64,000 bases of DNA from Catellatospora methionotrophica. Lineage in GTDB: Bacteria > Actinomycetota > Actinomycetes > Mycobacteriales > Micromonosporaceae. This document shows, one piece after another, positions 1 through 64,000 of this stretch. Every line of letters starts with the position of its first letter. The first letter of the stretch is position 1. A program made the position numbers and the translations under genes. The notes below the pieces were generated by a model. That model saw only the letters and a list, made by a program, of their open reading frames with translations, had not been told where the DNA came from and ran no database searches. The stretch covers positions 248,001-312,000 of the forward strand of contig NZ_JAAOTJ010000005.1 in NCBI RefSeq assembly GCF_011297335.1. The letters run 5' to 3'.

Positions 1-528
1 GGCGTCTTCCAGGGCGCGACCCTGTCGTCGGAGACCACCGCCGCCGCGGTCGGCCAGGTCGGCGTGGTGCGCCGCGACCCGATGGCGATGCTGCCGTTCA
101 TCGGCTACCACGCCGGCGACTACTTCCGCCACTGGATCGCCATGGGCAAGGGCGTCGACGGCAACGCCGACAAGCTGCCCAGCATCTTCTACGTCAACTG
201 GTTCCGCCGTGGTGACGACGGCCGCTTCCTGTGGCCCGGATTCGGCGAGAACTCCCGGGTGCTCAAGTGGGTCGTCGAGCGCCTGGAGGGCGAGGGCGGT
301 GCGATCGAGACCCCCGTCGGCTTCGTCCCGCGCGCCCAGGACCTCGACCTGACCGGGCTGGACGTCCCCACTGCGGACATCGAGCTGGCACTGGAGGTCC
401 GCCCCGACGAGTGGACCGCCGAGATCCCGCAGATCACCGAGTGGTTCGACAAGTTCGGCGACAAGCTCCCGGCCGTCCTCTGGTCCGAGCTCGACGCGCT
501 CAAGGCCCGCCTCAACGTCACCGAGTGA
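1..528 (+). CDS. pckG: Phosphoenolpyruvate carboxykinase (GTP), C-terminal part
   Basis: The frame is open from the first base and encodes the last 175 residues; the family is usually about 600 residues, so roughly 70 percent lies outside the window. PckG converts oxaloacetate and GTP to PEP, GDP and CO2, the first committed step of gluconeogenesis in the cytoplasm. The visible part carries the conserved block beginning [11 protein letters not shown], followed by [15 protein letters not shown] and FYVNWFRR, then the [17 protein letters not shown] block that is highly characteristic of GTP-dependent PEPCK. It ends in a normal TGA, with no sign of decay. The identification rests on these motifs and is firm. 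Confidence 0.95.
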
Positions 529-603
529 CGTTTCGACGAGGATCTTGGCACAACCTCGCAGGCCCGCTGACGATGTCGGCGGGCCTGCGGGCATCATGGG
601 GGT

Positions 604-1059
604 GTGCAGATCTCGGCTAGAGGCGACTACGCGGTCCGGGCCGCTCTGGAGCTGGCCAACGCGTACCCGGCGACCATCTCGGCACAGGCGCTCGCGGACG
701 TTCAGGGGCTGCCCCGCAAGTTCCTCGAAGCCGTGCTCGCCGACCTGCGGCGCAGCGGAGTGATCCACGCCGTGCGAGGCGCCGACGGCGGTTACAGCCT
801 CAGCTCGCCGCCCGCCGAGGTGACCATCGGCATGGTGCTGCGGGCCGTCGACGGGCCGCTGGCGGGCGTACGCGGCCACCGCCCCGAGCAGACCAGCTAC
901 ACCGGCACCTCCACCCACCTGCCGCTGGTCTGGGTCGCGGTGCGCTCCGCGGTGCGCAGCGTCGTCGACGAGGTGACCCTCGCCCAGGCCGTCACCGGCC
1001 AGCTGCCCGAGGCCGTCCGAGATCTGACCACGGTCCCGGACGCCTGGCAGCCGCGCTGA
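604..1059 (+). CDS. Rrf2-family transcriptional regulator
   Basis: A 151-residue protein beginning with the Rrf2 signature QISARGDYAVRAALELA, a winged-helix domain over about residues 1-75, with the wing-like VRGADGGYSLSSPP. The family includes IscR, NsrR and CymR, which sense Fe-S status, NO or cysteine. The C-terminal half contains no cysteine, so the three-cysteine Fe-S cluster of IscR/NsrR is absent and the ligand is unknown. A GTG start is used because it sits directly before the conserved motif; there is no clear Shine-Dalgarno, and CATCAT lies 6 nt upstream, close to a leaderless -10. The target is unknown; the next gene starts 30 bp downstream but appears to have its own promoter. Confidence 0.85.
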   Translation: MQISARGDYAVRAALELANAYPATISAQALADVQGLPRKFLEAVLADLRRSGVIHAVRGADGGYSLSSPPAEVTIGMVLRAVDGPLAGVRGHRPEQTSYTGTSTHLPLVWVAVRSAVRSVVDEVTLAQAVTGQLPEAVRDLTTVPDAWQPR

Positions 1060-1088
1060 TCAGCGCCACCGGCGTTAGGCTGCCCAGG

Positions 1089-1859
1089 ATGAAACTCCGC
1101 GACCTCGTCTACTCCGTGTATGAACGCCGCCTCATCCAGCTGCTGGCGGGCAAGCCGCGGCCCCGCCACGTCGGCGTCATGTGCGACGGCAACCGCCGCT
1201 GGGCGCGCGACATGGGCTACGTGGACCCCAACGACGGCCACCGGGTCGGCGCGGCGCGGATCAAGGAACTGCTGCGCTGGTGCGACGAGGCGGGCATCGC
1301 CCACGTCACGCTGTACCTGCTGGCCACCGACAACCTGCGCCGCCCGGCCGCCGAGCTGGACCCGCTGCTGGAGATCATCGAGGACCTGAGCACCGAGCTG
1401 GCCGAGGACGGCAACCCCTGGCAGCTGCGCATGGTCGGCGCGCTCGACCTGCTGCCCGCCGACACCGCCGCCGCGCTCAAGGCCGCCCAGGAGCGCACGG
1501 CGGGTCGCCAGGGCGGGGCGCACGTCAACATCGCGGTCGGCTACACCGGCCGCCGGGAGATCGCCGACGCGGTGCGCTCGCTGCTGCAGGAGCACGCCAA
1601 GGCCGGTGCCACGCTCGAGGAGGTGGCCGAGAAGCTGGACGTCGAGCACATCGCCGAGCACCTCTACACCCGCGGCCAGCCCGACCCGGACCTGATCATC
1701 CGGACCAGCGGCGAGCAGCGCCTGTCCGGCTTCCTGCTGTGGCAGTCGGCGCACTCGGAGTTCTACTTCTGCGAGCTGAACTGGCCGGACTTCCGGCACG
1801 TGGACTTCCTGCGCGCGCTGCGGGCGTACGCCGGTCGCCAGCGCCGCTTCGGTGCGTGA
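1089..1859 (+). CDS. cis-isoprenyl diphosphate synthase (UppS / Z-FPP synthase family)
   Basis: A 256-residue cytosolic enzyme of the cis-prenyltransferase family, which condenses isopentenyl diphosphate onto an allylic diphosphate to make the carrier lipid for cell-wall polymers. The diagnostic motif HVGVMCDGNRRWARDMG holds the catalytic Asp and diphosphate-binding Arg residues, and the C-terminal blocks DLIIRTSGEQRLSGFLLWQ and SEFYFCELNWPDF are intact. The N-terminal extension before the motif resembles the short-chain Z-farnesyl diphosphate synthase of mycobacteria more than the long-chain enzyme, but product length cannot be decided by eye. There is no Shine-Dalgarno; TAGGCT ends 7 nt before the ATG, suggesting a leaderless transcript. 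Confidence 0.9.
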   Translation: MKLRDLVYSVYERRLIQLLAGKPRPRHVGVMCDGNRRWARDMGYVDPNDGHRVGAARIKELLRWCDEAGIAHVTLYLLATDNLRRPAAELDPLLEIIEDLSTELAEDGNPWQLRMVGALDLLPADTAAALKAAQERTAGRQGGAHVNIAVGYTGRREIADAVRSLLQEHAKAGATLEEVAEKLDVEHIAEHLYTRGQPDPDLIIRTSGEQRLSGFLLWQSAHSEFYFCELNWPDFRHVDFLRALRAYAGRQRRFGA

Positions 1860-2049
1860 GACTCAGGGTTTTCCACCCATAGCCCGAGTCCGATTCCTCC
1901 ACCTCTCCTACCTGCGCTCCCGTTGAGAATGTGACCTGATTCACGTTCGACGTGACGGACTTGGCACGCCGCCGGAAAACCCGGCAGGGTCCCTGACCAG
2001 CGCCTTCCTCCCCCGGAGGCGCGGCAACCCCCTACGAAGGGACCGACTC

Positions 2050-2757
2050 GTGTCGACACCCCGTGACCCTCTGCTGGGCCGCCACCGTGAACTCCGTCAG
2101 CGCAGCGGCCCGGCCCGCCTGCTGGCCGTCCACTCCCGAAAGATCGCCCTCGGCGTGCTCTGCGCCGCCGTGCTCGGCGCGGTCGGCTACGGCGTCGCCG
2201 CCAAGCCCGACGCCGGCTCCGTGAGCGCCGAACTGGCCGCGGCCCGTGCCGCCGAGGCCGCGGCGGCCACCCGCGACTACGACCGCCTCCTGGCGGCGTC
2301 CCCGACGCCGAGCGCCGAGGCCGTCCCCACCCCGAGCGCGAGCGCGACCCGGGCCAACACGCCGAAGGCGAACCGTCCCGCCACGCCGAAGCCGAAGCCG
2401 AAGCCGACGGTGCAGCGCACCGCCGCGACGCCCACCCCGACCTCGTGCAAGAGCTTCTCCGGCAACCAGCTCACGGCCTGCAAGCTGCTGCCGAGCTTCG
2501 GCTTCGCGTACAGCCAGATGAGCCCGCTGGTGAAGCTGTGGAATCACGAGAGCGGCTGGAACCACAAGGCCGAGAACTCCGGCTCCGGGGCGTACGGCAT
2601 CCCGCAGGCGCTGCCCGGCAGCAAGATGGCGAAGTTCGGCGACGACTGGAAGACCAACCCCGCCACGCAGATCAAGTGGGGCCTGGACTACATCAAGAAC
2701 CGGTACGACACGCCCGCCGGCGCGTGGGCGCATTTCGAGGATGTCAGCTGGTACTGA
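2050..2757 (+). CDS. Secreted lytic transglycosylase-like protein (paralogue 1)
   Basis: A 235-residue exported protein. A hydrophobic segment at about residues 34-52 forms a signal anchor or signal peptide, followed by an Ala-rich coiled stretch, a Pro/Thr/Ser/Lys linker (about 75-130) and a roughly 100-residue C-terminal domain of the actinobacterial SLT-like type, with LVKLWNHESGWNHKAEN carrying the presumed catalytic Glu, then GAYGIPQALPG and a final aromatic VSWY. Such domains cleave peptidoglycan glycan strands. The GTG start has GAAGGGA 8 nt upstream. It is clearly paralogous to the gene on the other side of phoH. A strong hairpin follows the stop. Confidence 0.85.
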   Translation: MSTPRDPLLGRHRELRQRSGPARLLAVHSRKIALGVLCAAVLGAVGYGVAAKPDAGSVSAELAAARAAEAAAATRDYDRLLAASPTPSAEAVPTPSASATRANTPKANRPATPKPKPKPTVQRTAATPTPTSCKSFSGNQLTACKLLPSFGFAYSQMSPLVKLWNHESGWNHKAENSGSGAYGIPQALPGSKMAKFGDDWKTNPATQIKWGLDYIKNRYDTPAGAWAHFEDVSWY

Positions 2758-2767
2758 AACGCCGATT

Positions 2768-2821
2768 CGCCGCTCGTTTCACGACGTTCAGTCACGCTGC
2801 GGCTACGTGAAGCGAGCGGCG
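2768..2821 (+). terminator. Long hairpin after lytic transglycosylase 1
   Basis: Two 16-nt arms (2768-2783 and 2806-2821) are complementary with a single G-U-compatible difference, separated by 22 nt and starting 10 nt after the stop codon. There is no T-run, as is usual for actinobacterial terminators. Confidence 0.65.
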
Positions 2822-2916
2822 GCATCCCCCGACCGGATGATGCCAGGATCGGCGGATCGTCGGACTGATCGCGAAGACATGCTGGCCAAACGGGTTTCTT
2901 GCGGTTAGCGTGAGTC

Positions 2917-4209
2917 ATGGTCGATGTCCCGATACGAACGTACGTACTCGACACCTCCGTGCTGCTGGCCGACCCGGCCGCGATCCGCCGCTTCTCCGAG
3001 CACAACGTGGTGCTGCCGCTCGTGGTCATCTCCGAGCTGGAGGGCAAGCGGCACCACCCGGAGCTCGGCTGGTTCGCCAGGCAGTCGCTGCGACTGCTCG
3101 ACGATCTTCGGGTCAAGCACGGCAGGCTGGACGTGCCGCTGCCGGTGAACGACGCCGGCGGAACTCTGCGAGTGGAGCTCAACCACTCCGACCCGCAGAT
3201 ACTGCCCAGCGGCTTCCGCAACGACACGAACGACGCCCGCATCCTCGCGGTCGCGCTCGGTCTGGCGGCCGACGGGCAGCAGGTGACCCTCGTCAGCAAG
3301 GACATGCCGTTGCGGGTGAAGGCCGCCGCGGTGGGCCTGGCGGCCGACGAGTACCGGCATGACCAGGCGGTAGACCCGACCTGGTCCGGTCTGGCGGAGG
3401 TGGACCTGACGGATGCCCAGATGGCCGCGCTCTACGGCGGCGAGGACATCGACCTGGACGAGGCGGCGGGGCTGCCCGTCCATACGGGACTCATCCTGCA
3501 CGCCGGGCGCGGTTCGGCGCTCGGGCGCGTGCACACCGACAAGACGGTGCGGCTGGTCCGCGGCGACCGGGAGGCCTTCGGCCTGCGCGGGCGTTCGGCG
3601 GAGCAGCGCATCGCGCTCGACCTGCTGCTCGACGACAGCGTCGGCATCGTCTCGCTGGGCGGCCGGGCCGGCACCGGCAAGTCGGCGCTGGCCCTGTGCG
3701 CGGGGCTGGAGCAGGTGATGGAGCGGGGCAAGCACAAGAAGGTCATCGTCTTCCGTCCGCTGTACGCCGTCGGCGGCCAGGAGCTGGGCTACCTGCCCGG
3801 CACCGAGGCGGAGAAGATGTCGCCGTGGGCGCAGGCGGTGTTCGACACCCTCGGTGCGCTGGTGCACGACAACGTCCGCGACGAGGTGCTGCAACGCGGC
3901 ATGTTGGAGGTGCTGCCGCTGACCCACATCCGCGGCCGCAGCCTGCACGACGCCTTCGTCATCGTCGACGAGGCCCAGTCGCTGGAACGGGGCGTGCTGC
4001 TCACCGTGCTCTCGCGCATCGGCGCGGGTTCGCGGGTGGTGCTCACCCACGATGTGGCGCAGCGCGACAACCTCCGGGTAGGGCGCCACGACGGTGTCAC
4101 AGCGGTGATCGAGACCCTCAAGGGGCATCCGCTGTTCGCCCACGTGACGCTGACCCGGTCGGAGCGTTCGGCCATCGCCGAAGTGGTGACCGATCTCCTG
4201 GAGGAGTGA
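2917..4209 (+). CDS. PIN domain-PhoH family ATPase (PhoH2 type)
   Basis: A 430-residue two-domain protein. Residues 1-140 form a PIN ribonuclease domain, with acidic residues in [12 protein letters not shown] (Asp12), [22 protein letters not shown] and LVSKDMPLR. Residues about 225-430 form the PhoH ATPase domain, with Walker [13 protein letters not shown] and Walker [13 protein letters not shown]. In mycobacteria, PhoH2 proteins of this architecture unwind and cleave RNA in an ATP-dependent way. The ATG is preceded by TAGCGT and only 5 nt, with no Shine-Dalgarno, so a leaderless transcript is likely. It lies between two lytic transglycosylase genes, apparently as a separate unit. Confidence 0.93.
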
Positions 4210-4275
4210 TTCCGTCCTGATTTGACCCTCTATGGAGTGTGACCGGGGCCACAGTCATCCAGCCGGGCGACGACA

Positions 4276-4430
4276 GGCCCCGGTCCACTGCGCAAGGGTG
4301 GGCATCGAGCGCCCTTGCATCCGGCGTGTCCGGTGTGCCGCCCCCCGCGGCCGCCGTGTGGCGCCCCGGCTGCCCGGCACGGCGCTCCCCTGGGACCGTC
4401 CATCCCCTGCACTCGGGACGGACCGGGGCC
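4276..4430 (+). other. Structured 5' leader of the second lytic transglycosylase
   Basis: The 242 bp before the gene contain a perfect 11-nt long-range pairing (4276-4286 with 4420-4430) that would close a domain ending about 20 nt before the start codon and just before the GAGAGGA ribosome-binding site. Inside it is a 7-bp hairpin (4292-4298 with 4312-4318), and CCGTC at 4396-4400 can compete for part of the distal arm. Genes for cell-wall hydrolases in actinobacteria often have regulated leaders (the ydaO c-di-AMP riboswitch), but I do not see ydaO consensus elements here. The pairings are seen; the regulatory role is inferred. Confidence 0.4.
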
Positions 4431-4451
4431 CCGCCGCCGAGAGGATCCTCC

Positions 4452-5120
4452 GTGTTCCGGCAACGCAGCGTCCCCCGCAGCACCCACCCCGCGACCGGCC
4501 GTCTGATCGCGCGCACGCTGGCAGTGCTGACCCTGCTGGGCGGGACGGCCGGCGCGATGCGCCTCGACGAGGCGGGGCAGTCCCAGAACGACGGGTCCGC
4601 CGCGGGCCACCAGGCGCAGACCGTCGCGCAGGCCGAGTCGGCCGCGCTCACCCTGCAGCAGCACCAGCAGCTCGCCGCGGCCAAGGACCGCGCCGCGGCC
4701 GAGGCCAAGGCCGCCGCGGCCCGCGCCGCCGCGGTGGAGAAGGAGATCAGCCGCCGTGGGGCCGCCCGGACCACCACCCCGGTCGACTTCGGGCCCATCC
4801 CCAAGAGCTGCCAGGAGTTCACCGGCAACCGCGCGATCGGGTGCGCGCTGGTGCTCGCCGCAGGCATGGACCTGACCCAGATGGCCTGCCTGAACAAGCT
4901 GTGGACCCGGGAGTCCGGATGGAACCCCAAGGCCCACAACAAGAGCTCCGGGGCGCACGGCATCCCGCAGGCGGTGCCCGGCAACAAGATGGCGAAGTAC
5001 GGCGCCGACTGGGAGACCAACCCGGCCACGCAGATCAAGTGGGGCCTGGAGTACATCAAGAACCGCTACAAGACGCCGTGCGGCGCGTGGCAGCAGTCCG
5101 AGGAAGAGGGCTGGTACTGA
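4452..5120 (+). CDS. Secreted lytic transglycosylase-like protein (paralogue 2)
   Basis: A 222-residue exported paralogue of the upstream protein. A signal-like segment (about residues 16-34, ARTLAVLTLLGGTAGA) is followed by an Ala/Lys/Glu-rich helix that looks like a coiled coil (about 50-100) and the same C-terminal catalytic domain: LNKLWTRESGWNPKAHN with the presumed Glu, then GAHGIPQAVPG and KWGLEYIKNRY. This copy keeps four cysteines in the domain, where copy 1 keeps two. The frame is open further upstream, but the GTG used here is the first start that gives a signal peptide and has GAGAGGA at the right spacing. It ends 4 bp before the convergent MerR gene. Confidence 0.83.
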   Translation: MFRQRSVPRSTHPATGRLIARTLAVLTLLGGTAGAMRLDEAGQSQNDGSAAGHQAQTVAQAESAALTLQQHQQLAAAKDRAAAEAKAAAARAAAVEKEISRRGAARTTTPVDFGPIPKSCQEFTGNRAIGCALVLAAGMDLTQMACLNKLWTRESGWNPKAHNKSSGAHGIPQAVPGNKMAKYGADWETNPATQIKWGLEYIKNRYKTPCGAWQQSEEEGWY

Positions 5121-5124
5121 CCCG

Positions 5125-5760
5125 TCAGCCGGGCGGCTCGGTGAGCCCCGCGCTGGTGTGCTCCTGAGCCAGCCGGCGCAGCGCGGTCAGCACCGCCTCG
5201 CCGAGCACGGTCCCGGTGACCAGGCCCTCCACCATGGAGGCCCGGTCGCCGCGCGCCAGCACGAGGCCGACCTCCTGCACGGCCAGCCGTTCGGTCGCCT
5301 CGGCGTAGCCGTCGACCATCGCCAGCATGTCCTGCTGCCCGAGCTCGCGCAGTGCCGCGATGGCGTCGGCGAGCTGGTCCAGCGCGGGCGCGTGCTCGTG
5401 CACCCGCCAGCCCCGGTCGGCCACGATCCGCGCGGCCTCCTCCCGGGCGGCCTGCCAGGCCGGACCGCCGCGATCGGCCCTCGGCACGCCCGCGATCGCC
5501 TCGTGCGCGGTGCCGAGCAGGTGGTGGCCGGGTAGTTCGCCGTCGTCGACGGCCAGCAGGACCTGCCGCACCCCGGCCACGCTGAGGTTGCCGACGTCGA
5601 TCAGCGCACGGATCAGCCGCAGCCGGCGAAGGTGTGTCACGTCGTATTCGGCCTGGTTGCGGCCCGTCGAGCGGCCTGCGGGCAGCAGCCCTTCGCGCAG
5701 GTAGTACTTGACCGTGGGCAGCGACACGCCGCTGTGGCGGCTCAGCTCGGAAATCTTCAT
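5125..5760 (-). CDS. MerR-family transcriptional regulator
   Basis: A 211-residue protein starting with MKISELSRHSGVSLPTVKYY, the helix-turn-helix of MerR proteins, followed by the wing and a long dimerisation helix. It has no cysteine-rich metal-binding tail; the C-terminal region of about 100 residues is helical and rich in Ala/Glu, as in drug- or stress-responsive MerR members. It is divergent from the DUF4188 gene, and the shared 65-bp gap has a MerR-type promoter/operator, so this neighbour is the likely target. The ligand cannot be inferred. Confidence 0.9.
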   Translation of the reverse strand: MKISELSRHSGVSLPTVKYYLREGLLPAGRSTGRNQAEYDVTHLRRLRLIRALIDVGNLSVAGVRQVLLAVDDGELPGHHLLGTAHEAIAGVPRADRGGPAWQAAREEAARIVADRGWRVHEHAPALDQLADAIAALRELGQQDMLAMVDGYAEATERLAVQEVGLVLARGDRASMVEGLVTGTVLGEAVLTALRRLAQEHTSAGLTEPPG

Positions 5761-5765
5761 CGCGG

Positions 5766-5812
5766 TTGACGATAACCGACCGGATAGCGGATAGTGATAC
5801 TATCCAGTTATC
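5766..5812 (+). promoter_or_regulatory. MerR-type promoter with palindromic operator
   Basis: A -35 like TTGACG (5766-5771) and a -10 like GATAGT (5790-5795) are separated by 18 bp, the stretched spacing typical of MerR-activated promoters. A perfect 7-bp inverted repeat, GGATAGT-gat-ACTATCC (5789-5805), covers the -10, and the outer half-sites GATAAC (5771-5776) and GTTATC (5807-5812) form a second symmetric pair. Confidence 0.65.
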
Positions 5813-5825
5813 GGAGGGGAGAGTC

Positions 5826-6308
5826 ATGGCAGCCGTGTTCCCGGGCCGCATGTCGGCCGACATCGAAGGCGATTTCGTGGTCTTCCTGATCGGCATGCGG
5901 TTCAACAAGCCTTGGAAGATCCACCAGTGGTGGGGCGCGCTCACCGCGATGCCGCGCATGCTGCGCACCCTCGCCCAGCGGCCCGAGCTCGGCCTGCTCG
6001 CGGTCGAGTACGCCATCACGCCCCGTGGCCCGCTGACCATCCAGTACTGGCGCAGCGTCGAGCAGTTGGAGGCGTTCGCCAAGGACGCCGCACTGCCGCA
6101 CCGCCCGGCCTGGCACGCCTTCAACAAGGCGGTCGGCGGCAACGGCGACGTGGGCATCTGGCACGAGACCTACCTGGTGGCAGCGGGCCGTTACGAGGTC
6201 CTCTACGCCAACATGCCGCCGTTCGGCCTGGCGCGGGCCGGTGAGCACGTGCCGATGGCGCGCAAGGGCGATACCGCGGCCGCCCGCCGAGGAGCTTCAG
6301 CAACATAA
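5826..6308 (+). CDS. DUF4188 domain protein
   Basis: A 160-residue protein matching my recollection of the DUF4188 family (VFPGRMSADIEGDFVVFLIG near the start, FNKPWKIHQWW, then QYWRSVEQLEAFAKD). The fold appears related to dimeric alpha-beta-barrel monooxygenase-like proteins, but no activity is established. The ATG was chosen because it has a GGAGGGGA ribosome-binding site and begins just before the conserved block; longer in-frame starts would run through the operator. It is probably switched on by the divergent MerR regulator. Confidence 0.8.
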   Translation: MAAVFPGRMSADIEGDFVVFLIGMRFNKPWKIHQWWGALTAMPRMLRTLAQRPELGLLAVEYAITPRGPLTIQYWRSVEQLEAFAKDAALPHRPAWHAFNKAVGGNGDVGIWHETYLVAAGRYEVLYANMPPFGLARAGEHVPMARKGDTAAARRGASAT

Positions 6309-6330
6309 AGGATTAATCACCCAAACACGC

Positions 6331-6336
6331 TAATAT
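6331..6336 (+). promoter_or_regulatory. Probable -10 element of the serine protease gene
   Basis: TAATAT stands out in an otherwise GC-rich region, about 30 bp upstream of the protease start. A convincing -35 is not visible. Confidence 0.4.
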
Positions 6337-6366
6337 CGGCATCACCATCGACCTCGGAGGATGCTG

Positions 6367-7161
6367 ATGCGGGCGATCGCGCTGTTCTTGTGCGTGACGG
6401 CGATGGCCGCGACGGTGGCGTCGCCCGCCGTGGCCCGGCCGGACGACCCGCCCCGGGCCGAGGTGATCGGCGGTACGCGCGCCGGGGCGGGCGAGTTCCC
6501 CTGGATGGTCCGCCTGAACAACGGCTGCGCCGGCACCCTGGTGCGCACCCAGTACGTGCTGACCGCCGCGCACTGCGTCGGGCGCACCGGGTCCAACACG
6601 TCGATCACGGTGACCGCGGGCGCGGCCGATCTCGGCTCCAGCCGGACGGTCCAGGTGCGCAGCAGCCAGGTCTGGCGGGCCCGCGGCTTCTCCGACGTGA
6701 CCCGCGGCGACGACTGGGCCGTGATTCGGCTGGCCCGCCCGGTGGACGGGCCGGTCGTCGCGCTGCCGTCCGGCAGTGCGCTGGACGGCGGCACGCTCAC
6801 CGCGGTCGGCTGGGGAACGACCCGCGAGGGCGACCGCACCCAGCAGCGCTACCTGCGCAAGGTTCAGGTGCCGTACGTCGGGGACGACGCCTGCGGCAAG
6901 ATCTACCGCTCGCAGGGGTACGGCTTCACCGACGCGGACATGATCTGCGCCGGTGACCTCAAGCGCGGCGGCAAGGACAGCTGCCAGGGCGACTCGGGCG
7001 GTCCGCTGCTGCGCCGCGACGGCACGCGATGGGTGCAGGTCGGCATCGTCAGCTGGGGTGTGGGGTGCGGCCGCGCGGCGTACCCCGGGGTCTACACCCA
7101 GGTGTCGCACTTCGCCGCGGATATCAACGCGGCCATTGAGGAGAACGCCCCGCGCGGTTAG
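6367..7161 (+). CDS. Secreted trypsin-like serine protease (S1 family)
   Basis: A 264-residue exported endopeptidase. A signal peptide covers about residues 1-23 (RAIALFLCVTAMAATVASPAVA), and a short propeptide precedes VIGGTRAGAGEFPWMV, the classical activation site. The triad is intact: His in VLTAAHCVG, Asp in GDDWAVIRL and Ser in CQGDSGGPLL; paired cysteines fit S1 disulfides. An ATG 6 nt upstream abuts the GGAGG, so the second ATG is preferred as start. The region before the Ser (KRGGKDSCQGDSGG) is that of trypsin, which suggests cleavage after Lys or Arg. Confidence 0.93.
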   Translation: MRAIALFLCVTAMAATVASPAVARPDDPPRAEVIGGTRAGAGEFPWMVRLNNGCAGTLVRTQYVLTAAHCVGRTGSNTSITVTAGAADLGSSRTVQVRSSQVWRARGFSDVTRGDDWAVIRLARPVDGPVVALPSGSALDGGTLTAVGWGTTREGDRTQQRYLRKVQVPYVGDDACGKIYRSQGYGFTDADMICAGDLKRGGKDSCQGDSGGPLLRRDGTRWVQVGIVSWGVGCGRAAYPGVYTQVSHFAADINAAIEENAPRG

Positions 7162-7211
7162 GTTCACCCCAGGAGTGAACGAGTCAGATGGCTCGATCCA
7201 GAGGAGGCGGC

Positions 7212-8180
7212 GTGAGCGAGCGTGGCGAGGTCGATGTCGCGATCATCGGGGCGGGGCCGACCGGCCTGTTCGCGGCGTACTACGCCGGGTTCCGGGGGCT
7301 GAGCACGCTGGTCGTCGACGCGCTGCCGGAGGCCGGCGGGCAGGTCACCGCCATGTATCCGGAGAAGATGATCTTCGACGTGGCCGGGTTCCCCGCGGTG
7401 CGCGGACGCGAGCTCATCGCGAACCTGGTGGCGCAGGCGGGCGCGTTCTCGCCGCAGTACCGGCTCGGCGTGCAGGCGGCGGCACTGACCTACACCGACG
7501 GCATGCCTGTGCTCGGGCTCGGCGACGGCACCGAGGTGCGCTGCGGCGCGGTGCTGATCACCGGCGGGCTGGGCTCGTTCACCCCGCGTCCGCTGCCCGC
7601 CGCGACCGGCTTCACCGGCACCGGCATCATCTTCTTCGTGCCGGACCCGACGAGCCTGGCCGGCAAGCACGTGGTGATCGTGGGCGGCGGCGACTCGGCG
7701 TTCGACTGGGCGCTGGCGCTGGCCGGGGTCGCCGCGAGCGTCACCCTGGTGCACCGGCGCGACAAGTTCCGGGCCCATGCCGCGACCGTGGCGCGGGTCC
7801 GGGCACTGCCGGTGCGCATCGAGATCAACAGCCAGGTCACCAAGATCCTGGGCAACGGCCGGGTCGAGTCGGTCGAGCTCAACGGCACCGAGGAGATCCC
7901 GGCCGACGTCGTGGTCGCCGCGCTCGGCTTCACCGCCGACCTGGGACCGCTGGCGATGTGGGGTCTGGCCCTGGACAAGCGGCACATCACCGTCGACTCC
8001 ACGATGGCCACCAACCTGCCGCGCATCTTCGCCGCCGGCGACATCGTGGAGTACCCCGGCAAGGTCCGGCTCATCGCGACCGGCTTCGGCGAGGCCGCCA
8101 CGGCCGTCAACAACGCCGCCATCGTCATCGACCCCGCCGCCCACCTCTTCCCCGGCCACTCCTCCGAGGACGTCGTCTGA
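7212..8180 (+). CDS. Ferredoxin/flavodoxin-NADP+ reductase type 2 (TrxR-like flavoprotein)
   Basis: A 322-residue FAD/NAD(P) oxidoreductase. FAD is bound by GAGPTGLFAAYYAG near the N-terminus and NAD(P)H by VVIVGGGDSAFDWALAL near residue 160; the C-terminal ATNLPRIFAAGDI block closes the FAD site. The CxxC redox motif of thioredoxin reductase is missing (DSAFDWAL is in its place), which with the length points to the bacterial type-2 ferredoxin-NADP reductase that supplies electrons to ferredoxin or flavodoxin. The GTG start has GAGGAGG 5 nt upstream. It is convergent with the sugar kinase. Confidence 0.85.
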   Translation: MSERGEVDVAIIGAGPTGLFAAYYAGFRGLSTLVVDALPEAGGQVTAMYPEKMIFDVAGFPAVRGRELIANLVAQAGAFSPQYRLGVQAAALTYTDGMPVLGLGDGTEVRCGAVLITGGLGSFTPRPLPAATGFTGTGIIFFVPDPTSLAGKHVVIVGGGDSAFDWALALAGVAASVTLVHRRDKFRAHAATVARVRALPVRIEINSQVTKILGNGRVESVELNGTEEIPADVVVAALGFTADLGPLAMWGLALDKRHITVDSTMATNLPRIFAAGDIVEYPGKVRLIATGFGEAATAVNNAAIVIDPAAHLFPGHSSEDVV

Positions 8181-8207
8181 CCCTGGCCGAGCCGCCACGC
8201 CGTGATG

Positions 8208-8268
8208 ATCGTCGTTTCGGGTCAAAAAGTGGAGCGAGACCCGAGGTTTTGACCCGAGACGGCGATCT
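8208..8268. repeat. 61-nt intergenic palindromic element, copy 1
   Basis: Arms of 21 nt (8208-8228 and 8248-8268) pair with two T/C differences that stay paired as G-U in RNA. The outer sequence GATCG-CGTTTCGGGTC is shared with copies near 44.5 kb and 63.6 kb, and all three span exactly 61 nt. It sits between convergent genes, so a bidirectional terminator role is plausible. Confidence 0.8.
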
Positions 8269-8325
8269 CGGCGGTGGCAGGGCTGCCGCGGCCGGGGGGG
8301 ATGGCGGCCGGGTGGTGGGTCGGAG

Positions 8326-9249
8326 TCAGATGAGCTGGAAGGCGCGGAGTTCGTCGAGGGTGGGCGGGTCGGCGCCGGGGCGGGTGCAGGTGAGGGCGGC
8401 GGCGTCGCACATGTGGCGCAGCATCAGGCGCAGTGTCTCCGGGGCGAGTTCGCGCTGGAGCTGGTCGCCGAGGCGGCCGGCGTCGTGCAGCCAGGCCAGC
8501 AGCGCGCCCATCGCGGTGTCGCCCGCGCCGATGGTGTCGATCATCGTGATGGCGGGGGCGGCGACGGTCACCTCCGTGGTGGCGGTCAGCGCCACCGCGC
8601 CCGCGTCGCCGTGGGTCAGCACCAGCAGCCGCGGCCCGGCGGCCAGCCAGCGGCGGGCCGTCTCCATCGGGGGCACGTGCGGGTACGCGTGGGTCAGGTC
8701 GCCCTCGCTGGCGCGTACCAGGTGGGCCAGCTCGACGAGGCGTTCGAGCCGGACCAGCGAGTCGGGGCGGGCCAGCGCGACGCTGCGTACGTTCGGGTCG
8801 AAGGTGATCGTGCACCGGTCGCGGTGGCGCAGCGCCCAGCGCTCCAGCGTGTCCGCGCCCGGCGGCAGGAACGCGGCCAGCGAGCCGATGTGGATGGTGC
8901 TGCCGTCGGGCAGTTCGGGCAGCTCGCGCTCGCGCCAGCCGAAGTCGGCCGCCCCGGCCAGCCAGAAGTCGTAGCGCGCCTCGCCGTCCTCGTCGACGGT
9001 GGCCAGTGCCAGCGCCGACGGCTGGGCCGTGGCGACCAGGTACTGCGTGTCGACGCCGGACGAGGTGAGCCGTCGGCCGAACGCGGCGCCGAAGGAGTCA
9101 CGGCCGACCCGCGCCGCCATCGCCACCGGCGCGCCGAGCCTGGCCGCCGCGATGGCGGTGTTGGCGGGGCCGCCGCCGAGCGCGGCGCGCAGCAGGGCCT
9201 CCCCGGCGGGGACTAGGTCGACTACTTGCTCTCCGGCTACCACGATCAC
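8326..9249 (-). CDS. PfkB-family carbohydrate kinase (fructokinase-like)
   Basis: A 307-residue ribokinase/PfkB sugar kinase. The N-terminal signature GGGPANTAIAAARLGAPVAM and the C-terminal DTIGAGDTAMGALLAW with the catalytic Asp are both complete, so it should be active. Length and motifs fit fructokinase-like members, but substrate specificity within PfkB cannot be read reliably, and no transporter or isomerase gene is adjacent. It is a single gene transcribed toward the flavoprotein gene. Confidence 0.88.
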   Translation of the reverse strand: MIVVAGEQVVDLVPAGEALLRAALGGGPANTAIAAARLGAPVAMAARVGRDSFGAAFGRRLTSSGVDTQYLVATAQPSALALATVDEDGEARYDFWLAGAADFGWRERELPELPDGSTIHIGSLAAFLPPGADTLERWALRHRDRCTITFDPNVRSVALARPDSLVRLERLVELAHLVRASEGDLTHAYPHVPPMETARRWLAAGPRLLVLTHGDAGAVALTATTEVTVAAPAITMIDTIGAGDTAMGALLAWLHDAGRLGDQLQRELAPETLRLMLRHMCDAAALTCTRPGADPPTLDELRAFQLI

Positions 9250-9295
9250 TGGGACAGTCTGGCGGCCCCGCGCCGGGCGGGCAATGCCGCACCCG

Positions 9296-10021
9296 TCACC
9301 GCAGGCCGACGTACACGGCCATGACGCGCAGCTGGCGGTCGAAGAAGTTCCGGCGGCTGCTCTCGATCATGTTCTGGAGGCGGCCGAACAGCTCGAACGT
9401 GACCGTGCCGAACAGCTGGATCCAGGCGGTGATGCCGCGCGACAGCACCTCCCGGGGCACGTCCGGGCACACGGTCGCGGCGATGCGGTCCAGTTCGGCG
9501 CCGAGTTCCGGTGGCAGCGGCAGCACGATGCCGCCGCCCGGCACGGGGTCGGCCACGGTGAGCGTGCCCGCGGCGACACCGTCGGCGAGCAGGGCGAGGA
9601 TGACGTTCGTGGTGCGGGCGGCCGGGCCGACGGTGGTCTCCGGGGCCCGGTAGCCGGGCACCGGCGAGCCGTAGATCAGGGCGTACTCGGCCGGGTTGGC
9701 CAGAGCCCAGTCCCGGATGCCGTGGCCCGTGGCCAGCCACCGGCCGAGCAGGTCGGACCGGTCGACGGCCGCCTCGGCGGTCTCGGCCGCCTCGCCCAGC
9801 TCGTCGTAGCAGTCGATGATCAGCGCGGTGAGCAGGTCGTCGCGGCTGGGGAAGTAGCGGTAGACCGCCGACGAGACCATGCCGAGCTCCCGGGCCACGG
9901 CGCGCAGCGACAGGTTGGCCCCGTCCGTGGCGAGCTGCTGTCGCGCGATGGCCTTGATCTCGCTGGTCAGCTCGTCGCGTACGCGGGCCCGGATGCTCTT
10001 GGCGGTCATGTCGGAGAGCAT
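9296..10021 (-). CDS. TetR-family transcriptional regulator
   Basis: A 241-residue repressor. The N-terminal HTH (about residues 15-60, with LRAVARELGMVSSAVYRYFPSR) is typical of TetR proteins; the C-terminal region resembles the WHG-type ligand-binding domain (FELFGRLQN near the end). The frame is open upstream, but earlier starts would run through the operator; of two nearby ATG codons the first is given here, the other being 12 nt further in. Divergent transcription and two identical-core operators between it and the dehydrogenase-like gene indicate that it controls both. Confidence 0.88.
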   Translation of the reverse strand: MLSDMTAKSIRARVRDELTSEIKAIARQQLATDGANLSLRAVARELGMVSSAVYRYFPSRDDLLTALIIDCYDELGEAAETAEAAVDRSDLLGRWLATGHGIRDWALANPAEYALIYGSPVPGYRAPETTVGPAARTTNVILALLADGVAAGTLTVADPVPGGGIVLPLPPELGAELDRIAATVCPDVPREVLSRGITAWIQLFGTVTFELFGRLQNMIESSRRNFFDRQLRVMAVYVGLR

Positions 10022-10032
10022 AACAACAAAAC

Positions 10033-10100
10033 GAGAGCACTGCTCTTGACAGCGACGCGCGGGAAAGTGTTCACTGTTGGCAACAGAGAGCACTGCTCTC
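10033..10100. promoter_or_regulatory. Twin TetR operators with embedded -35
   Basis: Two copies of GAGAGCA-C-TGCTCTC lie at 10033-10047 (last base T instead of C) and 10086-10100 (perfect), with centres 53 bp apart or about five helical turns. A TTGACA hexamer (10046-10051) overlaps the end of the first copy and faces the dehydrogenase-like gene. Confidence 0.8.
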
Positions 10101-10130
10101 GAAATGAATCACAGATCTGGGGAGATGGAC

Positions 10131-11048
10131 ATGCACGTCATCGTCGGCGCGGGACCCGTCGGATCCGCCACCGCACTGCTGCTGGCCGAGCGCGGCGAGC
10201 AGGTCCGGGTCATCACCCGCCGGGGCACCGGCCCGCAGGCCCCCGGTATCGAACTGGTGACCGCCGACGCCACCGACGCGGCCCGCCTCGCCGCCCTGAC
10301 CACGGGCGCGACAGCCCTCTACAACTGCGCCAACCCGGCCTATCACCGCTGGCTGACCGACTGGCCGCCGCTGGCCGCCGCGCTGCTGCACGCCGCCGAG
10401 ACGTCCGGCGCGGTCCTGGTCACCATGAGCAACCTGTACGGCTACGGCCCCGTCACCGGCCCGATCACCCACGACACCCCGCTGGCCGCGACCCACCCGA
10501 AGCTCGCCCTGCGGGTGCGGATGTGGCAGGACGCGCTGACCGCGCACCGGGCCGGGCGGCTGCGCGCCGTCGAGGCACGGGCCAGCGACTTCGCCGGTCC
10601 GGGCTCCTACGGGGTGCTGAACGAGATGGCGCTGTCGCGCACCGCGAAGGGCGGCACGGCGTACGTCATGGGCGACCCGGACGCCCCACACAGCTGGACC
10701 GCGATCGACGACGTGGCCCGCACCCTGGTCGCGCTCGCCACCGACGAGCGGGCCTGGGGCCAGGCCTGGCTGGTGCCCACGCCGCCCCCGGTCTCGATCC
10801 GCCAGGCCGCGCAGCGGGCCAACGAGCTGATCGGCCTGCCCACCGCCAGAGTGCGCCGGGTGCCGTACGCGGTGCTGTGGGCGGCGGGCCTGTTCTCGAC
10901 CATGCTCAAGGAGATGCGGACCACGCACTACCAGTTCGCCGCACCGTTCACGATGGACAGCTCGCACACCGAGCAGGTGTTCGGCCTCAAGCCGACGCCC
11001 CTGGACGACACCCTCGCCGCCACTGCCGCGTCCTACCGCGACGCCTGA
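10131..11048 (+). CDS. NAD(P)-dependent epimerase/dehydratase-family protein
   Basis: A 305-residue Rossmann protein with the nucleotide-binding MHVIVGAGPVGSATALLLAE at the very N-terminus. It belongs to the extended or atypical SDR group; the usual YxxxK is not obvious, with a NLYGYGPV segment at the expected position, so it may act as a sugar- or quinone-type reductase or NmrA-like sensor. The second of two close ATG codons is chosen since GGGGAG lies 6 nt before it. Divergent from the TetR gene and preceded by two operators, it is probably a ligand-inducible detoxification function. Confidence 0.8.
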   Translation: MHVIVGAGPVGSATALLLAERGEQVRVITRRGTGPQAPGIELVTADATDAARLAALTTGATALYNCANPAYHRWLTDWPPLAAALLHAAETSGAVLVTMSNLYGYGPVTGPITHDTPLAATHPKLALRVRMWQDALTAHRAGRLRAVEARASDFAGPGSYGVLNEMALSRTAKGGTAYVMGDPDAPHSWTAIDDVARTLVALATDERAWGQAWLVPTPPPVSIRQAAQRANELIGLPTARVRRVPYAVLWAAGLFSTMLKEMRTTHYQFAAPFTMDSSHTEQVFGLKPTPLDDTLAATAASYRDA

Positions 11049-11052
11049 TGCA

Positions 11053-11102
11053 CGTGAACGATCAGGGGCGGGGTGCTCACCCGCCCCTGATCGTTTTCAC
11101 GC
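11053..11102. terminator. Bidirectional terminator hairpin
   Basis: A 14-bp GC-rich stem (11059-11072 with 11080-11093) is followed by TTTT on the + strand, with further flanking complementarity (GTGAA/TTCAC). It lies between convergent genes and just touches the stop codon of the downstream minus-strand gene. Confidence 0.8.
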
Positions 11103-12086
11103 CAGTTTCGCGCGGGCCTCCGTGGCACGAGCCTCCAGCGCCGCCCACGCGGCGTCCAGCTCGGCCAGCTGGTCGGCGTGGTCCTCGGTGAACGCCGCCA
11201 GCTCGCCCTGGGCGAGGCTCATCGCGCCGGACCAGGCCGGGGTGCGGCAGGTGGCGTCGGCCTTGACCGCGTCCTGCTGGTACGCCTGCGCGTGCGGCAT
11301 CAGCGACGACTCGGGCCGCAGCGGCACACCCTGGTCGTCGGCGAACTTCGCGCTCACCGCCGCGTACAGCTCACCGACGGTGTGCACGCGGTAGCCGAGC
11401 TTGCCCATGCAGGACGAGTAGAACTCCATCCGCGACGCGATGTCGAGGTCGCCGCCGATCCGGCGCAGCATGTCGAGGAACTCGGCGTCCAGGTCACCGC
11501 TGACGGCCGGCGTACCCACCTCGGGCTGGCCCTCGATCGGCGGCTCGCACATCAGCACGCTGTCGTCGTAGAGCCGCTTCTTGGCCGCCGACAGCCGCTT
11601 GTAGGACGGGTCCCTCGGCCGCTCCGCCGCGACGGGCTCCTCGGCGACCGTCTGCGGGATCAGCGTGAGGGCGTCCTGCGCGCCGGGGTCGACGACGGCG
11701 GACACCTCGGTCGGCAGCAGCAGGCGCGAACCGTCGGTGAACGGCTCGGCGAACGGCGCGAGCGTGTACTTGAAGCCCGACGACTTCATGCACTCGCGCA
11801 CCGGCTCCTCGCGGGCCACGTGGGCGATCACCAGTGCGGCGGTGCGCTGCGCGGGGGTGCCCTGGATGCGCTCGTACAGCGCCCGCAGGTCGGCGGCGAC
11901 CGCGGTGGCCTCGTCCCTGGACAGCGACGGCCGGTGTGCCGCGGCCGCGCAGGTGACCAGCGCGAACACGGCCAGCCCGGCGGCGATCGCCGCGTCGGCC
12001 CGGTTGCCGCGACGGCCGGCGGGTCGCCTGCCCGACAGGGCCCGGCGCCGGGCGCGCGAAGGTTCCGGGGAAGGGTGAGCAGTCAT
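11097..12086 (-). CDS. Membrane-anchored or secreted protein of unknown function
   Basis: A 329-residue protein I do not recognise. A basic, Arg-rich N-terminus is followed by one hydrophobic segment (about residues 32-50) that forms a signal anchor; the remaining roughly 275 residues would be outside the membrane. Four or five cysteines (ECMKSSG, LMCEPPI, SSCMGKLG, ATCRTP) recur in similar short contexts, suggesting two related halves linked by disulfides. The C-terminus is a helical Ala/Glu stretch. The ATG has GAGGA 7 nt upstream; the longer in-frame extension is low-quality sequence. No functional partner is evident. Confidence 0.7.
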   Translation of the reverse strand: MTAHPSPEPSRARRRALSGRRPAGRRGNRADAAIAAGLAVFALVTCAAAAHRPSLSRDEATAVAADLRALYERIQGTPAQRTAALVIAHVAREEPVRECMKSSGFKYTLAPFAEPFTDGSRLLLPTEVSAVVDPGAQDALTLIPQTVAEEPVAAERPRDPSYKRLSAAKKRLYDDSVLMCEPPIEGQPEVGTPAVSGDLDAEFLDMLRRIGGDLDIASRMEFYSSCMGKLGYRVHTVGELYAAVSAKFADDQGVPLRPESSLMPHAQAYQQDAVKADATCRTPAWSGAMSLAQGELAAFTEDHADQLAELDAAWAALEARATEARAKLA

Positions 12087-12347
12087 GGTGATGTCCTCGT
12101 GGCTTCGCGGCGCAGAGCGGGCCCGTGCGGGGTCGTGGCCCGCGCGGCACGAGAGCGTCTCGCGACGGCGCGGCGGGCGGGTATCACCGTAGTCGTTAAC
12201 AAATACCCCCGGCGTCCACCTGTACGGCGGAGGGGGTCCCCGGATCGTCTGGTCCCGGCTCGCCCGGCGCGGCATAAATGGTGAGGGAAATCCGACAGAG
12301 GTGTTCCGCCGGATCGCCGTCCGGCCGACTGCTCGGGCGGTACCCCG

Positions 12348-12884
12348 TCAGCGGGGGGTGATGGCCGCGGCCAGCCCGGTGAGGTCGGCGCCCTGGCCGA
12401 CCAGGAGCGTGGTGGTGTTGCCGGCGGTGCGGGCCAGCACGGTCTGCTCGTCCGGCGCGCGGAAGCGCTGCCAGGTCACGGTGCCCACCACGGTCTCGCC
12501 GTCCGGCTGGGCCTTGCCGTCCAGCTCGTCCTTGACCAGGGCGTCCAGTGCGGTGCGGGACTGCACCAGCCGGGCGCCGTTGTTGTCGGGGTCGAGGTAG
12601 CCGATGCGCAGCACGCCCGGCTCCCACTTCGCCGTCACGGTCTGCCACCCGTCCGGGGCGGCCAGCGGCAGCGGGGCGAACGAGGCCCGCCCGGCGCTGG
12701 CGATCGCGTTCGCCGGATCGACCGTCACGGCGGTGTCCCAGCCGTAGAACAGCCGGTAGCCCAGGACGATCAGCAGCACCGGGACCAGCAGGATGCCGAG
12801 GGACAGGGCCATGTCCCTGGGGGTGCGGCCACCCGACGCGGGCACGGACGCCTGCTCGGTCTGCTCGGTCTCCACGCTGCTCAC
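12348..12884 (-). CDS. DUF4245 domain membrane protein
   Basis: A 178-residue protein with a short charged N-terminus, the family motif RTPRDMALSLGILLVPVL leading into one transmembrane helix, and a soluble extracytoplasmic domain of about 130 residues. DUF4245 has no known function; from memory its gene is divergent from glpX in mycobacteria (Rv1100/Rv1099c), as it is here. A GTG start is used; an in-frame ATG 30 nt upstream is possible. Confidence 0.82.
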   Translation of the reverse strand: MSSVETEQTEQASVPASGGRTPRDMALSLGILLVPVLLIVLGYRLFYGWDTAVTVDPANAIASAGRASFAPLPLAAPDGWQTVTAKWEPGVLRIGYLDPDNNGARLVQSRTALDALVKDELDGKAQPDGETVVGTVTWQRFRAPDEQTVLARTAGNTTTLLVGQGADLTGLAAAITPR

Positions 12885-13006
12885 CCCCCCATCTTGACCG
12901 ATGTCACAGGTCACACCGTCACGAGGTCACCTGATCGCAACATCCCGAACGTACGTTCAGGCCGGGGCATGACAGGATCAGTTCAGCCGATCGTAGGAGG
13001 AGCAGC

Positions 13007-14005
13007 ATGGCCACCCGTACTCCGCAGGATCTCGACCGGAACCTGGCACTCGATCTCGTCCGGGTGACCGAGGCGGCGGCCATGGCCGCGGGCCGCTGGG
13101 TCGGCCGGGGCGACAAGGAGGGCGGCGACGGTGCGGCCGTCGACGCCATGCGCAAGCTGATCAACTCGCTGCCGATGGCGGGCACCGTGGTCATCGGCGA
13201 GGGCGAGAAGGACAACGCCCCGATGCTGTTCAACGGCGAGCGGGTCGGCGACGGCAGCGGCCCCGAGGTCGACGTCGCGGTGGACCCGATCGACGGCACC
13301 ACGCTGATGAGTAAGGGCATGCCGAACGCGCTGGCCGTGCTGGCCGTCGCCGAGCGCGGCGCGATGTTCGACCCCAGCGCCGTCTTCTACATGGAGAAGC
13401 TGGTCGTGGGCCCCGAGGCGGCCGACGTCATCGACATCACCGCCGGCTGGACCGAGAACCTGCGCCGCATCGCCAAGGCCAAGCGGGTACGCGTGTCCGA
13501 CCTGACCGTCTGCATCCTCGACCGGCCCCGGCACGCCGACCTGATCCGCGAGGTACGCGACGCGGGCGCCCGGATCAACTTCATCTCCGACGGCGACATC
13601 GCCGGGGCGATCTACGCCGCGCGGGAGAACTCCGAGGTCGACGTGCTGATGGGCATCGGCGGCACGCCCGAGGGCATCACCGCCGCGTGCGCGCTCAAGT
13701 GCCTCGGCGGCGCGATGCAGGCCCGGCTGTGGCCGACCGACGACGCCGAGCGGGAGCGGGCCGTCGCCGCCGGACACGACCTGGACCGGGTGCTCACCAA
13801 CGACGACCTGGTCACCGGCGAGAACGTGTTCTTCGTGGCGACCGGTGTCACCTCCGGCGACCTGCTGCGCGGCGTGCGCTACCGCGACAACGGGGCGTAC
13901 ACCCAGTCGATCGTCATGCGGTCGAAGTCGGGCACCATCCGCGTCATCGACTCGTACCACCGCCTGGAGAAGCTCGCCGGCTACTCGGTGGTCGACTTCG
14001 CGTGA
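13007..14005 (+). CDS. glpX: Fructose-1,6-bisphosphatase class II
   Basis: A 332-residue enzyme that hydrolyses fructose 1,6-bisphosphate to fructose 6-phosphate in gluconeogenesis, working in the same direction as the pckG fragment at the window start. It has the lithium-sensitive phosphatase motif [16 protein letters not shown], the metal-binding [12 protein letters not shown], and [17 protein letters not shown], all typical of GlpX; length is normal. The ATG has GGAGGAG 6 nt upstream. The promoter region is shared with the divergent DUF4245 gene. Confidence 0.96.
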
Positions 14006-14027
14006 GCACGTACTCCGAGGTCCGGCC

Positions 14028-14948
14028 GTGACCTTCGGGCCCGGCCGGGCCGTCGGTGTCGCGCTGGCCGTGCTCGGCGGCAGCTGCCTGGCCCTGCAGT
14101 CCCGCATCAACGGCGAACTCGGCCACCAGCTCGGCGACGGCATCGCCGCCGCCACGGTCTCGTTCGGCGTCGGCCTGGCCGTGCTGCTGCTGGCCCTGCC
14201 GTGGATGCACCGGGGCGTACGCGCCATCGCCACCGCCGTCCGGGACGGCGGGCTGCGCTGGTGGCAGTGCGTCGGCGGAGCCTGCGGCGCGTTCCTGGTC
14301 ACCACCCAGGGCCTCACCGTGCCCTGGCTCGGCGTCTCGATCTTCATCGTGGCGCTGGTCGCCGGGCAGTCCGCGTCGAGCCTGGCCATGGACCGGCTCG
14401 GGATCGGCCCCGGCGGCCCGCGCCTGATCACCCGCAACCGCGCGTTCGGCGCGCTGCTGTGCGTGGTCGCCGTGGTCATCGCGGTCGGCGGCAGCTTCGG
14501 CGACCCGCGCTCGCTCGGCTTCGCGGCGCTGCCGCTGCTGGCCGGGATCGGCGTGGCCTGGCAGCAGGCCGTCAACGGCCGGGTGGCGCTGGCCGCCCGC
14601 TCCCCGTGGCCCGCGACCCTGCTGAACTTCGCGGTCGGCTCGGTCGCGCTGCTGGTCGCGCTCGGCATCGAGTCGGCGATCCGCGGCGGCGGCCCGCCCG
14701 GCACGTTCCCCGCCGAGCCCTGGCTCTACGTCGGCGGCCCGCTCGGCATCGTGTTCATCGCGATCTCGGCCGCCGTCGTACACCGCATCGGCGTACTCCT
14801 GCTCGGCCTGGGCATGATCGCCGGCCAGATCCTCGGCGCCCTCGCCATCGACGCCGTCATCCCCGGCCCCGCCGGCCGCCCCGACCTGCTCACCCTCGCC
14901 GGCGCCGCCCTAACCCTCCTCGCCGTCCGCATCGCCTCCCGCACCTAA
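14028..14948 (+). CDS. DMT-superfamily transporter (YdcZ/DUF606-like)
   Basis: A 306-residue polytopic membrane protein with about ten hydrophobic helices arranged as two similar halves (LALQSRINGELGHQLGDG in the first; AWQQAVNGRVALAA in the second), the duplicated pattern of the YdcZ/DUF606 group of drug/metabolite transporters. The substrate is unknown. The GTG start is preceded by CGAGG at 8 nt and lies 22 bp after glpX, so the two may be co-transcribed. The C-terminal third uses a markedly C-rich codon set. Confidence 0.82.
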   Translation: MTFGPGRAVGVALAVLGGSCLALQSRINGELGHQLGDGIAAATVSFGVGLAVLLLALPWMHRGVRAIATAVRDGGLRWWQCVGGACGAFLVTTQGLTVPWLGVSIFIVALVAGQSASSLAMDRLGIGPGGPRLITRNRAFGALLCVVAVVIAVGGSFGDPRSLGFAALPLLAGIGVAWQQAVNGRVALAARSPWPATLLNFAVGSVALLVALGIESAIRGGGPPGTFPAEPWLYVGGPLGIVFIAISAAVVHRIGVLLLGLGMIAGQILGALAIDAVIPGPAGRPDLLTLAGAALTLLAVRIASRT

Positions 14949-15050
14949 CCCACCAGGCCACCCCCACCGACCCCTCACCCCTGCCCACACTCACGCCGCA
15001 CCCGCCCACCACCCGCCCACCCGCCGCTCGCGTCGGGCCCGCCCACCTGC

Positions 15051-15112
15051 CGCAACTCTTAAGGAGTCGCGGCTTAGGGAGCGTCTGTGGCCGCGACTCT
15101 TTAAGAGTTGCG
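15051..15112. repeat. CAACTCTTAA-family inverted repeat, copy 1
   Basis: 22-nt arms (15051-15072 and 15091-15112) have one mismatch and an 18-nt loop. The arms match those of a second copy near 50.1 kb almost base for base. It lies between convergent genes. Confidence 0.85.
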
Positions 15113-15209
15113 ACCGAGGAGGCGCCGCCGCGTGGCGGCGTGGCGGCGCGCGGTGGCGCGACGGCGCGCGTGGCGGTGGTGTGGGCGCGGTGGCGTGATG
15201 TGGGGTGGG

Positions 15210-15425
15210 TCAGGAGGAGGCGGCGTCGAGTTTGGCTTTGGCGCCGTCGAGCCAGCGCTGGCAGACGGCGGCGAGGTGTTCGCCGCGCTCCCAGAGGGCC
15301 AGGGACTCCTCCAGGGTGCCGCCGCCGGACTCCAGCTTCTGCACCACCTCGGCGAGTTCGCCGCGGGCCTGCTCGTAGGTCAGTTCCTCGGCGGCGGGGG
15401 CCGCGGCCTCGGTGCGCTTGCTCAT
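15210..15425 (-). CDS. xseB: Exodeoxyribonuclease VII small subunit
   Basis: A 71-residue protein with the XseB core [20 protein letters not shown] followed by [15 protein letters not shown], which forms the helical hairpin that packs on XseA. Several small subunits bind one large subunit to make the ATP-independent enzyme that degrades single-stranded DNA from both ends. Its ATG overlaps the xseA stop by 4 bp, so translation is coupled. Confidence 0.94.
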
Positions 15426-16648
15426 GCCTTCTCCTCGTCGGTGGTGGTCACGGTGGCGGCCAGCTCGCCCTCGGCGAGGCGTACCCGCAGGACGTCGCCG
15501 GGCGACGCCTCGGAAGCGGCGCGCAGGACGTGGCCGTCGGCGCGCTGGACGATGGCGTACCCCCTGGTCAGCGTCGCGGCGGGGGACAGTGCACGGAGCC
15601 GGGCCAGGGTGTGTGTGAGGTCGCCCTCGGCCCGGTGCACCCGGTGGGTCAGCGCCCGCGCGGCCCGGTCGCGCAGCGCCGCCACGTCGGTCGCCCGGTT
15701 CTCGATCATCTGGTATGGCTTCGCGAGCGCGGGCCTGCTGCGCAGGCTGTCGAGGCGCTGCTGCTCACGCTCGACGCGGTGCCGCATCGCCCGGTTCACC
15801 CGTCCGCGTGCCTGCTCGATCAGGCGAATCTCGTCACCCAGATCGGGGACCACCCGTTTGGCGGCATCCGTCGGCGTCGACGCCCGCACATCAGCGACCC
15901 AGTCCACCAGCGGAGTGTCCGGTTCATGCCCGATCGCGGAGATCACCGGTGTACGGCACGCGAACACCGCCCGGCACAGCGCCTCGTCGCTGAACGGCAG
16001 CAGGTCCTCGACCGCCCCGCCGCCGCGAGCCATGATGATCACGTCCACGTTCTCGTCGTTGTCCAGCGACTGCAGCGCCCCGATGATCGACGGGACCGCC
16101 GTCGGCCCCTGCACGGTGACGTTGACCACGCGGAAGTCCACGGCGGGCCAGCGGCGGCGCGCGTTGCTGAGCACGTCGCGCTCGGCGGCGCTGGCACGTG
16201 CCGTGATCAGGCCGATCCGGCGCGGCAGGAACGGCAGCCGCCGCTTGCGGCGCGGGTCGAACAGCCCCTCGGCGTGCAGCAGCTTCTTCAGCTGCTCCAG
16301 GCGGGCCAGCAGCTCGCCGACGCCGACCTGGCGGATCTCGTCGGCCCGCAGGCTCAGCGTGCCGCGCTGGGCGAACCACTCCGGCTTGGCGTGCAGCACC
16401 ACCCGCGCACCCTCGCTGAGCTGCGGCGCGCCGCTGTCGAGCACGTCCCGGCTGGCGGTGACGGTCAGGCTCAGGTCGGCTGAGGGGTCGCGCAGGGTGA
16501 GGAAGACCGTCGCCGAACCCGGTCGCCGGGACAGCTGTGCCACCTGCCCGTCAACCCAGATCCAGCCCAGTCGCCCGATCCAGGCATTGATCTTCTGGCT
16601 GACCACTCTTACGGGCCACGGCTGCTCCGCCGAGCTCTGCTCCGTCAC
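15422..16648 (-). CDS. xseA: Exodeoxyribonuclease VII large subunit
   Basis: A 408-residue catalytic subunit. An N-terminal OB-fold (about residues 10-105, with [14 protein letters not shown] and [11 protein letters not shown]-like sequence) precedes the catalytic region with [34 protein letters not shown] and [20 protein letters not shown], then a coiled-coil tail. GTG at 16648 is preferred over upstream alternatives: TAAGGT lies exactly 7 nt before it, consistent with a leaderless mRNA, and AGGTGA could also serve as a Shine-Dalgarno. It forms an operon with xseB and is divergent from ispH. Confidence 0.93.
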
Positions 16649-16655
16649 AGGGCTC

Positions 16656-16676
16656 ACCTTAGGCCGACGGTACGAT
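16656..16676. promoter_or_regulatory. Divergent leaderless -10 elements of xseA and ispH
   Basis: On the minus strand TAAGGT (16661-16656) ends 7 nt before the xseA GTG. On the plus strand TACGAT (16671-16676) ends 6 nt before the ispH GTG. Both fit TANNNT at the distance expected when transcription begins at the start codon. Confidence 0.6.
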
Positions 16677-16682
16677 GGTCGG

Positions 16683-17654
16683 GTGATCGAGACTCCTCGC
16701 AAGCGTGTCCTGCTGGCCAAGCCCCGTGGTTACTGTGCCGGCGTGGACCGCGCCGTGCAGACCGTGGAGGAGGCGCTGAAGCTCTACGGCGCCCCCATCT
16801 ACGTACGCAAGGAGATCGTGCACAACAAGCACGTCGTCACCACCCTGCAGGCCAAGGGCGCCATCTTCGTCGAGGAGAACGAGGAGGTCCCCGAGGGCTC
16901 CACCGTGATCTTCTCGGCGCACGGCGTCGCCCCGGTGGTGCACGACCAGGCGCGCGAGCGCAACCTCAAGGCCATCGACGCCACCTGCCCGCTGGTGACC
17001 AAGGTCCACCACGAGGCGAAGCGGTTCGCGGCGGAGGACTACGACATCCTGCTCATCGGGCACGAGGGGCACGAGGAGGTCATCGGCACGGCCGGTGAGG
17101 CTCCCGAGCACATCCAGCTCGTCGACGGCCCCGAGGGTGTGGACGCGGTGACCGTGCGCGACCCGAGCAAGGTCGTCTGGCTGTCGCAGACCACGCTCAG
17201 CGTCGACGAGACCATGGAGACCGTGGCCCGGCTCAAGGAGAAGCTGCCGCTGCTGCAGTCGCCGCCCAGCGACGACATCTGCTACGCGACGCAGAACCGC
17301 CAGCAGGTGATGAAGCAGATCGCTCCCGAGTGCGACGTGATCCTGGTGGTCGGCTCGCGCAACTCGTCGAACTCGGTCCGCATGGTCGAGGTCGCCGTGA
17401 ACGCGGGTGCGCGCCAGGGCCACCTGATCGACTTCGCCCATGAGATCGACCCGGCCTGGCTGGAGGGCGCGACGACGGTCGGCCTGTCCTCCGGCGCGAG
17501 CGTCCCCGAGGAACTGGTCGCCGAGGTGCTGGTGCGCCTGGCCGAGTTCGGCTTCGCCGACGTCGAGGAGGTCGTCACGGTGCAGGAGCGCCTGATCTTC
17601 TCGCTGCCCCAGGAACTCAAGCGCGACATGAAGGCCGCCGCGGCCTCCTCCTGA
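16683..17654 (+). CDS. ispH: 4-hydroxy-3-methylbut-2-enyl diphosphate reductase
   Basis: A 323-residue [4Fe-4S] enzyme that makes IPP and DMAPP in the last step of the MEP pathway, feeding the isoprenyl transferase earlier in the window. The three cluster cysteines are visible in [23 protein letters not shown] and [11 protein letters not shown], with the catalytic Glu region [11 protein letters not shown] downstream. An upstream ATG is followed at once by a stop, so the GTG after TACGAT is the start. Length is typical. Confidence 0.96.
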
Positions 17655-17660
17655 CCCGTA

Positions 17661-17715
17661 CGAAGGAAGGGCACCTTCTTATCGCGTATGCGATGTGGAA
17701 GGTGCCCTTCCTTCG
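17661..17715. repeat. AAGGAAGGGCACCTT-family inverted repeat, copy 1
   Basis: Perfect 18-nt arms (17661-17678 and 17698-17715) flank a 19-nt loop, immediately after ispH and just before the end of the convergent gene. A second copy lies near 53.85 kb. Confidence 0.85.
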
Positions 17716-17725
17716 TGTCCGGGCG

Positions 17726-18937
17726 TCAGGGGCAGGGGCTGTCGCCGCCGCCGAGCCTGTTGCCGCCGAAGGCGCTGCCCTGGTCGGCTACGGGGATGGT
17801 GTCAGGGAAGCTGACCGCGTTGCGGCCGTAGTACCAGGCACCGCCGCACGCGGTGAAATCGATCGAGGCCGACCAGGTCGGCGCGGTCGTGTTCAGGTTC
17901 TGCGTGCCGTGGCCCGCCAGTTGCAGCACGTCGCCGACCAGGGTGTAGCTGGCCCACCACACGGCCCGCTGGCCGCCGCAGAACTCCAGCTTGCCGTCGA
18001 CCGCCTCGGCGGTGAACGTGACGGTGCCGCCGCTGTCGGCGGCCGTGACGTTCACCGACGGCACGCAGGCCGGAGACGGTGAAGGCGTGGGGGACTTGGA
18101 CGGCGTGGTGGCGGGCGGGTTGCCCGGCCGCGGCGTCGTGCCCGCCCGCGTCGGGGTGGGCGTCGGCCTGCCGCGGGAGGCGCTGGGCGCGGGGCTCGGC
18201 GGGGCGGTCGTGCCGCTCGGTGTCGGGAGCGGTTCCTCCGAGGCGGACGGTTCGGGCCACGCGATGTCGGGGGTGGCGCTGGCGGAGACCTCCGGCGCGG
18301 CGCTGCCCCCGGCGGGTTCGGCGGTCCACTTCGTCACCACCACGACGCCGACCACCAGCAGGGCGACCGCCCCGACGGCGACCAGCGCGCCGGTACGGCG
18401 TGGCCGGCGCGTGGCGGGGAGCGAGTGCGACGCCCGTTTCGGCTGGTGGGGCTCGGCCCGCGAGCGCGGCACCGCGATCTCCCAGCCGGTGCACAGCTGC
18501 CCGAACAGGGCGGCGGGGTCCTGGCCGGGCAGCGAGTTGGCCAGGTGCTCCAGGGCCTCGTCCCACTGCGCGGCGGGGATGGCGGTCGCGCCGAGCGCGA
18601 CGTACTCGTGCGAGGGCACGTCGGCCAGCAGCAGCACGACCGTACGGCGGGTCGCGGGGTCGAGCACGGAGAGCGCGGCGACCATGGCGGGGCTGGTGCC
18701 GTCGTCACCGGGCCGCGACGTGCCGAGCCAGCGCTCGTCGACCCGCTGCCACGCCTCCTGGCGGGCCCAGCGGATCGGGTCCTCCTGGCGCTCCAGCCGG
18801 GTCCACCGGCTGCCCGCCAGGCTGAACACCTCCTGGGCTATCTCCGCCGAGGCGTCGCGGTCTCCGGTGAAGGCATAGATCTCGGCGGAGATCCGGGGCT
18901 GCCAGATCTGCTGAAACTCCCGGAAATCGGACGACAC
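17726..18937 (-). CDS. Membrane-tethered ECF sigma-like protein with extracytoplasmic domain
   Basis: A 403-residue chimera. Residues 1-80 resemble ECF sigma region 2 (FTGDRDASAEIAQEVFSLAG and PIRWARQEAWQRV), and about 90-150 resemble region 4 (ALSVLDPATRRTVVLLLADV, EYVALGATAIPAAQWDEAL). A transmembrane helix follows (about 188-206), then a Pro/Ser/Thr linker (about 215-290) and a roughly 110-residue outer domain with three or four cysteines. The sigma part is degenerate and may have lost promoter binding; the topology would couple an outside sensor to a cytoplasmic sigma-like domain. Function is unknown. Confidence 0.7.
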   Translation of the reverse strand: MSSDFREFQQIWQPRISAEIYAFTGDRDASAEIAQEVFSLAGSRWTRLERQEDPIRWARQEAWQRVDERWLGTSRPGDDGTSPAMVAALSVLDPATRRTVVLLLADVPSHEYVALGATAIPAAQWDEALEHLANSLPGQDPAALFGQLCTGWEIAVPRSRAEPHQPKRASHSLPATRRPRRTGALVAVGAVALLVVGVVVVTKWTAEPAGGSAAPEVSASATPDIAWPEPSASEEPLPTPSGTTAPPSPAPSASRGRPTPTPTRAGTTPRPGNPPATTPSKSPTPSPSPACVPSVNVTAADSGGTVTFTAEAVDGKLEFCGGQRAVWWASYTLVGDVLQLAGHGTQNLNTTAPTWSASIDFTACGGAWYYGRNAVSFPDTIPVADQGSAFGGNRLGGGDSPCP

Positions 18938-19098
18938 TGAAGCTCCTCAATAGACACGGCGAACCGAGCCTAGATGCGATCGGCCATATGTGGATCATCC
19001 GAACCGGTGATTTACCCGACCTGCAGGGCTCCACCCGCCCGGCACGGCGGTGCGACCGGCTCCCGCGCCGTTCGCCCGCCCGCGCCGGGCAGGTGGGG

Positions 19099-20544
19099 TC
19101 AGGCCGTGACGAAATCCGCCAGGTGCTGAGCCTGAGCCAGGCGGCTCGGCTCGTGCACGTACATCATGTGACCGGCCTCGTAGTACTTGAACTCGATGTT
19201 GCCGCGCAGCTCGGCGGGGATCTCCAGGTGCGCGAACGTGTGCTCGGAGGCGTAGTAGGGCGTCGCGCCGTCGAAGTAGCCGCAGGCCACCTGGACCCGC
19301 AGGTGCGGGTTGGCGCGCATCGCGGCGGCGAGCTTGTCGGCCACGTTGACGTGCTGCCCCTCGAACTCCTTGAACGACCACGGGTGCACGTCCCCGGTCA
19401 GCGTCTTGTACGGCAGGTCGTTGCGGTAGCCGAGGTCCGTGGCCAGGTACTGGTTGATCGCCGCGGTGTACGGCCCCATGATCGCGTCCATGGACGGGTC
19501 GCTGGACCACTGCTCGCGCCCGTAGTCGGCGTCCCAGCCGAGGAAGCGCCCGTCCAGGCGGCCCACCGTACGGCGGCGCGAGCGCAGCAGCTCGGTGAAG
19601 AAGCGCACGTGCTCAGGGCGCAGGTCGATGCGGTCCACGTAGTCGGGGTCCAGGCCGGTCAGCCGGGCCAGCGTGCCGGCCGCCGCGGTGCGCTCGGCCG
19701 CCGACAGCCGCGCGCCCCGGGCCAGCGCCCACGGGTAGGACCGGTCGGCGAACTCCTCGGCCTCGGCCAGCACCTCGCGCAGCGGCCGGTCGCCGTGCAG
19801 CCCGTGGTAGTGGGCGATCGCCGCGTACGTCGGCAGGAACAGCGGGTACGCCAGGTCAAGGTGCGGATGGAACTCCAGGGTGCCGATGTTGAGCACGCTG
19901 GAGATCAGCATCAGCCCGTTGAGCCACATGCCGTGCCGGTCCTGCAGGTGGTGGGCCAGCGCCGCGGCGCGCAGCGTGCCGTACGACTCGCCGCACAGGT
20001 ACTTCGGCGACGTCCACCGGCCGTGCCGGGACGTCCACAGCCGAATCAGCTCGCCGACGCTCTCCACGTCACCGGTGAAGCCGTGGTGCTCCTTGCTCTT
20101 GCCGCCCTTGACCGCGCGGGAGTAGCCGGTCGACACGGGGTCGATGAAGACGAGGTCGGCATGGCGCAGCAGCGTCTCGGCGTTGTCGGCCAGCGCGTAC
20201 GGCGGGCCGGTCAGCGCGCCCGCGTCGCCCATCACGACCCGGCGCGGCCCGAGCACGCCCAGGTGCAGCCACACGCTGGACGAGCCGGGGCCGCCGTTGA
20301 AGGCGAACACCACCGGCCGGGTGGCCGGGTCGGCCCCGTCCAGCGTGTACGCGACCATGAACATCTCTGCCTTGGCCCGGTGTCCGTCGAACGCGTCGTC
20401 GGTGTGCCCCTCGGCGCGCACCACGACGCGTCCTGCGGTGGCGGTGTAGCGCAGCCCGGCGACCTCGTGATGGGTGACGCTGAGGTCGTCGGCGGGCTCG
20501 GCGGCCGGGGTGGCCGCGCCGCTGTTCTTCTGCTCGTCTGCCAT
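19099..20544 (-). CDS. Serine carboxypeptidase (S10 family)
   Basis: A 481-residue alpha/beta-hydrolase peptidase. Oxyanion-site sequence FNGGPGSSSVWLHLG, nucleophile YLCGESYGTLRAAAL, and the late Asp (CGYFDGATPYYASEH) and His (YYEAGHMMYVHEPS) are all present, so it should be catalytically competent at removing C-terminal residues. No signal peptide is seen; the N-terminus is acidic and polar, so it appears cytoplasmic, as for many bacterial S10 proteins. TAGGGT lies 8 nt before the ATG, a possible leaderless start. Confidence 0.9.
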   Translation of the reverse strand: MADEQKNSGAATPAAEPADDLSVTHHEVAGLRYTATAGRVVVRAEGHTDDAFDGHRAKAEMFMVAYTLDGADPATRPVVFAFNGGPGSSSVWLHLGVLGPRRVVMGDAGALTGPPYALADNAETLLRHADLVFIDPVSTGYSRAVKGGKSKEHHGFTGDVESVGELIRLWTSRHGRWTSPKYLCGESYGTLRAAALAHHLQDRHGMWLNGLMLISSVLNIGTLEFHPHLDLAYPLFLPTYAAIAHYHGLHGDRPLREVLAEAEEFADRSYPWALARGARLSAAERTAAAGTLARLTGLDPDYVDRIDLRPEHVRFFTELLRSRRRTVGRLDGRFLGWDADYGREQWSSDPSMDAIMGPYTAAINQYLATDLGYRNDLPYKTLTGDVHPWSFKEFEGQHVNVADKLAAAMRANPHLRVQVACGYFDGATPYYASEHTFAHLEIPAELRGNIEFKYYEAGHMMYVHEPSRLAQAQHLADFVTA

Positions 20545-20590
20545 GGCGACAGACCCTACTGCGGCAGGGCGCGGCGCGGCGCGGTCGGCC

Positions 20591-21145
20591 TCAGGCGGCC
20601 CGGCGCAGCCCGATCCCGTTGCCCGGCTCCAGCCGGTAGCCGAAGCCGTGCACGGTGGCCAGGCCGGTGCCGTGCACGCCGAGCTTGGCGCGCACCCGGC
20701 GCACGTGCACGTCGACGGTGCGCTCGCCGCTGAACTCGTGCCCCCAGACCGCCCGCATCAGCTGCAGCCGGGTGAACGCCGCGCCGGTGTGGCGTACCAG
20801 GAAGAACAGCAGCTCGAACTCGCGGCGGGTGAACCGCACCGGCTGCCCCTGCACGGTCACCGTGCGGCTCGTCGGATCGATGAGCACGAGGTTTTCCGGC
20901 AGCGGGGGTGCCACCGGCAGCTCGGGCGGCGCGATCTCGCCGTCCCAGACCGTGTCGCGTAGCGGCTCGGCGTCGGCCAGCGCGTGTACCAGCCGGGTCG
21001 CCGCGGTCGCCGCGTCGGGGCCGGTCAGCTTGAGGGTCAGCGTCACGGTGAGGGGTTCGTCCCCGTCGGCCGCGATGGCGGCGGCACGGCGGACGGTCGG
21101 AAGCTGCGTGTCGGTGTACGCGGGCTCGGTGAGCATGACTGTCAT
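20591..21145 (-). CDS. Orphan OmpR/PhoB-type DNA-binding protein without receiver domain
   Basis: A 184-residue protein. The C-terminal about 95 residues form an OmpR-type winged helix (VRFTRREFELLFFLVRHTG, VWGHEFSGERTVDVHVRRVR, TVHGFGYRLEPG). The N-terminal 85 residues are not a receiver: no phosphoacceptor Asp pocket is seen; instead there is a beta-rich stretch (LTVTLTLKLTGPDAATAATR) that could be a small-ligand or dimer domain. No kinase gene is nearby. The ATG has CAGGAG 7 nt upstream. A small inverted repeat (21266-21280) upstream may be an autoregulatory site. Confidence 0.85.
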   Translation of the reverse strand: MTVMLTEPAYTDTQLPTVRRAAAIAADGDEPLTVTLTLKLTGPDAATAATRLVHALADAEPLRDTVWDGEIAPPELPVAPPLPENLVLIDPTSRTVTVQGQPVRFTRREFELLFFLVRHTGAAFTRLQLMRAVWGHEFSGERTVDVHVRRVRAKLGVHGTGLATVHGFGYRLEPGNGIGLRRAA

Positions 21146-21318
21146 ATCGGAACTCCTGGTCGTTGCGGGTCGGGTGGGCAGGTGTGCGAATCCACTGCGA
21201 CATCGGAACGTTCGCGGCACGGGACCCTCCACGAGCGACTCAGCAATTACCTGGACAGCGTAACTCGATAACTCCTATCGGGCTAGTAGGAAATACGTGA
21301 ACCAGCGTGAGTCGGGTC

Positions 21319-21768
21319 TCAGCGGTGCGCCGACTCGTGCTCCAGCAGCCACCGCTTGACGTCCAGCCCCCAGCGGTAGCCGCCCAGGCTGCCGTCGGTG
21401 CGCAGCACCCGGTGGCACGGCACGATCAATGCGATCTGGTTACGGGCACAGCCCTGCGCCGCCGCGCGCACCGCCGCCGGGCGGCCCGTCAGCTCCGCCA
21501 GGCGGCGGTACGAGACCGGCCCGTCCAGCGTGCGCAGCATGTCCCAGCACTGCTCCAGGTAGGCCGGTCCGTGCTGGCTGACCGCCACGCCGTCCAGTGC
21601 GGCCAGGTCGCCGCCGAAGTACGCGCGCACCGCGGCGACCGCCGCGGCGGGCACCTCACCGGGCGCGGCCCACACGGACGGCAGCGTCGTGTCGAAGGCC
21701 GCCGCCGTGACGGCCGTGCCGTCACCGGTCATCGTGAACGGCCCGGCCGGGGTCTCAATCGTGATCAT
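21319..21768 (-). CDS. ogt: Methylated-DNA-[protein]-cysteine S-methyltransferase
   Basis: A 149-residue suicide repair protein that transfers the methyl group from O6-methylguanine to its own cysteine. The active-site block ALIVPCHRVLRTDGSLGGY is intact, and YRRLAELTGRPAAVRAAAQG is the DNA-binding helix. Its ATG overlaps the stop of the Ada-AlkA gene by 4 bp, and GGAGAG precedes it, so the two proteins are made together as an alkylation-repair unit. Confidence 0.94.
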   Translation of the reverse strand: MITIETPAGPFTMTGDGTAVTAAAFDTTLPSVWAAPGEVPAAAVAAVRAYFGGDLAALDGVAVSQHGPAYLEQCWDMLRTLDGPVSYRRLAELTGRPAAVRAAAQGCARNQIALIVPCHRVLRTDGSLGGYRWGLDVKRWLLEHESAHR

Positions 21769-23219
21769 GCTGCTCTCCAGAGTCGGATCTGTGCGTACGA
21801 ACGCCACGGCCGCCAGCGTTCGGCGTGCCGGGCCAGTTCCACGGGGTCGTCGGGCAGGCCGAGCGCCTTCGCGCCGCGCCGGGTGCCCAGGTCGGTGGTC
21901 AGCAGGACGTCGGGATCGCCCAGCGCCCGCAGCGCGATGTAGTCGGCGGTCCATGGCCCCACCCCGGGCAGCGCCAGCAGCGCCTCCCTGGTCGCGGCCC
22001 GGTCGCTGCCCGCGTCCAGCCGCAGCCCGTCGCGCACCGCCTCGGCGACCGCGCGCAGGGTGCGCCGCCGGGACGCGGGCATCGAGAACGCCTCGTCGGG
22101 CAGCGCCAGCAACTCCTCCGGCGTCGGAAAGAGCCTGGTGGGCAGGTCGGACCGGTCAGCCGCGGCCTCGGCGGGTGGCAGGAGCCGGGCCAGCACGGTA
22201 CGCGCGCCCGCCACGCTGATCTGCTGCCCCACCACGGCCCGCACCGCCATCTCGAACCCGTCCACGCTGCGCGGCAGCCGCACCCCCGGCTCGGCGGCCA
22301 CGGCCGTGGCCAGCGCCGGATCGGCGGCCAGCACGGCGTCCACGGCGGCCGGGTCGGCGTCCAGGTCCAGCAGCCGACGGCAGCGCGCCACCGCGGGCGT
22401 CAGATCCCGCATGTCCGCCAGCCGCAACGCGGCCTCGACGAACCCCGAGCCCACCCCCGTCTCGCCACCGTGCGGCGCGGGAGTGCCGGGCCACAGCGTG
22501 ACCGTCGCCATGCCGTGCGGCAGGCTCATCGACCGGCTGTACCGCCCGTCCTCGTAGACGTCGACCCCGCTGATCGTGCGCGCCCCGAGGAAGCCGAACA
22601 GCGCCTCGCCGTGCAGCGGAGCGCGGTAGCTCAGCCGCAGCGACAGCACCCCGTCGACCGGAGCCGCCTCGCGCCGCAGCGTGGAGGGCGCGCACCCGTA
22701 CACCTCCCGGAAGGTGTCGTTGAACTGCCTGATGCTGCCGAATCCCGCCGCGAACGCGATCTCCGACAGCCCCAGCCCCGTCTTCGTGATCAGGGTCTTC
22801 GCCGTCTGCGCCCGCTGGGTCCGCGCCAGCGCCAGCGGCCCCGCCCCCAGCTCATCACTGAGCAGCCGGTTCAGGTGCCGCTCGGTGTACCCGAGCCGGG
22901 CCGCCAATTCCGGCACCCCGCCCCGGTCCACCACCCCGTCCCCGATCAGCCGGACCGCCCGCGCCGTCACATCGGCCCGGTTGTCCCACTGCGGCGACCC
23001 CGGCACCGCGTCCGGCGCACACCGCCGGCACGCCCGGAACCCGTTGCGCGCCGCGGCGGCCGCACTGACGAAGTACTTCACGTTCTCCGACTTCGGCGTA
23101 CGCGCCGGACAGGACGGCCGGCAATAGATCCCCGTCGACGTCACCCCGAACCAGAACCGCCCGTCGAACCGCGAGTCCCGGCTGCTCACCGCCCGGTAAT
23201 AACTCTCCACGCCTTCCAC
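21765..23219 (-). CDS. Ada-type sensor fused to AlkA DNA-3-methyladenine glycosylase
   Basis: A 484-residue fusion. Residues 1-75 are the Ada zinc domain with Cys33, Cys37, Cys64 and Cys67 (GIYCRPSCPARTPK, RACRRCAPD), which repairs methylphosphotriesters and so switches Ada on. Residues 80-185 are an AraC-type DNA-binding domain. The remainder is an AlkA N-terminal domain plus an HhH-GPD glycosylase with LLALPGVGPWTADYIALRA and the catalytic Asp region TTDLG. One protein thus senses alkylation, probably activates its own operon and excises damaged bases; the Ogt domain of classical Ada is supplied by the next gene. The GTG start is uncertain by three codons. Confidence 0.92.
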   Translation of the reverse strand: MEGVESYYRAVSSRDSRFDGRFWFGVTSTGIYCRPSCPARTPKSENVKYFVSAAAAARNGFRACRRCAPDAVPGSPQWDNRADVTARAVRLIGDGVVDRGGVPELAARLGYTERHLNRLLSDELGAGPLALARTQRAQTAKTLITKTGLGLSEIAFAAGFGSIRQFNDTFREVYGCAPSTLRREAAPVDGVLSLRLSYRAPLHGEALFGFLGARTISGVDVYEDGRYSRSMSLPHGMATVTLWPGTPAPHGGETGVGSGFVEAALRLADMRDLTPAVARCRRLLDLDADPAAVDAVLAADPALATAVAAEPGVRLPRSVDGFEMAVRAVVGQQISVAGARTVLARLLPPAEAAADRSDLPTRLFPTPEELLALPDEAFSMPASRRRTLRAVAEAVRDGLRLDAGSDRAATREALLALPGVGPWTADYIALRALGDPDVLLTTDLGTRRGAKALGLPDDPVELARHAERWRPWRSYAQIRLWRAA

Positions 23220-23337
23220 CCTGCCCGCCTGCCCGCCGACCTGCTAGCGGAAATCGGACGTCTCCTCGGGCGATCGGGGTCACCGGGACAGGGCGGGGAG
23301 GAGGGGAGGGCGGGACGAGTCAGTAAGCTTTGATGTC

Positions 23338-24423
23338 GTGAGCCTCAGCATCGGCATCGTCGGCCTGCCCAACGTCGGCAAGAGCACCCTGTTCAACGCG
23401 CTGACCCGCAACAACGTGCTCGCGGCGAACTACCCGTTCGCCACGATCGAGCCCAACGTGGGCGTCGTCGGCCTGCCCGACCAGCGGCTGGACAAGCTCG
23501 CCGAGCTCTTCAGCTCGCAGCGCATCCTGCCCGCCCCGGTGAGCTTCACCGACATCGCGGGCCTGGTCAAGGGCGCTTCGAAGGGCCAGGGCAAGGGCAA
23601 CGCGTTCCTCGCGAACATCCGCGACTGCGACGCCATCTGCCAGGTCGTCCGCGCCTTCAGCGACCCCAACGTCGTACACGTCGACGGCAAGGTCTCGCCG
23701 AAGGACGACATCGAGACCATCAACACCGAACTGATGCTCGCCGACCTGCAGACCATCGAGAAGGCGCTGCCGCGGCTCGAGAAGGAGCTCAGGGTCCGCA
23801 AGGACCGGGCCGGCATCGTCGCCGCCGCGAAGGCCGCCCACGCCCTGCTCGACAGCGGCACCACCCTGTTCGCGGGCGCGGCCAAGGCCGGCATCGACCT
23901 CGCCGAGCTGCGCGAGCTGCACCTGATGACGGCCAAGCCGTTCCTGTACGTCTTCAACGTCGACGAGGCCGAGCTGCACAACGCCGCCTTCCTCGACGAG
24001 CTGCGCGCCCTGGTCGCCCCCGCCGAAGCCGTCTTCATGGACGCGAAGATCGAGTCCGAGCTGATCGACCTGTCGCCCGAGGACGCAGCCGAGATGCTGG
24101 AGTCGATCGGCCAGTCCGAGCCCGGCCTCAACCAGCTCATCCGGGTCGGCTTCGGCACCCTCGGCCTGCAGACCTACCTCACCGCGGGCCCGAAGGAGGC
24201 GCGCGCCTGGACCATCCCGGTCGGCGCCACCGCCCCCGAGGCCGCCGGGGTCATCCACACCGACTTCCAGCGCGGCTTCATCAAGGCCGAGATCGTCGCG
24301 TACGACGACCTGGTCGCGAACGGGTCCATGGCAGCCGCGAAGGCGGCCGGCAAGGTCCGCATGGAGGGCAAGGAGTACGTCATGTCCGACGGCGACGTGG
24401 TCGAGTTCCGCTTCAACGTCTGA
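23338..24423 (+). CDS. ychF: Redox-regulated ATPase YchF (Obg-family)
   Basis: A 361-residue P-loop protein near-identical in pattern to YchF/OLA1: G1 GLPNVGKSTLFNALT, switch/G3 DIAGLVKGASKGQGKGN, G4 variant NVDE (which gives ATP rather than GTP preference), and a C-terminal TGS domain with AWTIPVGATAPEAAGVIH and DGDVVEFRFNV. It binds ribosomes and is linked to oxidative-stress control. The GTG start is the only in-frame start before the conserved N-terminus. A tight hairpin follows. Confidence 0.96.
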   Translation: MSLSIGIVGLPNVGKSTLFNALTRNNVLAANYPFATIEPNVGVVGLPDQRLDKLAELFSSQRILPAPVSFTDIAGLVKGASKGQGKGNAFLANIRDCDAICQVVRAFSDPNVVHVDGKVSPKDDIETINTELMLADLQTIEKALPRLEKELRVRKDRAGIVAAAKAAHALLDSGTTLFAGAAKAGIDLAELRELHLMTAKPFLYVFNVDEAELHNAAFLDELRALVAPAEAVFMDAKIESELIDLSPEDAAEMLESIGQSEPGLNQLIRVGFGTLGLQTYLTAGPKEARAWTIPVGATAPEAAGVIHTDFQRGFIKAEIVAYDDLVANGSMAAAKAAGKVRMEGKEYVMSDGDVVEFRFNV

Positions 24424-24447
24424 CGGATTCTGGTTCACCCTGGCTGC

Positions 24448-24463
24448 GCCCCTGCTCAGGGGC
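24448..24463 (+). terminator. Hairpin after ychF
   Basis: GCCCCTG-ct-CAGGGGC forms a compact GC stem 24 nt after the stop; there is no T-run. Confidence 0.5.
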
Positions 24464-24502
24464 CAGCCCGGGGCCTCAGGACCTGGGTATAGGGTCGGCT
24501 TC

Positions 24503-25021
24503 ATGCCCAGCATGATCACGATCCGCGAGGCGGGACCTGGCGACGGCGACATCCTCGGTGAGATCCACGCAAACTCCTGGGGCGTCTCGCACGGCCCGTT
24601 GTGCACGCCGAGGATCGCGGCCGCCGGGATCGAGGAGCGGCGCACCAAATGGCACGCCATCCTGGCCGAGGGCGGGGATCCGGTCCTGCTCGGGTTCCTG
24701 GACGACCGGCCGGGTGCGTTCATCCGCTCCGGGGCCTCGTCTCGTCCTGGACTGGCGGAGATCCATTCCCTCTTCGCCCACCCGGACTTCTGGGGCACCG
24801 GTCTCTCGGCGGCACTGCTCACCGACACCCTGGACCGGCTGCGGGGCGCGGGCTACGACCGCGTGCATCTGTGGACACTGCGGGACTCAGCTCAGGCGCG
24901 CCGCTTCTACGCCAAGCACGGCTTCGCCGAGACCGGCCGCAGCCACGACCACGACTTCGGCGAGGGCACTCCGATCGCGCTCCTGGAACTCGACCGAGCC
25001 ATCGGCGATCCGGCAGCCTGA
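24503..25021 (+). CDS. GNAT-family N-acetyltransferase
   Basis: A 172-residue acetyl-CoA-dependent acyltransferase. The fold is recognisable from ITIREAGPGDGDILGEIHAN at the start, the acetyl-CoA-binding region SLFAHPDFWGTGLSAALLTD and the final RFYAKHGFAETGRSHDHDF. The acceptor is unknown. TAGGGT ends 7 nt before the ATG and there is no Shine-Dalgarno, so it is probably leaderless. It is convergent with the HNH gene. Confidence 0.85.
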   Translation: MPSMITIREAGPGDGDILGEIHANSWGVSHGPLCTPRIAAAGIEERRTKWHAILAEGGDPVLLGFLDDRPGAFIRSGASSRPGLAEIHSLFAHPDFWGTGLSAALLTDTLDRLRGAGYDRVHLWTLRDSAQARRFYAKHGFAETGRSHDHDFGEGTPIALLELDRAIGDPAA

Positions 25022-25199
25022 CGGGCCCTTGCCCGGGAGCATCGTCGCGGCCCGCATTAACGAGGTTGGCGCGTCATAAACGCGGTCTCAGCGTGGGGCC
25101 AAGGGGATGCGAGATGTGCGCGGCTGTTCCGCGAACAGGATGGGAAGAATCCGGAACCCGCTCATAACGTAGCTGCCTGGTCGAGGCCGCGACCGGAGT

Positions 25200-25790
25200 T
25201 CACGGGCTTGGGGGTACCGAAGTGTGCAGGCCAGCGATGTGCGGTCGCGACGCGACGAGCCCGAAGTCGATCAATGCTCGGGTTTGCGTGTCGGCCAGTT
25301 CGTAGAGTTTCTCCACCACGATACGAAGTTCGGTGATGTCCGGCTGGTACTGGTACTCGGCGATGTAGGCGGCAATAGCGCTCTTACGCGGCCAGTCGAG
25401 CCGCGGGTGTTCTTCCCATGGATGGCCGGCCTTGATCTTGTTGCATGGTTCGCACGCCGGGACGATGTTTCCCCAGGCGTGCAATCCGACCGCCGTGCGA
25501 TTGATCGGCACAACATGCTCCGCTACTAAGGCAGTCGCGTGACCGCAGTAGGCGCAGGAGTTGCCGAAGCGGGCCAGCAGAGGAGCTGTCATGCTCCGAA
25601 AGAGCGGCAGGCCCCGGTTCTGGTCGTATTGACGCCCTGCCTGTTCAAGAAACAGGCGCACGATCCGGTTCGGTACGTCGGCATAGCTTCGAAGCGCCAT
25701 GTGACATGAGTACCACCGGCAGACCAACGGTTGTCTGCCGTGGCCGCCGGTCGAGCGGGGCGCTCTCGGCCGGTCTGGTGGGGTTGTCAT
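25200..25790 (-). CDS. HNH endonuclease
   Basis: A 196-residue nuclease-like protein. The HNH core runs through CAYCGHAT, AEHVVPINR, GNIVPACEPCNKIKAG: two CxxC zinc pairs, the first catalytic His and the structural Asn are present. A C-terminal helical region follows. It may cut DNA in defence, competition or mobile-element functions; no methylase or integrase accompanies it. Base composition is lower in GC at third positions than its neighbours, suggesting acquisition. Start uncertain: the first ATG is given; an internal ATG at residue 31 would also keep the domain. Confidence 0.82.
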   Translation of the reverse strand: MTTPPDRPRAPRSTGGHGRQPLVCRWYSCHMALRSYADVPNRIVRLFLEQAGRQYDQNRGLPLFRSMTAPLLARFGNSCAYCGHATALVAEHVVPINRTAVGLHAWGNIVPACEPCNKIKAGHPWEEHPRLDWPRKSAIAAYIAEYQYQPDITELRIVVEKLYELADTQTRALIDFGLVASRPHIAGLHTSVPPSP

Positions 25791-25812
25791 CGTCGGGTCA
25801 TTTGACCTGTGG

Positions 25813-26001
25813 CTACGCGGCGCGCTGCTGGTTCTCCCAGGGCTTCGGAATGGCCTCGAGACGGTCTATCTGCGACAAATAGCGGCGGACCGCGACCTCG
25901 TCGCCTCGCTCGCGTGCGGCCTCGACCCAACCCTGCACCTCGGCCACCCAGCGCTCATGCTCGGCCCGGGTCGCCTCGTCGATCGCTCGGATCACATCCA
26001 C
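25813..26001 (-). CDS. Small helical protein of unknown function
   Basis: A 62-residue charged, largely helical protein (EATRAEHERWVAEVQGWVEA, then YLSQIDRLEAIPKPWENQ). The GTG start has GGGAGG at an ideal 6-nt spacing, which makes translation credible. It starts 2 nt after the stop of the broken upstream gene and ends 22 bp before the HNH gene, so all three were probably one operon. No family recognised. Confidence 0.6.
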   Translation of the reverse strand: MDVIRAIDEATRAEHERWVAEVQGWVEAARERGDEVAVRRYLSQIDRLEAIPKPWENQQRAA

Positions 26002-26003
26002 CG

Positions 26004-26244
26004 TCAGCCTCCCAGTCGCTCGTCGAGCTTACCCAACTCGTACCTGTTGGCTTCGATTCTCGCCCGGTGGAAGCCGAGCCCCTCCTCGTACTTGACGACG
26101 ATCTCCCGATCCGCGCCAGCTCGCTGGTCAGCCTGATCCGCAGAAACTCGTCGTCGGCGCGCTCTGCCCGCACGTCCTCACCTCCGCGTCGAAGTCTCCA
26201 GGTGCGTGTACGGCGAGCATCTGGATCAGTTCGTCGGTCACCAT
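26004..26244 (-). pseudogene. Small gene broken by two frameshifts
   Basis: Three frames in succession look coding. From the ATG, MVTDELIQMLAVHAPGDFDA runs in one frame; VRAERADDEFLRIRLTSEL continues in a second; VKYEEGLGFHRARIEANRY and KLDERLGG finish in a third, with a TGA just before the next gene start. Reading across, a coherent acidic/basic helical protein of about 79 residues appears. The second shift could be explained by loss of one GATC unit from a GATCGATC, the first by a 5-nt gain in GAGGTGAGGAC. These reconstructions are inferred; a sequencing error is the alternative. Confidence 0.45.
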
Positions 26245-26332
26245 GATGCCGCCACTGGAGCCGCGCGTGAGCGGACTGTCTGAAGTGCGAAACGGGTCGC
26301 GGATCGTATCGGCTCGTGGCAGCATCGCGACC

Positions 26333-26761
26333 GTGTACGAGCGGGTGGTGCGAACGCGGGCCGAGTGGACGGCCGGATACCGTCGCGTACTGGAAGCCAG
26401 GAACCACTGGACGTCGGCTGCCAGGTTCAAGGCGCTGGCCGACGACGAGATCAGGCCTGTTCGGCTCTACGTCGCACGTAATCCCATGGCCCCGGCCGCC
26501 GCTCTCGCCCGGCTGATGGCCGACGAGGACGACTCGGTGGTGTGGAATGCCCTGCTCAACCCGAAGTCCCCGGCCGATGCTCTGGTGAGGTTGGCCGCCG
26601 CGGAGGCGAGGGAGTTCGGCACCCGGGTGTTCCTGCTTCGGCACTACATCGCCTGCCACCCGAACACGCCGGTCCCCCTACAGGTCAAGCTGCTGAAATC
26701 GGGTGTCTGCGCCTGCCGCCCCGACTGCCACGCGGAGTTGTACTACGCCCGCAGCAGCTAG
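26333..26761 (+). CDS. Hypothetical protein with repeat-like helices
   Basis: A 142-residue protein with two or three short helical repeats of the type LYVARNPMAPAAALARLMAD followed by WNALLNPKSPADALVRLAA and IACHPNTPVPLQVKLL, a spacing reminiscent of variant leucine-rich or HEAT-like repeats (a helix-breaking NP plus a hydrophobic pattern about every 24-30 residues). It ends with a Cys-rich tail (CACRPDC). The start is uncertain: the frame is open to 26243, but codon quality improves only from the GTG used here. No function can be given. Confidence 0.55.
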   Translation: MYERVVRTRAEWTAGYRRVLEARNHWTSAARFKALADDEIRPVRLYVARNPMAPAAALARLMADEDDSVVWNALLNPKSPADALVRLAAAEAREFGTRVFLLRHYIACHPNTPVPLQVKLLKSGVCACRPDCHAELYYARSS

Positions 26762-26843
26762 GCGCACCCACGGATCGCCGGGCTCACGACGGCGAGAGTA
26801 GACGGGGCGGCGGGCGCGGCGGCGCTCGCCTAACGTGACGCCC

Positions 26844-26915
26844 ATGCACGTTCTGTGTGAACGGGGGACCCTTCCGGCGCTTGCCCCGCATCGGTTCGAA
26901 GCGGTGCCCGAGTGA
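26844..26915 (+). CDS. Probable 23-residue leaderless leader ORF
   Basis: An ATG lies 7 nt after TAACGT, the leaderless promoter pattern, and opens a 23-codon frame (MHVLCERGTLPALAPHRF...) whose TGA overlaps the GTG start of the following membrane-protein gene by 4 bp (GTGA). The downstream GTG has only a weak ribosome-binding site, so its translation may depend on ribosomes finishing this leader. Confidence 0.45.
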   Translation: MHVLCERGTLPALAPHRFEAVPE

Positions 26916-28147
26916 GCACGCCGCGCTCGGTGCTGGAGGGCGACGAGGTCGCGGCCCCCGGTGCCGTATCGCCGCCGCGCGTGCCCCGGCAGGCCCGCGC
27001 TCCCATCGGCAGCGTCGCCGCGCCGGGCTGGCCGGTCCGGATCTGGACGCTTACGTGGCTGCCGCTGCTCGCGTACCTGCTCGGCCACGTGTTGCACGGT
27101 GCCACCGCGTACTGGCTCGGTTTCGACTGGCTGGACACCGGTTCTCGGATCCGCTGGGACGGCGGTATCTACCTCGGCATCGCGGAGACGGGATACAGCG
27201 CGGGACGGTGCGCGGAGGTCTATCCGAGCGGGCCCAAACCCGACGGCCTGTGCGGCAGCGCCGGCTGGTTCCCGCTGCTGCCATACCTCGTGCTGGTCTT
27301 GATGAAGCTCGGCCTGAGTTCAGCCGTTGCCGGTGTGCTGGTCGTCGAGATGTGCGGCCTGGGCATGCTGGTCGTCCTGGCGCGACTGCTCGCCGGAGCG
27401 GGCACCGCCGTCCGGGCCGCCTGCCTCGCCGTCGCCGCGCTGCTGCCCAGCGGGGTCTACTTCCACGCGACGTTCCCGATATCGCTCGCGGTGCTGCTCA
27501 TCCTGGTCACGTTTTTGCTGCTGGCACGCGGGCGCTGGGGGCTCGCCGGGCTGGCGGGCATGGTCGCCGCGACGGCATACCCGCTGGCCGTGCTGCTGGC
27601 CCCGGCGGCGGTGGTGTTCCTGCTGATCCCGGCCGGTCGATGGGCCTGGCGCAGGCTGGCCGTGGCCGCGTACGTGGGGGGCATGACCGGGGCCGGGGTG
27701 CTCGCGGTGTTCGGCGTCATGCAGCTGACCACCGGCCGGTGGGACGCGTACCTTGCCATCCAGTCCAGCAACTACGGCCACGGGGTGCACAACCCGGTCA
27801 CGACGTACCTGACGCTGCTGGAGTGGCAGCCGCACACGGTCTCCGCCGAGCTGCTGTTCAGCACCGGTCTGGTGCTGTTAGCGGTAGTGGGGCTGGTGAT
27901 CGCGGCGGTGCGGCGGCGAGCGACGGCGCTGGACTGGGCGCTCGGTGCGGTGTACGGGCCGCTGCTGCTGATCACGCCGCTGGTCGTCGGCGCGGGGCAG
28001 GCGCAGTTCCGGTCCCATACGCTGCTGCTGCCGGTCGTGCTCCTGCTGCGGCACCTGCGCTGGCCGGTGGCAGCCGGTGTGGCCGCGCTCGCCTCGCCGC
28101 TGACCTTCCTGATGACAGGGCTGTTCCTGACTCGCGCCCTGGTGTGA
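26912..28147 (+). CDS. Polytopic membrane protein, mannosyltransferase-like
   Basis: A 411-residue membrane protein with roughly nine to eleven hydrophobic helices. After the first helix comes SRIRWDGGIYLGIAETGY and then GWFPLLPYLVLVLMKLGLS, the arrangement (acidic residue in the first large loop, FPL-P motif) seen in bacterial PIG-V-like/GT-C mannosyltransferases using polyprenyl-phosphate sugars. It is a distant paralogue of the gene at 29 kb. The sugar and acceptor are unknown. GTG start, coupled to the short leader ORF. Confidence 0.72.
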   Translation: MSTPRSVLEGDEVAAPGAVSPPRVPRQARAPIGSVAAPGWPVRIWTLTWLPLLAYLLGHVLHGATAYWLGFDWLDTGSRIRWDGGIYLGIAETGYSAGRCAEVYPSGPKPDGLCGSAGWFPLLPYLVLVLMKLGLSSAVAGVLVVEMCGLGMLVVLARLLAGAGTAVRAACLAVAALLPSGVYFHATFPISLAVLLILVTFLLLARGRWGLAGLAGMVAATAYPLAVLLAPAAVVFLLIPAGRWAWRRLAVAAYVGGMTGAGVLAVFGVMQLTTGRWDAYLAIQSSNYGHGVHNPVTTYLTLLEWQPHTVSAELLFSTGLVLLAVVGLVIAAVRRRATALDWALGAVYGPLLLITPLVVGAGQAQFRSHTLLLPVVLLLRHLRWPVAAGVAALASPLTFLMTGLFLTRALV

Positions 28148-28204
28148 GTCGCGAGACGAAGGGACCAGCGCAGCGGGATCGTATGCCACGAGGAGGACCG
28201 ACCT

Positions 28205-28566
28205 TTGAACAAGGCGAACGCGCTTCGGCTCGCGCTGCTCGCTCTGCTCTGGGGGTCGAGCTTCTGGCGCTGGCCTTGCCGGTGTCCGGCGGACAGGCGA
28301 TCACCTGGCGCGTCGACGCGGTCGCCAGCGTCGTCGTGCTGGGCGTGTTGGGCACCGGTGCCGCGTACGTTCTCAACTATCGCCTCATCGCCGACGTGGG
28401 TCCTACGGCGGCCTCGGTCGTCACCTATCTGTTGCCGGTGGTGGCGGTTGCGCTGGGTGCGGTCTTCCTCGCCGAGACCCCGACCGCCGCGATGGTAGGC
28501 GGCACGGTCCTGGTCCTGGCCGGGGTGCTGCTGACCCAGCGAGCGGGCAGTCCGCGCCGCTCCTGA
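28205..28566 (+). pseudogene. EamA/DMT transporter remnant with internal deletion
   Basis: The first 20 codons (NKANALRLALLALLWGSSFW, TTG start with GAGGAGGA upstream) are the beginning of a 10-helix EamA permease. The sequence then jumps, in another frame, to the last third: LPVSGGQAITWRVDAVASVV, then GTGAAYVLNYRLIADVGPTA and LPVVAVALGAVFLAETPTAA. About 180 residues normally between these points are gone. The joint TTCTGGCGCTGG contains a short repeat (CTGG), consistent with microhomology-mediated deletion. Neither piece can form a transporter. Confidence 0.8.
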
Positions 28567-28569
28567 TCG

Positions 28570-29022
28570 TCAGGCCTGCGGGCTGCGCAGGACGTAGCGC
28601 AGGAAGCCGCTGTGCGGGGTGTACCGGTCGTAGAGGGCGCGGGCCCGGTAGTTGTTCTCGCGGGTCTGCCAGTACAGCGTCGCCCAGCCTCGGGCCCGGG
28701 TCTGCGCCCACAGCCAGTCGATCAGCGCGGCGCCGACGCCTCGGGCGCGAACGGCCGGGTCGACGTACAGGTCCTGGAGGTAGCAGGACGGGGTGAGGGC
28801 GGACGTGTTCTCGTGGAGCAGGTAGTTCGCGATCCCGAGGACGATGCCGTCGGACTCCGCGACGACGGCGTGGACAGGCACGTCGGCGTCCAGGATGCGC
28901 GCCCACAGGTGCCGGGTGATCGCCTCGTCGGGCTCACGCTCGTAGAAGCGGGTGTAGCCGTCCCACAGCTCGCGCCAGCGGGTCTCGTCGGCGGTGGCGG
29001 CGGGCCGTACGAGAACGTTCAT
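28570..29022 (-). CDS. GNAT-family N-acetyltransferase
   Basis: A 150-residue acetyltransferase: VRPAATADETRWRELWDGY at the start, CYLQDLYVDPAVRARGVGAA with the acetyl-CoA pyrophosphate loop, and YWQTRENNYRARALYDRYTP near the end, a pattern close to the PhnO/spermidine-type small GNATs. The acceptor is unknown. It lies 41 bp downstream of the mannosyltransferase-like gene on the same strand and may be co-transcribed. Confidence 0.86.
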   Translation of the reverse strand: MNVLVRPAATADETRWRELWDGYTRFYEREPDEAITRHLWARILDADVPVHAVVAESDGIVLGIANYLLHENTSALTPSCYLQDLYVDPAVRARGVGAALIDWLWAQTRARGWATLYWQTRENNYRARALYDRYTPHSGFLRYVLRSPQA

Positions 29023-29063
29023 CGAATCTCTTCCCTGAAGCCCGTGTGTGAGGCGTGTGCCGG

Positions 29064-30305
29064 CTAGGGGGAGTACTTCCAGACGAGGGTGAGATAGGTG
29101 CCGTAGGAGGCGGAGGCCAGGGTGAGGAAGCCGAGCACGACGATCATGGTCCGGGCCTTCGTCCTGGCCAGGCTCACCGCGATCGGCAGCAGCAGGGTGA
29201 CCGCGGGGATCAGGTAGCGCCCCTTGGCCCAGAAGTACTGGGAGGTGCCGAGGGTGAGCACGATCAGGGTCAGCGAGAACACCCACAGCGGCCACGGCTG
29301 ACGGTCCATCAGCGTGAGCACGAGCAGCAGGACCGCCGTCAGGATGGTGAAGGCGCTCACGTAGTAGGTCAGCGGCATGCTCTCGGTGAGCAGCCGCACG
29401 AACCGCCGGGCCGTGTCCTGGCCGCCGTCGAAGCTGATGTTCCAGGCGTGCTGCTGGATGTAGAAGTAGCCGTCGACCCGGCCGACCACCATCGAGACCC
29501 AGGCGATGTATCCGGCGTAGCCCAGCGGCGCGGCGAGCAGCGCTGCCCACGGACGCCATCCGTCCCTGCGCTGGACGATCGCGACCAGCGAGGCGAGGCA
29601 GACCGCGGCCACCAGGGCCGTCGCGCTCGGGCGGCTCAGGCCGCCGAGCACGGCCAGCGCGGCGGCGGGCAGCCATCGCCGCTTCAGCACGGCGAGCAGT
29701 GTCCAGGCCACGATCGCGGTGAAGAGCGTCTCGGTGTACGCCATCGACTCGACGACCGCGGCGGGCAGGGCCGCCCACAGCGCGACGAGCATGACGCCGG
29801 TGCGACGGTCGAAGAGGTGGTTGCCGAGCGCGAAGACGCCCCACGCGGCGGCCAGTCCGGCGGCCCAGGCCACGAGGATTCCGGCGACCGGGGTGGGCAG
29901 GAAAGTGATCGTCTTCACCAGCGCGACGAGCGCCGGGAAGAGGGGGAAGAAGGTCAGGTTGGTCGTCGTGAGGGTGCCGTCGGGCTTCGTGTGGAGCGTG
30001 AAGTCGTATCCGTGCTCGGCGATCTGGGTGTATCCGACCGCGTCGAAGCGCTGGCCGAGGACTTCGAGGACGGACACCCCGGCGTGCCGGGCGAAGACCC
30101 ACAGCACGAGGACGCCGACCGCCCTGATCGCGACGTACGTCAGCAGTGCGGGGAAGGCGAATCGCAGCGCGTTGCCGAAACGGGCACGCAGGCCGCCGGG
30201 TGTTTCGGGGGCGGCGGTTCCGGCGTCGACTGGCTTCTGGCTCGCTATGACGGCTGCCGCGCTGTCGGTGAAATCGGCGAGGCCTGCAGTTCTGACTGAA
30301 CCCAC
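29064..30305 (-). CDS. Polytopic membrane protein, mannosyltransferase family
   Basis: A 413-residue protein with a cytoplasmic N-terminal tail of about 45 residues and ten or so hydrophobic helices. The first outer loop contains QRFDAVGYTQIAEHGYDF with the conserved acidic residue, then TNLTFFPLFPALVALVKTI and VVESMAYTETLFTAIVAW, matching the bacterial GPI-mannosyltransferase-2-like (PIG-V) family as I remember it. These use lipid-linked mannose to modify envelope glycans or proteins. GTG start with weak upstream signals. Confidence 0.8.
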   Translation of the reverse strand: MGSVRTAGLADFTDSAAAVIASQKPVDAGTAAPETPGGLRARFGNALRFAFPALLTYVAIRAVGVLVLWVFARHAGVSVLEVLGQRFDAVGYTQIAEHGYDFTLHTKPDGTLTTTNLTFFPLFPALVALVKTITFLPTPVAGILVAWAAGLAAAWGVFALGNHLFDRRTGVMLVALWAALPAAVVESMAYTETLFTAIVAWTLLAVLKRRWLPAAALAVLGGLSRPSATALVAAVCLASLVAIVQRRDGWRPWAALLAAPLGYAGYIAWVSMVVGRVDGYFYIQQHAWNISFDGGQDTARRFVRLLTESMPLTYYVSAFTILTAVLLLVLTLMDRQPWPLWVFSLTLIVLTLGTSQYFWAKGRYLIPAVTLLLPIAVSLARTKARTMIVVLGFLTLASASYGTYLTLVWKYSP

Positions 30306-30363
30306 CAGCAGAATTTAGTGGAGCGAGCCACCCCGGCGCCACCTGGCCAAACAGCGACTCTGC

Positions 30364-30669
30364 TCACCCGGTCAGCGACTGGTAGGCGGCCTCGACGCGG
30401 GCAGCCATGCCTATCTCGGCGTCGGTGAGCGCACCGTTGTCGCCGCCGCATAGCTGGATCTGGGTGCGGCCGTCGAGACGGCGGATGTGGGGTCGTACGC
30501 CGAACGTGTCCGCCGCCACCGAGATGCGCTCGGTCAGCACGGCGTGTTGGGTGTCGTCGAGGGGGAGGGTGCGTTTGAGGCAGTCGCCCTCGTGCACCCA
30601 TCCGGTGAGCTGGGAAAGTGCGTCGCTGATGTAGTCGCGTCGTTGGCCCCGTCGCCAGACCGCACCCAT
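30364..30669 (-). CDS. Pterin-4a-carbinolamine dehydratase-like protein, degenerate
   Basis: A 101-residue protein that follows the pterin-4a-carbinolamine dehydratase layout: LTGWVHEGDCLKRTLPL, then a helix, a PHIRRLDGRTQIQL strand pair and the closing LTDAEIGMAARVEAAYQSL. The family's catalytic His-His(-Pro) in the middle is replaced by GVRPHI, keeping one His at most, so ordinary dehydratase activity is doubtful. The ATG has GGAGG 5 nt upstream. Confidence 0.65.
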   Translation of the reverse strand: MGAVWRRGQRRDYISDALSQLTGWVHEGDCLKRTLPLDDTQHAVLTERISVAADTFGVRPHIRRLDGRTQIQLCGGDNGALTDAEIGMAARVEAAYQSLTG

Positions 30670-30885
30670 CCGCACCTCCGCTATCTCCCACGCGGCGATA
30701 TCGGCTTGTGGCCGAATCTTGTCCGCACCGACACTTCGGTGAGACCTATCCTGCCCTCTCGCGCGGCCCGTGTCCACGCGAACAAAACCGACTTCCAGCA
30801 CTTCACGGGACGGTGTGTGCAGCGCGGACTCGCTCGGTGACACCGTGTTCACCATGAAGGCGGTTTGTCTGGCACGCTGTCCGCC

Positions 30886-31299
30886 GTGCCTAACTTCTCC
30901 TCCGAGATCCGAATCATCGTCGGTGCAGCCATCATCGCCGACGGGCGCGTGCTGGCCTGTGAGCGTTCCGAACCGGCCGAGGTGGCCGGACGGTGGGAGT
31001 TTCCTGGCGGAAAGGTGGAGCCGGGGGAAAGCGAGCATGACGCGCTCGTGCGCGAGTGCGAGGAGGAACTGGGGGTGCTCGTCGAGGTCGGCGAGCGCGT
31101 CGGGCAGGACGTGATGTTAGGTCACGGCCGCGCGGTGCTCAAGGTCTACACCGCCCGTCTGCTCGAAGGCGTGCCGCAGCTGATCGAGCACGCCGAGTTC
31201 CGCTGGCTCGCCGCCCACGAACTGCACACCGTGCCCTGGCTGCCCGCCGACGCGCCCATCGTCGCCGCTCTCCCCAAATTCATGGGCGACGGCGCCTGA
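30886..31299 (+). CDS. NUDIX hydrolase, MutT-like (8-oxo-dGTP diphosphatase)
   Basis: A 137-residue NUDIX protein with an intact box: GGKVEPGESEHDALVRECEE followed by ELGV. Length and the strand IIVGAAIIADGRVLACERS match MutT-type pyrophosphatases that clean 8-oxo-dGTP from the nucleotide pool, though other NTPs or CTP are possible. The GTG used begins just before the fold; a TTG seven codons upstream is an alternative. It is convergent with sdhB across two hairpins. Confidence 0.87.
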   Translation: MPNFSSEIRIIVGAAIIADGRVLACERSEPAEVAGRWEFPGGKVEPGESEHDALVRECEEELGVLVEVGERVGQDVMLGHGRAVLKVYTARLLEGVPQLIEHAEFRWLAAHELHTVPWLPADAPIVAALPKFMGDGA

Positions 31300-31363
31300 A
31301 GATCCGTTTTCGTGGACGATGGCGGCCCCATGAGGGCGTCCATCGTCCACGAAACAGATCTTC
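31298..31363. terminator. Long inverted repeat after mutT
   Basis: Arms of 24-25 nt (31298-31322 and 31340-31363) match except for one substitution and one extra T. The element overlaps the mutT stop codon and lies between convergent genes. Confidence 0.75.
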
Positions 31364-31426
31364 ACCCGCAACCCGGCCGCGAACAGTGACACATCGCCCC
31401 TGAGTGGGCTGGTGGTGGGCAGCAAA

Positions 31427-31480
31427 AAGACGATCTTGCGCGTATGCCGCCGAGGGCGACAGGTGCGCAAGATCGTCTTG
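31427..31480. terminator. Second inverted repeat between mutT and sdhB
   Basis: Perfect 15-nt arms AAGACGATCTTGCGC (31427-31441 and 31465-31479) with a 23-nt loop, only 9 bp from the end of sdhB. Reading toward sdhB it is preceded by AAAAA, so the minus-strand transcript ends in a short T-run, a good intrinsic terminator for the sdh operon. Confidence 0.75.
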
Positions 31481-31488
31481 AGCCGGGG

Positions 31489-32484
31489 TCAGCGCTCCGG
31501 GTGGTAGTAGTTCAGGCTGTTCGGGTTGATCGGGAACGTGATGTCGTCGCCGAACGGGGACGCGGCGGCCGCCCGGTCGGAGAGCATCTCGTTCAGGTTC
31601 ACGTGGCCTGAGGCGTTGGTCTCGGCCGGCTGGGGCGGGGTGAGCTCGCGGCCGAAGTCGACCGGGGCCTGGCCGTCGGCGACCGTCACGGGGCCGGCGT
31701 GCACCGTGGGACCGCTCGGCACGGTGGCGGCGAGCTGGTCACGGCGGAGAATCTTGCGTCCGAATACCACCAGCGGATCATACCGGCGATCCACGACCCG
31801 TTCCTTCATGGGGATGATGGCGTTGTCGGTGATCTTGATGTGTTCGGGGCAGACCTCGGTGCAGCACTTGGTGATGTTGCAGTAGCCCAGGCCCTGGGAC
31901 TGCTGCGCGATCTCCTTGCGGTCGTGCCGGGCGTCGAGCGGGTGCATGTCCAGCTCGGCGGCGCGGATGAACAGGCGCGGGCCGGAGAAGGCCGGCTTGT
32001 TGTCGTCGTGGTCGCGTACGACGTGGCAGGTGTTCTGGCACAGGAAGCACTCGATGCACTTGCGGAACTCCTGCGAGCGCTCCACGTCGATCTGCTGCAT
32101 CCGGTACTCGCCCGGAGCCAGGTCGGCCGGCGGCGCGAACGCGGGCATCTCCTGTGCCTTCTCGTAGTTGAAGGACACGTCGGTGACCAGGTCGCGGATG
32201 ACCGGGAAGGTCCGCAGCGGCGTGATCGAGATGGTCTCGTCCTCCTCGAAGGTGGACATCCGGGTCATGCACCCGAGGCGGGGCATACCGTTGATCTCCA
32301 TCGAGCAGGAGCCGCACTTGCCGGCCTTGCAGTTCCAGCGGCAGGCCAGGTCGGGTTCCTGGGTGGCCTGCAGCCGGTGGATGACGTCGAGCACGACCTC
32401 ACCCTCGTTGACCTCGACCTTGTAGTCGTTCAGCTGGCCACCGGACGCGTCGCCACGCCAGACCTTGAATTGCCTGAGAGTCAT
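31489..32484 (-). CDS. sdhB: Succinate dehydrogenase iron-sulfur subunit
   Basis: A 331-residue electron-transfer subunit. The [2Fe-2S] site is CRWNCKAGKCGSCSMEING, and the [4Fe-4S]/[3Fe-4S] sites are CIECFLCQNTCHVV and CCTEVCPEHI. A C-terminal tail of about 80 residues rich in Pro/Ala extends beyond the usual length. With SdhA and the membrane anchor it oxidises succinate and passes electrons to menaquinone. Its start overlaps the sdhA stop by 4 bp. Confidence 0.95.
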   Translation of the reverse strand: MTLRQFKVWRGDASGGQLNDYKVEVNEGEVVLDVIHRLQATQEPDLACRWNCKAGKCGSCSMEINGMPRLGCMTRMSTFEEDETISITPLRTFPVIRDLVTDVSFNYEKAQEMPAFAPPADLAPGEYRMQQIDVERSQEFRKCIECFLCQNTCHVVRDHDDNKPAFSGPRLFIRAAELDMHPLDARHDRKEIAQQSQGLGYCNITKCCTEVCPEHIKITDNAIIPMKERVVDRRYDPLVVFGRKILRRDQLAATVPSGPTVHAGPVTVADGQAPVDFGRELTPPQPAETNASGHVNLNEMLSDRAAAASPFGDDITFPINPNSLNYYHPER

Positions 32485-34364
32485 GACAGCTCCTGGTCGG
32501 TCATGTACTTGGCCAGCTCGGACTTGTCGAACAGGGCGAGCAGGTCGGGGGTCATCGTCGGGATCGGCTGGTGGGTGAGGTCCACGTCGCCGGTGGGGGT
32601 GATCGCGCAGACCAGGTTGACCTGCCGCCACTTGGCGTCCATCTTCGGGAAGTCCTCGCGGGTGTGGCCGCCGCGCGACTCCTCGCGCTCCAGCGCCGCC
32701 TTCGCGGTGCACTCCGACACGACCAGCATGTTGCGCAGGTCGAGGGCGAGGTGCCAGCCCGGGTTGTAGCGGCGGCCGCCGCTCGCGCCGACCTTGCGGA
32801 TGCGCTCGCGCAGCTCGGACAGGCGCGACAGCGACTCCTGCAGCTCGCCCTTGCGGCGGATGATGCCGACCAGGTCGCCCATCACATCCTGAAGATCGCT
32901 CTGCAGGGTGTACGGGTTCTCGCCGCCGTCGCGGGCCAGGGGCGTGAGCGCCTCCTCGACCGCGGCCGCGACCTGCTTGTCGTCGACCTTCGGGCGCTTG
33001 CCCAGCGTGTCGGTGTAGCTGGCGGCGTACTCGCCCGCGCGCTTGCCGAAGACCAGCAGGTCGGACAGGGAGTTGCCGCCCAGGCGGTTGGAGCCGTGCA
33101 TACCGCCGGACACCTCGCCGGCCGCGTACAGGCCGAGCACGCCCGCGGACGCGGTGTCCGGGTCGACCTCGACGCCGCCCATCACGTAGTGGCAGGTCGG
33201 ACCGACCTCCATGGGCTGCGTGGTGATGTCCACGTCGGCCAGTTCCTTGAACTGGTGGTACATGGACGGCAGCTTCTTGAGGATCTCGGCGGCGGGGCGG
33301 CGCGAGGCGATGTCGAGGTAGACACCGCCGGCCTTGGTGCCGCGCCCGGCCTTGACCTCGGAGTTGATGGCGCGGGCCACCTCGTCGCGGGGCAGCAGCT
33401 CGGGGGGACGCCGGTTGTTGTCCGGGTCGGTGTACCAGCGGTCGCCCTCTTCGGGGGTCTCCGCGTACTGCTTGCGGAACACGTCCGGGACGTACTCGAA
33501 CATGAAGCGCTTGCCCTCGGTGTTCTTGAGGACGCCGCCGTCGCCGCGGACCGACTCGGTGACCAGGATGCCCCGCACCGACGGCGGCCACACCATGCCG
33601 GTCGGGTGGAACTGCAGGAACTCCATGTTGATCAGCTTGGCTCCGGCGCGCAGCGCCAGCGCGTGGCCGTCACCGGTGTACTCCCACGAGTTCGAGGTGA
33701 CCTTGTAGGAGCGGCCGACGCCGCCCGTGGCCAGCACCACGGCGGGGGCCTCGAACAGCACGAACTCGCCGGACTCGCGGTGGTAGCCGAACGCGCCCGC
33801 GATCCGCTTCTCGCCCGTGGACTCGTCGAGCAGCAGCTCGGTGATGGTGCACTCGGCGAAGACCCGCAGGCGGGCGTCGTAGGCGCCGTGCTGGGCCTTG
33901 TCCTCCTGCTGCAGCGACACGATCTTCTGCTGCAGGGTGCGGATCAGTTCCAGGCCGGTGCGGTCGCCGACGTGGGCCAGGCGCGGGTACTCGTGGCCGC
34001 CGAAGTTGCGCTGCGAGATCTTGCCGTCCTTGGTCCGGTCGAAGAGCGCGCCGTACGTCTCCAGCTCCCAGATCCGCTCCGGCGCCTCCTTGGCGTGCAG
34101 CTCGGCCATCCGGTAGTTGTTCAGGAACTTGCCGCCGCGCATGGTGTCGCGGAAGTGGACCATCCAGTTGTCGTTCGGGTTGACGTTGCCCATCGCGGCG
34201 GCCGCGCCGCCCTCGGCCATGACCGTGTGGGCCTTGCCGAACAGCGACTTCGAGATGATGGCGACCTTCTTGCCGGCCAGCCGTGCCTCGATCGCGGCGC
34301 GCAGCCCCGCGCCACCGGCGCCGATGACCACGACGTCGTACCAGTGCTTCTCAATGTTGATCAT
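32481..34364 (-). CDS. sdhA: Succinate dehydrogenase flavoprotein subunit
   Basis: A 627-residue catalytic subunit. VVVIGAGGAGLRAAIEA binds FAD, the His of FGKAHTVMAEGGAAAAMG is the covalent FAD site, and PTCHYVMGGVEVDPDT and GEVSGGMHGSNRLGGNSLS are substrate/FAD loops. Length and the three-gene layout match the Sdh1-type complex of actinobacteria (from memory, Rv0247c-Rv0249c). The ATG with AGGTG 6 nt upstream is used; a GTG three codons earlier is possible. A 19-bp gap separates it from the anchor gene. Confidence 0.95.
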   Translation of the reverse strand: MINIEKHWYDVVVIGAGGAGLRAAIEARLAGKKVAIISKSLFGKAHTVMAEGGAAAAMGNVNPNDNWMVHFRDTMRGGKFLNNYRMAELHAKEAPERIWELETYGALFDRTKDGKISQRNFGGHEYPRLAHVGDRTGLELIRTLQQKIVSLQQEDKAQHGAYDARLRVFAECTITELLLDESTGEKRIAGAFGYHRESGEFVLFEAPAVVLATGGVGRSYKVTSNSWEYTGDGHALALRAGAKLINMEFLQFHPTGMVWPPSVRGILVTESVRGDGGVLKNTEGKRFMFEYVPDVFRKQYAETPEEGDRWYTDPDNNRRPPELLPRDEVARAINSEVKAGRGTKAGGVYLDIASRRPAAEILKKLPSMYHQFKELADVDITTQPMEVGPTCHYVMGGVEVDPDTASAGVLGLYAAGEVSGGMHGSNRLGGNSLSDLLVFGKRAGEYAASYTDTLGKRPKVDDKQVAAAVEEALTPLARDGGENPYTLQSDLQDVMGDLVGIIRRKGELQESLSRLSELRERIRKVGASGGRRYNPGWHLALDLRNMLVVSECTAKAALEREESRGGHTREDFPKMDAKWRQVNLVCAITPTGDVDLTHQPIPTMTPDLLALFDKSELAKYMTDQELS

Positions 34365-34383
34365 TTGTGACACCTATCCCGGC

Positions 34384-35190
34384 TCAGCCGATGAACCGCA
34401 GGTCGCTCCACCAGCCGGCGGCGAGACCCATGATGTAGAAGTCGGTGATCGCCAGCGTCGCCAGCGTGATCCAGGCCAGGCCCATGTGCCGGGCGTTCAG
34501 CTTGGACACCCAGGTCCACAGCCGGTAGCGCACCGGGTGCTTGGAGAAGTGCTTCAGGCGGCCGCCGATGATGTGCCGGCAGGAGTGGCAGGAGGCGGTG
34601 TACGCCCACAGCATGATCACGTTGATCCACAGGATCACGTTGCCCAGGCCGAACCCGAAGCCGCTCGGGGAGTGCATGGCCAGCACGGCGTCCCAGGTGT
34701 TGATCAGCGAGATCAGCACGGCGGCGTAGAAGGCGTAGCGGTGCGCGTTCTGGAAGATGAGCGGGAAGCGCGTCTCGCCGGAGTAGTTGGCGTGCCCGTC
34801 GGGCACCGCGCAGGCCGGCGGCGACAGCCAGAACGACCGGTAGTACGCCTTGCGGTAGTAGTAGCAGGTCAGCCGGAACAGCAGCAGGAACGGCAGGGAC
34901 AGCGCCGCGAACGGGATCAGCGGGTTGTCCGGGAGGAACCGTCCGAACTCGGCGGCGGCCGGGTAGCAGCCCTTGGAGACGCAGGGGGAGTAGAACGGCG
35001 TCAGATAATGGTATGCGTCGATCCAGTACAGCTTCTGCATGAACACCCGGAACGTCGCGTAGGCGACCCAGGCGGTGAGGCCAATGACCGTCAGCACCGG
35101 TGCGAGCCACCAGCGGTCGGTTCGCAACGTCTTGGCCTCGATCGCGGCGCGCGGTTTCGCGCCGGCCGGCCTCGTTGCCGTCGTCGTCAT
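34384..35190 (-). CDS. sdhC: Succinate dehydrogenase membrane-anchor subunit
   Basis: A 268-residue integral membrane protein with five or so hydrophobic helices. It is much longer than the classical SdhC or SdhD and replaces both, as in actinobacterial Sdh1. The His-rich YTASCHSCRHIIGG segment and HAYHYLT-like N-terminal region could supply haem or quinone ligands. The frame is open far upstream, but the ATG after GGGAG at 8 nt is the sensible start and leads the operon. Confidence 0.88.
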   Translation of the reverse strand: MTTTATRPAGAKPRAAIEAKTLRTDRWWLAPVLTVIGLTAWVAYATFRVFMQKLYWIDAYHYLTPFYSPCVSKGCYPAAAEFGRFLPDNPLIPFAALSLPFLLLFRLTCYYYRKAYYRSFWLSPPACAVPDGHANYSGETRFPLIFQNAHRYAFYAAVLISLINTWDAVLAMHSPSGFGFGLGNVILWINVIMLWAYTASCHSCRHIIGGRLKHFSKHPVRYRLWTWVSKLNARHMGLAWITLATLAITDFYIMGLAAGWWSDLRFIG

Positions 35191-35272
35191 CTTCGTCGCT
35201 CCCTGAGGTACGCAGTCGTGGGAACACGTGCGTGGATCAATCACGGACACGTTACGCCGAAAGATGTCGATC

Positions 35273-35303
35273 ATGTGACTCGGGACACTGTGATGTGTCA
35301 CAT
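35273..35303. promoter_or_regulatory. Possible operator upstream of the sdh operon
   Basis: ATGTGAC (35273-35279) and GTCACAT (35297-35303) form a 7-bp inverted repeat, with an overlapping TGTGA-TGTG-TCACA (35289-35302) resembling a CRP/FNR half-site pair but with a 4-bp instead of 6-bp spacer. It lies 83-113 bp upstream of sdhC. Confidence 0.4.
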
Positions 35304-35395
35304 CGCGCCATTGCCGGGGTCCACCACCAGCGGTAATGCCGTTCAGCGAGCCCGATTCGCGACCTTGCGCACCGTCCGGTCGGGGTAGGTGTGAA

Positions 35396-35445
35396 AAGGA
35401 GTGCTCGTTTCGGGACGCTTGAGCGTCCCGAAACGAGCACTCCTT
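35396..35445. repeat. Perfect 24-nt-arm palindrome
   Basis: Arms 35396-35419 and 35422-35445 are exactly complementary with a 2-nt centre, giving a 50-bp near-perfect palindrome between the end of tldE and the sdh promoter. It contains CGTTTCGGG like the 61-nt family but is otherwise distinct. It may terminate the tldD-tldE transcript. Confidence 0.8.
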
Positions 35446-35465
35446 GACAGCGCTATGGTCGCGGC

Positions 35466-36776
35466 TCAGCCGGCCGCGCCGCCGGTGATGTTCCAGGACG
35501 CCAGGTGCAGGGCCGGGGCGGTCCACGCGCCGAGGAAGACCCGCGAGGGCTGCGGCACGGCCTCCGCGCCGACGCCGAGCACCGCGCCCGGCGCGAGCGC
35601 CTGCGGGTAGAGCTGCGTGAAGCGCATGTTGTGCACCGGCCGGGTGACCTCGCCGTTCTCGATCAGCCAGACGCCGTTGCGGGTCAGGCCGGTAAGCGCC
35701 AGCGTGCGCGGGTCGAGCACGCGGGTGTACCAGAGATCGGTGATCAGCAGGCCGCGCCCGACCCGCGAGATCATCTCCTCGATGCGGTCGCCGCCCGGGG
35801 CGAAGCCGAGGTTGTCCAGGATCGGCCCCCAGGCGGGGCTGCCGCTGTGGCCGGTCGAGGCCGCCCCGGCCGCCGCCGCGGTGCGCCGGTCGTGCGCCAG
35901 TGCCGTGGTGACACCCTTCTCCACCAGGGCGAGCCTGGTGCGCGGGGTGCCCTCGCCGTCGAACGGCTCGCGCGGGTCGTCGTACAGGCTGATCGCCTCG
36001 TCGAACTGGGCCGTGCCGAGCTCGGCGAACGATCGCCGCTCCTGTGCCGCCTTGGCGTTGAAGCCGAACAGGGCGAAGTTGGTCAGCAGGTCGGAGACCG
36101 CCTCCGGTTCGAGGACCACCTCGTACCGGCCGGGCGGCAGCTCGACCGGGTCGGCCTGCGACCGGGCCTTGCCCGCGGCACGGGTGCCCAGCGCCGCGCC
36201 GTCCAGGTCGGACAGGCGCACGCTGGAGCGGCGGGCCACCCCGTCCGCCCCGGCGTCGCGGGCGATGCCGTCCAGGTCCGCGGTCGTGGCCTGCGCGGCC
36301 AGCGCCTGGCCGGCCGAGTTGCGGTAGGCCCCGGACCAGTGGCCGGTCTGGCAGTAGCCGGCCGTCTCCAGCCCGCCCGCCGCCTCGATGAAGGCCTGCA
36401 CCCGGGCCGCGCGGTCGTCGGGGGAGGCGTCGCGGGTGGCCTCGTCGACCGTGCCCGGCAAGGCGAGCGAGGCCGCCGGGGCCAGGCCGGGCCAGCCCGG
36501 ATCACGCGGGGCCGAGCGCACCGCGGCGGCGGTCCGCGAGACCAGCGAGGTCAGTCCCTCCGGGCCGGTCAGCGTCGTGGTCGTGGTGACGGTGCGGCCG
36601 TCGAGGTGCGCCCGCAGCCGTACGGAGACGGTGTCCTCGGCGACGTTCTGGTGGATGCGCGAGTTCGCGAACCGGGTCAGCGCCCGGTGCACGGCGTGCG
36701 CGGTGACGTCGACCTCCGCGCCGGGCAGCGCCCGCGCCGCGAGGTCCAGCACCTGCTCGGCAATGGACTCGCTCAT
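35466..36776 (-). CDS. tldE: TldE/PmbA-family protein (metallopeptidase partner)
   Basis: A 436-residue U62-family protein that pairs with TldD. The typical N-terminal VDVTAHAVHRALTRFANSRI and C-terminal LALTGLTRNGVWLIENGEV and RFTQLYPQAL blocks are present; as in other TldE proteins the zinc-binding HExxxH is absent. TldD/E heterodimers degrade unfolded peptides and process peptide natural products and antitoxins. It follows tldD through a very short overlapping ORF. Confidence 0.9.
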   Translation of the reverse strand: MSESIAEQVLDLAARALPGAEVDVTAHAVHRALTRFANSRIHQNVAEDTVSVRLRAHLDGRTVTTTTTLTGPEGLTSLVSRTAAAVRSAPRDPGWPGLAPAASLALPGTVDEATRDASPDDRAARVQAFIEAAGGLETAGYCQTGHWSGAYRNSAGQALAAQATTADLDGIARDAGADGVARRSSVRLSDLDGAALGTRAAGKARSQADPVELPPGRYEVVLEPEAVSDLLTNFALFGFNAKAAQERRSFAELGTAQFDEAISLYDDPREPFDGEGTPRTRLALVEKGVTTALAHDRRTAAAAGAASTGHSGSPAWGPILDNLGFAPGGDRIEEMISRVGRGLLITDLWYTRVLDPRTLALTGLTRNGVWLIENGEVTRPVHNMRFTQLYPQALAPGAVLGVGAEAVPQPSRVFLGAWTAPALHLASWNITGGAAG

Positions 36777-36844
36777 GCCCGCTCCTCGCTGCGCTCGTCA
36801 CCGGCATCGGACCGGTTCATGATTCGCTCGCTCCGCTCGCTCAT
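36773..36844 (-). CDS. 23-residue micro-ORF joining tldD and tldE
   Basis: The frame encodes MSERSERIMNRSDAGDERSE plus three residues. Its ATG overlaps the tldD stop (ATGA) and its TGA overlaps the tldE start (ATGA), so ribosomes could pass through all three without a gap. The sequence is a GAGCGxGCGGAGCGAGC repeat of a kind I remember as common in this group, so it may be only a repetitive linker that keeps the genes coupled. Confidence 0.35.
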   Translation of the reverse strand: MSERSERIMNRSDAGDERSEERA

Positions 36845-38277
36845 GCCCGCACCCCCACGCGCACGTTCTGGAAGCGGGCCGGGGCGGACGGGTGGCCGGT
36901 GTGCCCGACCTGCGTCGGCTGGCCCTTGCCGCAGTTCGGCGTGCCCCAGTACTCGATCTCGCTGGACAGCATGTCCATCGACTGCCAGAACTTCGGCCCG
37001 ATCCCGGTGTACGTGGGATTGCGCAGCATCCGGCCCCTCTTCCCGTTCTTCACCTCGTACGCGATCTCGCAGCCGAACTGGAAGTTGAGCCGCTTGTCGT
37101 CGATGGACCAGGACCGGTTGTTCTCCATGAACACGCCGTCGTAGGTCTCGGCGATGATCTGCTCCAGGGTGTGCGGGCCGGGTTCGAGGCCGACGTTGGT
37201 CATCCGCACCATGGGCAGCCTGGCCCAGCCGTCGGCCCGCACGCTGCCGCCGTAGTCGAGTCCGGCCAGCGCCGCCGAGTCCCGCCCGGCCAGCACGCCG
37301 ACCCAGATCCCGTCCTTGACCGCGTAGCGCTTGGCCGCCGGGGTGCCCTCGTCGTCGTAGCCGAAGCTGCCCAGCGCACCGGGCAGGGTCGGGTCGATGC
37401 TGATGTTCATCAGCTCCGAGCCGTAGCGCAGCGAGCCCAGCTGCGACAGGTCCAGCCAGGAGGTGCCCGCGAAGGCGGCCTCCCAGCCCAGGATCCGGTC
37501 CAGCTCGATGGCGTGCCCGACGGACTCGTGGATCTGCAGGAACAGCTGCTCGCCGCCGAGGATCAGGGCGGTCTCGCCGCTCGGGCACAGCGGCGCGGTC
37601 AGCAGCTCGCGCGACTCCTCGGCCAGGCGCGGCGCGTGGGCGAGCAGGTCCAGCCCCTGCACCAGCTCCCAGCCGCGGGTGCCGTACTGGCCGCGCGCCG
37701 CCGGATAGGAGCGGACCTGGGTCTCGCCCTCGCCGATCGCGATGGCCTGGATGCCCGCGCCGCACTCGCGTACGTGCTGGTCGATGCGGTGGCCCTCGCT
37801 GGAGACGAACCACTTGCGGGTGTCCCAGATCTGGTACACGCCGGTGGCCTGGTCCGCGCCGTGCTCGACCATCGTCTTGGTGGCGTGGGTGAGCAGATCG
37901 CCCTTGTCGGACAGCGGCACCGCGAGCGGGTCGATGCGGCACTCGCTGGCCCAGGTCGCGGTCGCGGCCGTGGTCGGCACCAGGTCCACGCCTGGTCCCG
38001 CGACGCGGGCGCTGGCCTTGGCGATGGCCGTGGCACGGGCTCCGGCCAGCCGTGCCGCGCTGTCGGACAGGTCGGGCACGGCATAGAAGCCCCAGCTGGA
38101 GCCGACGAGCGCGCGTACGCCGATGCCGGCGGACTCGTCGGAGTTCAGGTCCTCGACCTCGCCGTTGCGGGCCTCCATGGACTCGTAGCGCTTGTGCATC
38201 ACCCGCGCGTCCGCGTAGCGCGCGCCCGCGTCCAGCGCCGCCGCCACCGCCGCCTCCGCGACGTCGAAAAAGCTCAT
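36841..38277 (-). CDS. tldD: TldD-family zinc metallopeptidase
   Basis: A 478-residue peptidase with the TldD zinc motif HESVGHAIELDRILGWEAAF (HExxxH), the late CGKGQPTQVGHTG that supplies a further ligand, and the N-terminal EVEDLNSDESAGIGVRAL block. It forms the active subunit of a TldD/E peptidase. The ATG used has GGGTGG at 6-7 nt; a GTG three codons earlier is an alternative. It is divergent from the oligopeptide transporter operon, which might import substrates for it. Confidence 0.92.
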   Translation of the reverse strand: MSFFDVAEAAVAAALDAGARYADARVMHKRYESMEARNGEVEDLNSDESAGIGVRALVGSSWGFYAVPDLSDSAARLAGARATAIAKASARVAGPGVDLVPTTAATATWASECRIDPLAVPLSDKGDLLTHATKTMVEHGADQATGVYQIWDTRKWFVSSEGHRIDQHVRECGAGIQAIAIGEGETQVRSYPAARGQYGTRGWELVQGLDLLAHAPRLAEESRELLTAPLCPSGETALILGGEQLFLQIHESVGHAIELDRILGWEAAFAGTSWLDLSQLGSLRYGSELMNISIDPTLPGALGSFGYDDEGTPAAKRYAVKDGIWVGVLAGRDSAALAGLDYGGSVRADGWARLPMVRMTNVGLEPGPHTLEQIIAETYDGVFMENNRSWSIDDKRLNFQFGCEIAYEVKNGKRGRMLRNPTYTGIGPKFWQSMDMLSSEIEYWGTPNCGKGQPTQVGHTGHPSAPARFQNVRVGVRA

Positions 38278-38324
38278 GATCGCCACCCTAGCCCGCGAAT
38301 GACCGGTCCGGTGCCCTCGCCCCG

Positions 38325-38401
38325 TGATCGTCTGACTTGCCTGGCAATCGGGCGAATCATGACCGCTCTTTCGCCCGTTTGCCAGGCAATTCGCACGATC
38401 A
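38325..38401. repeat. 77-bp nested palindrome in the tldD/opp divergent region
   Basis: Inner 20-nt arms (38337-38356 and 38370-38389) match with one difference around a 13-nt loop, and outer 7-nt arms TGATCGT/ACGATCA (38325-38331 and 38395-38401) flank a symmetric 5-nt internal loop. Unlike most repeats here it lies between divergent genes, 48 bp from the tldD start. Confidence 0.75.
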
Positions 38402-38517
38402 ATCCGGTGGTGTTAGCCAGTTGTTACGTAGCGCGTCTGGTCGCGACACGCCGGGGTCCGTTACCTTTTGGCCGACGAGCATGAAAGTTTTCTTCATCGG
38501 CAGGGACGGGAGCGGCA

Positions 38518-39563
<1,046 letters not shown>

Positions 39564-39567
<4 letters not shown>

Positions 39568-40577
39568 CCGAGGCGCTGTTGAAGGTGCGCGGGCTGACCA
39601 AGCACTTCGCCGTACGGCAGGGCGCGACCGGGGCCAAGGCCGCGGTGCGTGCCGTCGACGGGCTCGACTTCGACGTGCACGCGGGCGAGACGCTGGGCCT
39701 GGTCGGGGAGTCGGGCTGCGGCAAGACGACCACCGGCCGGATGCTGGTGCGCCTGCTGGAGCCGACCGCGGGCAGCATCGAGTTCCAGGGCCGCGACATC
39801 ACCACGCTGGGCCGCCGCGCGATGCGCCCGCTGCGGCAGGACCTGCAGATCATCTTCCAGGACCCGTACTCCTCGCTGAACCCCCGGCACACCGTCGGCA
39901 AGATCGTGGCGATGCCGCTGGAGGTCAACGGCATCAAACCGGCGGGCGGCGTGAAGGCGCGCGTGCAGGAGCTGCTGGAGCTGGTCGGGCTCAACCCCGA
40001 GCACTACAACCGCTTCCCGCACGAGTTCTCCGGCGGCCAGCGCCAGCGCATCGGCATCGCGCGGGCGCTGGCGCTGCGCCCGAAGCTGATCGTCGCGGAC
40101 GAGCCGGTGTCGGCCCTGGACGTGTCGATCCAGGCGCAGGTGGTGAACCTGCTCCGGGATCTGCAGCGGGAACTGGACCTGGCCTTCGTGTTCATCGCGC
40201 ACGACCTGGCCATCGTGCGCCACTTCAGCCGCCGCGTCGCCGTGATGTACCTGGGCAAGGTCGTCGAGATCGGCGACCGGGCCGACATCTACGAGCGGCC
40301 GCGCCACCCGTACACCAAGGCGCTGCTGTCGGCCGTGCCCGACGTGGCCGCGTTCGGTGAGAAGCGGCAGCGCATCCGGCTGACCGGCGACGTGCCGACC
40401 CCGCTGAACCCGCCGTCGGGCTGCCGCTTCCGCACCCGCTGCTGGAAGGCCCAGGACATCTGCGCGAGCGAGGAGCCCCCGCTGGTCGCGCGGGAGGGCA
40501 GTGCTCAGCAGGTGGCGTGTCACTTCCCTGAACCGGTGGGCGTCGTATCCGAGCACGTGAGCGAGGTGACGGCATGA
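39564..40577 (+). CDS. oppF: Oligopeptide/dipeptide ABC transporter ATPase (OppF/DppF)
   Basis: A 337-residue partner ATPase with [39 protein letters not shown] and [19 protein letters not shown], plus the C-terminal [14 protein letters not shown]. The GTG start overlaps the oppD stop (GTGA), fixing the start. Works as a heterodimer with OppD to power peptide uptake. Confidence 0.92.
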
Positions 40578-41575
40578 GCCTGTCGCAGATCGAGACGGAC
40601 GCCGCGGGCGTGGACGCGACCGCGGTGCCGACCGCGCCGCAGCCCGGCATGGTGGGGCGTTCGCCTGGCAAGCTGGCCTGGGCGCGGCTGCGGGCCAACC
40701 GCACCGCCATGGTCAGCGCCTGGATCATGCTGTTCTTCATCGTGCTCGGCCTGGCCGCGCCGCTGGTCGAGGTGCTGTACGGAATCAGCCCGTTCGAGCA
40801 GTTCCAGGACAAGATCGCCAACAACAGCCTGCCGCTGGGGTACTTCGGCGGCGTCTCCGGCGAGCACTGGTTCGGCCTGGAGCCGCAGCTCGGCCGCGAC
40901 ATCTTCATCCGGCTCGTGTACGGCCTGCGGACCTCGCTGTTCATCGCGACCTCGGCCGCGCTGCTGACCACGGCAATGGGCATCGTGCTGGGCATCGTCT
41001 CGGGTTACCTGGGCGGCTGGATCGACGCGGTGATCAGCTGGGTCATCGACTTCGCGCTGGCGCTGCCGTTCCTCATCTTCGCGCTGGCGATCATGCCGAC
41101 GGTGACCGCGCGCTTCTACGGGCCGCGCGACGAGATCCCGGTGCCGTTCCGCATCGGCGTCATGATCTTCCTGTTCGCGCTGTTCGGCTGGACCGGCACG
41201 GCCCGGCTGGTACGCGGTCAGGTGATCTCGCTGCGCGAGCGGGAGTTCGTCGAGGCGGCGCGTGCCAGCGGCGCGGGGCTGTTCCACATCCTGTTCAAGC
41301 AGCTGCTGCCGAACCTGTGGGCGCCGATCCTGGTGTCGTTCTCGCTGGCGGTGCCGGGCTACATCACCGGTGAGGCGGCGCTGTCCTTCCTGGGCATCGG
41401 CGTGGTCGACCCGACGCCGGACTTCGGCGTGATGATCAACAAGAGCCTGAGCTACGCGCAGACCGACCCGGCGTACCTCATCTTCCCTGGTGTGGCGATC
41501 TTCCTGCTGGTGCTGGCCTTCAACCTGTTCGGCGACGGCCTGCGCGACGCACTCGACCCCAAGTCGTCCCGGTAG
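40574..41575 (+). CDS. oppC: Peptide ABC transporter permease (OppC/DppC)
   Basis: A 333-residue permease with six helices: the first follows the charged N-terminus ([20 protein letters not shown]), and the EAA coupling motif [20 protein letters not shown] is intact. It overlaps oppF by 4 bp. A periplasmic-facing insert between helices 1 and 2 (about 70 residues) is normal for OppC. Confidence 0.92.
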
Positions 41576-41585
41576 GAGGCACGAG

Positions 41586-42572
41586 ATGCTGCGATTTCTG
41601 ATCAAGCGCCTGCTGCTCGGCACGCTGACCATGTTCGCCGTGAGCCTGGTCGCGTTCGGCATGTTCTTCATGCTGCCGCGCGACGCGGTGGCGACCATGT
41701 GCGTGAAGAACTGCAACCCCGAGCGGCTGGAGCGGGTGCGCGTCGAGCTGGGCCTCAAGGACCCGCTGATCGACCAGTACACCGGTTACATGAAGGGCAT
41801 CTTCGTGGGCCGGGACCTGGGCAGCGCGCAGGGCGGCTTCTGTGACGCGCCGTGCCTGGGCTACTCGTACACCAGCAGCGAAGAGGTCTCCGACATCTTC
41901 GCCCGGGTGCTGCCGGTGACCCTGAGCATCGTGATCCCGGCGGCCGTGCTGTGGCTGGGGCTGGGTATCGGCCTGGGCATGATCTCGGCCCTGCGGCGCG
42001 GCACGGTCTTCGACCGGCTGGCCATCGGCTTCTCGCTGACCGGCGCGTCCATGCAGCTCTACTTCGTCGGCGGCATGCTGATGATCATCTTCGTGTACAC
42101 CCTGAAGATCCTGCCGGTCCCGCACTACACCTCCCTGTGGGACGACCCGCTGGACTGGGCGAGCGGGCTGGTGCTGGCCTGGGTGGCGCTGGCCTTCCTG
42201 TTCTCCGCCGTCTACGCCCGGCTGTCGCGGGCGCAGATGCTGGAGACCCTGGCCGAGGACTTCGTGCGCACCGCACGGGCCAAGGGCCTGACCAAATCGC
42301 GGGCGTACGGGCGGCACGCGCTGCGCGCGGCGATTACCCCGATCGTGACCATCGCCGGGCTGGACATCGGCGGCGCGCTCGGCGGCACCGTGATCACCGA
42401 GACGACCTTCGGCATCCAGGGCCTGGGCCGCACCGCCGTGGAGGCGGTCCGCCTCGGCGACCTTCCGACGATCATGGCGACCGTGCTCGTCTCGGCGGTC
42501 TTCATCGTCGTCGCCAACATCGTGGTCGACCTGCTGTACGCGGTCATCGACCCACGGGTGCGCCTCGGCTGA
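41586..42572 (+). CDS. oppB: Peptide ABC transporter permease (OppB/DppB)
   Basis: A 328-residue permease: MLRFLIKRLLLGTLTMFAVS start, LGLKDPLIDQYTGYMKGIF loop, and the coupling motif VRTARAKGLTKSRAYGRHAL. An unusual cysteine-containing insertion (CVKNCNPER, FCDAPCLGYSY) sits in the large outer loop, possibly forming two disulfides. It follows oppC by 10 bp with GGAGG upstream. The order D-F-C-B-A reverses the classical ABCDF. Confidence 0.92.
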   Translation: MLRFLIKRLLLGTLTMFAVSLVAFGMFFMLPRDAVATMCVKNCNPERLERVRVELGLKDPLIDQYTGYMKGIFVGRDLGSAQGGFCDAPCLGYSYTSSEEVSDIFARVLPVTLSIVIPAAVLWLGLGIGLGMISALRRGTVFDRLAIGFSLTGASMQLYFVGGMLMIIFVYTLKILPVPHYTSLWDDPLDWASGLVLAWVALAFLFSAVYARLSRAQMLETLAEDFVRTARAKGLTKSRAYGRHALRAAITPIVTIAGLDIGGALGGTVITETTFGIQGLGRTAVEAVRLGDLPTIMATVLVSAVFIVVANIVVDLLYAVIDPRVRLG

Positions 42573-42667
42573 GCCCGGGGCGGCCGTACGAAGAGGTATG
42601 GCGAAATTCGTCAATCCTTGCTACACATTTCGTAAGTTTCCTTCACACCACCGGCACGGGAGTGAAT

Positions 42668-44398
42668 ATGAGATCCAGAGCGATACTGGCAGCGGGAGGC
42701 GTGCTCGCGCTGACCGTGGCCCTGGGCGCGTGCAGCGAGAACAAGAACACCGACAGCGACGTCGACACCGACCGGGTGTCGTCCGGCGCGATCGCGACCG
42801 ACCCCGCGGACTCGAAGGGTCCGGCCAAGCCGGTCGACGGCGCGGCCAAGGGCGGCACGTTCACCGTGATCCGCCAGACGAAGATCTCGCACATGGACCC
42901 GCAGCGGGTCTACTCGTTCGTGGGCCTCAACACCGCCCCGCTCTACGCCCGCTTCCTGACCACCTGGAAGGACGACGGCAAGGGCAACGTGACCCTCGTC
43001 GGCGACCTCGCGGAGACGCCGGGCGTCAACGTCAACAAGGACTGCAAGGTCTGGGAATTCAAGATCAAGGACGGGGTGAAGTTCGAGGACGGCTCCGCGA
43101 TCACCTCCAAGGAGGTCGCGTACGGCATCGCCCGCTCGTTCGACCCCGACCTGGCCGGCGGCCCGACCTACATCCAGGAGTGGCTGGCCAACGACGCGGC
43201 CTTCGACACCAAGTGGGACTTCAAGGCCAACAAGACCTCGCTGCCCCCGGGCCTGACCACCCCGGACGCCAAGACGCTGCGCTTCGAGTTCGCCAAGGCG
43301 CACTGCGACCTGCCGTTCGCGGCCTCGCTGCCGGCCACCGCGCCGCTGCCGCCGGCCAAGGACACCGGCGTCGAGCTGGACAACAAGCCGTTCTCGTCCG
43401 GCCCGTACAAGCTGGTCAAGAACACGGTCGGCGTGGAGATGCTGTTCGAGCGCAACGAGCACTGGGACGCCAACACCGACCCGGTGCGCAACGCGTACCC
43501 GGACAAGTTCGTCTACAAGTTCGGCCCGAACGCCGAGGCGCAGACCAACCGGCTCATCGCCGACGGCGCCGAGGACCAGGCCACCCTCGGCTGGAACGGC
43601 GTGGACTCCTCGCTGGTCGCCAAGGTCGCCGGTGACGCCGGTCTGATGGCCCGCACCCTGCGTGAGCCCACCCCGAGCGCGTGGCGGCTGTCCATCAACA
43701 CCCAGCGGGTGCCGGACCTGTCGGTCCGCCAGGCCCTCAACTACGCGATCGACCGGCCCGGCATGGTCAAGGCCGCCGGTGGCGACCTCAAGGTGGCCGC
43801 ACTGACCACCCTGATGCCGCCGTCGACCCTCGGCTTCAAGAAGTACGACGCCTACCCGACCGACATCGAGAAGGCGAAGTCCACGCTGGCCGGCAAGACC
43901 CCGGAGCTGGTGCTGGTCATCGGCGACGACTCGGGCGCGCAGGAGCTCGGCACCCAGGTGAAGAACAACCTGGAGAAGGCCGGCTTCAAGATCACGATCA
44001 AGGTCATCCCGGCGGACAGCAAGCTGGACGAGACCAAGAAGAAGGACAACCCCTGGGACCTGTACCTGGACTCCTGGGCGGCGGACTGGCCGAGTGGCGC
44101 GGCGCTCCTGCCGGTGCTGTTCGACGGCCGCACCATCAAGGCCGAGGGCAACAGCAACACGTCCTTCGTGAACAACGACGCGATCAACGCCGAGTTCGAC
44201 CGCGTACTGGCCCTCGACCCGGCCGCCCAGGCGCCCGAGTGGGCCAAGCTGGACGAGCGGATCATGAAGGAGCTGGCCCCGGCGGTGCCGCTGTACGCCG
44301 ACGTCATGTTCGTGATGCAGGGTTCGAAGGTCGGTGGCGTCTACATCGACAGCATCTTCGGCTACCCCGCCTTCACCCGCGCCTTCGTCAAGCAGTAA
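42668..44398 (+). CDS. oppA: Peptide ABC transporter substrate-binding lipoprotein (family 5)
   Basis: A 576-residue exported lipoprotein. The signal peptide ends in the lipobox LGAC (Cys24), so it is anchored in the outer face of the membrane; a polar linker follows, then the family-5 fold with HMDPQRVYSFVGLNTAPLYA, LVGDLAETPGV, WEFKIKDGVKFEDGSAITSK and RQALNYAIDRPGMV. It captures peptides for the permease. GGGAG lies 7 nt before the ATG; the 95-bp gap from oppB may allow extra regulation. Confidence 0.92.
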   Translation: MRSRAILAAGGVLALTVALGACSENKNTDSDVDTDRVSSGAIATDPADSKGPAKPVDGAAKGGTFTVIRQTKISHMDPQRVYSFVGLNTAPLYARFLTTWKDDGKGNVTLVGDLAETPGVNVNKDCKVWEFKIKDGVKFEDGSAITSKEVAYGIARSFDPDLAGGPTYIQEWLANDAAFDTKWDFKANKTSLPPGLTTPDAKTLRFEFAKAHCDLPFAASLPATAPLPPAKDTGVELDNKPFSSGPYKLVKNTVGVEMLFERNEHWDANTDPVRNAYPDKFVYKFGPNAEAQTNRLIADGAEDQATLGWNGVDSSLVAKVAGDAGLMARTLREPTPSAWRLSINTQRVPDLSVRQALNYAIDRPGMVKAAGGDLKVAALTTLMPPSTLGFKKYDAYPTDIEKAKSTLAGKTPELVLVIGDDSGAQELGTQVKNNLEKAGFKITIKVIPADSKLDETKKKDNPWDLYLDSWAADWPSGAALLPVLFDGRTIKAEGNSNTSFVNNDAINAEFDRVLALDPAAQAPEWAKLDERIMKELAPAVPLYADVMFVMQGSKVGGVYIDSIFGYPAFTRAFVKQ

Positions 44399-44415
44399 CC
44401 CGCACCTGCTCCACC

Positions 44416-44446
44416 GGGGCGGCACCCTCACCGGGGGTGCCGCCCC
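44416..44446 (+). terminator. Terminator of the opp operon
   Basis: GGGGCGGCACCC (44416-44427) and GGGTGCCGCCCC (44435-44446) form a 12-bp GC stem with a 7-nt loop, 18 nt after the stop codon, followed by TTCCTGT. Confidence 0.8.
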
Positions 44447-44483
44447 TTCCTGTCACCCCTGCTCGCCGTTCTCCCCGTTCCAA

Positions 44484-44544
44484 GATCGCCGTTTCGGGTC
44501 GAGATCTGCGGTTAGGCCTCACCTTTCGACCCAAAACGGCGATC
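44484..44544. repeat. 61-nt intergenic palindromic element, copy 2
   Basis: Arms GATCGCCGTTTCGGGTCGA and TCGACCCAAAACGGCGATC pair with one mismatch (19 nt each within the element, 21 with flanks). Its loop (ATCTGCGGT...CACCTTT) is shared with copy 3, so the copies are related beyond the stem. It lies between convergent genes. Confidence 0.85.
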
Positions 44545-44625
44545 TTTCCGGGGAGGCGGCGAGGGCTGCCGAAGGTTGGCTTTCGGAGGGTGTGGGAGCG
44601 GGGGCCGCGCCGCAGCCACCATGCC

Positions 44626-44657
44626 CTCCGCCCACGCAACCGGCTGCGTGGGCGGAG
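44626..44657 (-). terminator. Terminator of the S9 homologue gene
   Basis: CTCCGCCCACGCA and TGCGTGGGCGGAG form a perfect 13-bp stem with a 6-nt loop, 8 nt downstream of the minus-strand stop codon. Confidence 0.75.
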
Positions 44658-44665
44658 TTCTGCGG

Positions 44666-46381
44666 TCAGGAGCGGATCTCGACCGGCTCGGTCTCCTGGA
44701 TGATCACCGTTGGCGGCAGGTCGTCCAGGGCGTGGCGGGCGTAGATCTCACTGTCCAGCTCCGGTGGGCCCAGGTAGCGCTCGGCCAGCGGGGCGGGCAG
44801 CAGCGCCCAGTCCCACGGCTCGACGGCGACCGCCGCCCGCACCGTGTCCGGCCGCCGGGCCGCCAGCAGCGCGGCCAGCCACCCGCCGAAGCCCCGGCCG
44901 TACGCGGTGACACGGGTCAGGTCCAGGTCGGAGTGCTTGTCGGCGATGATGCGCAACGCCTCGGCGTGGTCGGCGACGGCCAGGTCGGCCACCCGCCGGT
45001 GGGTCACCTTCTCGAAGCTCGGCGACACCCCGACGGTGCCCCGGCCGTCGACCATCACCACGGCGAACCCGGCCTCGGCCCAGTGCCGCGCGGCGGCGTA
45101 CGCCTGGTGGTCGTTGCGTACCTGCTGCTGGGTCGGGGTGTCCGGCAGGCACAGCAGGACGGGCAGGCGGCGGCCGAAGACGTGGCCGGGCGGGTAGAGC
45201 ACGGCCGTCGGCAGGCGCCGGTCGGTGACCCGGTCCAGCGCGGGGCGGATCGTCGTCGCGGGAACGGGGCGGCGCGGGGTCAGCTCGGCGACCTGGTTGC
45301 CCGCGAACCACACGGTCAGCTGCACGTCCTCGTCATCGAGGCTGCGCAGGCCGGTCACCACGGTGTCGCCGCCGCAGGCGGCACTGTGCCAGCCGGGCAC
45401 GCTGGTCAGCCGGTGCACCACCATGCCGCCGCTGGTGCTGCTGCGGACCCGGAACAGGTGCTGCTCGGCGGGTTCGCCCTCGCTGGCCTCGATGAGCAGG
45501 TCGCCCAGCTCGCCACCGGCCGAGCCGGGGCCGAGCCGCCCGACGACGCGCCGGACGTACAGGTTCGGCGGGGTGAGCAGGGTGCCGTCGGCGAACAGGC
45601 AGCGCGCGTCGTACCCGTCGTGGGAGATCTCACCCCCGACCAGCACCCGGCCGTCGGCGAGGTGGCGCGGGGTGCCCGCGACCGGGTTGACCCAGCGCGG
45701 GTCGGCCAGCTCGGCGTGCACCTGGGTCTCCCCGGTGCGCCGGTCCACCGCCAGCACCAGGCCGTGCCCCTGCGAGCGGCGCAGCGCCGTGATCAGCGGG
45801 CCGCCGTCGGACCAGCGCACCGTGCCCAGGTACGGGTAGATCTCGCGGTCCCAGTGCACGTCGACCCAGCCGCCGTCGAGGTCCAGCAGGTGCAGCGAGA
45901 TCTGCTCGCCGCTGCGGCGGGTGGCCAGGATGCTCTCCCCGTCCGGAGCCCACCACCAGCCGGTACGCCGCTCGAAGTAGCAGGCGTGCGGATCGGCCTC
46001 GCCCCAGCGCACCCCGTCCGGCTCGCCTGCCAGCAGCTCGTCGGACGTCCCGGCGGCCACCCGCAGGGTGCCCTCGTGCAGGTAGGCGATGCGGCGGCCG
46101 GTCGGGTCAGGTCGCGCGGCGGCGACCGGGCCCGGTGTGGACACCACGGACGTTCCGTCGGCGTCGCGACGATGCAGGCGACCGCCCGACGTCCAGACGA
46201 CTACGGTGCCGGTGCGGTCGAAGGCGAAGTCGTCCACCGCCTCGGCCACGGTATGGACCCGGCCCGAAGCCGGTTCACACACGTCCAGCACATGATCATG
46301 CAGGTGGCCCACCCGAAGGCCGTCAGCACTGACGGCTATGCGGTGGCCAGGCCCCGGACCGTCAGGCTGCTGCGCCTCCAT
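44666..46381 (-). CDS. S9 (prolyl oligopeptidase/DPP-IV-like) peptidase homologue lacking catalytic residues
   Basis: A 571-residue protein with a DPP-IV-type beta-propeller N-terminus (about residues 1-340; CYFERRTGWWWAPDGESILA, WVDVHWDREIYPYLGTVRW) and an alpha/beta-hydrolase half (LPVLLCLPDTPTQQQVRND, VVMVDGRGTVGVSPSFEKV). The nucleophile GxSxGG reads TAYGRGFGGWLAALL, with Gly in place of Ser, and the protein stops soon after ERYLGPPELDSEIYARHAL, so the segment that normally carries Asp and His is missing. It is not an active serine peptidase by this mechanism. It is divergent from mshB, with TAGCAT 7 nt before the ATG (leaderless). Confidence 0.85.
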   Translation of the reverse strand: MEAQQPDGPGPGHRIAVSADGLRVGHLHDHVLDVCEPASGRVHTVAEAVDDFAFDRTGTVVVWTSGGRLHRRDADGTSVVSTPGPVAAARPDPTGRRIAYLHEGTLRVAAGTSDELLAGEPDGVRWGEADPHACYFERRTGWWWAPDGESILATRRSGEQISLHLLDLDGGWVDVHWDREIYPYLGTVRWSDGGPLITALRRSQGHGLVLAVDRRTGETQVHAELADPRWVNPVAGTPRHLADGRVLVGGEISHDGYDARCLFADGTLLTPPNLYVRRVVGRLGPGSAGGELGDLLIEASEGEPAEQHLFRVRSSTSGGMVVHRLTSVPGWHSAACGGDTVVTGLRSLDDEDVQLTVWFAGNQVAELTPRRPVPATTIRPALDRVTDRRLPTAVLYPPGHVFGRRLPVLLCLPDTPTQQQVRNDHQAYAAARHWAEAGFAVVMVDGRGTVGVSPSFEKVTHRRVADLAVADHAEALRIIADKHSDLDLTRVTAYGRGFGGWLAALLAARRPDTVRAAVAVEPWDWALLPAPLAERYLGPPELDSEIYARHALDDLPPTVIIQETEPVEIRS

Positions 46382-46388
46382 GGCCGCG

Positions 46389-46443
46389 ATGCTATCGACG
46401 CAGGAGGCAGGCGCGTGGCGGTTTGCCTGATGCGGGCTAGAGT
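46389..46443. promoter_or_regulatory. Divergent leaderless -10 elements of the S9 homologue and mshB
   Basis: TAGCAT (46394-46389, minus strand) ends 7 nt before the S9-homologue ATG; TAGAGT (46438-46443, plus strand) ends 6 nt before the mshB GTG. The 68 bp between the starts hold both promoters. Confidence 0.55.
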
Positions 46444-46449
46444 GACCGG

Positions 46450-47328
46450 GTGGCTCGCAGCATCCTGTTCGTTCACGCGCATCCCGACGACGAGTCGATC
46501 GGCACCGGCGCGACCATGGCTCACTACGCTGCGCAGGGCGCACACGTCACCCTGGTGACGTGCACGCTGGGCGAGGAGGGTGAGATCCACGTGCCCGAGC
46601 TCGCCCAGCTGGAGGCCGCACAGGCTGACCAGCTCGGCGGATACCGGCTGACGGAGCTGCGGAGCGCGCTGGCCGCGCTGGGCACCATCGACGCCCGGAT
46701 GCTCGGCGGCGCGGGCCGCTACCGCGACTCCGGCATGATGGGCACGCTCGCCAACGAGCACCCGCGCGCCTTCTGGGGCGCGGACCTCGAAGAGGCGTCG
46801 ATGCACCTGGTCGAGATCATGGACGAGGTGCGGCCGCAGGTCGTCGTCACGTACGACGCGAACGGCTTCTACGGCCACCCCGACCACATCCAGGCGCACC
46901 GCGTCGCCATGCGCGCCTCGGAGATCGCCGCCGAGCGCGGCTTCGGCCCATCCAAGATCTACTGGACGGCGATGCCGCTCAGCGTGCTCAAGGCCGGGGT
47001 CGAGGCGCTGGCCGACTCGACGGACAACCCGTTCGCGGCGGTCACCGACGTGGCCGACTTCCCGTTCGGCACGCCGGACGAGGAGGTCGCGGCCTGCATC
47101 GACGGCTCCGACCACCACGACGCCAAGGTCGCAGCGCTCAAGGCGCACGCCACCCAGATCCCGGAGACGTCCTGGCTCTACTCCATCGCCGGCAACTTCG
47201 GCCAGGAGTTCATGGGCGTCGAGCACTACACGCTGGCGCACGGGGTGCGCGGTCGCGGCGACGGCCCGTACGGGTGGGAGACCGACCTGTTCAGCGGCCT
47301 GCCCGACGGCTCACCCGCCGCGCGGTGA
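46450..47328 (+). CDS. mshB: Mycothiol biosynthesis deacetylase MshB
   Basis: A 292-residue zinc enzyme that deacetylates GlcNAc-inositol in mycothiol synthesis, the actinobacterial counterpart of glutathione synthesis. Zinc ligands and the catalytic Asp lie in [20 protein letters not shown], and the third ligand in [32 protein letters not shown] is typical of MshB, distinguishing it from Mca. GTG start, leaderless pattern upstream. The next gene overlaps its stop. Confidence 0.93.
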
Positions 47329-47738
47329 GGCTGCTCGACTTCGCCCTGCGCGGGGCGGGGGCGGTGCTCGCGATCTTCCTCGGCGGGGCGTCGGCGGTAC
47401 TGGAGGCCGTGTACACCCCGTACCGCATCGGGGGGTGGCCCGCGGTGTGGCTGGTGCCGGTCGCGTTCGGTGTCGGGGTGTTCCTGGACTGGTTCGCCCG
47501 CACCGCCACCGGGGCGGCTTGGGGCTGGTGGCTGCCCGCCGTGCCCTGGTTCCTCATCATGATCTTCGCGGTGGGCGGCACGCAGGAGGGCGACCAGATC
47601 GCCTCGACCTGGCTCGGCCTGCTGGTGCTCGCCGCGGGCGGCATCGGCTTCGTGGGCCCGGCGGCCTTCCGCGCGGGCCGGCGCACCACCGCGCCCCGGC
47701 CGCGCGCCGCCGCCCCGCAGCTCACCCACCAGCCCTGA
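47325..47738 (+). CDS. Small four-helix membrane protein downstream of mshB
   Basis: A 137-residue membrane protein with four predicted helices ([76 protein letters not shown]) and a basic tail. Its GTG overlaps the mshB TGA. From memory a similar-sized membrane protein (Rv1171) follows mshB in mycobacteria, suggesting a conserved but unknown link. Confidence 0.75.
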
Positions 47739-47742
47739 CCGG

Positions 47743-48498
47743 TCACGCGCCGAGGCTGTCCAGGCGCGTGACCACGTTCTGGTACGCCGTCGACGGCACC
47801 CGCTCGGTGCTGGTGAACGGCCGCTCGATCTGGTGGATCGTGAACAGCAGCAGCGTGATCATGCCGACCACGGCGGTGGTCATGGCGAGCTGCGTGCCGA
47901 GGCTGTCGAAGCGGAAGAACAGGATCGGCATCCCCGCCAGCAACGCGCCGAACAGCAGCGCGAACCAGGTCACGTCGCCGATCCGCTTGTCGGCCAGGGC
48001 GAGCCGGTCCTCACGGGCCTGCATCACCGCGTGCACGGTGGCCTCCGCCGACTCGCTGTCCGGCGGCACCGGCACCCGCGCCGTCGCCGAGCGCAGGTTG
48101 CTCAGCACCGTCCAGCCCTGCTCGCCGACCGGTTCCCCGGCCCGCATCCGGGGCAGCTCCTGCTCCAGGATCTCGCGCAGGTAGGCGCGTGACAGCGCCT
48201 GGATCTCGGCCCGCACCTCGGGCGGCCCCGTCTCGGCTGCCCAGGCCACCGACTGCACGGCCTGGGCCTCCCGGTACGTCGCATCGCGGGCGTCGTTGCC
48301 GATCTGCCACACGTCGATGAAGACGAACGCGGCGACCACGGCGTACAGCGTGCCGGTCATGGAGAACACCACGCTGAGCACGTCGTGGATGTCGGGGCGG
48401 CGGTCCGGCGGCCAGGAGCGGCGGATCAGCACCACGGCCAGGGCCGCGATGCTGCAGATGGCGAGAAACCACAGGAGACCGCTCGCGTACGCCCGCAT
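47743..48498 (-). CDS. DUF4239 (bestrophin-like) membrane protein
   Basis: A 251-residue protein with helices near residues 7-24, 45-65, 180-198 and 205-223, and a cytoplasmic helical region between the second and third containing ARDATYREAQAVQSVAW. This matches the DUF4239 family, sometimes described as distantly bestrophin-like; ion-channel activity is only a suggestion. GGAGG precedes the ATG. Confidence 0.8.
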   Translation of the reverse strand: MRAYASGLLWFLAICSIAALAVVLIRRSWPPDRRPDIHDVLSVVFSMTGTLYAVVAAFVFIDVWQIGNDARDATYREAQAVQSVAWAAETGPPEVRAEIQALSRAYLREILEQELPRMRAGEPVGEQGWTVLSNLRSATARVPVPPDSESAEATVHAVMQAREDRLALADKRIGDVTWFALLFGALLAGMPILFFRFDSLGTQLAMTTAVVGMITLLLFTIHQIERPFTSTERVPSTAYQNVVTRLDSLGA

Positions 48499-48554
48499 GA
48501 GTCCTCCAAAACAGTATTAGCCCAAACAGGGCGTTTAGGGCTATACAAGATGCT

Positions 48555-50042
48555 ATGCGTGCGACGTCCAGATTTCGACCCCTCGCTGTCGGGCTGTTCC
48601 TGGCCACGGCAGTCGCCCTCCCATCGGGGATCGCGCTGCTCGCATCCGACGCCGCGCTGGGAAACGCGGCTGCGCCGCCCGGTGAGCTGCTGCAGGTGCG
48701 CTCCGCCGTGCCCAACGCACCGTCCGAGCTGGTCAGTCTGAATCCCGACACCGGCGCGATACGCCGCCGGGTCTGGCTGCAGTACACCGTCAACGCGATC
48801 GGGTACGACCCCGCGCAGCGAGTGCTCTACGGCATCGCCGCCCGGTTCCGGCTGATGCCGCTGGGCGGCGGCGGGCACCTCGTGGCGATCCGTCCGGATG
48901 GGACGGTCACCGACCACGGGCCGGTGCGCGGCACCCCGCCCGCAGTGCCCGTGGAAAGCGCGAACGCCGGTGCGATCGTCGACGGGGAACTTCTGCTGGC
49001 GGCCGGGGGACGGCTCATCGGCCTCAATGTGCGGGCCGGGTCGGCGACCTTCGGGCGGGTCACGCGCGACGTGGCACTGTCCGCGCCGATGTCCGTGGCG
49101 GACTGGGACTACGACCCGTACCGGCAGGCACTGCTGGGCGTCGATCCGTCCTGGCCGTCGCCGCGGCTGATCGCGGTCGACCCGGTGACCGGCCAGGTCA
49201 GCGCGAGCGGACTCAGCGGTGACCTGCGGCGCGGTGGATCCTATGGTTCAGCCGCGCTGATCGGCGACTCGCTGTACGTCGCCGGCAACGGCATGGCCCG
49301 CCCCCTGCGGCAGTACCGCGTCACGCTGTCCACCGGCGAGGCCACCCTGCTGGCCGCCACGCAACCGGTGTACCAAACCGACGCGGCCTGGCTGCCCACC
49401 GCCCCGAGCCCGTCGCCGTCCCCCAGCCCGTCACCGTCCCCGAGCCCTTCGCCCAGCCCGAGCCCATCGCCGTCTACGAGCCCGAGTCCCAGCCCTTCGC
49501 CTAGCCCGTCCCCGAGCCCATCGCCATCGCCGAGCCCAAGTCCGTCGCCGTCCCCAAGCCCGAGTCCGTCGCCGAGCCCGTCTCCGTCTCCGAGTCCGTC
49601 TCCGAGCCCGTCTCCGTCTCCGCGTCCGTCTCCGAGCCCGTCTCCGTCTCCGCGTCCGTCTCCGAGCCCATCGCCGTCTCCAAGCCCGTCGCCGTCGCCG
49701 TCGCGGAGTCCCTACGGGTCGCCGCGGCCGTCGCCTTCGCCCAGTCCCAGCCCGATGCCGTCGCCGTCGGTCTCGCCGTCGCCGAGCCCATCGCCGTCGC
49801 CCGCTGTGGTGCCGGTGCCGGAGCCGTTGGCGCCGCCGGAGCCGCCCGAGGAGCCGAGTCCGTCACCGGAACCGCCGCCGCCTCCAGCGCCGAGCCCGGC
49901 GCGGCGGCCGGTAGTGATCGACCCGGAGCCGGTACGGCATACCCGCGACCCGGTGGAGACCGGCCGGAACACGGTCGTGATCTTCATCCTCGGGCTGTCC
50001 GGCACCCGCCTCCTGCTCGCGGCCCGCCGCCGCCGACGCTGA
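48555..50042 (+). CDS. Secreted surface protein: beta-propeller-like domain, Pro-Ser repeat stalk, C-terminal anchor
   Basis: A 495-residue exported protein. A signal peptide (about 1-36) precedes a roughly 240-residue domain with [15 protein letters not shown] and [19 protein letters not shown] motifs, like DUF6923 propeller-type domains. About residues 283-415 are an almost uninterrupted Pro-Ser dipeptide stalk, then a Pro/Glu-rich spacer and a final hydrophobic helix ([18 protein letters not shown]) with an Arg tail. There is no LPxTG, so the tail probably stays as a membrane anchor. The stalk length could vary by slippage. Confidence 0.8.
49404..49800 (+). repeat. Tandem repeat encoding the Pro-Ser stalk
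   Basis: About 400 bp of short repeats of the form CCGAGCCCGTC(G/T)CCGTC, including longer near-identical units (CCGTCTCCGAGTCCGTCTCC around 49570-49650). The TCT/TCG/AGC mix shows both old diverged units and recently copied units. Confidence 0.85.
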
Positions 50043-50059
50043 CCCGCCGCCCCCACCTG

Positions 50060-50122
50060 CGCAACTCTTAAAGAGTCGCCGTCTCGGAGCCCTCCGGACG
50101 CCGCGACTCTTTAAGAGTTGCG
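50060..50122. repeat. CAACTCTTAA-family inverted repeat, copy 2
   Basis: Perfect 20-nt arms (50060-50079 and 50103-50122) match copy 1 near 15.1 kb; loops differ. It lies between convergent genes. Confidence 0.85.
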
Positions 50123-50148
50123 GCATGGGAGGGGGGCTCGGGGCGGGG

Positions 50149-51558
50149 TCAGGTGCTCGGGTGGCGGGTGGGCTGCGCGGTGCAGGCCGCACCTATCGCT
50201 TCCACCATGGCCAGGTCGGCGGGCAGCATGCCGGTGGCGCGTACGCCCTGGAGGGTCAGGTCGATCTGGTGGTCCAGGGCGGCGATGGTCCGCGCCCGGT
50301 CGGGTGTCATCGCGCCGCGGTAGCCGGACAGGCAGCAGTCGCGCAGCATGCCCATGGTTCGCAGCAGCGGGATGACCACGCTCGGGTGGGGCGCGGCGTA
50401 GTGCCGCAACTGGTTGAAGGCGTGCGCGACGTATTCGGTGTGGTCCAGATCACACGGGGTCAGCAGGGTGCGGCCCTCCCGGTCGCGCATGGCCTGGGTG
50501 GGGCACTCGGCCAGCAGCAGCGGGCGCATGACCGAGCCGATACGCAGGATGACCTCGACGGCCGTCGTCGGGTCGTTGACGGCGGCGGACAGCGCCCGCA
50601 GTCCCACGTCGGTGAGCTGGCGCAGGCCGAAGTCGATGTCCTGCTGCATGGTGCGGGCCACGCCGATGATGACCGCCTCGGCGACCAGGCGGGCCGAGGT
50701 GGCCTTGTCCTCAGGCGGCGGCCACATGGTGACCAGCGGCGTGCCCGCGGTGATGAACGCCCCGACGCGGGTCTCCAGCCGTACCACCGTGTCCGGAGGC
50801 ACGGCCGCGACGATGGCGCGGCGGCTGAGCTGCTGCACCCAGCCGTCGGTGACGGCGGTGACGATGAGCGGCGGGCCGAGGGAGCCGACGTCGGGCGGGT
50901 CGACCGGCTCGCCGACCTTGACGCCGATGCGCGGCCCGTACGGCAGCTCGCCGATGAGGCTCTGGGTCTCCCGGGCGACCCGCTGCACGATCCGGCCGAC
51001 GTACTGGTTGCGGCTGATCCGGTCCAGGTAGACGACGATGGCGATGACCGAGAGCAGGGTGAGCAGCAGGGCGACGCCCACGGTCAGCGGGGGCGCGTGG
51101 TCGGCGGCGGTGTCGATGCGCGCCAGCGCCAGCACGCAGAACGCGAATGTGCTGAGCAGCAGGCCGACGAGCACCTGGCCGTGCCTGTCGCGCCAGAAGC
51201 CGCGCAGCACGCGCGGTGAGAACTGGCCGCTGGCCAGCTGCAACGAGACCACCAGCAGCGAGAAGACCACACCGGCCGTCGTGATCATGGCACCGGCGAT
51301 GATGCCGAGCAGGGTCACCGCCACGTCCGGCGTGAAAGTGATCACTTCGCTCGGGTTGACCATGTAGCGCTCGTCGATCTCCGCGAGCACCATCGCCAGG
51401 ACCATGGCAACCGCGAGCATCATGATCGGCAGGAACAGCAGGCTCTCCGCCAGGCGGTCGCTCAGCGCCCGGGAGCGCAGGCGGCGTACGTGCGGGGCGA
51501 CCTCGTGTTCGTAGTGGGCCGCCGTCCCACTGTCCCCATCTCGGACAAAGCCCTCCAT
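50149..51558 (-). CDS. DUF2254 membrane protein
   Basis: A 469-residue protein with four N-terminal helices (LLFLPIMMLAVAMVLAMVLA, VAVTLLGIIAGAMITTAG, GQVLVGLLLSTFAFCVLAL, ALLLTLLSVIAIVVYLD) and a large cytoplasmic C-terminal part with DIDFGLRQLTDVGLRALSAA and AVNDPTTAVEVI, the DUF2254 signature. Function unknown. The frame extends upstream, but the ATG at MEGFVRD gives the family-like N-terminus. Divergent from the VanW gene. Confidence 0.82.
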   Translation of the reverse strand: MEGFVRDGDSGTAAHYEHEVAPHVRRLRSRALSDRLAESLLFLPIMMLAVAMVLAMVLAEIDERYMVNPSEVITFTPDVAVTLLGIIAGAMITTAGVVFSLLVVSLQLASGQFSPRVLRGFWRDRHGQVLVGLLLSTFAFCVLALARIDTAADHAPPLTVGVALLLTLLSVIAIVVYLDRISRNQYVGRIVQRVARETQSLIGELPYGPRIGVKVGEPVDPPDVGSLGPPLIVTAVTDGWVQQLSRRAIVAAVPPDTVVRLETRVGAFITAGTPLVTMWPPPEDKATSARLVAEAVIIGVARTMQQDIDFGLRQLTDVGLRALSAAVNDPTTAVEVILRIGSVMRPLLLAECPTQAMRDREGRTLLTPCDLDHTEYVAHAFNQLRHYAAPHPSVVIPLLRTMGMLRDCCLSGYRGAMTPDRARTIAALDHQIDLTLQGVRATGMLPADLAMVEAIGAACTAQPTRHPST

Positions 51559-51649
51559 TAGCCACCATTTTCTCGTATGTGGGTGACTTTCATATAACGC
51601 GCTAACCTTGCCGATCAACGTCTCCCACCAATGATGATGAGGTGCCGTC

Positions 51650-53362
51650 TTGTCCGTCGCCCCCGTACCCCACCGACGCTGGCTGATCGCGGGTCTTGCC
51701 TCCGTGCTCGTGCTCACCGTGTCCGGGGCCTTCGCCGGTCACGCATTCAGCGCGGATGTGCCCCGCGGCGCGAAGGTGCTCGGCATCGCCATCGACGGCA
51801 CCACCGAGCAGGCCGCCGACGCCCTGCGCACCGGACTGGCGGGCCGGGGCGACCAGCTGGCCGCGCCGCTGACCGTACGCATCGGGGACAAGACCGCCAC
51901 CGTGCAGCCGCAGGACGTCGGCCTGGCGGTCGACGTGGACGCCACCGTCGCGGCGGCCGTGTCCCGTGGCCACAACCCGTTCGCCTCGCTCTTCGGCGGC
52001 GACGAGGTCCCGCCCGTGGTCACCGTGGACGAGGCGCGCCTGGCGAGCGCCCTGGCCCCCGCCGCGAAGCAGTCCGGCGCGGCGATGACGCTGCCTGCCG
52101 TAACCTTCGACGGGACGACGCCCAAGCCGGTGTACCCGAAGGCCGGTCGCGGGCTCGACCCGGCGCAGGCGGCCGACGCGGTGCGCGACGGCTGGCTGCG
52201 CCGGCCCGAGGTCGAGGTGAAGCTCGGCGAGAAGAATCCGGTCAGCTCGAAGGCCGACGTCGACCGGATGGTCGCCGAGGTGGCCACCCCGGCGGTCTCC
52301 GCGCCGGTGACCGTCACCACGCCCAAGGGCTCGGTGACCGTGTCCCCGAAGGCCATCGCGGCGAGCCTGGTGATCAGCTCGGACGCCAAGGGCGAGCTGT
52401 CCAGCCGGGTCGACGAGAAGAAGCTGCGCAAGGCCCTGGGCAAGGACCTCACCAAGGTCGAGGTGCAGCCAAAGAACGCCACCATCGACGGCTCCGGCGG
52501 TGTCCCGCAGGTCGTGGCCGCCAGCGGCGGTTCGCTGGTGGACACCGCCAAGCTCGCCGCCGACCTGATGCCGGTGCTCCAGCGCGGCAGTGACCGCACC
52601 GTCGCCGCCGGGATCACCGACGTCAAGCCCGCGACGACCACCGGCGACCTCGCCGAGCTGGGTATCAAGGAGCAGGTCTCCAGCTTCACGACGTACTTCA
52701 CCGGCGGCCTGAGCAACCCGCGCAGCAAGAACATCGTGCAGATCGCGAAGGAGGTCGACGGTGCGATCGTGCGGCCGGGGGAGACCTTCTCGCTCAACGG
52801 GCACACCGGTCCGCGCGGCTACGCCGAGGGCTACTTCGACGCGCCCGTGATCATGGACGGCAAGCTGGTCCCGGGCGTCGGCGGCGGCGCGTCGCAGTTC
52901 ACCACGACCATCTTCAACGCCTCGTACTACGCGGGCATGAAGGACGTCGAGCACAAGCCGCACTCGTACTACTTCACCCGGTACCCGGCCGTCATCGAGT
53001 CGACCATCATGTACCCCACGCTGGACCTCAGGTTCACCAACACCACCCCGTACGGCGTGCTCATCGACACCTCGCACACCGACAGCTCGGTGACGGTCAG
53101 CATGTGGTCGACCAAGGTCTACGACAGCGTCACCACCCAGTACGACCCCAAGCGCGACATCACGCAACCGGAGAAGATTTCCCTCGAGGACGGCCCGACC
53201 TGCATCGCTACTGAGGGTAGTCAAGGTTTCACTCAGGACGCCTGGCGTATCTTCCGCAAGGACGGTAGAGAGATCAAGCGGGAGAAGTTCACCTGGCGGT
53301 ATAACGCTGAGCCACAGTTCGTGTGCGAGGCGAAGAAGCCGCCGTTGACTGCCAAGCCCTGA
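51650..53362 (+). CDS. VanW-family cell-envelope protein
   Basis: A 570-residue exported protein. An N-terminal hydrophobic helix (about 10-30) anchors it; residues about 35-330 hold two copies of the peptidoglycan-binding-like domain often found upstream of VanW (VLGIAIDGTTEQAADALRTG begins the first), and about 375-500 is the VanW domain (VRPGETFSLNGHTGPRGYAE, GGGASQFTTTIFNASYYAG). VanW occurs in glycopeptide-resistance clusters but its activity is unknown; no other van genes are here. TTG start with GAGGTG upstream. Confidence 0.87.
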   Translation: MSVAPVPHRRWLIAGLASVLVLTVSGAFAGHAFSADVPRGAKVLGIAIDGTTEQAADALRTGLAGRGDQLAAPLTVRIGDKTATVQPQDVGLAVDVDATVAAAVSRGHNPFASLFGGDEVPPVVTVDEARLASALAPAAKQSGAAMTLPAVTFDGTTPKPVYPKAGRGLDPAQAADAVRDGWLRRPEVEVKLGEKNPVSSKADVDRMVAEVATPAVSAPVTVTTPKGSVTVSPKAIAASLVISSDAKGELSSRVDEKKLRKALGKDLTKVEVQPKNATIDGSGGVPQVVAASGGSLVDTAKLAADLMPVLQRGSDRTVAAGITDVKPATTTGDLAELGIKEQVSSFTTYFTGGLSNPRSKNIVQIAKEVDGAIVRPGETFSLNGHTGPRGYAEGYFDAPVIMDGKLVPGVGGGASQFTTTIFNASYYAGMKDVEHKPHSYYFTRYPAVIESTIMYPTLDLRFTNTTPYGVLIDTSHTDSSVTVSMWSTKVYDSVTTQYDPKRDITQPEKISLEDGPTCIATEGSQGFTQDAWRIFRKDGREIKREKFTWRYNAEPQFVCEAKKPPLTAKP

Positions 53363-53372
53363 GGAGGCTTCG

Positions 53373-53822
53373 ATGAAGGAGCGGTGGCTGCCGGTAGGCG
53401 TGATCGCCGGCGTGCTGTTCGTAATCAATGTGGTCGCCCGGTGGGTGGCCAAGGGCATTGACGATCCGGACACGGAAGCCACGGCGGGATTCGTCGCACT
53501 CGGTGCGATCGGGCTCGTGTTCTTCGCGATGGCGCTGTACTGGGGGCGCGTACGCCCCTGGTCGCGGGTGGTCGCCGACCTGGCCGCCGCGGCCGTCGTG
53601 GGTTGCCTGCTGAGCATCCTCGTCGGCCCGTTCCTGGCCGGGGAGAGCCCGTTCGTGAACGGCGCGGGCGCGTTCTTCCAGCAGGTCTGGGTCTACGGCG
53701 CGATCTTCGCCGTCGGCGTCGGCCTGGGCATGGTCGGCCTGATCGCGTTCGCGGCCGACTACCGCGCCAAGCAGCTCAAGCTCTTCGCCGAGCGCACCAA
53801 GTCCCACCCCCGCCGCGTCTAA
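53373..53822 (+). CDS. Four-helix membrane protein following VanW
   Basis: A 149-residue membrane protein: helices LPVGVIAGVLFVINVVA, GFVALGAIGLVFFAMALYW, VADLAAAAVVGCLLSILVG and VYGAIFAVGVGLGMVGLIAF, with a basic C-terminal tail. It lies 10 bp after vanW with GAGGAGG before its ATG, so the two are co-expressed. No family recognised. Confidence 0.7.
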   Translation: MKERWLPVGVIAGVLFVINVVARWVAKGIDDPDTEATAGFVALGAIGLVFFAMALYWGRVRPWSRVVADLAAAAVVGCLLSILVGPFLAGESPFVNGAGAFFQQVWVYGAIFAVGVGLGMVGLIAFAADYRAKQLKLFAERTKSHPRRV

Positions 53823-53824
53823 CC

Positions 53825-53878
53825 CGAAGGAAGGGCACCTTCCCAACGCCCATGCGTGGTGGAAGGTGCCCTTCCTCG
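53825..53878. repeat. AAGGAAGGGCACCTT-family inverted repeat, copy 2
   Basis: Left arm 53825-53842 is identical to that of copy 1 (17661-17678); the right arm lacks one T. The 19-nt loop again holds a C-rich/ATGCG core. Convergent genes flank it. Confidence 0.85.
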
Positions 53879-53934
53879 TGCCTGAACCGGCGGTGAGCCG
53901 CGCTGCCGAGTGCCGGGACCGCCCCGCGAGAGCG

Positions 53935-54885
53935 TCAGCGGAGCTGGTAGCGGGTGTAGCGGTGGTGGCGGGTGAAGCCGAGCTTGGCGTACATGGCCAG
54001 GGCTGCCGCATTGTGCGACTCGACCTGGAGGAACGCGTCGGTCGCGCCGCGCTGGACGGCCCAGCGGGCCAGCACGCCCATCGCCTCCCCGGCCAGGCCG
54101 CGGCGCCGGGCGGCGGGAGCCGTCTCCACGCCGAAGACGCCCAGCCAGCGGCCGCCGCCGGTGACGGTGCCCCGGGCCCGCGCCAGCAGCGCCCCGCTCT
54201 CGTCGTACCGGTGAGCGAAGACCAGGTCCGGCACCGCCGTCAGCACGTGCAGCGCCGCCTCGGGCAGCGGTCCCCGGTCGTCGGCCACCATCGCCAGGAA
54301 GCCGGGCGACATGGCCGGGCTGAGCTCGAACGCCTCCCCGTCCGGCGTCGCCGCGATCAGCTCGCCGAGCGCGCACACCTGGACATCGGACGTGCACTCG
54401 GCGTGCCAGCCCGCCTTGATCAGCTCGCGCTCGACGCTCGCGGCCAGCGGCAGCGGCACGTCGACCTGCGGCGGAAGGCCCTGTCGGCGGTAGAAGGCGA
54501 CGACCGCGTCCAGCGCTGCCGGCAGCGGCAGGCCGGGGTCGCCGACGGGCAGCGCGGAGTTGGCCCGGCCGGTGTAGCCACCGGCGGCTCGCAGCCGCCA
54601 CGCGCCCAGTTCCTCGACGACCGGCGGCGGCCACGCCTCGGCGGCGGCCAGCTCCAGGGCCGCGATCTCCCGCGCGGTCGGACCGCGCCGCGCGGGCACG
54701 ACCTTGGCCCGGTGCACCTCGGCCAGCGGCACGACGACCAATCCGTGGGACGTCGCGACGGTGAGGGACGCGTCCCCGAACGCGGTGAGATCGCCCAGGA
54801 CATCGGTGAACTGAGGGCGATCACCCACGATTCCGGCGTATCTGCGTACCACTACGCGGGACCCGAGATCACTCTTAGCCAACAC
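53935..54885 (-). CDS. GNAT N-acetyltransferase with N-terminal SH3-like domain
   Basis: A 316-residue protein. Residues 1-65 form a small beta domain (SRVVVRRYAGIVGDRPQFTD, TSHGLVVVPLAEVHRAKVVP) followed by a GNAT region with GVFGVETAPAARRRGLAGEA and NAAALAMYAKLGFTRHHRY. This layout matches Rv0428c-type acetyltransferases of mycobacteria (from memory). The acceptor is unknown. Divergent from fdxA. Confidence 0.85.
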   Translation of the reverse strand: MLAKSDLGSRVVVRRYAGIVGDRPQFTDVLGDLTAFGDASLTVATSHGLVVVPLAEVHRAKVVPARRGPTAREIAALELAAAEAWPPPVVEELGAWRLRAAGGYTGRANSALPVGDPGLPLPAALDAVVAFYRRQGLPPQVDVPLPLAASVERELIKAGWHAECTSDVQVCALGELIAATPDGEAFELSPAMSPGFLAMVADDRGPLPEAALHVLTAVPDLVFAHRYDESGALLARARGTVTGGGRWLGVFGVETAPAARRRGLAGEAMGVLARWAVQRGATDAFLQVESHNAAALAMYAKLGFTRHHRYTRYQLR

Positions 54886-54991
54886 TGACTACCTACCTCC
54901 CTCACCCGGATACTAGGCTTTGACTTGGCCGCGTGGAGCGGCGGAACGTGCACTGTCATGTTCCGTATGAGAGTGCGTGGAGGGACGACCC

Positions 54992-55318
54992 GTGACCTAC
55001 ATCATCGCCGAGCCGTGCGTCGATGTGCTCGACAAGGCCTGCATCGAGGAGTGCCCTGTCGACTGCATCTACGAGGGCAACCGCATGCTCTACATCCACC
55101 CGGACGAGTGCGTCGACTGTGGTGCGTGTGAGCCGGTCTGCCCGGTGGAGGCGATCTTCTACGAGGACGACGTGCCAGAGCAGTGGCGCGACTACACCAC
55201 CGCGAACTACGAGTTCTTCAACGAGCTCGGCTCTCCCGGTGGCGCCTCGAAGATCGGAAAGATCAGCGCGGACGCCGCGTTCGTCGCGGCTCAGCCCGCC
55301 AAGGAAGGCGACCACTGA
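54992..55318 (+). CDS. fdxA: 7Fe ferredoxin
   Basis: A 108-residue electron carrier with one [3Fe-4S] and one [4Fe-4S] centre. The first cluster region is PCVDVLDKACIEECPVDCIYE, with an extra-long gap after the first Cys, and the second is CVDCGACEPVCPVEAIFYED. The GTG start has GGAGGG 8 nt upstream. It forms a tightly overlapping pair with dapC and may partner the FNR-like flavoprotein at 7 kb. Confidence 0.95.
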   Translation: MTYIIAEPCVDVLDKACIEECPVDCIYEGNRMLYIHPDECVDCGACEPVCPVEAIFYEDDVPEQWRDYTTANYEFFNELGSPGGASKIGKISADAAFVAAQPAKEGDH

Positions 55319-56418
55319 GCACGCCGGTTTCCGGTGCAGGCCGGCGGAGGATCTCCGCCGGCCTGCCCGACTTCCCCTGGGATCTGCTGGAGCCGTCGAA
55401 GCGCCGTGCCGCAGCGCACCCTGACGGCATCGTGGACCTGTCCATCGGCACCCCGGTCGACCCGGTCCCCGCGGTCGTCCGCAAGGCGCTGGCCGAGGCG
55501 TCCGACGCCCCCGGCTACCCGCTGACGGCGGGCACCGCCGACCTCCGACAGGAGATCACCGCCTGGACGGCCCGGTCCTGCGGGGCCGCGCCCGGTTTCG
55601 GCGTGCTGCCGACGATCGGCTCCAAGGAGCTGGTGGCCTGGCTGCCCACCCTGCTCGGTGTCGGCGCGGGCGACACCGTCGTCATCCCCGAGGTCTGCTA
55701 CCCGACGTACGAGGTCGGCGTGCGGCTGGCCGGTGCGCGCGTGCTGCGGGCCGACGCCCCTGTCGCGGGGGAGCGCCCCGCCCTGATCTGGATCAACTCG
55801 CCCGGCAACCCGCACGGCCGGGTCGCGTCCGAGGCCGAGCTGCGCGGCTGGCTCGCGTACGCCCGCGAGACCGGCGCCGTGCTGGTCAGCGACGAGTGCT
55901 ACCTGACCCTGCCGTGGACCGCGACGCCCGTGTCGGTGCTGTCGCTGTGCGACGGCGACTACACCGGGGTGCTGGCGGTCCACTCGCTGTCCAAGCGGTC
56001 CAACCTGGCCGGTTACCGGGCCGGCTTCGTCGCCGGTGACCCGGAGCTGGTCGGCGAGCTGCTGGCGGTACGCAAGCACGCGGGCATGATCATGCCCGCG
56101 CCGGTGCAGGCCGCGATGATCGCCGCCCTGGCCGACGAGACCCACGTGGACGAGCAGCGGGCCCGCTACGCCGCCCGCCGCGAACTGCTGCGGGGGGCGT
56201 TGCTGGGCGCGGGGTTCACCATCGGGCACTCCGAGGCCGGGCTCTACCTGTGGGCGACCCGCGGCGAGGACTGCTGGGCGACCGTGGACGCGCTGGCCGA
56301 GCTGGGCGTGCTGGTCGCGCCGGGAGCGATCTACGGACCCGGCGGCGCGAAGCACGTCCGCGTGGCGCTCACCGCCACCGACGAACGCGTCCGCGCGGCC
56401 GTCGCCCGGCTCGCCTGA
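55315..56418 (+). CDS. dapC: Succinyldiaminopimelate aminotransferase (DapC)
   Basis: A 367-residue class I/II PLP aminotransferase of lysine/meso-DAP synthesis. Substrate and PLP regions include LPDFPWDLLEPSKRRAAAH, IGSKELVAWLPTLLG, WINSPGNPHGRVASE and the Schiff-base Lys in VHSLSKRSNLAGYRAG. The frame has no ATG, GTG or TTG between the fdxA stop and the conserved N-terminus; CTG at 55315, overlapping the fdxA TGA as CTGA and preceded by AAGGAAGG at 6 nt, is the best start, which would be unusual. The alternative is a much longer protein starting inside fdxA. Confidence 0.88.
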   Translation: MSTPVSGAGRRRISAGLPDFPWDLLEPSKRRAAAHPDGIVDLSIGTPVDPVPAVVRKALAEASDAPGYPLTAGTADLRQEITAWTARSCGAAPGFGVLPTIGSKELVAWLPTLLGVGAGDTVVIPEVCYPTYEVGVRLAGARVLRADAPVAGERPALIWINSPGNPHGRVASEAELRGWLAYARETGAVLVSDECYLTLPWTATPVSVLSLCDGDYTGVLAVHSLSKRSNLAGYRAGFVAGDPELVGELLAVRKHAGMIMPAPVQAAMIAALADETHVDEQRARYAARRELLRGALLGAGFTIGHSEAGLYLWATRGEDCWATVDALAELGVLVAPGAIYGPGGAKHVRVALTATDERVRAAVARLA

Positions 56419-56433
56419 CCGGTCGCCGCCCCG

Positions 56434-57720
56434 TCAGCGGGCCGGGATGCGGTGCGGGGCCAGGCGTTCCAGGAAGGCCCGGTTGGCCTCCCAGCCGTCG
56501 ACCTGCGGCGGGTCCGTGCCGAGCCAGACCGGCTCCGCGGCGGGGTACGCGTGCAGCTGCTCGTCGACCCCCGCCCGGCTGATGACCACGCACGCCTGCC
56601 GGTGCCGTGAGGCGAGCACGCACAGCCGTCCCGCCTCCAGGTGGAACGCGCTGGCGTCGCGCCGCCCGCTGAGCGGATGCCAGGCCAGCACCACCTCGTA
56701 CTGCCGTCCCTGCAGCCGGTTGGCCGTGTCGACGGTGACCCCGGTGACGCCCCGGCGCTGCAACGCGGCTTCCACGTGCGCCTTCTGGTCCCGGTGCACC
56801 ACGCCCACGGCGACGTCGGCCCGGCTCAGCGGGCGCGGCCCCGACGGGTCCACCGTGGACACGTCGGCCGTGACGAGCTGGTGGGCCAGGTCGGCGATGG
56901 TCGCGACCAGCGCCGGGTCGGTGCGCGGCACGTGCGCGGCGGGCAGTTCCAGCAGCGCCCAGCCGTGCTCGGCGGCGTGCGCCAGCGCGGGGTGGGCGAG
57001 GCTGGCCAGTTCGAGCCGCCGGTCGCTCGGCGCGGCTCCGGCGGTGAACGCGCGGGTGTAGAACGCGTCGGAGATGACCGGTGCGGTGTGCGGGGCCAGC
57101 CGCCAGCTCACCGGCAGCGGGATGACGGGCGTGTCCGGGTGGTTGCGCAGCAGCGTGCCCGCCGCGGTGTCCAGCGGCCAGGTGGCCAGCGAGCGCACCG
57201 AGTGCTCGTCGGCGACCGTGAACGGGGCGAGCTGCCCCGGGTCGCCGACCAGCAGCAGCCGGTCGAACAGGTGCCCGACGCGCACCAGTGCCGCCGCCGA
57301 CATCTGGTACGCCTCGTCGATGACGCCGAGCGGCCAGGTGCGCTCGTCGGCCTTGACGTACGCCCATTTCGCGGCGGTGCCGACGATGACGTCGCAGCCG
57401 CCCAGCTCGCCGAGCTTGGTGCCGGTGCGCACCTTCTGCCGGGGCCAGCCGGCCGGCGGCGTCCACTCCTGGCCGTGCAGGCGGCCGGTGGACAGCCCGG
57501 CTCCGGCGAGCGCGATCACGAGGTCGTCGGCCTGGTCGTTGGTCTGCACCACGATCGGCACGTGCTCGCCGACGGCGACCAGCCGTTTCGCGAGTTCGCG
57601 GACCAGTGTCGACTTGCCCGCGCCGGGCGGGGAGTCGACGACGACGGCGCGGTCGGTGCCGCGTACCCGATTCCAGACCTCTTCGATCGCGGCCTCGTGC
57701 CGCGCTCCGGCGCTGGTCAC
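56434..57720 (-). CDS. SF1 helicase-type ATPase (third gene of nuclease-helicase operon)
   Basis: A 428-residue ATPase. Motif I is VDSPPGAGKSTLVRELAKRL, motif II LGVIDEAYQMSAAA, motif III LLLVGDPGQLAPFT, motif V GVTVDTANRLQGRQYEVVL and motif VI LCVLASRHRQACVVISR, the order and spacing of UPF1/Dna2-like SF1B helicases. No nuclease domain is fused. The GTG overlaps the stop of the upstream gene by 4 bp. Together with the Cas4-like protein it suggests a split Dna2-type activity on single-stranded DNA ends; this is inferred. Confidence 0.82.
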   Translation of the reverse strand: MTSAGARHEAAIEEVWNRVRGTDRAVVVDSPPGAGKSTLVRELAKRLVAVGEHVPIVVQTNDQADDLVIALAGAGLSTGRLHGQEWTPPAGWPRQKVRTGTKLGELGGCDVIVGTAAKWAYVKADERTWPLGVIDEAYQMSAAALVRVGHLFDRLLLVGDPGQLAPFTVADEHSVRSLATWPLDTAAGTLLRNHPDTPVIPLPVSWRLAPHTAPVISDAFYTRAFTAGAAPSDRRLELASLAHPALAHAAEHGWALLELPAAHVPRTDPALVATIADLAHQLVTADVSTVDPSGPRPLSRADVAVGVVHRDQKAHVEAALQRRGVTGVTVDTANRLQGRQYEVVLAWHPLSGRRDASAFHLEAGRLCVLASRHRQACVVISRAGVDEQLHAYPAAEPVWLGTDPPQVDGWEANRAFLERLAPHRIPAR

Positions 57721-59330
57721 CAGCCACCTCGCGAATCGCCCGACGGTACCGCGCCGCTCGGCGCGGTCGTGCTGCCTGACGCGGCCGGGCTGGCCGGGGT
57801 GACGGTGCTGTCGGGGACGGCGCGGGGTTCCGGGACGCGCCCGGCCGCCCCGTCCGCCGGTGGCGGTGCGGTGGTCGCGGCGGTGGTGGCCGTGGTGCCC
57901 AGGACCACGTCGGTGTCCAGGTCGTCGTCGAGTTCGGGTTCGGGGGCGGGCTTCGGGCGCGACGAGCGGGTCGGCCAGGGCAGCTCGTCGGGCAGGTTGT
58001 CGGGGAAGTACTGCAGCGGCCCGAACGGGGCGAGCACCACCTCGGTGTCGGTGTCGGGCAGCAGGCCTAGCTTGGGCCGGGTCACCGCACCGCTGGTCAC
58101 CATCAGCTCGACGGTGTCGTCGGTGGCCGCGCGGACGACCATGCCGACCTTGCCCCACCACAGGTCGGTGCCCGCGGGCCGGTCGAACGCGGCCGAGGTG
58201 CGCACCCACAGCAGGGGGCGCAGCACCGACCGGCCACCGGCGTTGACCACCGTGTGCTCGGGGTCGCGCTTGATGACGACCCCGGCGACGGCCTCGCCGG
58301 TGGCCAGGTAACGCGCCATGACCAGCGGATCGTCCAGCGCCATCTGCCGTTCCAGGGCGGCCGTGCGGGTCTCCAGCTCGTGCAGGAAGCGGTACGCGGG
58401 CACGTCGGACAGCCGCGCGCTGAACGACACCGTGCCCGCCAGCACCCGTTCCCGGTGCCGGGTCCACGACCAGCGGTCCGACTCCCACCGTTTGGCGACG
58501 TGCTCGCCCGGCGGCAGCATCCGCACCAGGTCGATCGCCGCCCAGGTGTCGCGCCAGGGCCCGGCCAGCACCTCGGCGGCGGCCAGCTTGAGCCGCCGCA
58601 CGTCGCCCTGCTCCTTGGCCCGTTCCAGGGCGGGCCGCAGCACGACGGCGTCCCAGGCCGGGTCGCTGGCGGGCCCGGCGGGGGGCATCGCCTCGGCGTC
58701 GCGGGCGGCCTGCCAGGCGTCGGTCCCGGCGGGCGGTTCGATCCAGGCCAGCAGGCGGCCCAAGTGGCCGTCCTCGGTGGGCAGCTGGCCGGTGCGCCAG
58801 TGCGCGGTGAGCAGGTCGGTCGCGGTCAGCAGCACGCTGGAGCCGGGCAGGTTGCGGCGGGAGGCGATCCAGCCCAGGTGCGCCCCGGCGGCGGCCAGCA
58901 CCGGGTCGTCGAGGGAGCGCAGGTACTGCCCGAGCAGGCCGACCCAGTGCGCGGTCGCCTCGTTGGGCACGATCAGCTGCGGGGCGTCCACACAGCACAG
59001 GTCCACGTCCAGCTCACGGCCGCTGCCGGTGGCCCGGACGACGGGTTCGGTGACGGTGTAGCGGCTCAGGTAGGTGGCCAGGTCGCGGGCGAGCCCGCCG
59101 AGCGCGGCGAAACGCTGCGCCCGGTCGCGCGGTTCGGCGACGGTCAGCAGCTTGGGGGAGTCGCGGAACGAGCCGTAGCGGATCGCGACCGGGGCGGACG
59201 GTTCACCGGCCAGGTGGTATCCGGCCAGCAGCCAGGGCCGGGGGGACAGGTGCCGGTGCGCGCGCGAGGCGGCGGGCACCGCGCGGGCCTGCGACAGCGC
59301 CAGCAGTCGCTGGTAGACGTCGAGGCTCAT
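57717..59330 (-). CDS. Unknown protein between nuclease and helicase
   Basis: A 537-residue protein I do not recognise. Residues 1-110 are [20 protein letters not shown] onward; the centre is helical ([20 protein letters not shown]). Near 360-440 is a beta-rich stretch ([39 protein letters not shown]) that could be the beta-barrel placed before the helicase core in Dna2/UPF1. The last 80 residues are an acidic, then Thr/Ala/Pro linker. It overlaps both neighbours by 4 bp, so the three proteins are made in step and probably form a complex. Confidence 0.75.
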
Positions 59331-60256
59331 GCGGTGCTCCCTCCGCCGACCGCCCAGCCGTACGCCGCCGCCGCGCGGGCCAGCTCGTCCGCGATGGCCT
59401 GCTCGGCCTCCCCGGACGGGGCACGCTCGCCGTGGGCCAGCGCGAGGGCGTGCGCGGCGATCCCGACGGGGCCGCACAGGTTCGCCGCCGCGCCGCCCGC
59501 GCGGGCGACCGTGCCGGTGCGCTCGGCCTCGACCCGGCAGTGGGTGTACATCGGACAGCTCGGGCAGCCGTCGCCGAACCGCGCGTCGACCTCGGTCAGG
59601 GCCGTGACCAGCGCTTCCCCGGCCAGCGGGGTGCGCAGCCGGGCGGGCAGGCCACCGGCGTCGAGCCGGTCAAGCGACCAGGCCAGCCGCCGCACCTGGG
59701 GCGCGACGTCGAGCAGGGTGCCGACCGGGGCCAGGCCGAAGTTGCGCGGCAGCACCAGCAGGCAGCGGCTGCTGATCCGCTCCGGCACGGGTGCGGCCTG
59801 CCGCAGCGCGGCCACCACGACGGCCAGCTCGCGGGCGGTCCCGGCGACCTTGGCCGGGTCGGCGTGGCCGTCCAGGCAGGCGTACGACCTGATCTCGACC
59901 GGGTACAGCGATGTGTCGTCACCGGCCAGCACGACGCGTTCGGGGGTGACGGGCAGGCCGCCCAGGCGCAGCCGCGGCCCGCGCCAGACCCACAGGCCCG
60001 CGCCGACCGGCAGTTCCGCCGTCTCGACAGCCTCGGTGGCCTCGATGCCGAGGTGTGTGCCGACCAGTTCGGGCAGCCGGGCCGTGGCCAGGTGAGTGAA
60101 CGTGCCGTCGCGCTCCCGGGCGTACGGGCTCTGCCCGCCGGGCGGCGAGCCGATCGCCTCGGCCAGCAGCCCGAGGTCGACCTGCGCGGCGTCCAGGGCC
60201 TGCCGCCGACGGCAGCCGGGCGCGTCGAGCAGCCCGGCTATCCGTCGCGGATCCAA
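59327..60256 (-). CDS. Cas4/AddB-like Fe-S PD-(D/E)xK nuclease homologue
   Basis: A 309-residue protein. The Cys layout of Fe-S nucleases (Cas4, AddB, Dna2) is visible: one Cys near the N-terminus ([12 protein letters not shown]) and a late C-x2-C-x5-C ([17 protein letters not shown]). Between them, [20 protein letters not shown] has the D...ExK spacing, but the Lys is Arg, and the usual following Q-x3-Y is not obvious, so catalysis could be altered. TTG start with GGGAG upstream, 27 bp after dapD on the same strand. No CRISPR or other cas genes are present. Confidence 0.72.
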
Positions 60257-60283
60257 GGAGGTTCTCCCAGCGTGGGGGTCAGA

Positions 60284-61222
60284 TCAGTCGTTGGCGTGCA
60301 GCGCCGCGTTGAGCACGATGCCGGTGCCGGTACGCGGCCGGGCCTCGACGGCACCGGTCACCGAGTTGCGCAGGAACAGCACGTTGGACGCCCCGGACAG
60401 GGTCGCGGCCTTGACGACCTCACCGGTGGCGACCAGGGTGACCTTCGTGCCCGCGGTGACGTAGCACCCGGCTTCGACCACGCAGTCGTCGCCGAGCGAG
60501 ATGCCGATGCCCGCGTTCGCGCCGACGAGGCTGCGCTGCCCGACGCTGATGGTCTCCTTGCCGCCGCCGGACAGGGTGCCCATGATGGACGCGCCCGCGC
60601 CGATGTCGGAGCCCTCGCCCACCACGACGCCCGCGGAGATGCTGCCCTCGACCATGGAGGTGCCCAGCGTGCCCGCGTTGAAGTTGACGAAGCCCTTCTG
60701 CATGACCGTGGTGCCCGAGGCCAGGTGGGCGCCGAGGCGCACCCGGTCGGCGTCGGCGATGCGCACGCCCGCCGGCACGACGTAGTCGGTCATCCGGGGG
60801 AACTTGTCGACGCCGTACACGGCCAGGTGGCGGCCTGCGGCGCGCTCGATCAGGCGCAGCTCGTCGACGCGGTCCGGCGGGCACACCCCGGCCGAGGTCC
60901 AGGCGTTGTTCGGCAGCAGCCCGAAGATGCCGTCGAGGTTGGCCTCGTGCGGCTGGACGAGGCGGTTCGACAGCAGGTGCAGGCGCAGGTAAGCGTCGGC
61001 GGTGTCGCGTGGCGGCGCTGCCAGCGTCGGGATGACCACGTGCACCCGCTCGGTGCGCAGGCCGGGCAGGGCGGGCTCGGCGCCCTTGAGGTCGAGCGCG
61101 GATACGCCGCAGATGTCGAGGCCGAGCTGGCCGGCGGGGAACCACACTTCGAGGGTCTGGTCGCCGCTGACGGTGGCGAGACCGAAGCCCCAGGCGGGCC
61201 GGTCGGAACGTGTGCTGCTCAC
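60284..61222 (-). CDS. dapD: Tetrahydrodipicolinate N-succinyltransferase
   Basis: A 312-residue acyl-CoA-dependent enzyme of lysine/meso-DAP synthesis. The C-terminal half is a left-handed beta-helix of hexapeptide repeats ([60 protein letters not shown]), and the N-terminal domain has the actinobacterial length. It supplies the substrate for DapC and, after transamination, DapE. TAGCGT lies 7 nt before the GTG, with no Shine-Dalgarno (leaderless). Confidence 0.94.
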
Positions 61223-61228
61223 GGTGTC

Positions 61229-61235
61229 TACGCTA
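61229..61235. promoter_or_regulatory. Shared divergent -10 of dapD and dapE
   Basis: TACGCT (61229-61234, plus strand) ends 6 nt before the dapE ATG; TAGCGT (61235-61230, minus strand) ends 7 nt before the dapD GTG. The two -10 hexamers overlap by five bases in an 18-bp gap, so both mRNAs must be leaderless and the two promoters cannot be occupied together. Confidence 0.7.
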
Positions 61236-61240
61236 CCGGT

Positions 61241-62308
61241 ATGCCGAACCCGCTGACGCCGCAGGTGCTCGCCGATCCCATCGCGTCGACCCGTGCCCTG
61301 GTCGACATCGAGTCCGTCTCCGGCAACGAGAAGGAGATCGCCGACGCGGTGCAGCAGGCCCTGGAAGGCTGCGCCCACCTGCGGGTGGAACGGCTCGGCA
61401 ACAACGTGATCGCGCGTACCGAACTGGGCCGTGACCAGCGCGTCGTCCTGGCCGGACACCTGGACACGGTGCCGCTGGCGGACAACTTCCCGTCCACCGT
61501 GGACGACAAGATCATGTGGGGTTGCGGCACCTCCGACATGAAGAGCGGCACCGCCATCGCCCTGCACCTGGCGGCGACCTGCCCGGCTCCCCGCTACGAC
61601 GTCACGTACTTCTTCTACGAGTGCGAGGAGATCGAGGCCGCCCGGAACGGCTTGAAGATCATCGGTGACCAGCGGCCGGAGCTGCTGGAGGCCGACTTCG
61701 CGGTGCTGCTGGAGCCGACGTACGGCATCGTCGAGGCGGGCTGCCAGGGCACCATGCGGGCGCGGATCCGCACCAGCGGCGTACGCGCGCACGCGGCCCG
61801 GTCGTGGCTCGGCGACAACGCCATCCACAAGGCCGGTGAGGTCCTGCGGCGGCTGTCGGACTACCGGGCGCGCGAGGTCGAGATCGACGGCTGCCGGTAT
61901 CGGGAGGGCCTGAACGCGGTGGCCGTGCACGGCGGCGTGGCCGGCAACGTGATCCCCGACGCCTGCGAGGTCGAGGTGAACTTCCGGTTCGCCCCGGACC
62001 GCTCGGTGGAGCAGGCGGCGGCGCACCTGCGCGAGGTGTTCGGCGGATACGAGATCGAGATCACGGACGCCGCTCCCGGCGCGCTGCCGGGCCTGTCCGC
62101 GCCGCCCGCGGCGGAGTTCCTGGCCCTGACCGGGGCGACGCCCGCCGCGAAGCTGGGCTGGACGGACGTGGCGCGCTTCGCGGAGCTGGGCATTCCGGCG
62201 CTCAACTTCGGGCCGGGCGATCCGAACCTGGCGCACAAACGCGACGAGCACGTGGAACTCGACAAGATCGAAGCCGGAGCGGACCTACTGCGCCGCTGGC
62301 TGGCCTAG
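61241..62308 (+). CDS. dapE: Succinyl-diaminopimelate desuccinylase
   Basis: A 355-residue M20 metallohydrolase. Zinc ligands are in [15 protein letters not shown] and [14 protein letters not shown], the general base in [11 protein letters not shown] and the final His in [16 protein letters not shown]. It releases succinate to give LL-DAP, the last specific step before epimerisation to meso-DAP. Divergent from dapD with overlapping promoters. Confidence 0.95.
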
Positions 62309-62401
62309 CCAGGAGCCCGTCGCAGCGGCCGCTCGGTGTACATCCGGAGCGAAGCGCAGAAAGGACGTCCGACCAAGGCCGCGGAGCGGGCTGCGCATGG
62401 C

Positions 62402-62548
62402 TCAGCGAGCCGCCGCGGGCTCCTCGACGGGCTCGAACTCCTTGGCGTCGACCACCATGGCGATGCGGCGGGCGTGCACGGTGGCGCGGATGCGCTGGCG
62501 CATCGCCTGCCGCTGGCGGAGCACCTCACTACGGCTCATCACATTCAT
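62402..62548 (-). CDS. Small basic protein
   Basis: A 48-residue protein (SRSEVLRQRQAMRQRIRATV, then HARRIAMVVDAKEFEPVEEP): a basic amphipathic helix followed by an acidic tail. GGGAGG lies just upstream; spacing fits the GTG at codon 3 (or the ATG at codon 4) better than the first ATG. Convergent with dapE. Function unknown; possibly nucleic-acid binding. Confidence 0.6.
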   Translation of the reverse strand: MNVMSRSEVLRQRQAMRQRIRATVHARRIAMVVDAKEFEPVEEPAAAR

Positions 62549-62700
62549 CGCCTCCCTCGTCGTCGGCCTTATTCAATCGTTGCGGTATGACAACCTTGAC
62601 GCCTCAGCATGGCGAAAAGTTGCGGAATCCGCTGGGAATTTGCTGCGGATCGGCGGGCCGCGTCGTCACGTAAACGATCTGGCCGGACTACGGTGATGCC

Positions 62701-63489
62701 ATGACGCAAAGCAACAGTCGACCCGAACGGCACCGGGGCCCGGTGACCCTGCGCCGCGACTCGGTTTCCGCGGGCACCGCAGACCAGGCCCTGCTCGACT
62801 CGGCGGGGCGTCCGGATTGGAAGGTCCGCGACTCCTGGCGGACCCTGCGCATCCTGAGTGAGTTCGTCGAGGGCTTCGACACGCTCAGTGAGCTTCCCCC
62901 TGCGGTGAGTGTGTTCGGCTCCGCTCGCAGCGCCCCGGACTCGCCCGAGTGCGAGCTGGCGCAGCGGCTGGGTGCGGCGCTGGCGCGGGCCGGATACGCC
63001 GTGATCACCGGTGGTGGGCCGGGGGTGATGGAGGCGGCCAACCGCGGGTGCACCGAGGCGGGCGGGCTGTCTGTCGGCCTGGGCATCGAGCTGCCGTTCG
63101 AGCAGGGTATGAACGAGTGGGTCGACATCGGCATCGACTTCCGCTACTTCTTCGTCCGCAAGACCATGTTCGTGAAGTACGCCCAGGCCTTCGTGGTGCT
63201 GCCCGGCGGCATGGGCACCATGGACGAGCTGTTCGAGGCGCTCACCCTGGTGCAGACGGAGAAGGTCACCCGGTTCCCGGTGGTGATGATGGGCACGGCC
63301 TACTGGAGCGGCCTGCTGGCCTGGATGCGCGAGACCATGCTGACCGACGGCAAGATCAGTGCGGCGGACCTGGACCTCATCATCTGCACCGACGACGTCG
63401 ACGAGGCGGTCGAGCACATCGCGCACGCTGACAAGACCCTCGCCGCCGAGCAGCAGGCCGTCCGCTCCTCCGGCGGCATCGCCGACTGA
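62701..63489 (+). CDS. LOG-family protein (TIGR00730; phosphoribohydrolase-like)
   Basis: A 262-residue Rossmann-fold protein with the LOG signature: GGGPGVMEAANRGCTEAGG and VVLPGGMGTMDELFEALTLV. Members cleave nucleoside monophosphates such as cytokinin riboside 5'-phosphate to base and ribose phosphate. The Arg and Glu of the active site (PGGxGTxxE) are intact. TACGGT ends 6 nt before the ATG (leaderless). From memory a homologue also lies near dapE in mycobacteria. Confidence 0.92.
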   Translation: MTQSNSRPERHRGPVTLRRDSVSAGTADQALLDSAGRPDWKVRDSWRTLRILSEFVEGFDTLSELPPAVSVFGSARSAPDSPECELAQRLGAALARAGYAVITGGGPGVMEAANRGCTEAGGLSVGLGIELPFEQGMNEWVDIGIDFRYFFVRKTMFVKYAQAFVVLPGGMGTMDELFEALTLVQTEKVTRFPVVMMGTAYWSGLLAWMRETMLTDGKISAADLDLIICTDDVDEAVEHIAHADKTLAAEQQAVRSSGGIAD

Positions 63490-63560
63490 ACCGCCCCGCC
63501 GACGCCGCCAAGCCGACGCCGCTCCGGCCGACGCCGCGCTGCCCGCGACGCCTCGGTGAT

Positions 63561-63621
63561 GATCGCCGTTTCAGGCCGAAATCTGCGGTCCAACCGCACC
63601 TTCTGACCTGAAACGGCGATC
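63561..63621. repeat. 61-nt intergenic palindromic element, copy 3
   Basis: Perfect 15-nt inner-element arms extend to 22 nt with the flanks (63554-63575 and 63607-63628). The loop ATCTGCGGT...CACCTT is shared with copy 2. It lies between convergent genes. Confidence 0.85.
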
Positions 63622-63654
63622 ATCACCGGAACCCGACGCTCGCCAGCGCGGGGG

Positions 63655-64000
63655 TCAGACGCGTTCGCTGAGGCGGTCGGCGGCGCGGTGCAGGCGGTTG
63701 TTGAGTTCGGCCTTGTGTTCCAGGATTTCGAGGTCGATCTCAGCGCGGCGTTTGCGGAGGACGGCTTCGCGCTCGGCGTACTCGGACTCGATGTCGTGGT
63801 TGAGGTCGCGCTCGGCGACCGCGAGCTGGGCGCTGACCAGCTTGTCGTACGTCGTGGAGCCGCCGACGAACTTCACCAGGATCGGCATGCAGTCGACCAG
63901 GATGAAGAAGATGCGTACGGCCCAGATGCCCACGGCCAGCACCCCGCTGGAGTCGGCCAGGTCGTGCAGTGCCCCGAGGCGCTCCAGCAGGCCGATGTTG
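63655..64000 (-). CDS. DUF4407-type membrane protein, C-terminal part
   Basis: The frame stays open to the window edge, so the gene continues beyond it; 114 codons are visible. After LLERLGALHDLADSSGVLAV comes a hydrophobic helix (GIWAVRIFFILVDCMPILVK), then FVGGSTTYDKLVSAQL and a long charged coiled coil (YAEREAVLRKRRAEIDLEIL). This matches the DUF4407 family as I remember it, which has several N-terminal helices and a large coiled-coil region. Function unknown. Confidence 0.75.
   Translation of the reverse strand, partial: NIGLLERLGALHDLADSSGVLAVGIWAVRIFFILVDCMPILVKFVGGSTTYDKLVSAQLAVAERDLNHDIESEYAEREAVLRKRRAEIDLEILEHKAELNNRLHRAADRLSERV

What the first reader, a model, noticed from the sequence alone, without database searches (positions are those of the whole stretch)
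56434..60256. Split Dna2-like operon: Cas4-type Fe-S nuclease homologue, unknown protein, SF1 helicase
Three genes overlap by 4 bp at each junction and so are translated in lock-step. The first has the Cas4/AddB/Dna2 cysteine layout (one N-terminal Cys, late C-x2-C-x5-C) with a D...E-x-R core, the last has UPF1/Dna2-type SF1 motifs, and the middle one carries a possible beta-barrel. Eukaryotic Dna2 fuses exactly these parts. There is no CRISPR array or other cas gene, and the operon sits inside the dap region rather than in a mobile island, which argues for a housekeeping repair or end-processing role. The K-to-R change raises the question whether the nuclease is active.
Basis: partly seen in the sequence, partly recalled or inferred. 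Interest (0 to 1): 0.8.

Follow-up and report, generated by a model that had tools for sequence, protein, structure and literature searches.

The report
Split DNA2-like helicase, nuclease motifs decayed
Three neighbouring bacterial genes appear to encode the parts of the eukaryotic DNA-repair enzyme DNA2; in this genus the DNA-cutting part has probably lost its activity, while some related copies sit next to other DNA-end-processing and anti-plasmid genes.

Summary
Confirmed and extended. On the minus strand g1 (59327-60256), g2 (57717-59330) and g3 (56434-57720) overlap by 4 bp at each junction, 27 bp behind dapD. g1's model resembles Cas4/AdnAB/Dna2 nucleases. g2's model has long stalk-like helices and a beta-barrel, the parts Dna2 carries between nuclease and motor. 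g3 is an SF1B motor; among solved structures DNA2 scores best. So the DNA2 plan seems split over three genes. The order recurs in several actinobacterial families, g1 and g2 are fused in a few relatives, and g2 and g3 are present or absent together in 99 of 101 family genomes. In the window's clade the Fe-S cysteines remain but the nuclease motifs have decayed: most likely a pseudo-nuclease on a working motor, although the window copy keeps two acidic residues. 'Not in a mobile island' holds for the dap-locus copies only: of 176 loci examined, 20 directly adjoin SbcCD (Mre11-Rad50), Wadjet, Hma or PglW genes, and the SbcCD/Wadjet-linked copies keep the nuclease motifs. g1 and g2 match no Pfam, NCBIfam or PADLOC family. 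Closest known: Bad, the bacterial DNA2-like enzyme. I found no experiment on any member; complex, activity and role are inferences.

The parts
59327..60256 (-). g1: Cas4/RecB-fold protein with four conserved cysteines, 309 aa, TTG start; nuclease motifs decayed
60212..60214 (-). g1 Cys15, cluster ligand by analogy
   Evidence: 134 of 135 rows, the last an X at undetermined bases
59537..59566 (-). g1 C231-x2-C234-x5-C240, cluster ligands by analogy
   Evidence: 135 of 135 rows
59816..59941 (-). g1 nuclease core: E106 (family D), E121 (kept), R123 (family K), E143 (family Q), V147 (family Y)
   Evidence: model strands 107-112 and 117-122, helix 134-154
60095..60097 (-). g1 T54 (family E), motif I position
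57717..59330 (-). g2: 537 aa, no Pfam/NCBIfam/PADLOC match at E up to 1; alpha/beta and helical N-terminal part, long helices, beta-barrel, disordered tail
58299..58406 (-). g2 residues 309-344: long helices read as the stalk
   Evidence: model; reading by analogy with Dna2
58029..58289 (-). g2 residues 348-434: predicted beta-barrel
   Evidence: model; no significant structural match
57720..57938 (-). g2 residues 465-537: low-confidence, probably disordered tail
   Evidence: pLDDT under 50
56434..57720 (-). g3: SF1B (DNA2/UPF1-type) motor, 428 aa, GTG start, begins about 30 residues before Walker A and so has no barrel of its own
57610..57624 (-). g3 Walker A GAGKS, residues 33-37
   Evidence: residues 33-36 invariant and 37 nearly invariant in 20 aligned g3
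60284..61222 (-). dapD, upstream on the same strand, 27 bp from g1; shared transcript is inference

Best explanation
g1, g2 and g3 are the separated parts of a DNA2/Bad-like enzyme that assemble into one complex: g3 is a 5'-to-3' SF1B motor, g2 supplies the stalk and barrel that the motor lacks plus an unassigned part that joins it to g1, and g1 is the Fe-S nuclease domain that encloses single-stranded DNA. In most relatives examined g1 keeps its nuclease motifs and the complex should process DNA ends. In Catellatospora and its relatives at the dap locus the motifs have decayed while the cysteines remain, so the complex most likely works as a helicase or translocase without cutting, transcribed behind dapD. 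Shown: gene layout, conservation, motif changes, predicted folds, co-occurrence. Inferred: complex formation, cluster binding, direction of movement, loss of cutting, expression, cellular role.
For: g1: Foldseek best hit Cas4 7mi4 (E 8.6e-4, prob 1.00), then MGME1, Cas4 I-C, AdnAB, Dna2. g3: DNA2 first in the PDB by single sequence (2.9e-5) and by profile (2.7e-13, then SMUBP-2 and UPF1). g2 model: helices 309-344, barrel 348-434; in Dna2 a barrel on a two-helix stalk lies between nuclease and helicase (PMC4716839, passages). Gene order equals the domain order of Dna2. Natural g1-g2 fusions: Hamadaea L115 and L117, G019 (L061), G478 (L280). g2 and g3 together in 58, neither in 41, only one in 2 of 101 family genomes (thresholds E 1e-3 and 1e-40); both exceptions are 80-87% complete assemblies. 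Motifs intact in 115 of 131 non-redundant g1; the 16 others need at least 3 changes on the tree. g3 motifs kept in 7 degenerate loci shown (one has DESY for DEAY). g1 of Catellatospora under purifying selection (dN/dS 0.27-0.44 in five pairs; 0.55 in one more). In Bad, inactivating the nuclease unmasks unwinding (PMC7430649, abstract).
Against: No experiment on any member was found. The window's g1 reaches no family by sequence; 8 of 56 members of its alignment match PF12705 weakly (best 0.0014), but as many match MarR_2 (best 0.0041), and one matches an unrelated capsid model better. Only 1 of 465 Foldseek matches of g1 is under 0.001 and TM-scores are low (0.36 for the best). For g2 none is; the best is an NADPH oxidase and Dna2 ranks 19th (E 0.23, prob 0.28). 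The window keeps E121 and an acid at 106, and D106 is kept in 8 of 12 rows of its clade, so loss of cutting is not certain. g1-specific relaxation is modest: g2 and g3 also evolve faster in Catellatospora; the g1/g3 ratio of dN/dS is about 1.9-3.3 there against 0.95-2.58 in ten intact pairs. g3 is not adjacent in 18 of 66 family places. The complex was not modelled.
Confidence: 0.6

Rival explanations
1. g1 is still an active nuclease: E106, E121 and R123 suffice, and the complex cuts DNA like DNA2 or Bad.
For: The window keeps E121 and an acid at 106; D106 is kept in 8 and E121 in 7 of 12 rows of the clade; purifying selection; four cysteines kept.
Against: In the same clade E121 is V, A or G in 5 of 12 rows, K123 is R and Y147 is replaced in 12 of 12, Q143 is E in 11 of 12, E54 is replaced in 10 of 12.
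Confidence: 0.17
2. The operon is an anti-phage or anti-plasmid system in its own right, and the window copy is one such system.
For: Among 176 non-redundant loci: SbcCD near 13, Wadjet II 6, Wadjet I 5, Hma 2, PglW 1; 20 directly adjoining; two on Streptomyces plasmids.
Against: 7 of 7 loci of the window's genus fetched with flanks are at dap; no g0 in 11 genomes of the genus; no such neighbour seen there; decayed motifs. The main Streptomyces copy has a shared neighbourhood without these genes. g2 of L122 had no match in phage records.
Confidence: 0.14
3. A solo Cas4 or CRISPR-adaptation remnant beside an unrelated helicase.
For: Best fold hit is a Cas4.
Against: No Cas1 match in the genome; all three genes in order in 76 of 80 named loci.
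Confidence: 0.02
4. The three genes are merely neighbours; g3 is an independent UPF1-like helicase, perhaps acting on RNA.
For: g3 not adjacent in 18 of 66 family places; UPF1-type helicases can act on RNA (established knowledge).
Against: Co-presence and co-absence of g2 and g3 in 99 of 101 genomes; g3 lacks a barrel that g2 appears to supply; linkage to SbcCD and Wadjet points to DNA.
Confidence: 0.07

Closest known systems
Bad, bacterial DNA2-like helicase-nuclease of Geobacillus stearothermophilus (PMC7430649; abstract and sections 14 and 22 seen)
   Same: Nuclease with four cysteines, then a central domain of unknown structure, then an SF1B helicase, in that order
   Different: One chain with an active nuclease; here three genes with decayed motifs. 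Whether g2 and Bad's central domain are related was not tested.
Eukaryotic DNA2 (5eaw, 5ean; PMC4716839, passages seen)
   Same: Nuclease, barrel on a stalk, SF1B helicase in the same order; DNA2 is g3's best solved match
   Different: Split over three genes; no N-terminal OB domain evident in the g1 model (not specifically searched); g2 has about 300 further N-terminal residues; motifs decayed in the window's clade
Cas4 and the AddB/AdnAB nuclease domains
   Same: RecB-type fold (Cas4 and AdnAB hits); four-cysteine pattern described for AddB, DNA2 and Cas4 in PMC7430649
   Different: No Cas1 in the genome; partner is a DNA2/UPF1-type motor
Actinobacterial fused proteins of 1129-1206 aa (L223-L230, L232), which I read as the 'second class' of PMC7430649
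   Same: Helicase profiles align at 99.7 probability; 2 of 3 scanned reach PDDEXK_1 at or over cut-off
   Different: RNase_H_2 middle domain in 3 of 3 scanned; no match to the g1 or g2 profile at E up to 10, hhalign of g1 weak

Membership tests
DNA2 / Bad helicase-nuclease | RecB-type nuclease fold | tested here: met
   Model pLDDT 86.4; Foldseek Cas4, MGME1, AdnAB, Dna2, with low TM-scores
DNA2 / Bad helicase-nuclease | Four cysteines spanning the nuclease domain | tested here: met
   C15, C231, C234, C240; cluster binding itself not testable
DNA2 / Bad helicase-nuclease | Intact nuclease motifs | tested here: not met
   Decayed in the window (5 of 6 family positions changed, one of them D to E); intact in 115 of 131 non-redundant g1
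DNA2 / Bad helicase-nuclease | SF1B helicase core of DNA2/UPF1 type | tested here: met
DNA2 / Bad helicase-nuclease | Stalk and beta-barrel between nuclease and helicase | tested here: inconclusive
   In the predicted model; no significant structural match
DNA2 / Bad helicase-nuclease | All domains in one polypeptide | tested here: not met
   Three genes; g1-g2 fused in L061, L115, L117, L280 only
Bad | Bad-type central domain | not tested
   I had no Bad sequence
TIGR03491 RecB-like nuclease | Match to TIGR03491 | tested here: not met
   No match at E up to 0.001 in the genome (7 of 14 controls positive)
Cas4 of CRISPR adaptation | cas1 in the genome | tested here: not met
   No Cas1 match (9 of 14 controls positive)
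Known anti-phage systems (PADLOC) | Match of g1, g2, g3 to a system model | tested here: not met
   g1, g2 none at E up to 1; g3 only weak helicase matches; the same for a plasmid copy's g0-g3

The most novel reading that the evidence does not exclude
Several actinobacterial families carry an undescribed DNA-end-processing module, g0-g1-g2-g3 with a dedicated SbcD-SbcC pair: a bacterial counterpart of the eukaryotic Mre11-Rad50 plus Dna2 resection pair. It joins Wadjet and other defence systems to finish off foreign DNA: Wadjet cuts circles and spares linear DNA, SbcCD recognises the new ends, and the split DNA2 unwinds and degrades from them. The window shows a domesticated branch behind dapD that has no g0, has lost the cutting and keeps the motor.
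Probability: 0.38. Interest if true: 0.88.

Novelty: new variant of a known kind. Interest (0 to 1): 0.72.

Why it matters
Bad proteins were called rare and of unknown role (PMC7430649, section 22). A split form present in Streptomyces, Nonomuraea, Nocardia and Micromonospora relatives, with g1 and g2 unmatched in Pfam, NCBIfam and PADLOC, would make DNA2-like enzymes much commoner in bacteria. Linkage to an extra SbcCD and to Wadjet suggests a testable role: what happens to plasmid DNA after Wadjet has made it linear. Repeated decay of the nuclease motifs with cysteines and motor kept is a natural experiment on what the Fe-S domain does besides cutting.

Tried and rejected
Pfam, NCBIfam and PADLOC on the window's g1 and g2: nothing at E up to 1. 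PDB profile searches with g1 and g2: only hits I read as chance. CRISPR link rejected. Fused homologues near dapC: 9 of 10 fetched loci carry a fused protein, none with fdx or dap genes in the 7.6-9.5 kb taken. A fusion in L192 was discounted because the frame runs through undetermined bases. Ten literature searches listed no paper on this operon; preprint servers and most subscription papers are not held, so this is no proof. Not done: complex modelling, comparison with Bad, a matched random-neighbourhood control for the SbcCD/Wadjet association.

Rows dropped or merged: one search kept the best 80 of at least 557. Of the 60 loci of the first unnamed set 55 have all three genes; L064, L065, L066 and L069 lack g3 nearby, and L027 is a 3.5-kb contig. 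In one search I left out two partial or weak matches (G016:C1, G442:C238) and merged split matches of G444 and G457. One search merged four near-duplicates. One search left out loci under 5000 bases and repeats of the same g2 stretch; its gene caller misses some genes, so g0 (54 loci) is a minimum: g0 of L178, L182, L191 and L253 was seen only by tblastn or in the record. Broken sbcCD pieces near L254 were not counted. In one search, 40 of 48 further g1 read intact; the 8 others are L262 (N-terminus missed by my gene call, the rest intact), L264, L266, L267, L273, L275, L280 and L288. That set overlaps the first (L266 is the same place as L115, L251 as L066), so the counts are not added.
Full report
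WHAT IS THERE. Three genes lie on the minus strand: g1 59327-60256, g2 57717-59330, g3 56434-57720, overlapping by 4 bp at each junction. dapD, on the same strand, ends 27 bp before g1. NCBIfam names FdxA, DapC and DapE over cut-off around them; DapD_actino scores 433.1 bits, just under its cut-off of 441.5. The genome is 8.39 Mb in 56 contigs. The nearest named loci are Catellatospora (C. paridis, 97% identity in g3); I call the window's genus so by inference.

PARTS. g1 and g2 match no Pfam, NCBIfam or PADLOC family at E up to 1. The g1 model (pLDDT 86.4, pTM 0.74) finds Cas4 7mi4 first (E 8.6e-4, probability 1.00), then MGME1, Cas4 I-C, AdnAB and Dna2; only 1 of 465 matches is under 0.001 and TM-scores are low. 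Eight of 56 members of the g1 alignment match PF12705 weakly (best 0.0014); as many match MarR_2 as weakly, and one matches a capsid model better. The g2 model (pLDDT 83.5, pTM 0.79) has an alpha/beta part, a helical part, long helices at 309-344, a barrel at 348-434 and a low-confidence tail from 465. Foldseek gives it no match under 0.001: the best is an NADPH oxidase, alanine racemases and riboflavin synthases follow among others, and Dna2 is 19th with probability 0.28. The aligned ranges were not printed, so that the barrel causes those hits is inference. g3 has AAA_11, AAA_12 and AAA_30 over cut-off; its profile finds DNA2 first (2.7e-13), then SMUBP-2 and UPF1. That branch of SF1B helicases moves 5' to 3' and carries a barrel and stalk, which in Dna2 lie between nuclease and helicase (PMC4716839, passages). 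g3 begins about 30 residues before Walker A. My reading, an inference, is that the DNA2 plan is divided at its domain borders, with the barrel on g2 and the motor on g3.

CONSERVATION. Of 80 named loci (the best 80 of at least 557), 76 have g1-g2-g3 in order on one strand, one of them (L158) with g1 cut by a contig end, and 4 are cut by contig ends before g1 or g2. Of 60 unnamed loci 55 have all three; in four g3 was not found nearby and one is a short contig. In the family, 48 of 66 g2 places have g3 within 500 bp on the same strand; 15 have it 1.1-65 kb away on the same contig (two on the opposite strand) and 3 on other contigs, at least two of these at contig ends. Still, g2 and g3 are both present in 58 and both absent in 41 of 101 genomes; the two exceptions are 80 and 87% complete (Fisher p 5e-26, not corrected for kinship). 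g1 was found in 48 of 296 class genomes with one sequence and g2 in 12 of 296 phylum genomes by profile, so the operon is widespread in some families, not throughout the phylum. One distant genome (L246) has a diverged g1-g2-g3 followed by a protein with RNase_H_2. g1 and g2 are fused in L061, L115, L117 and L280.

THE NUCLEASE. The family pattern at six positions is E54, D106, E121, K123, Q143, Y147; that these are the catalytic motifs is by analogy with RecB-family nucleases (recalled). The window has T, E, E, R, E, V. Of 131 non-redundant g1, 115 have the full pattern; the 16 others need at least three changes on the tree (quick method, several long branches). In the window's 12-row clade K123 and Y147 are replaced in 12, Q143 in 11, E54 in 10, E121 in 5 and D106 in 4. 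The cysteines stay (135, 135, 135 and 134 of 135 rows, the last an X at undetermined bases). g3 motifs are kept in the 7 degenerate loci shown, one with DESY. g1 dN/dS is 0.27-0.44 in five Catellatospora pairs and 0.55 in a sixth, against 0.06-0.21 in ten intact pairs. But g2 and g3 are also faster there, and the g1/g3 ratio is only moderately higher (about 1.9-3.3 against 0.95-2.58). So g1 is constrained. Most likely it is a pseudo-nuclease kept for structure or DNA binding; because the window keeps two acids, residual cutting is possible. I therefore lowered my best explanation from 0.64 to 0.60, raised the active-nuclease rival from 0.12 to 0.17 and lowered the mere-neighbours rival from 0.08 to 0.07 on checking. 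In Bad, inactivating the nuclease unmasks unwinding (PMC7430649, abstract).

SURROUNDINGS IN RELATIVES. I examined 176 non-redundant g2 loci, a chosen set and not a random sample. A further gene, g0 (about 260 aa, no Pfam match over cut-off in the five members scanned), precedes g1 in at least 54. None was found in 11 genomes of the window's genus. sbcD-sbcC (Mre11-Rad50 type; Metallophos and SbcC Walker B domains) lies near 13: in 8 divergent upstream, in 5 directly downstream of g3. Wadjet I follows g3 in 5, Wadjet II in 6 (in L279 after sbcD-sbcC), HmaA in 1 (a second HmaA, in L260, is five genes away) and PglW in 1. In all, 20 of 176 adjoin directly. PADLOC named the genes in L253, L286, L068, L073 and L258; the others were assigned by BLAST to these. 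The cases are not independent: the Wadjet I loci are close relatives, and four of six Wadjet II loci are from one genus. Two copies are on Streptomyces plasmids. The adjoining SbcD is a second, lower-scoring copy in G038, G139 and G281; second copies elsewhere occur in two of 14 genomes (G169, G312) without adjacency. All 18 SbcCD- or Wadjet-linked copies keep D, E, K, Q and Y, and E54 in the 17 where it could be read; all 11 dap-locus copies are degenerate. Degenerate copies also occur outside both groups (L062, L073, L075, L106, L118, L163, L264, L267, L273, L275, L288). G478 has both kinds (L279, L280). With one or two sbcD per genome I would expect well under one adjacent case in 176 by chance, a rough estimate without a control.

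MECHANISM. Most likely g1-g2-g3 form one DNA2/Bad-like complex moving 5' to 3' on single-stranded DNA. Where g1 is intact it should process DNA ends, in some genomes with SbcCD; next to Wadjet it could destroy linearised plasmids, since Wadjet cuts circular but not linear DNA and the Rad50 complex senses ends (PMC10586767, passages). In the window the cutter is probably inactive and the complex is probably a motor expressed with dapD. All of this is inference.

WHAT IS KNOWN. Bad has the same order in one chain and a central domain without known relatives (PMC7430649, sections 14 and 22). Cas4 phylogenomics reports UvrD-Cas4 fusions (PMC5704561, passages). The BREX survey has no occurrence of Dna2, Cas4, SbcCD or Wadjet (PMC12839542, term search). 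Ten searches of the paper library listed no description of this operon. I file it as a new variant of a known kind: it probably works like a split DNA2/Bad, but two defining features, one chain and intact nuclease motifs, are not met in the window.

Noticed in passing
G000:C45:320194-324235 (about 8-12 kb beyond the window end): Two PDDEXK_1 matches in long frames (1099 and 1098 aa), perhaps AdnA/AdnB, so the genome may have a separate resection enzyme close by (naming is inference).
   Followed up: no
L246:4059-9604: In a distant genome a diverged g1-g2-g3 is followed, overlapping, by a protein with an RNase_H_2 domain.
   Followed up: partly
L120: A MAG labelled Tardiphaga (Pseudomonadota) carries g1-g2-g3: transfer or mis-binning.
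   Followed up: no
G013, G234, G358 (genus g4); G020, G451, G468 (genus g11): g3 lies 36-49 kb (g4) or 34-65 kb (g11) from g1-g2 on the same strand.
   Followed up: partly
L073: A second operon copy (family f33, the group with the named Streptomyces) with decayed nuclease motifs sits directly before HmaA and HmaB.
   Followed up: partly
L271:13289-19902: Two large divergent ORFs beside g0, the first (1084 aa) without any Pfam or PADLOC match at the thresholds used.
   Followed up: partly
window 57720-57938: g2 has a longer low-confidence Pro/Ala/Thr-rich tail than the relatives shown in the alignment.
   Followed up: no
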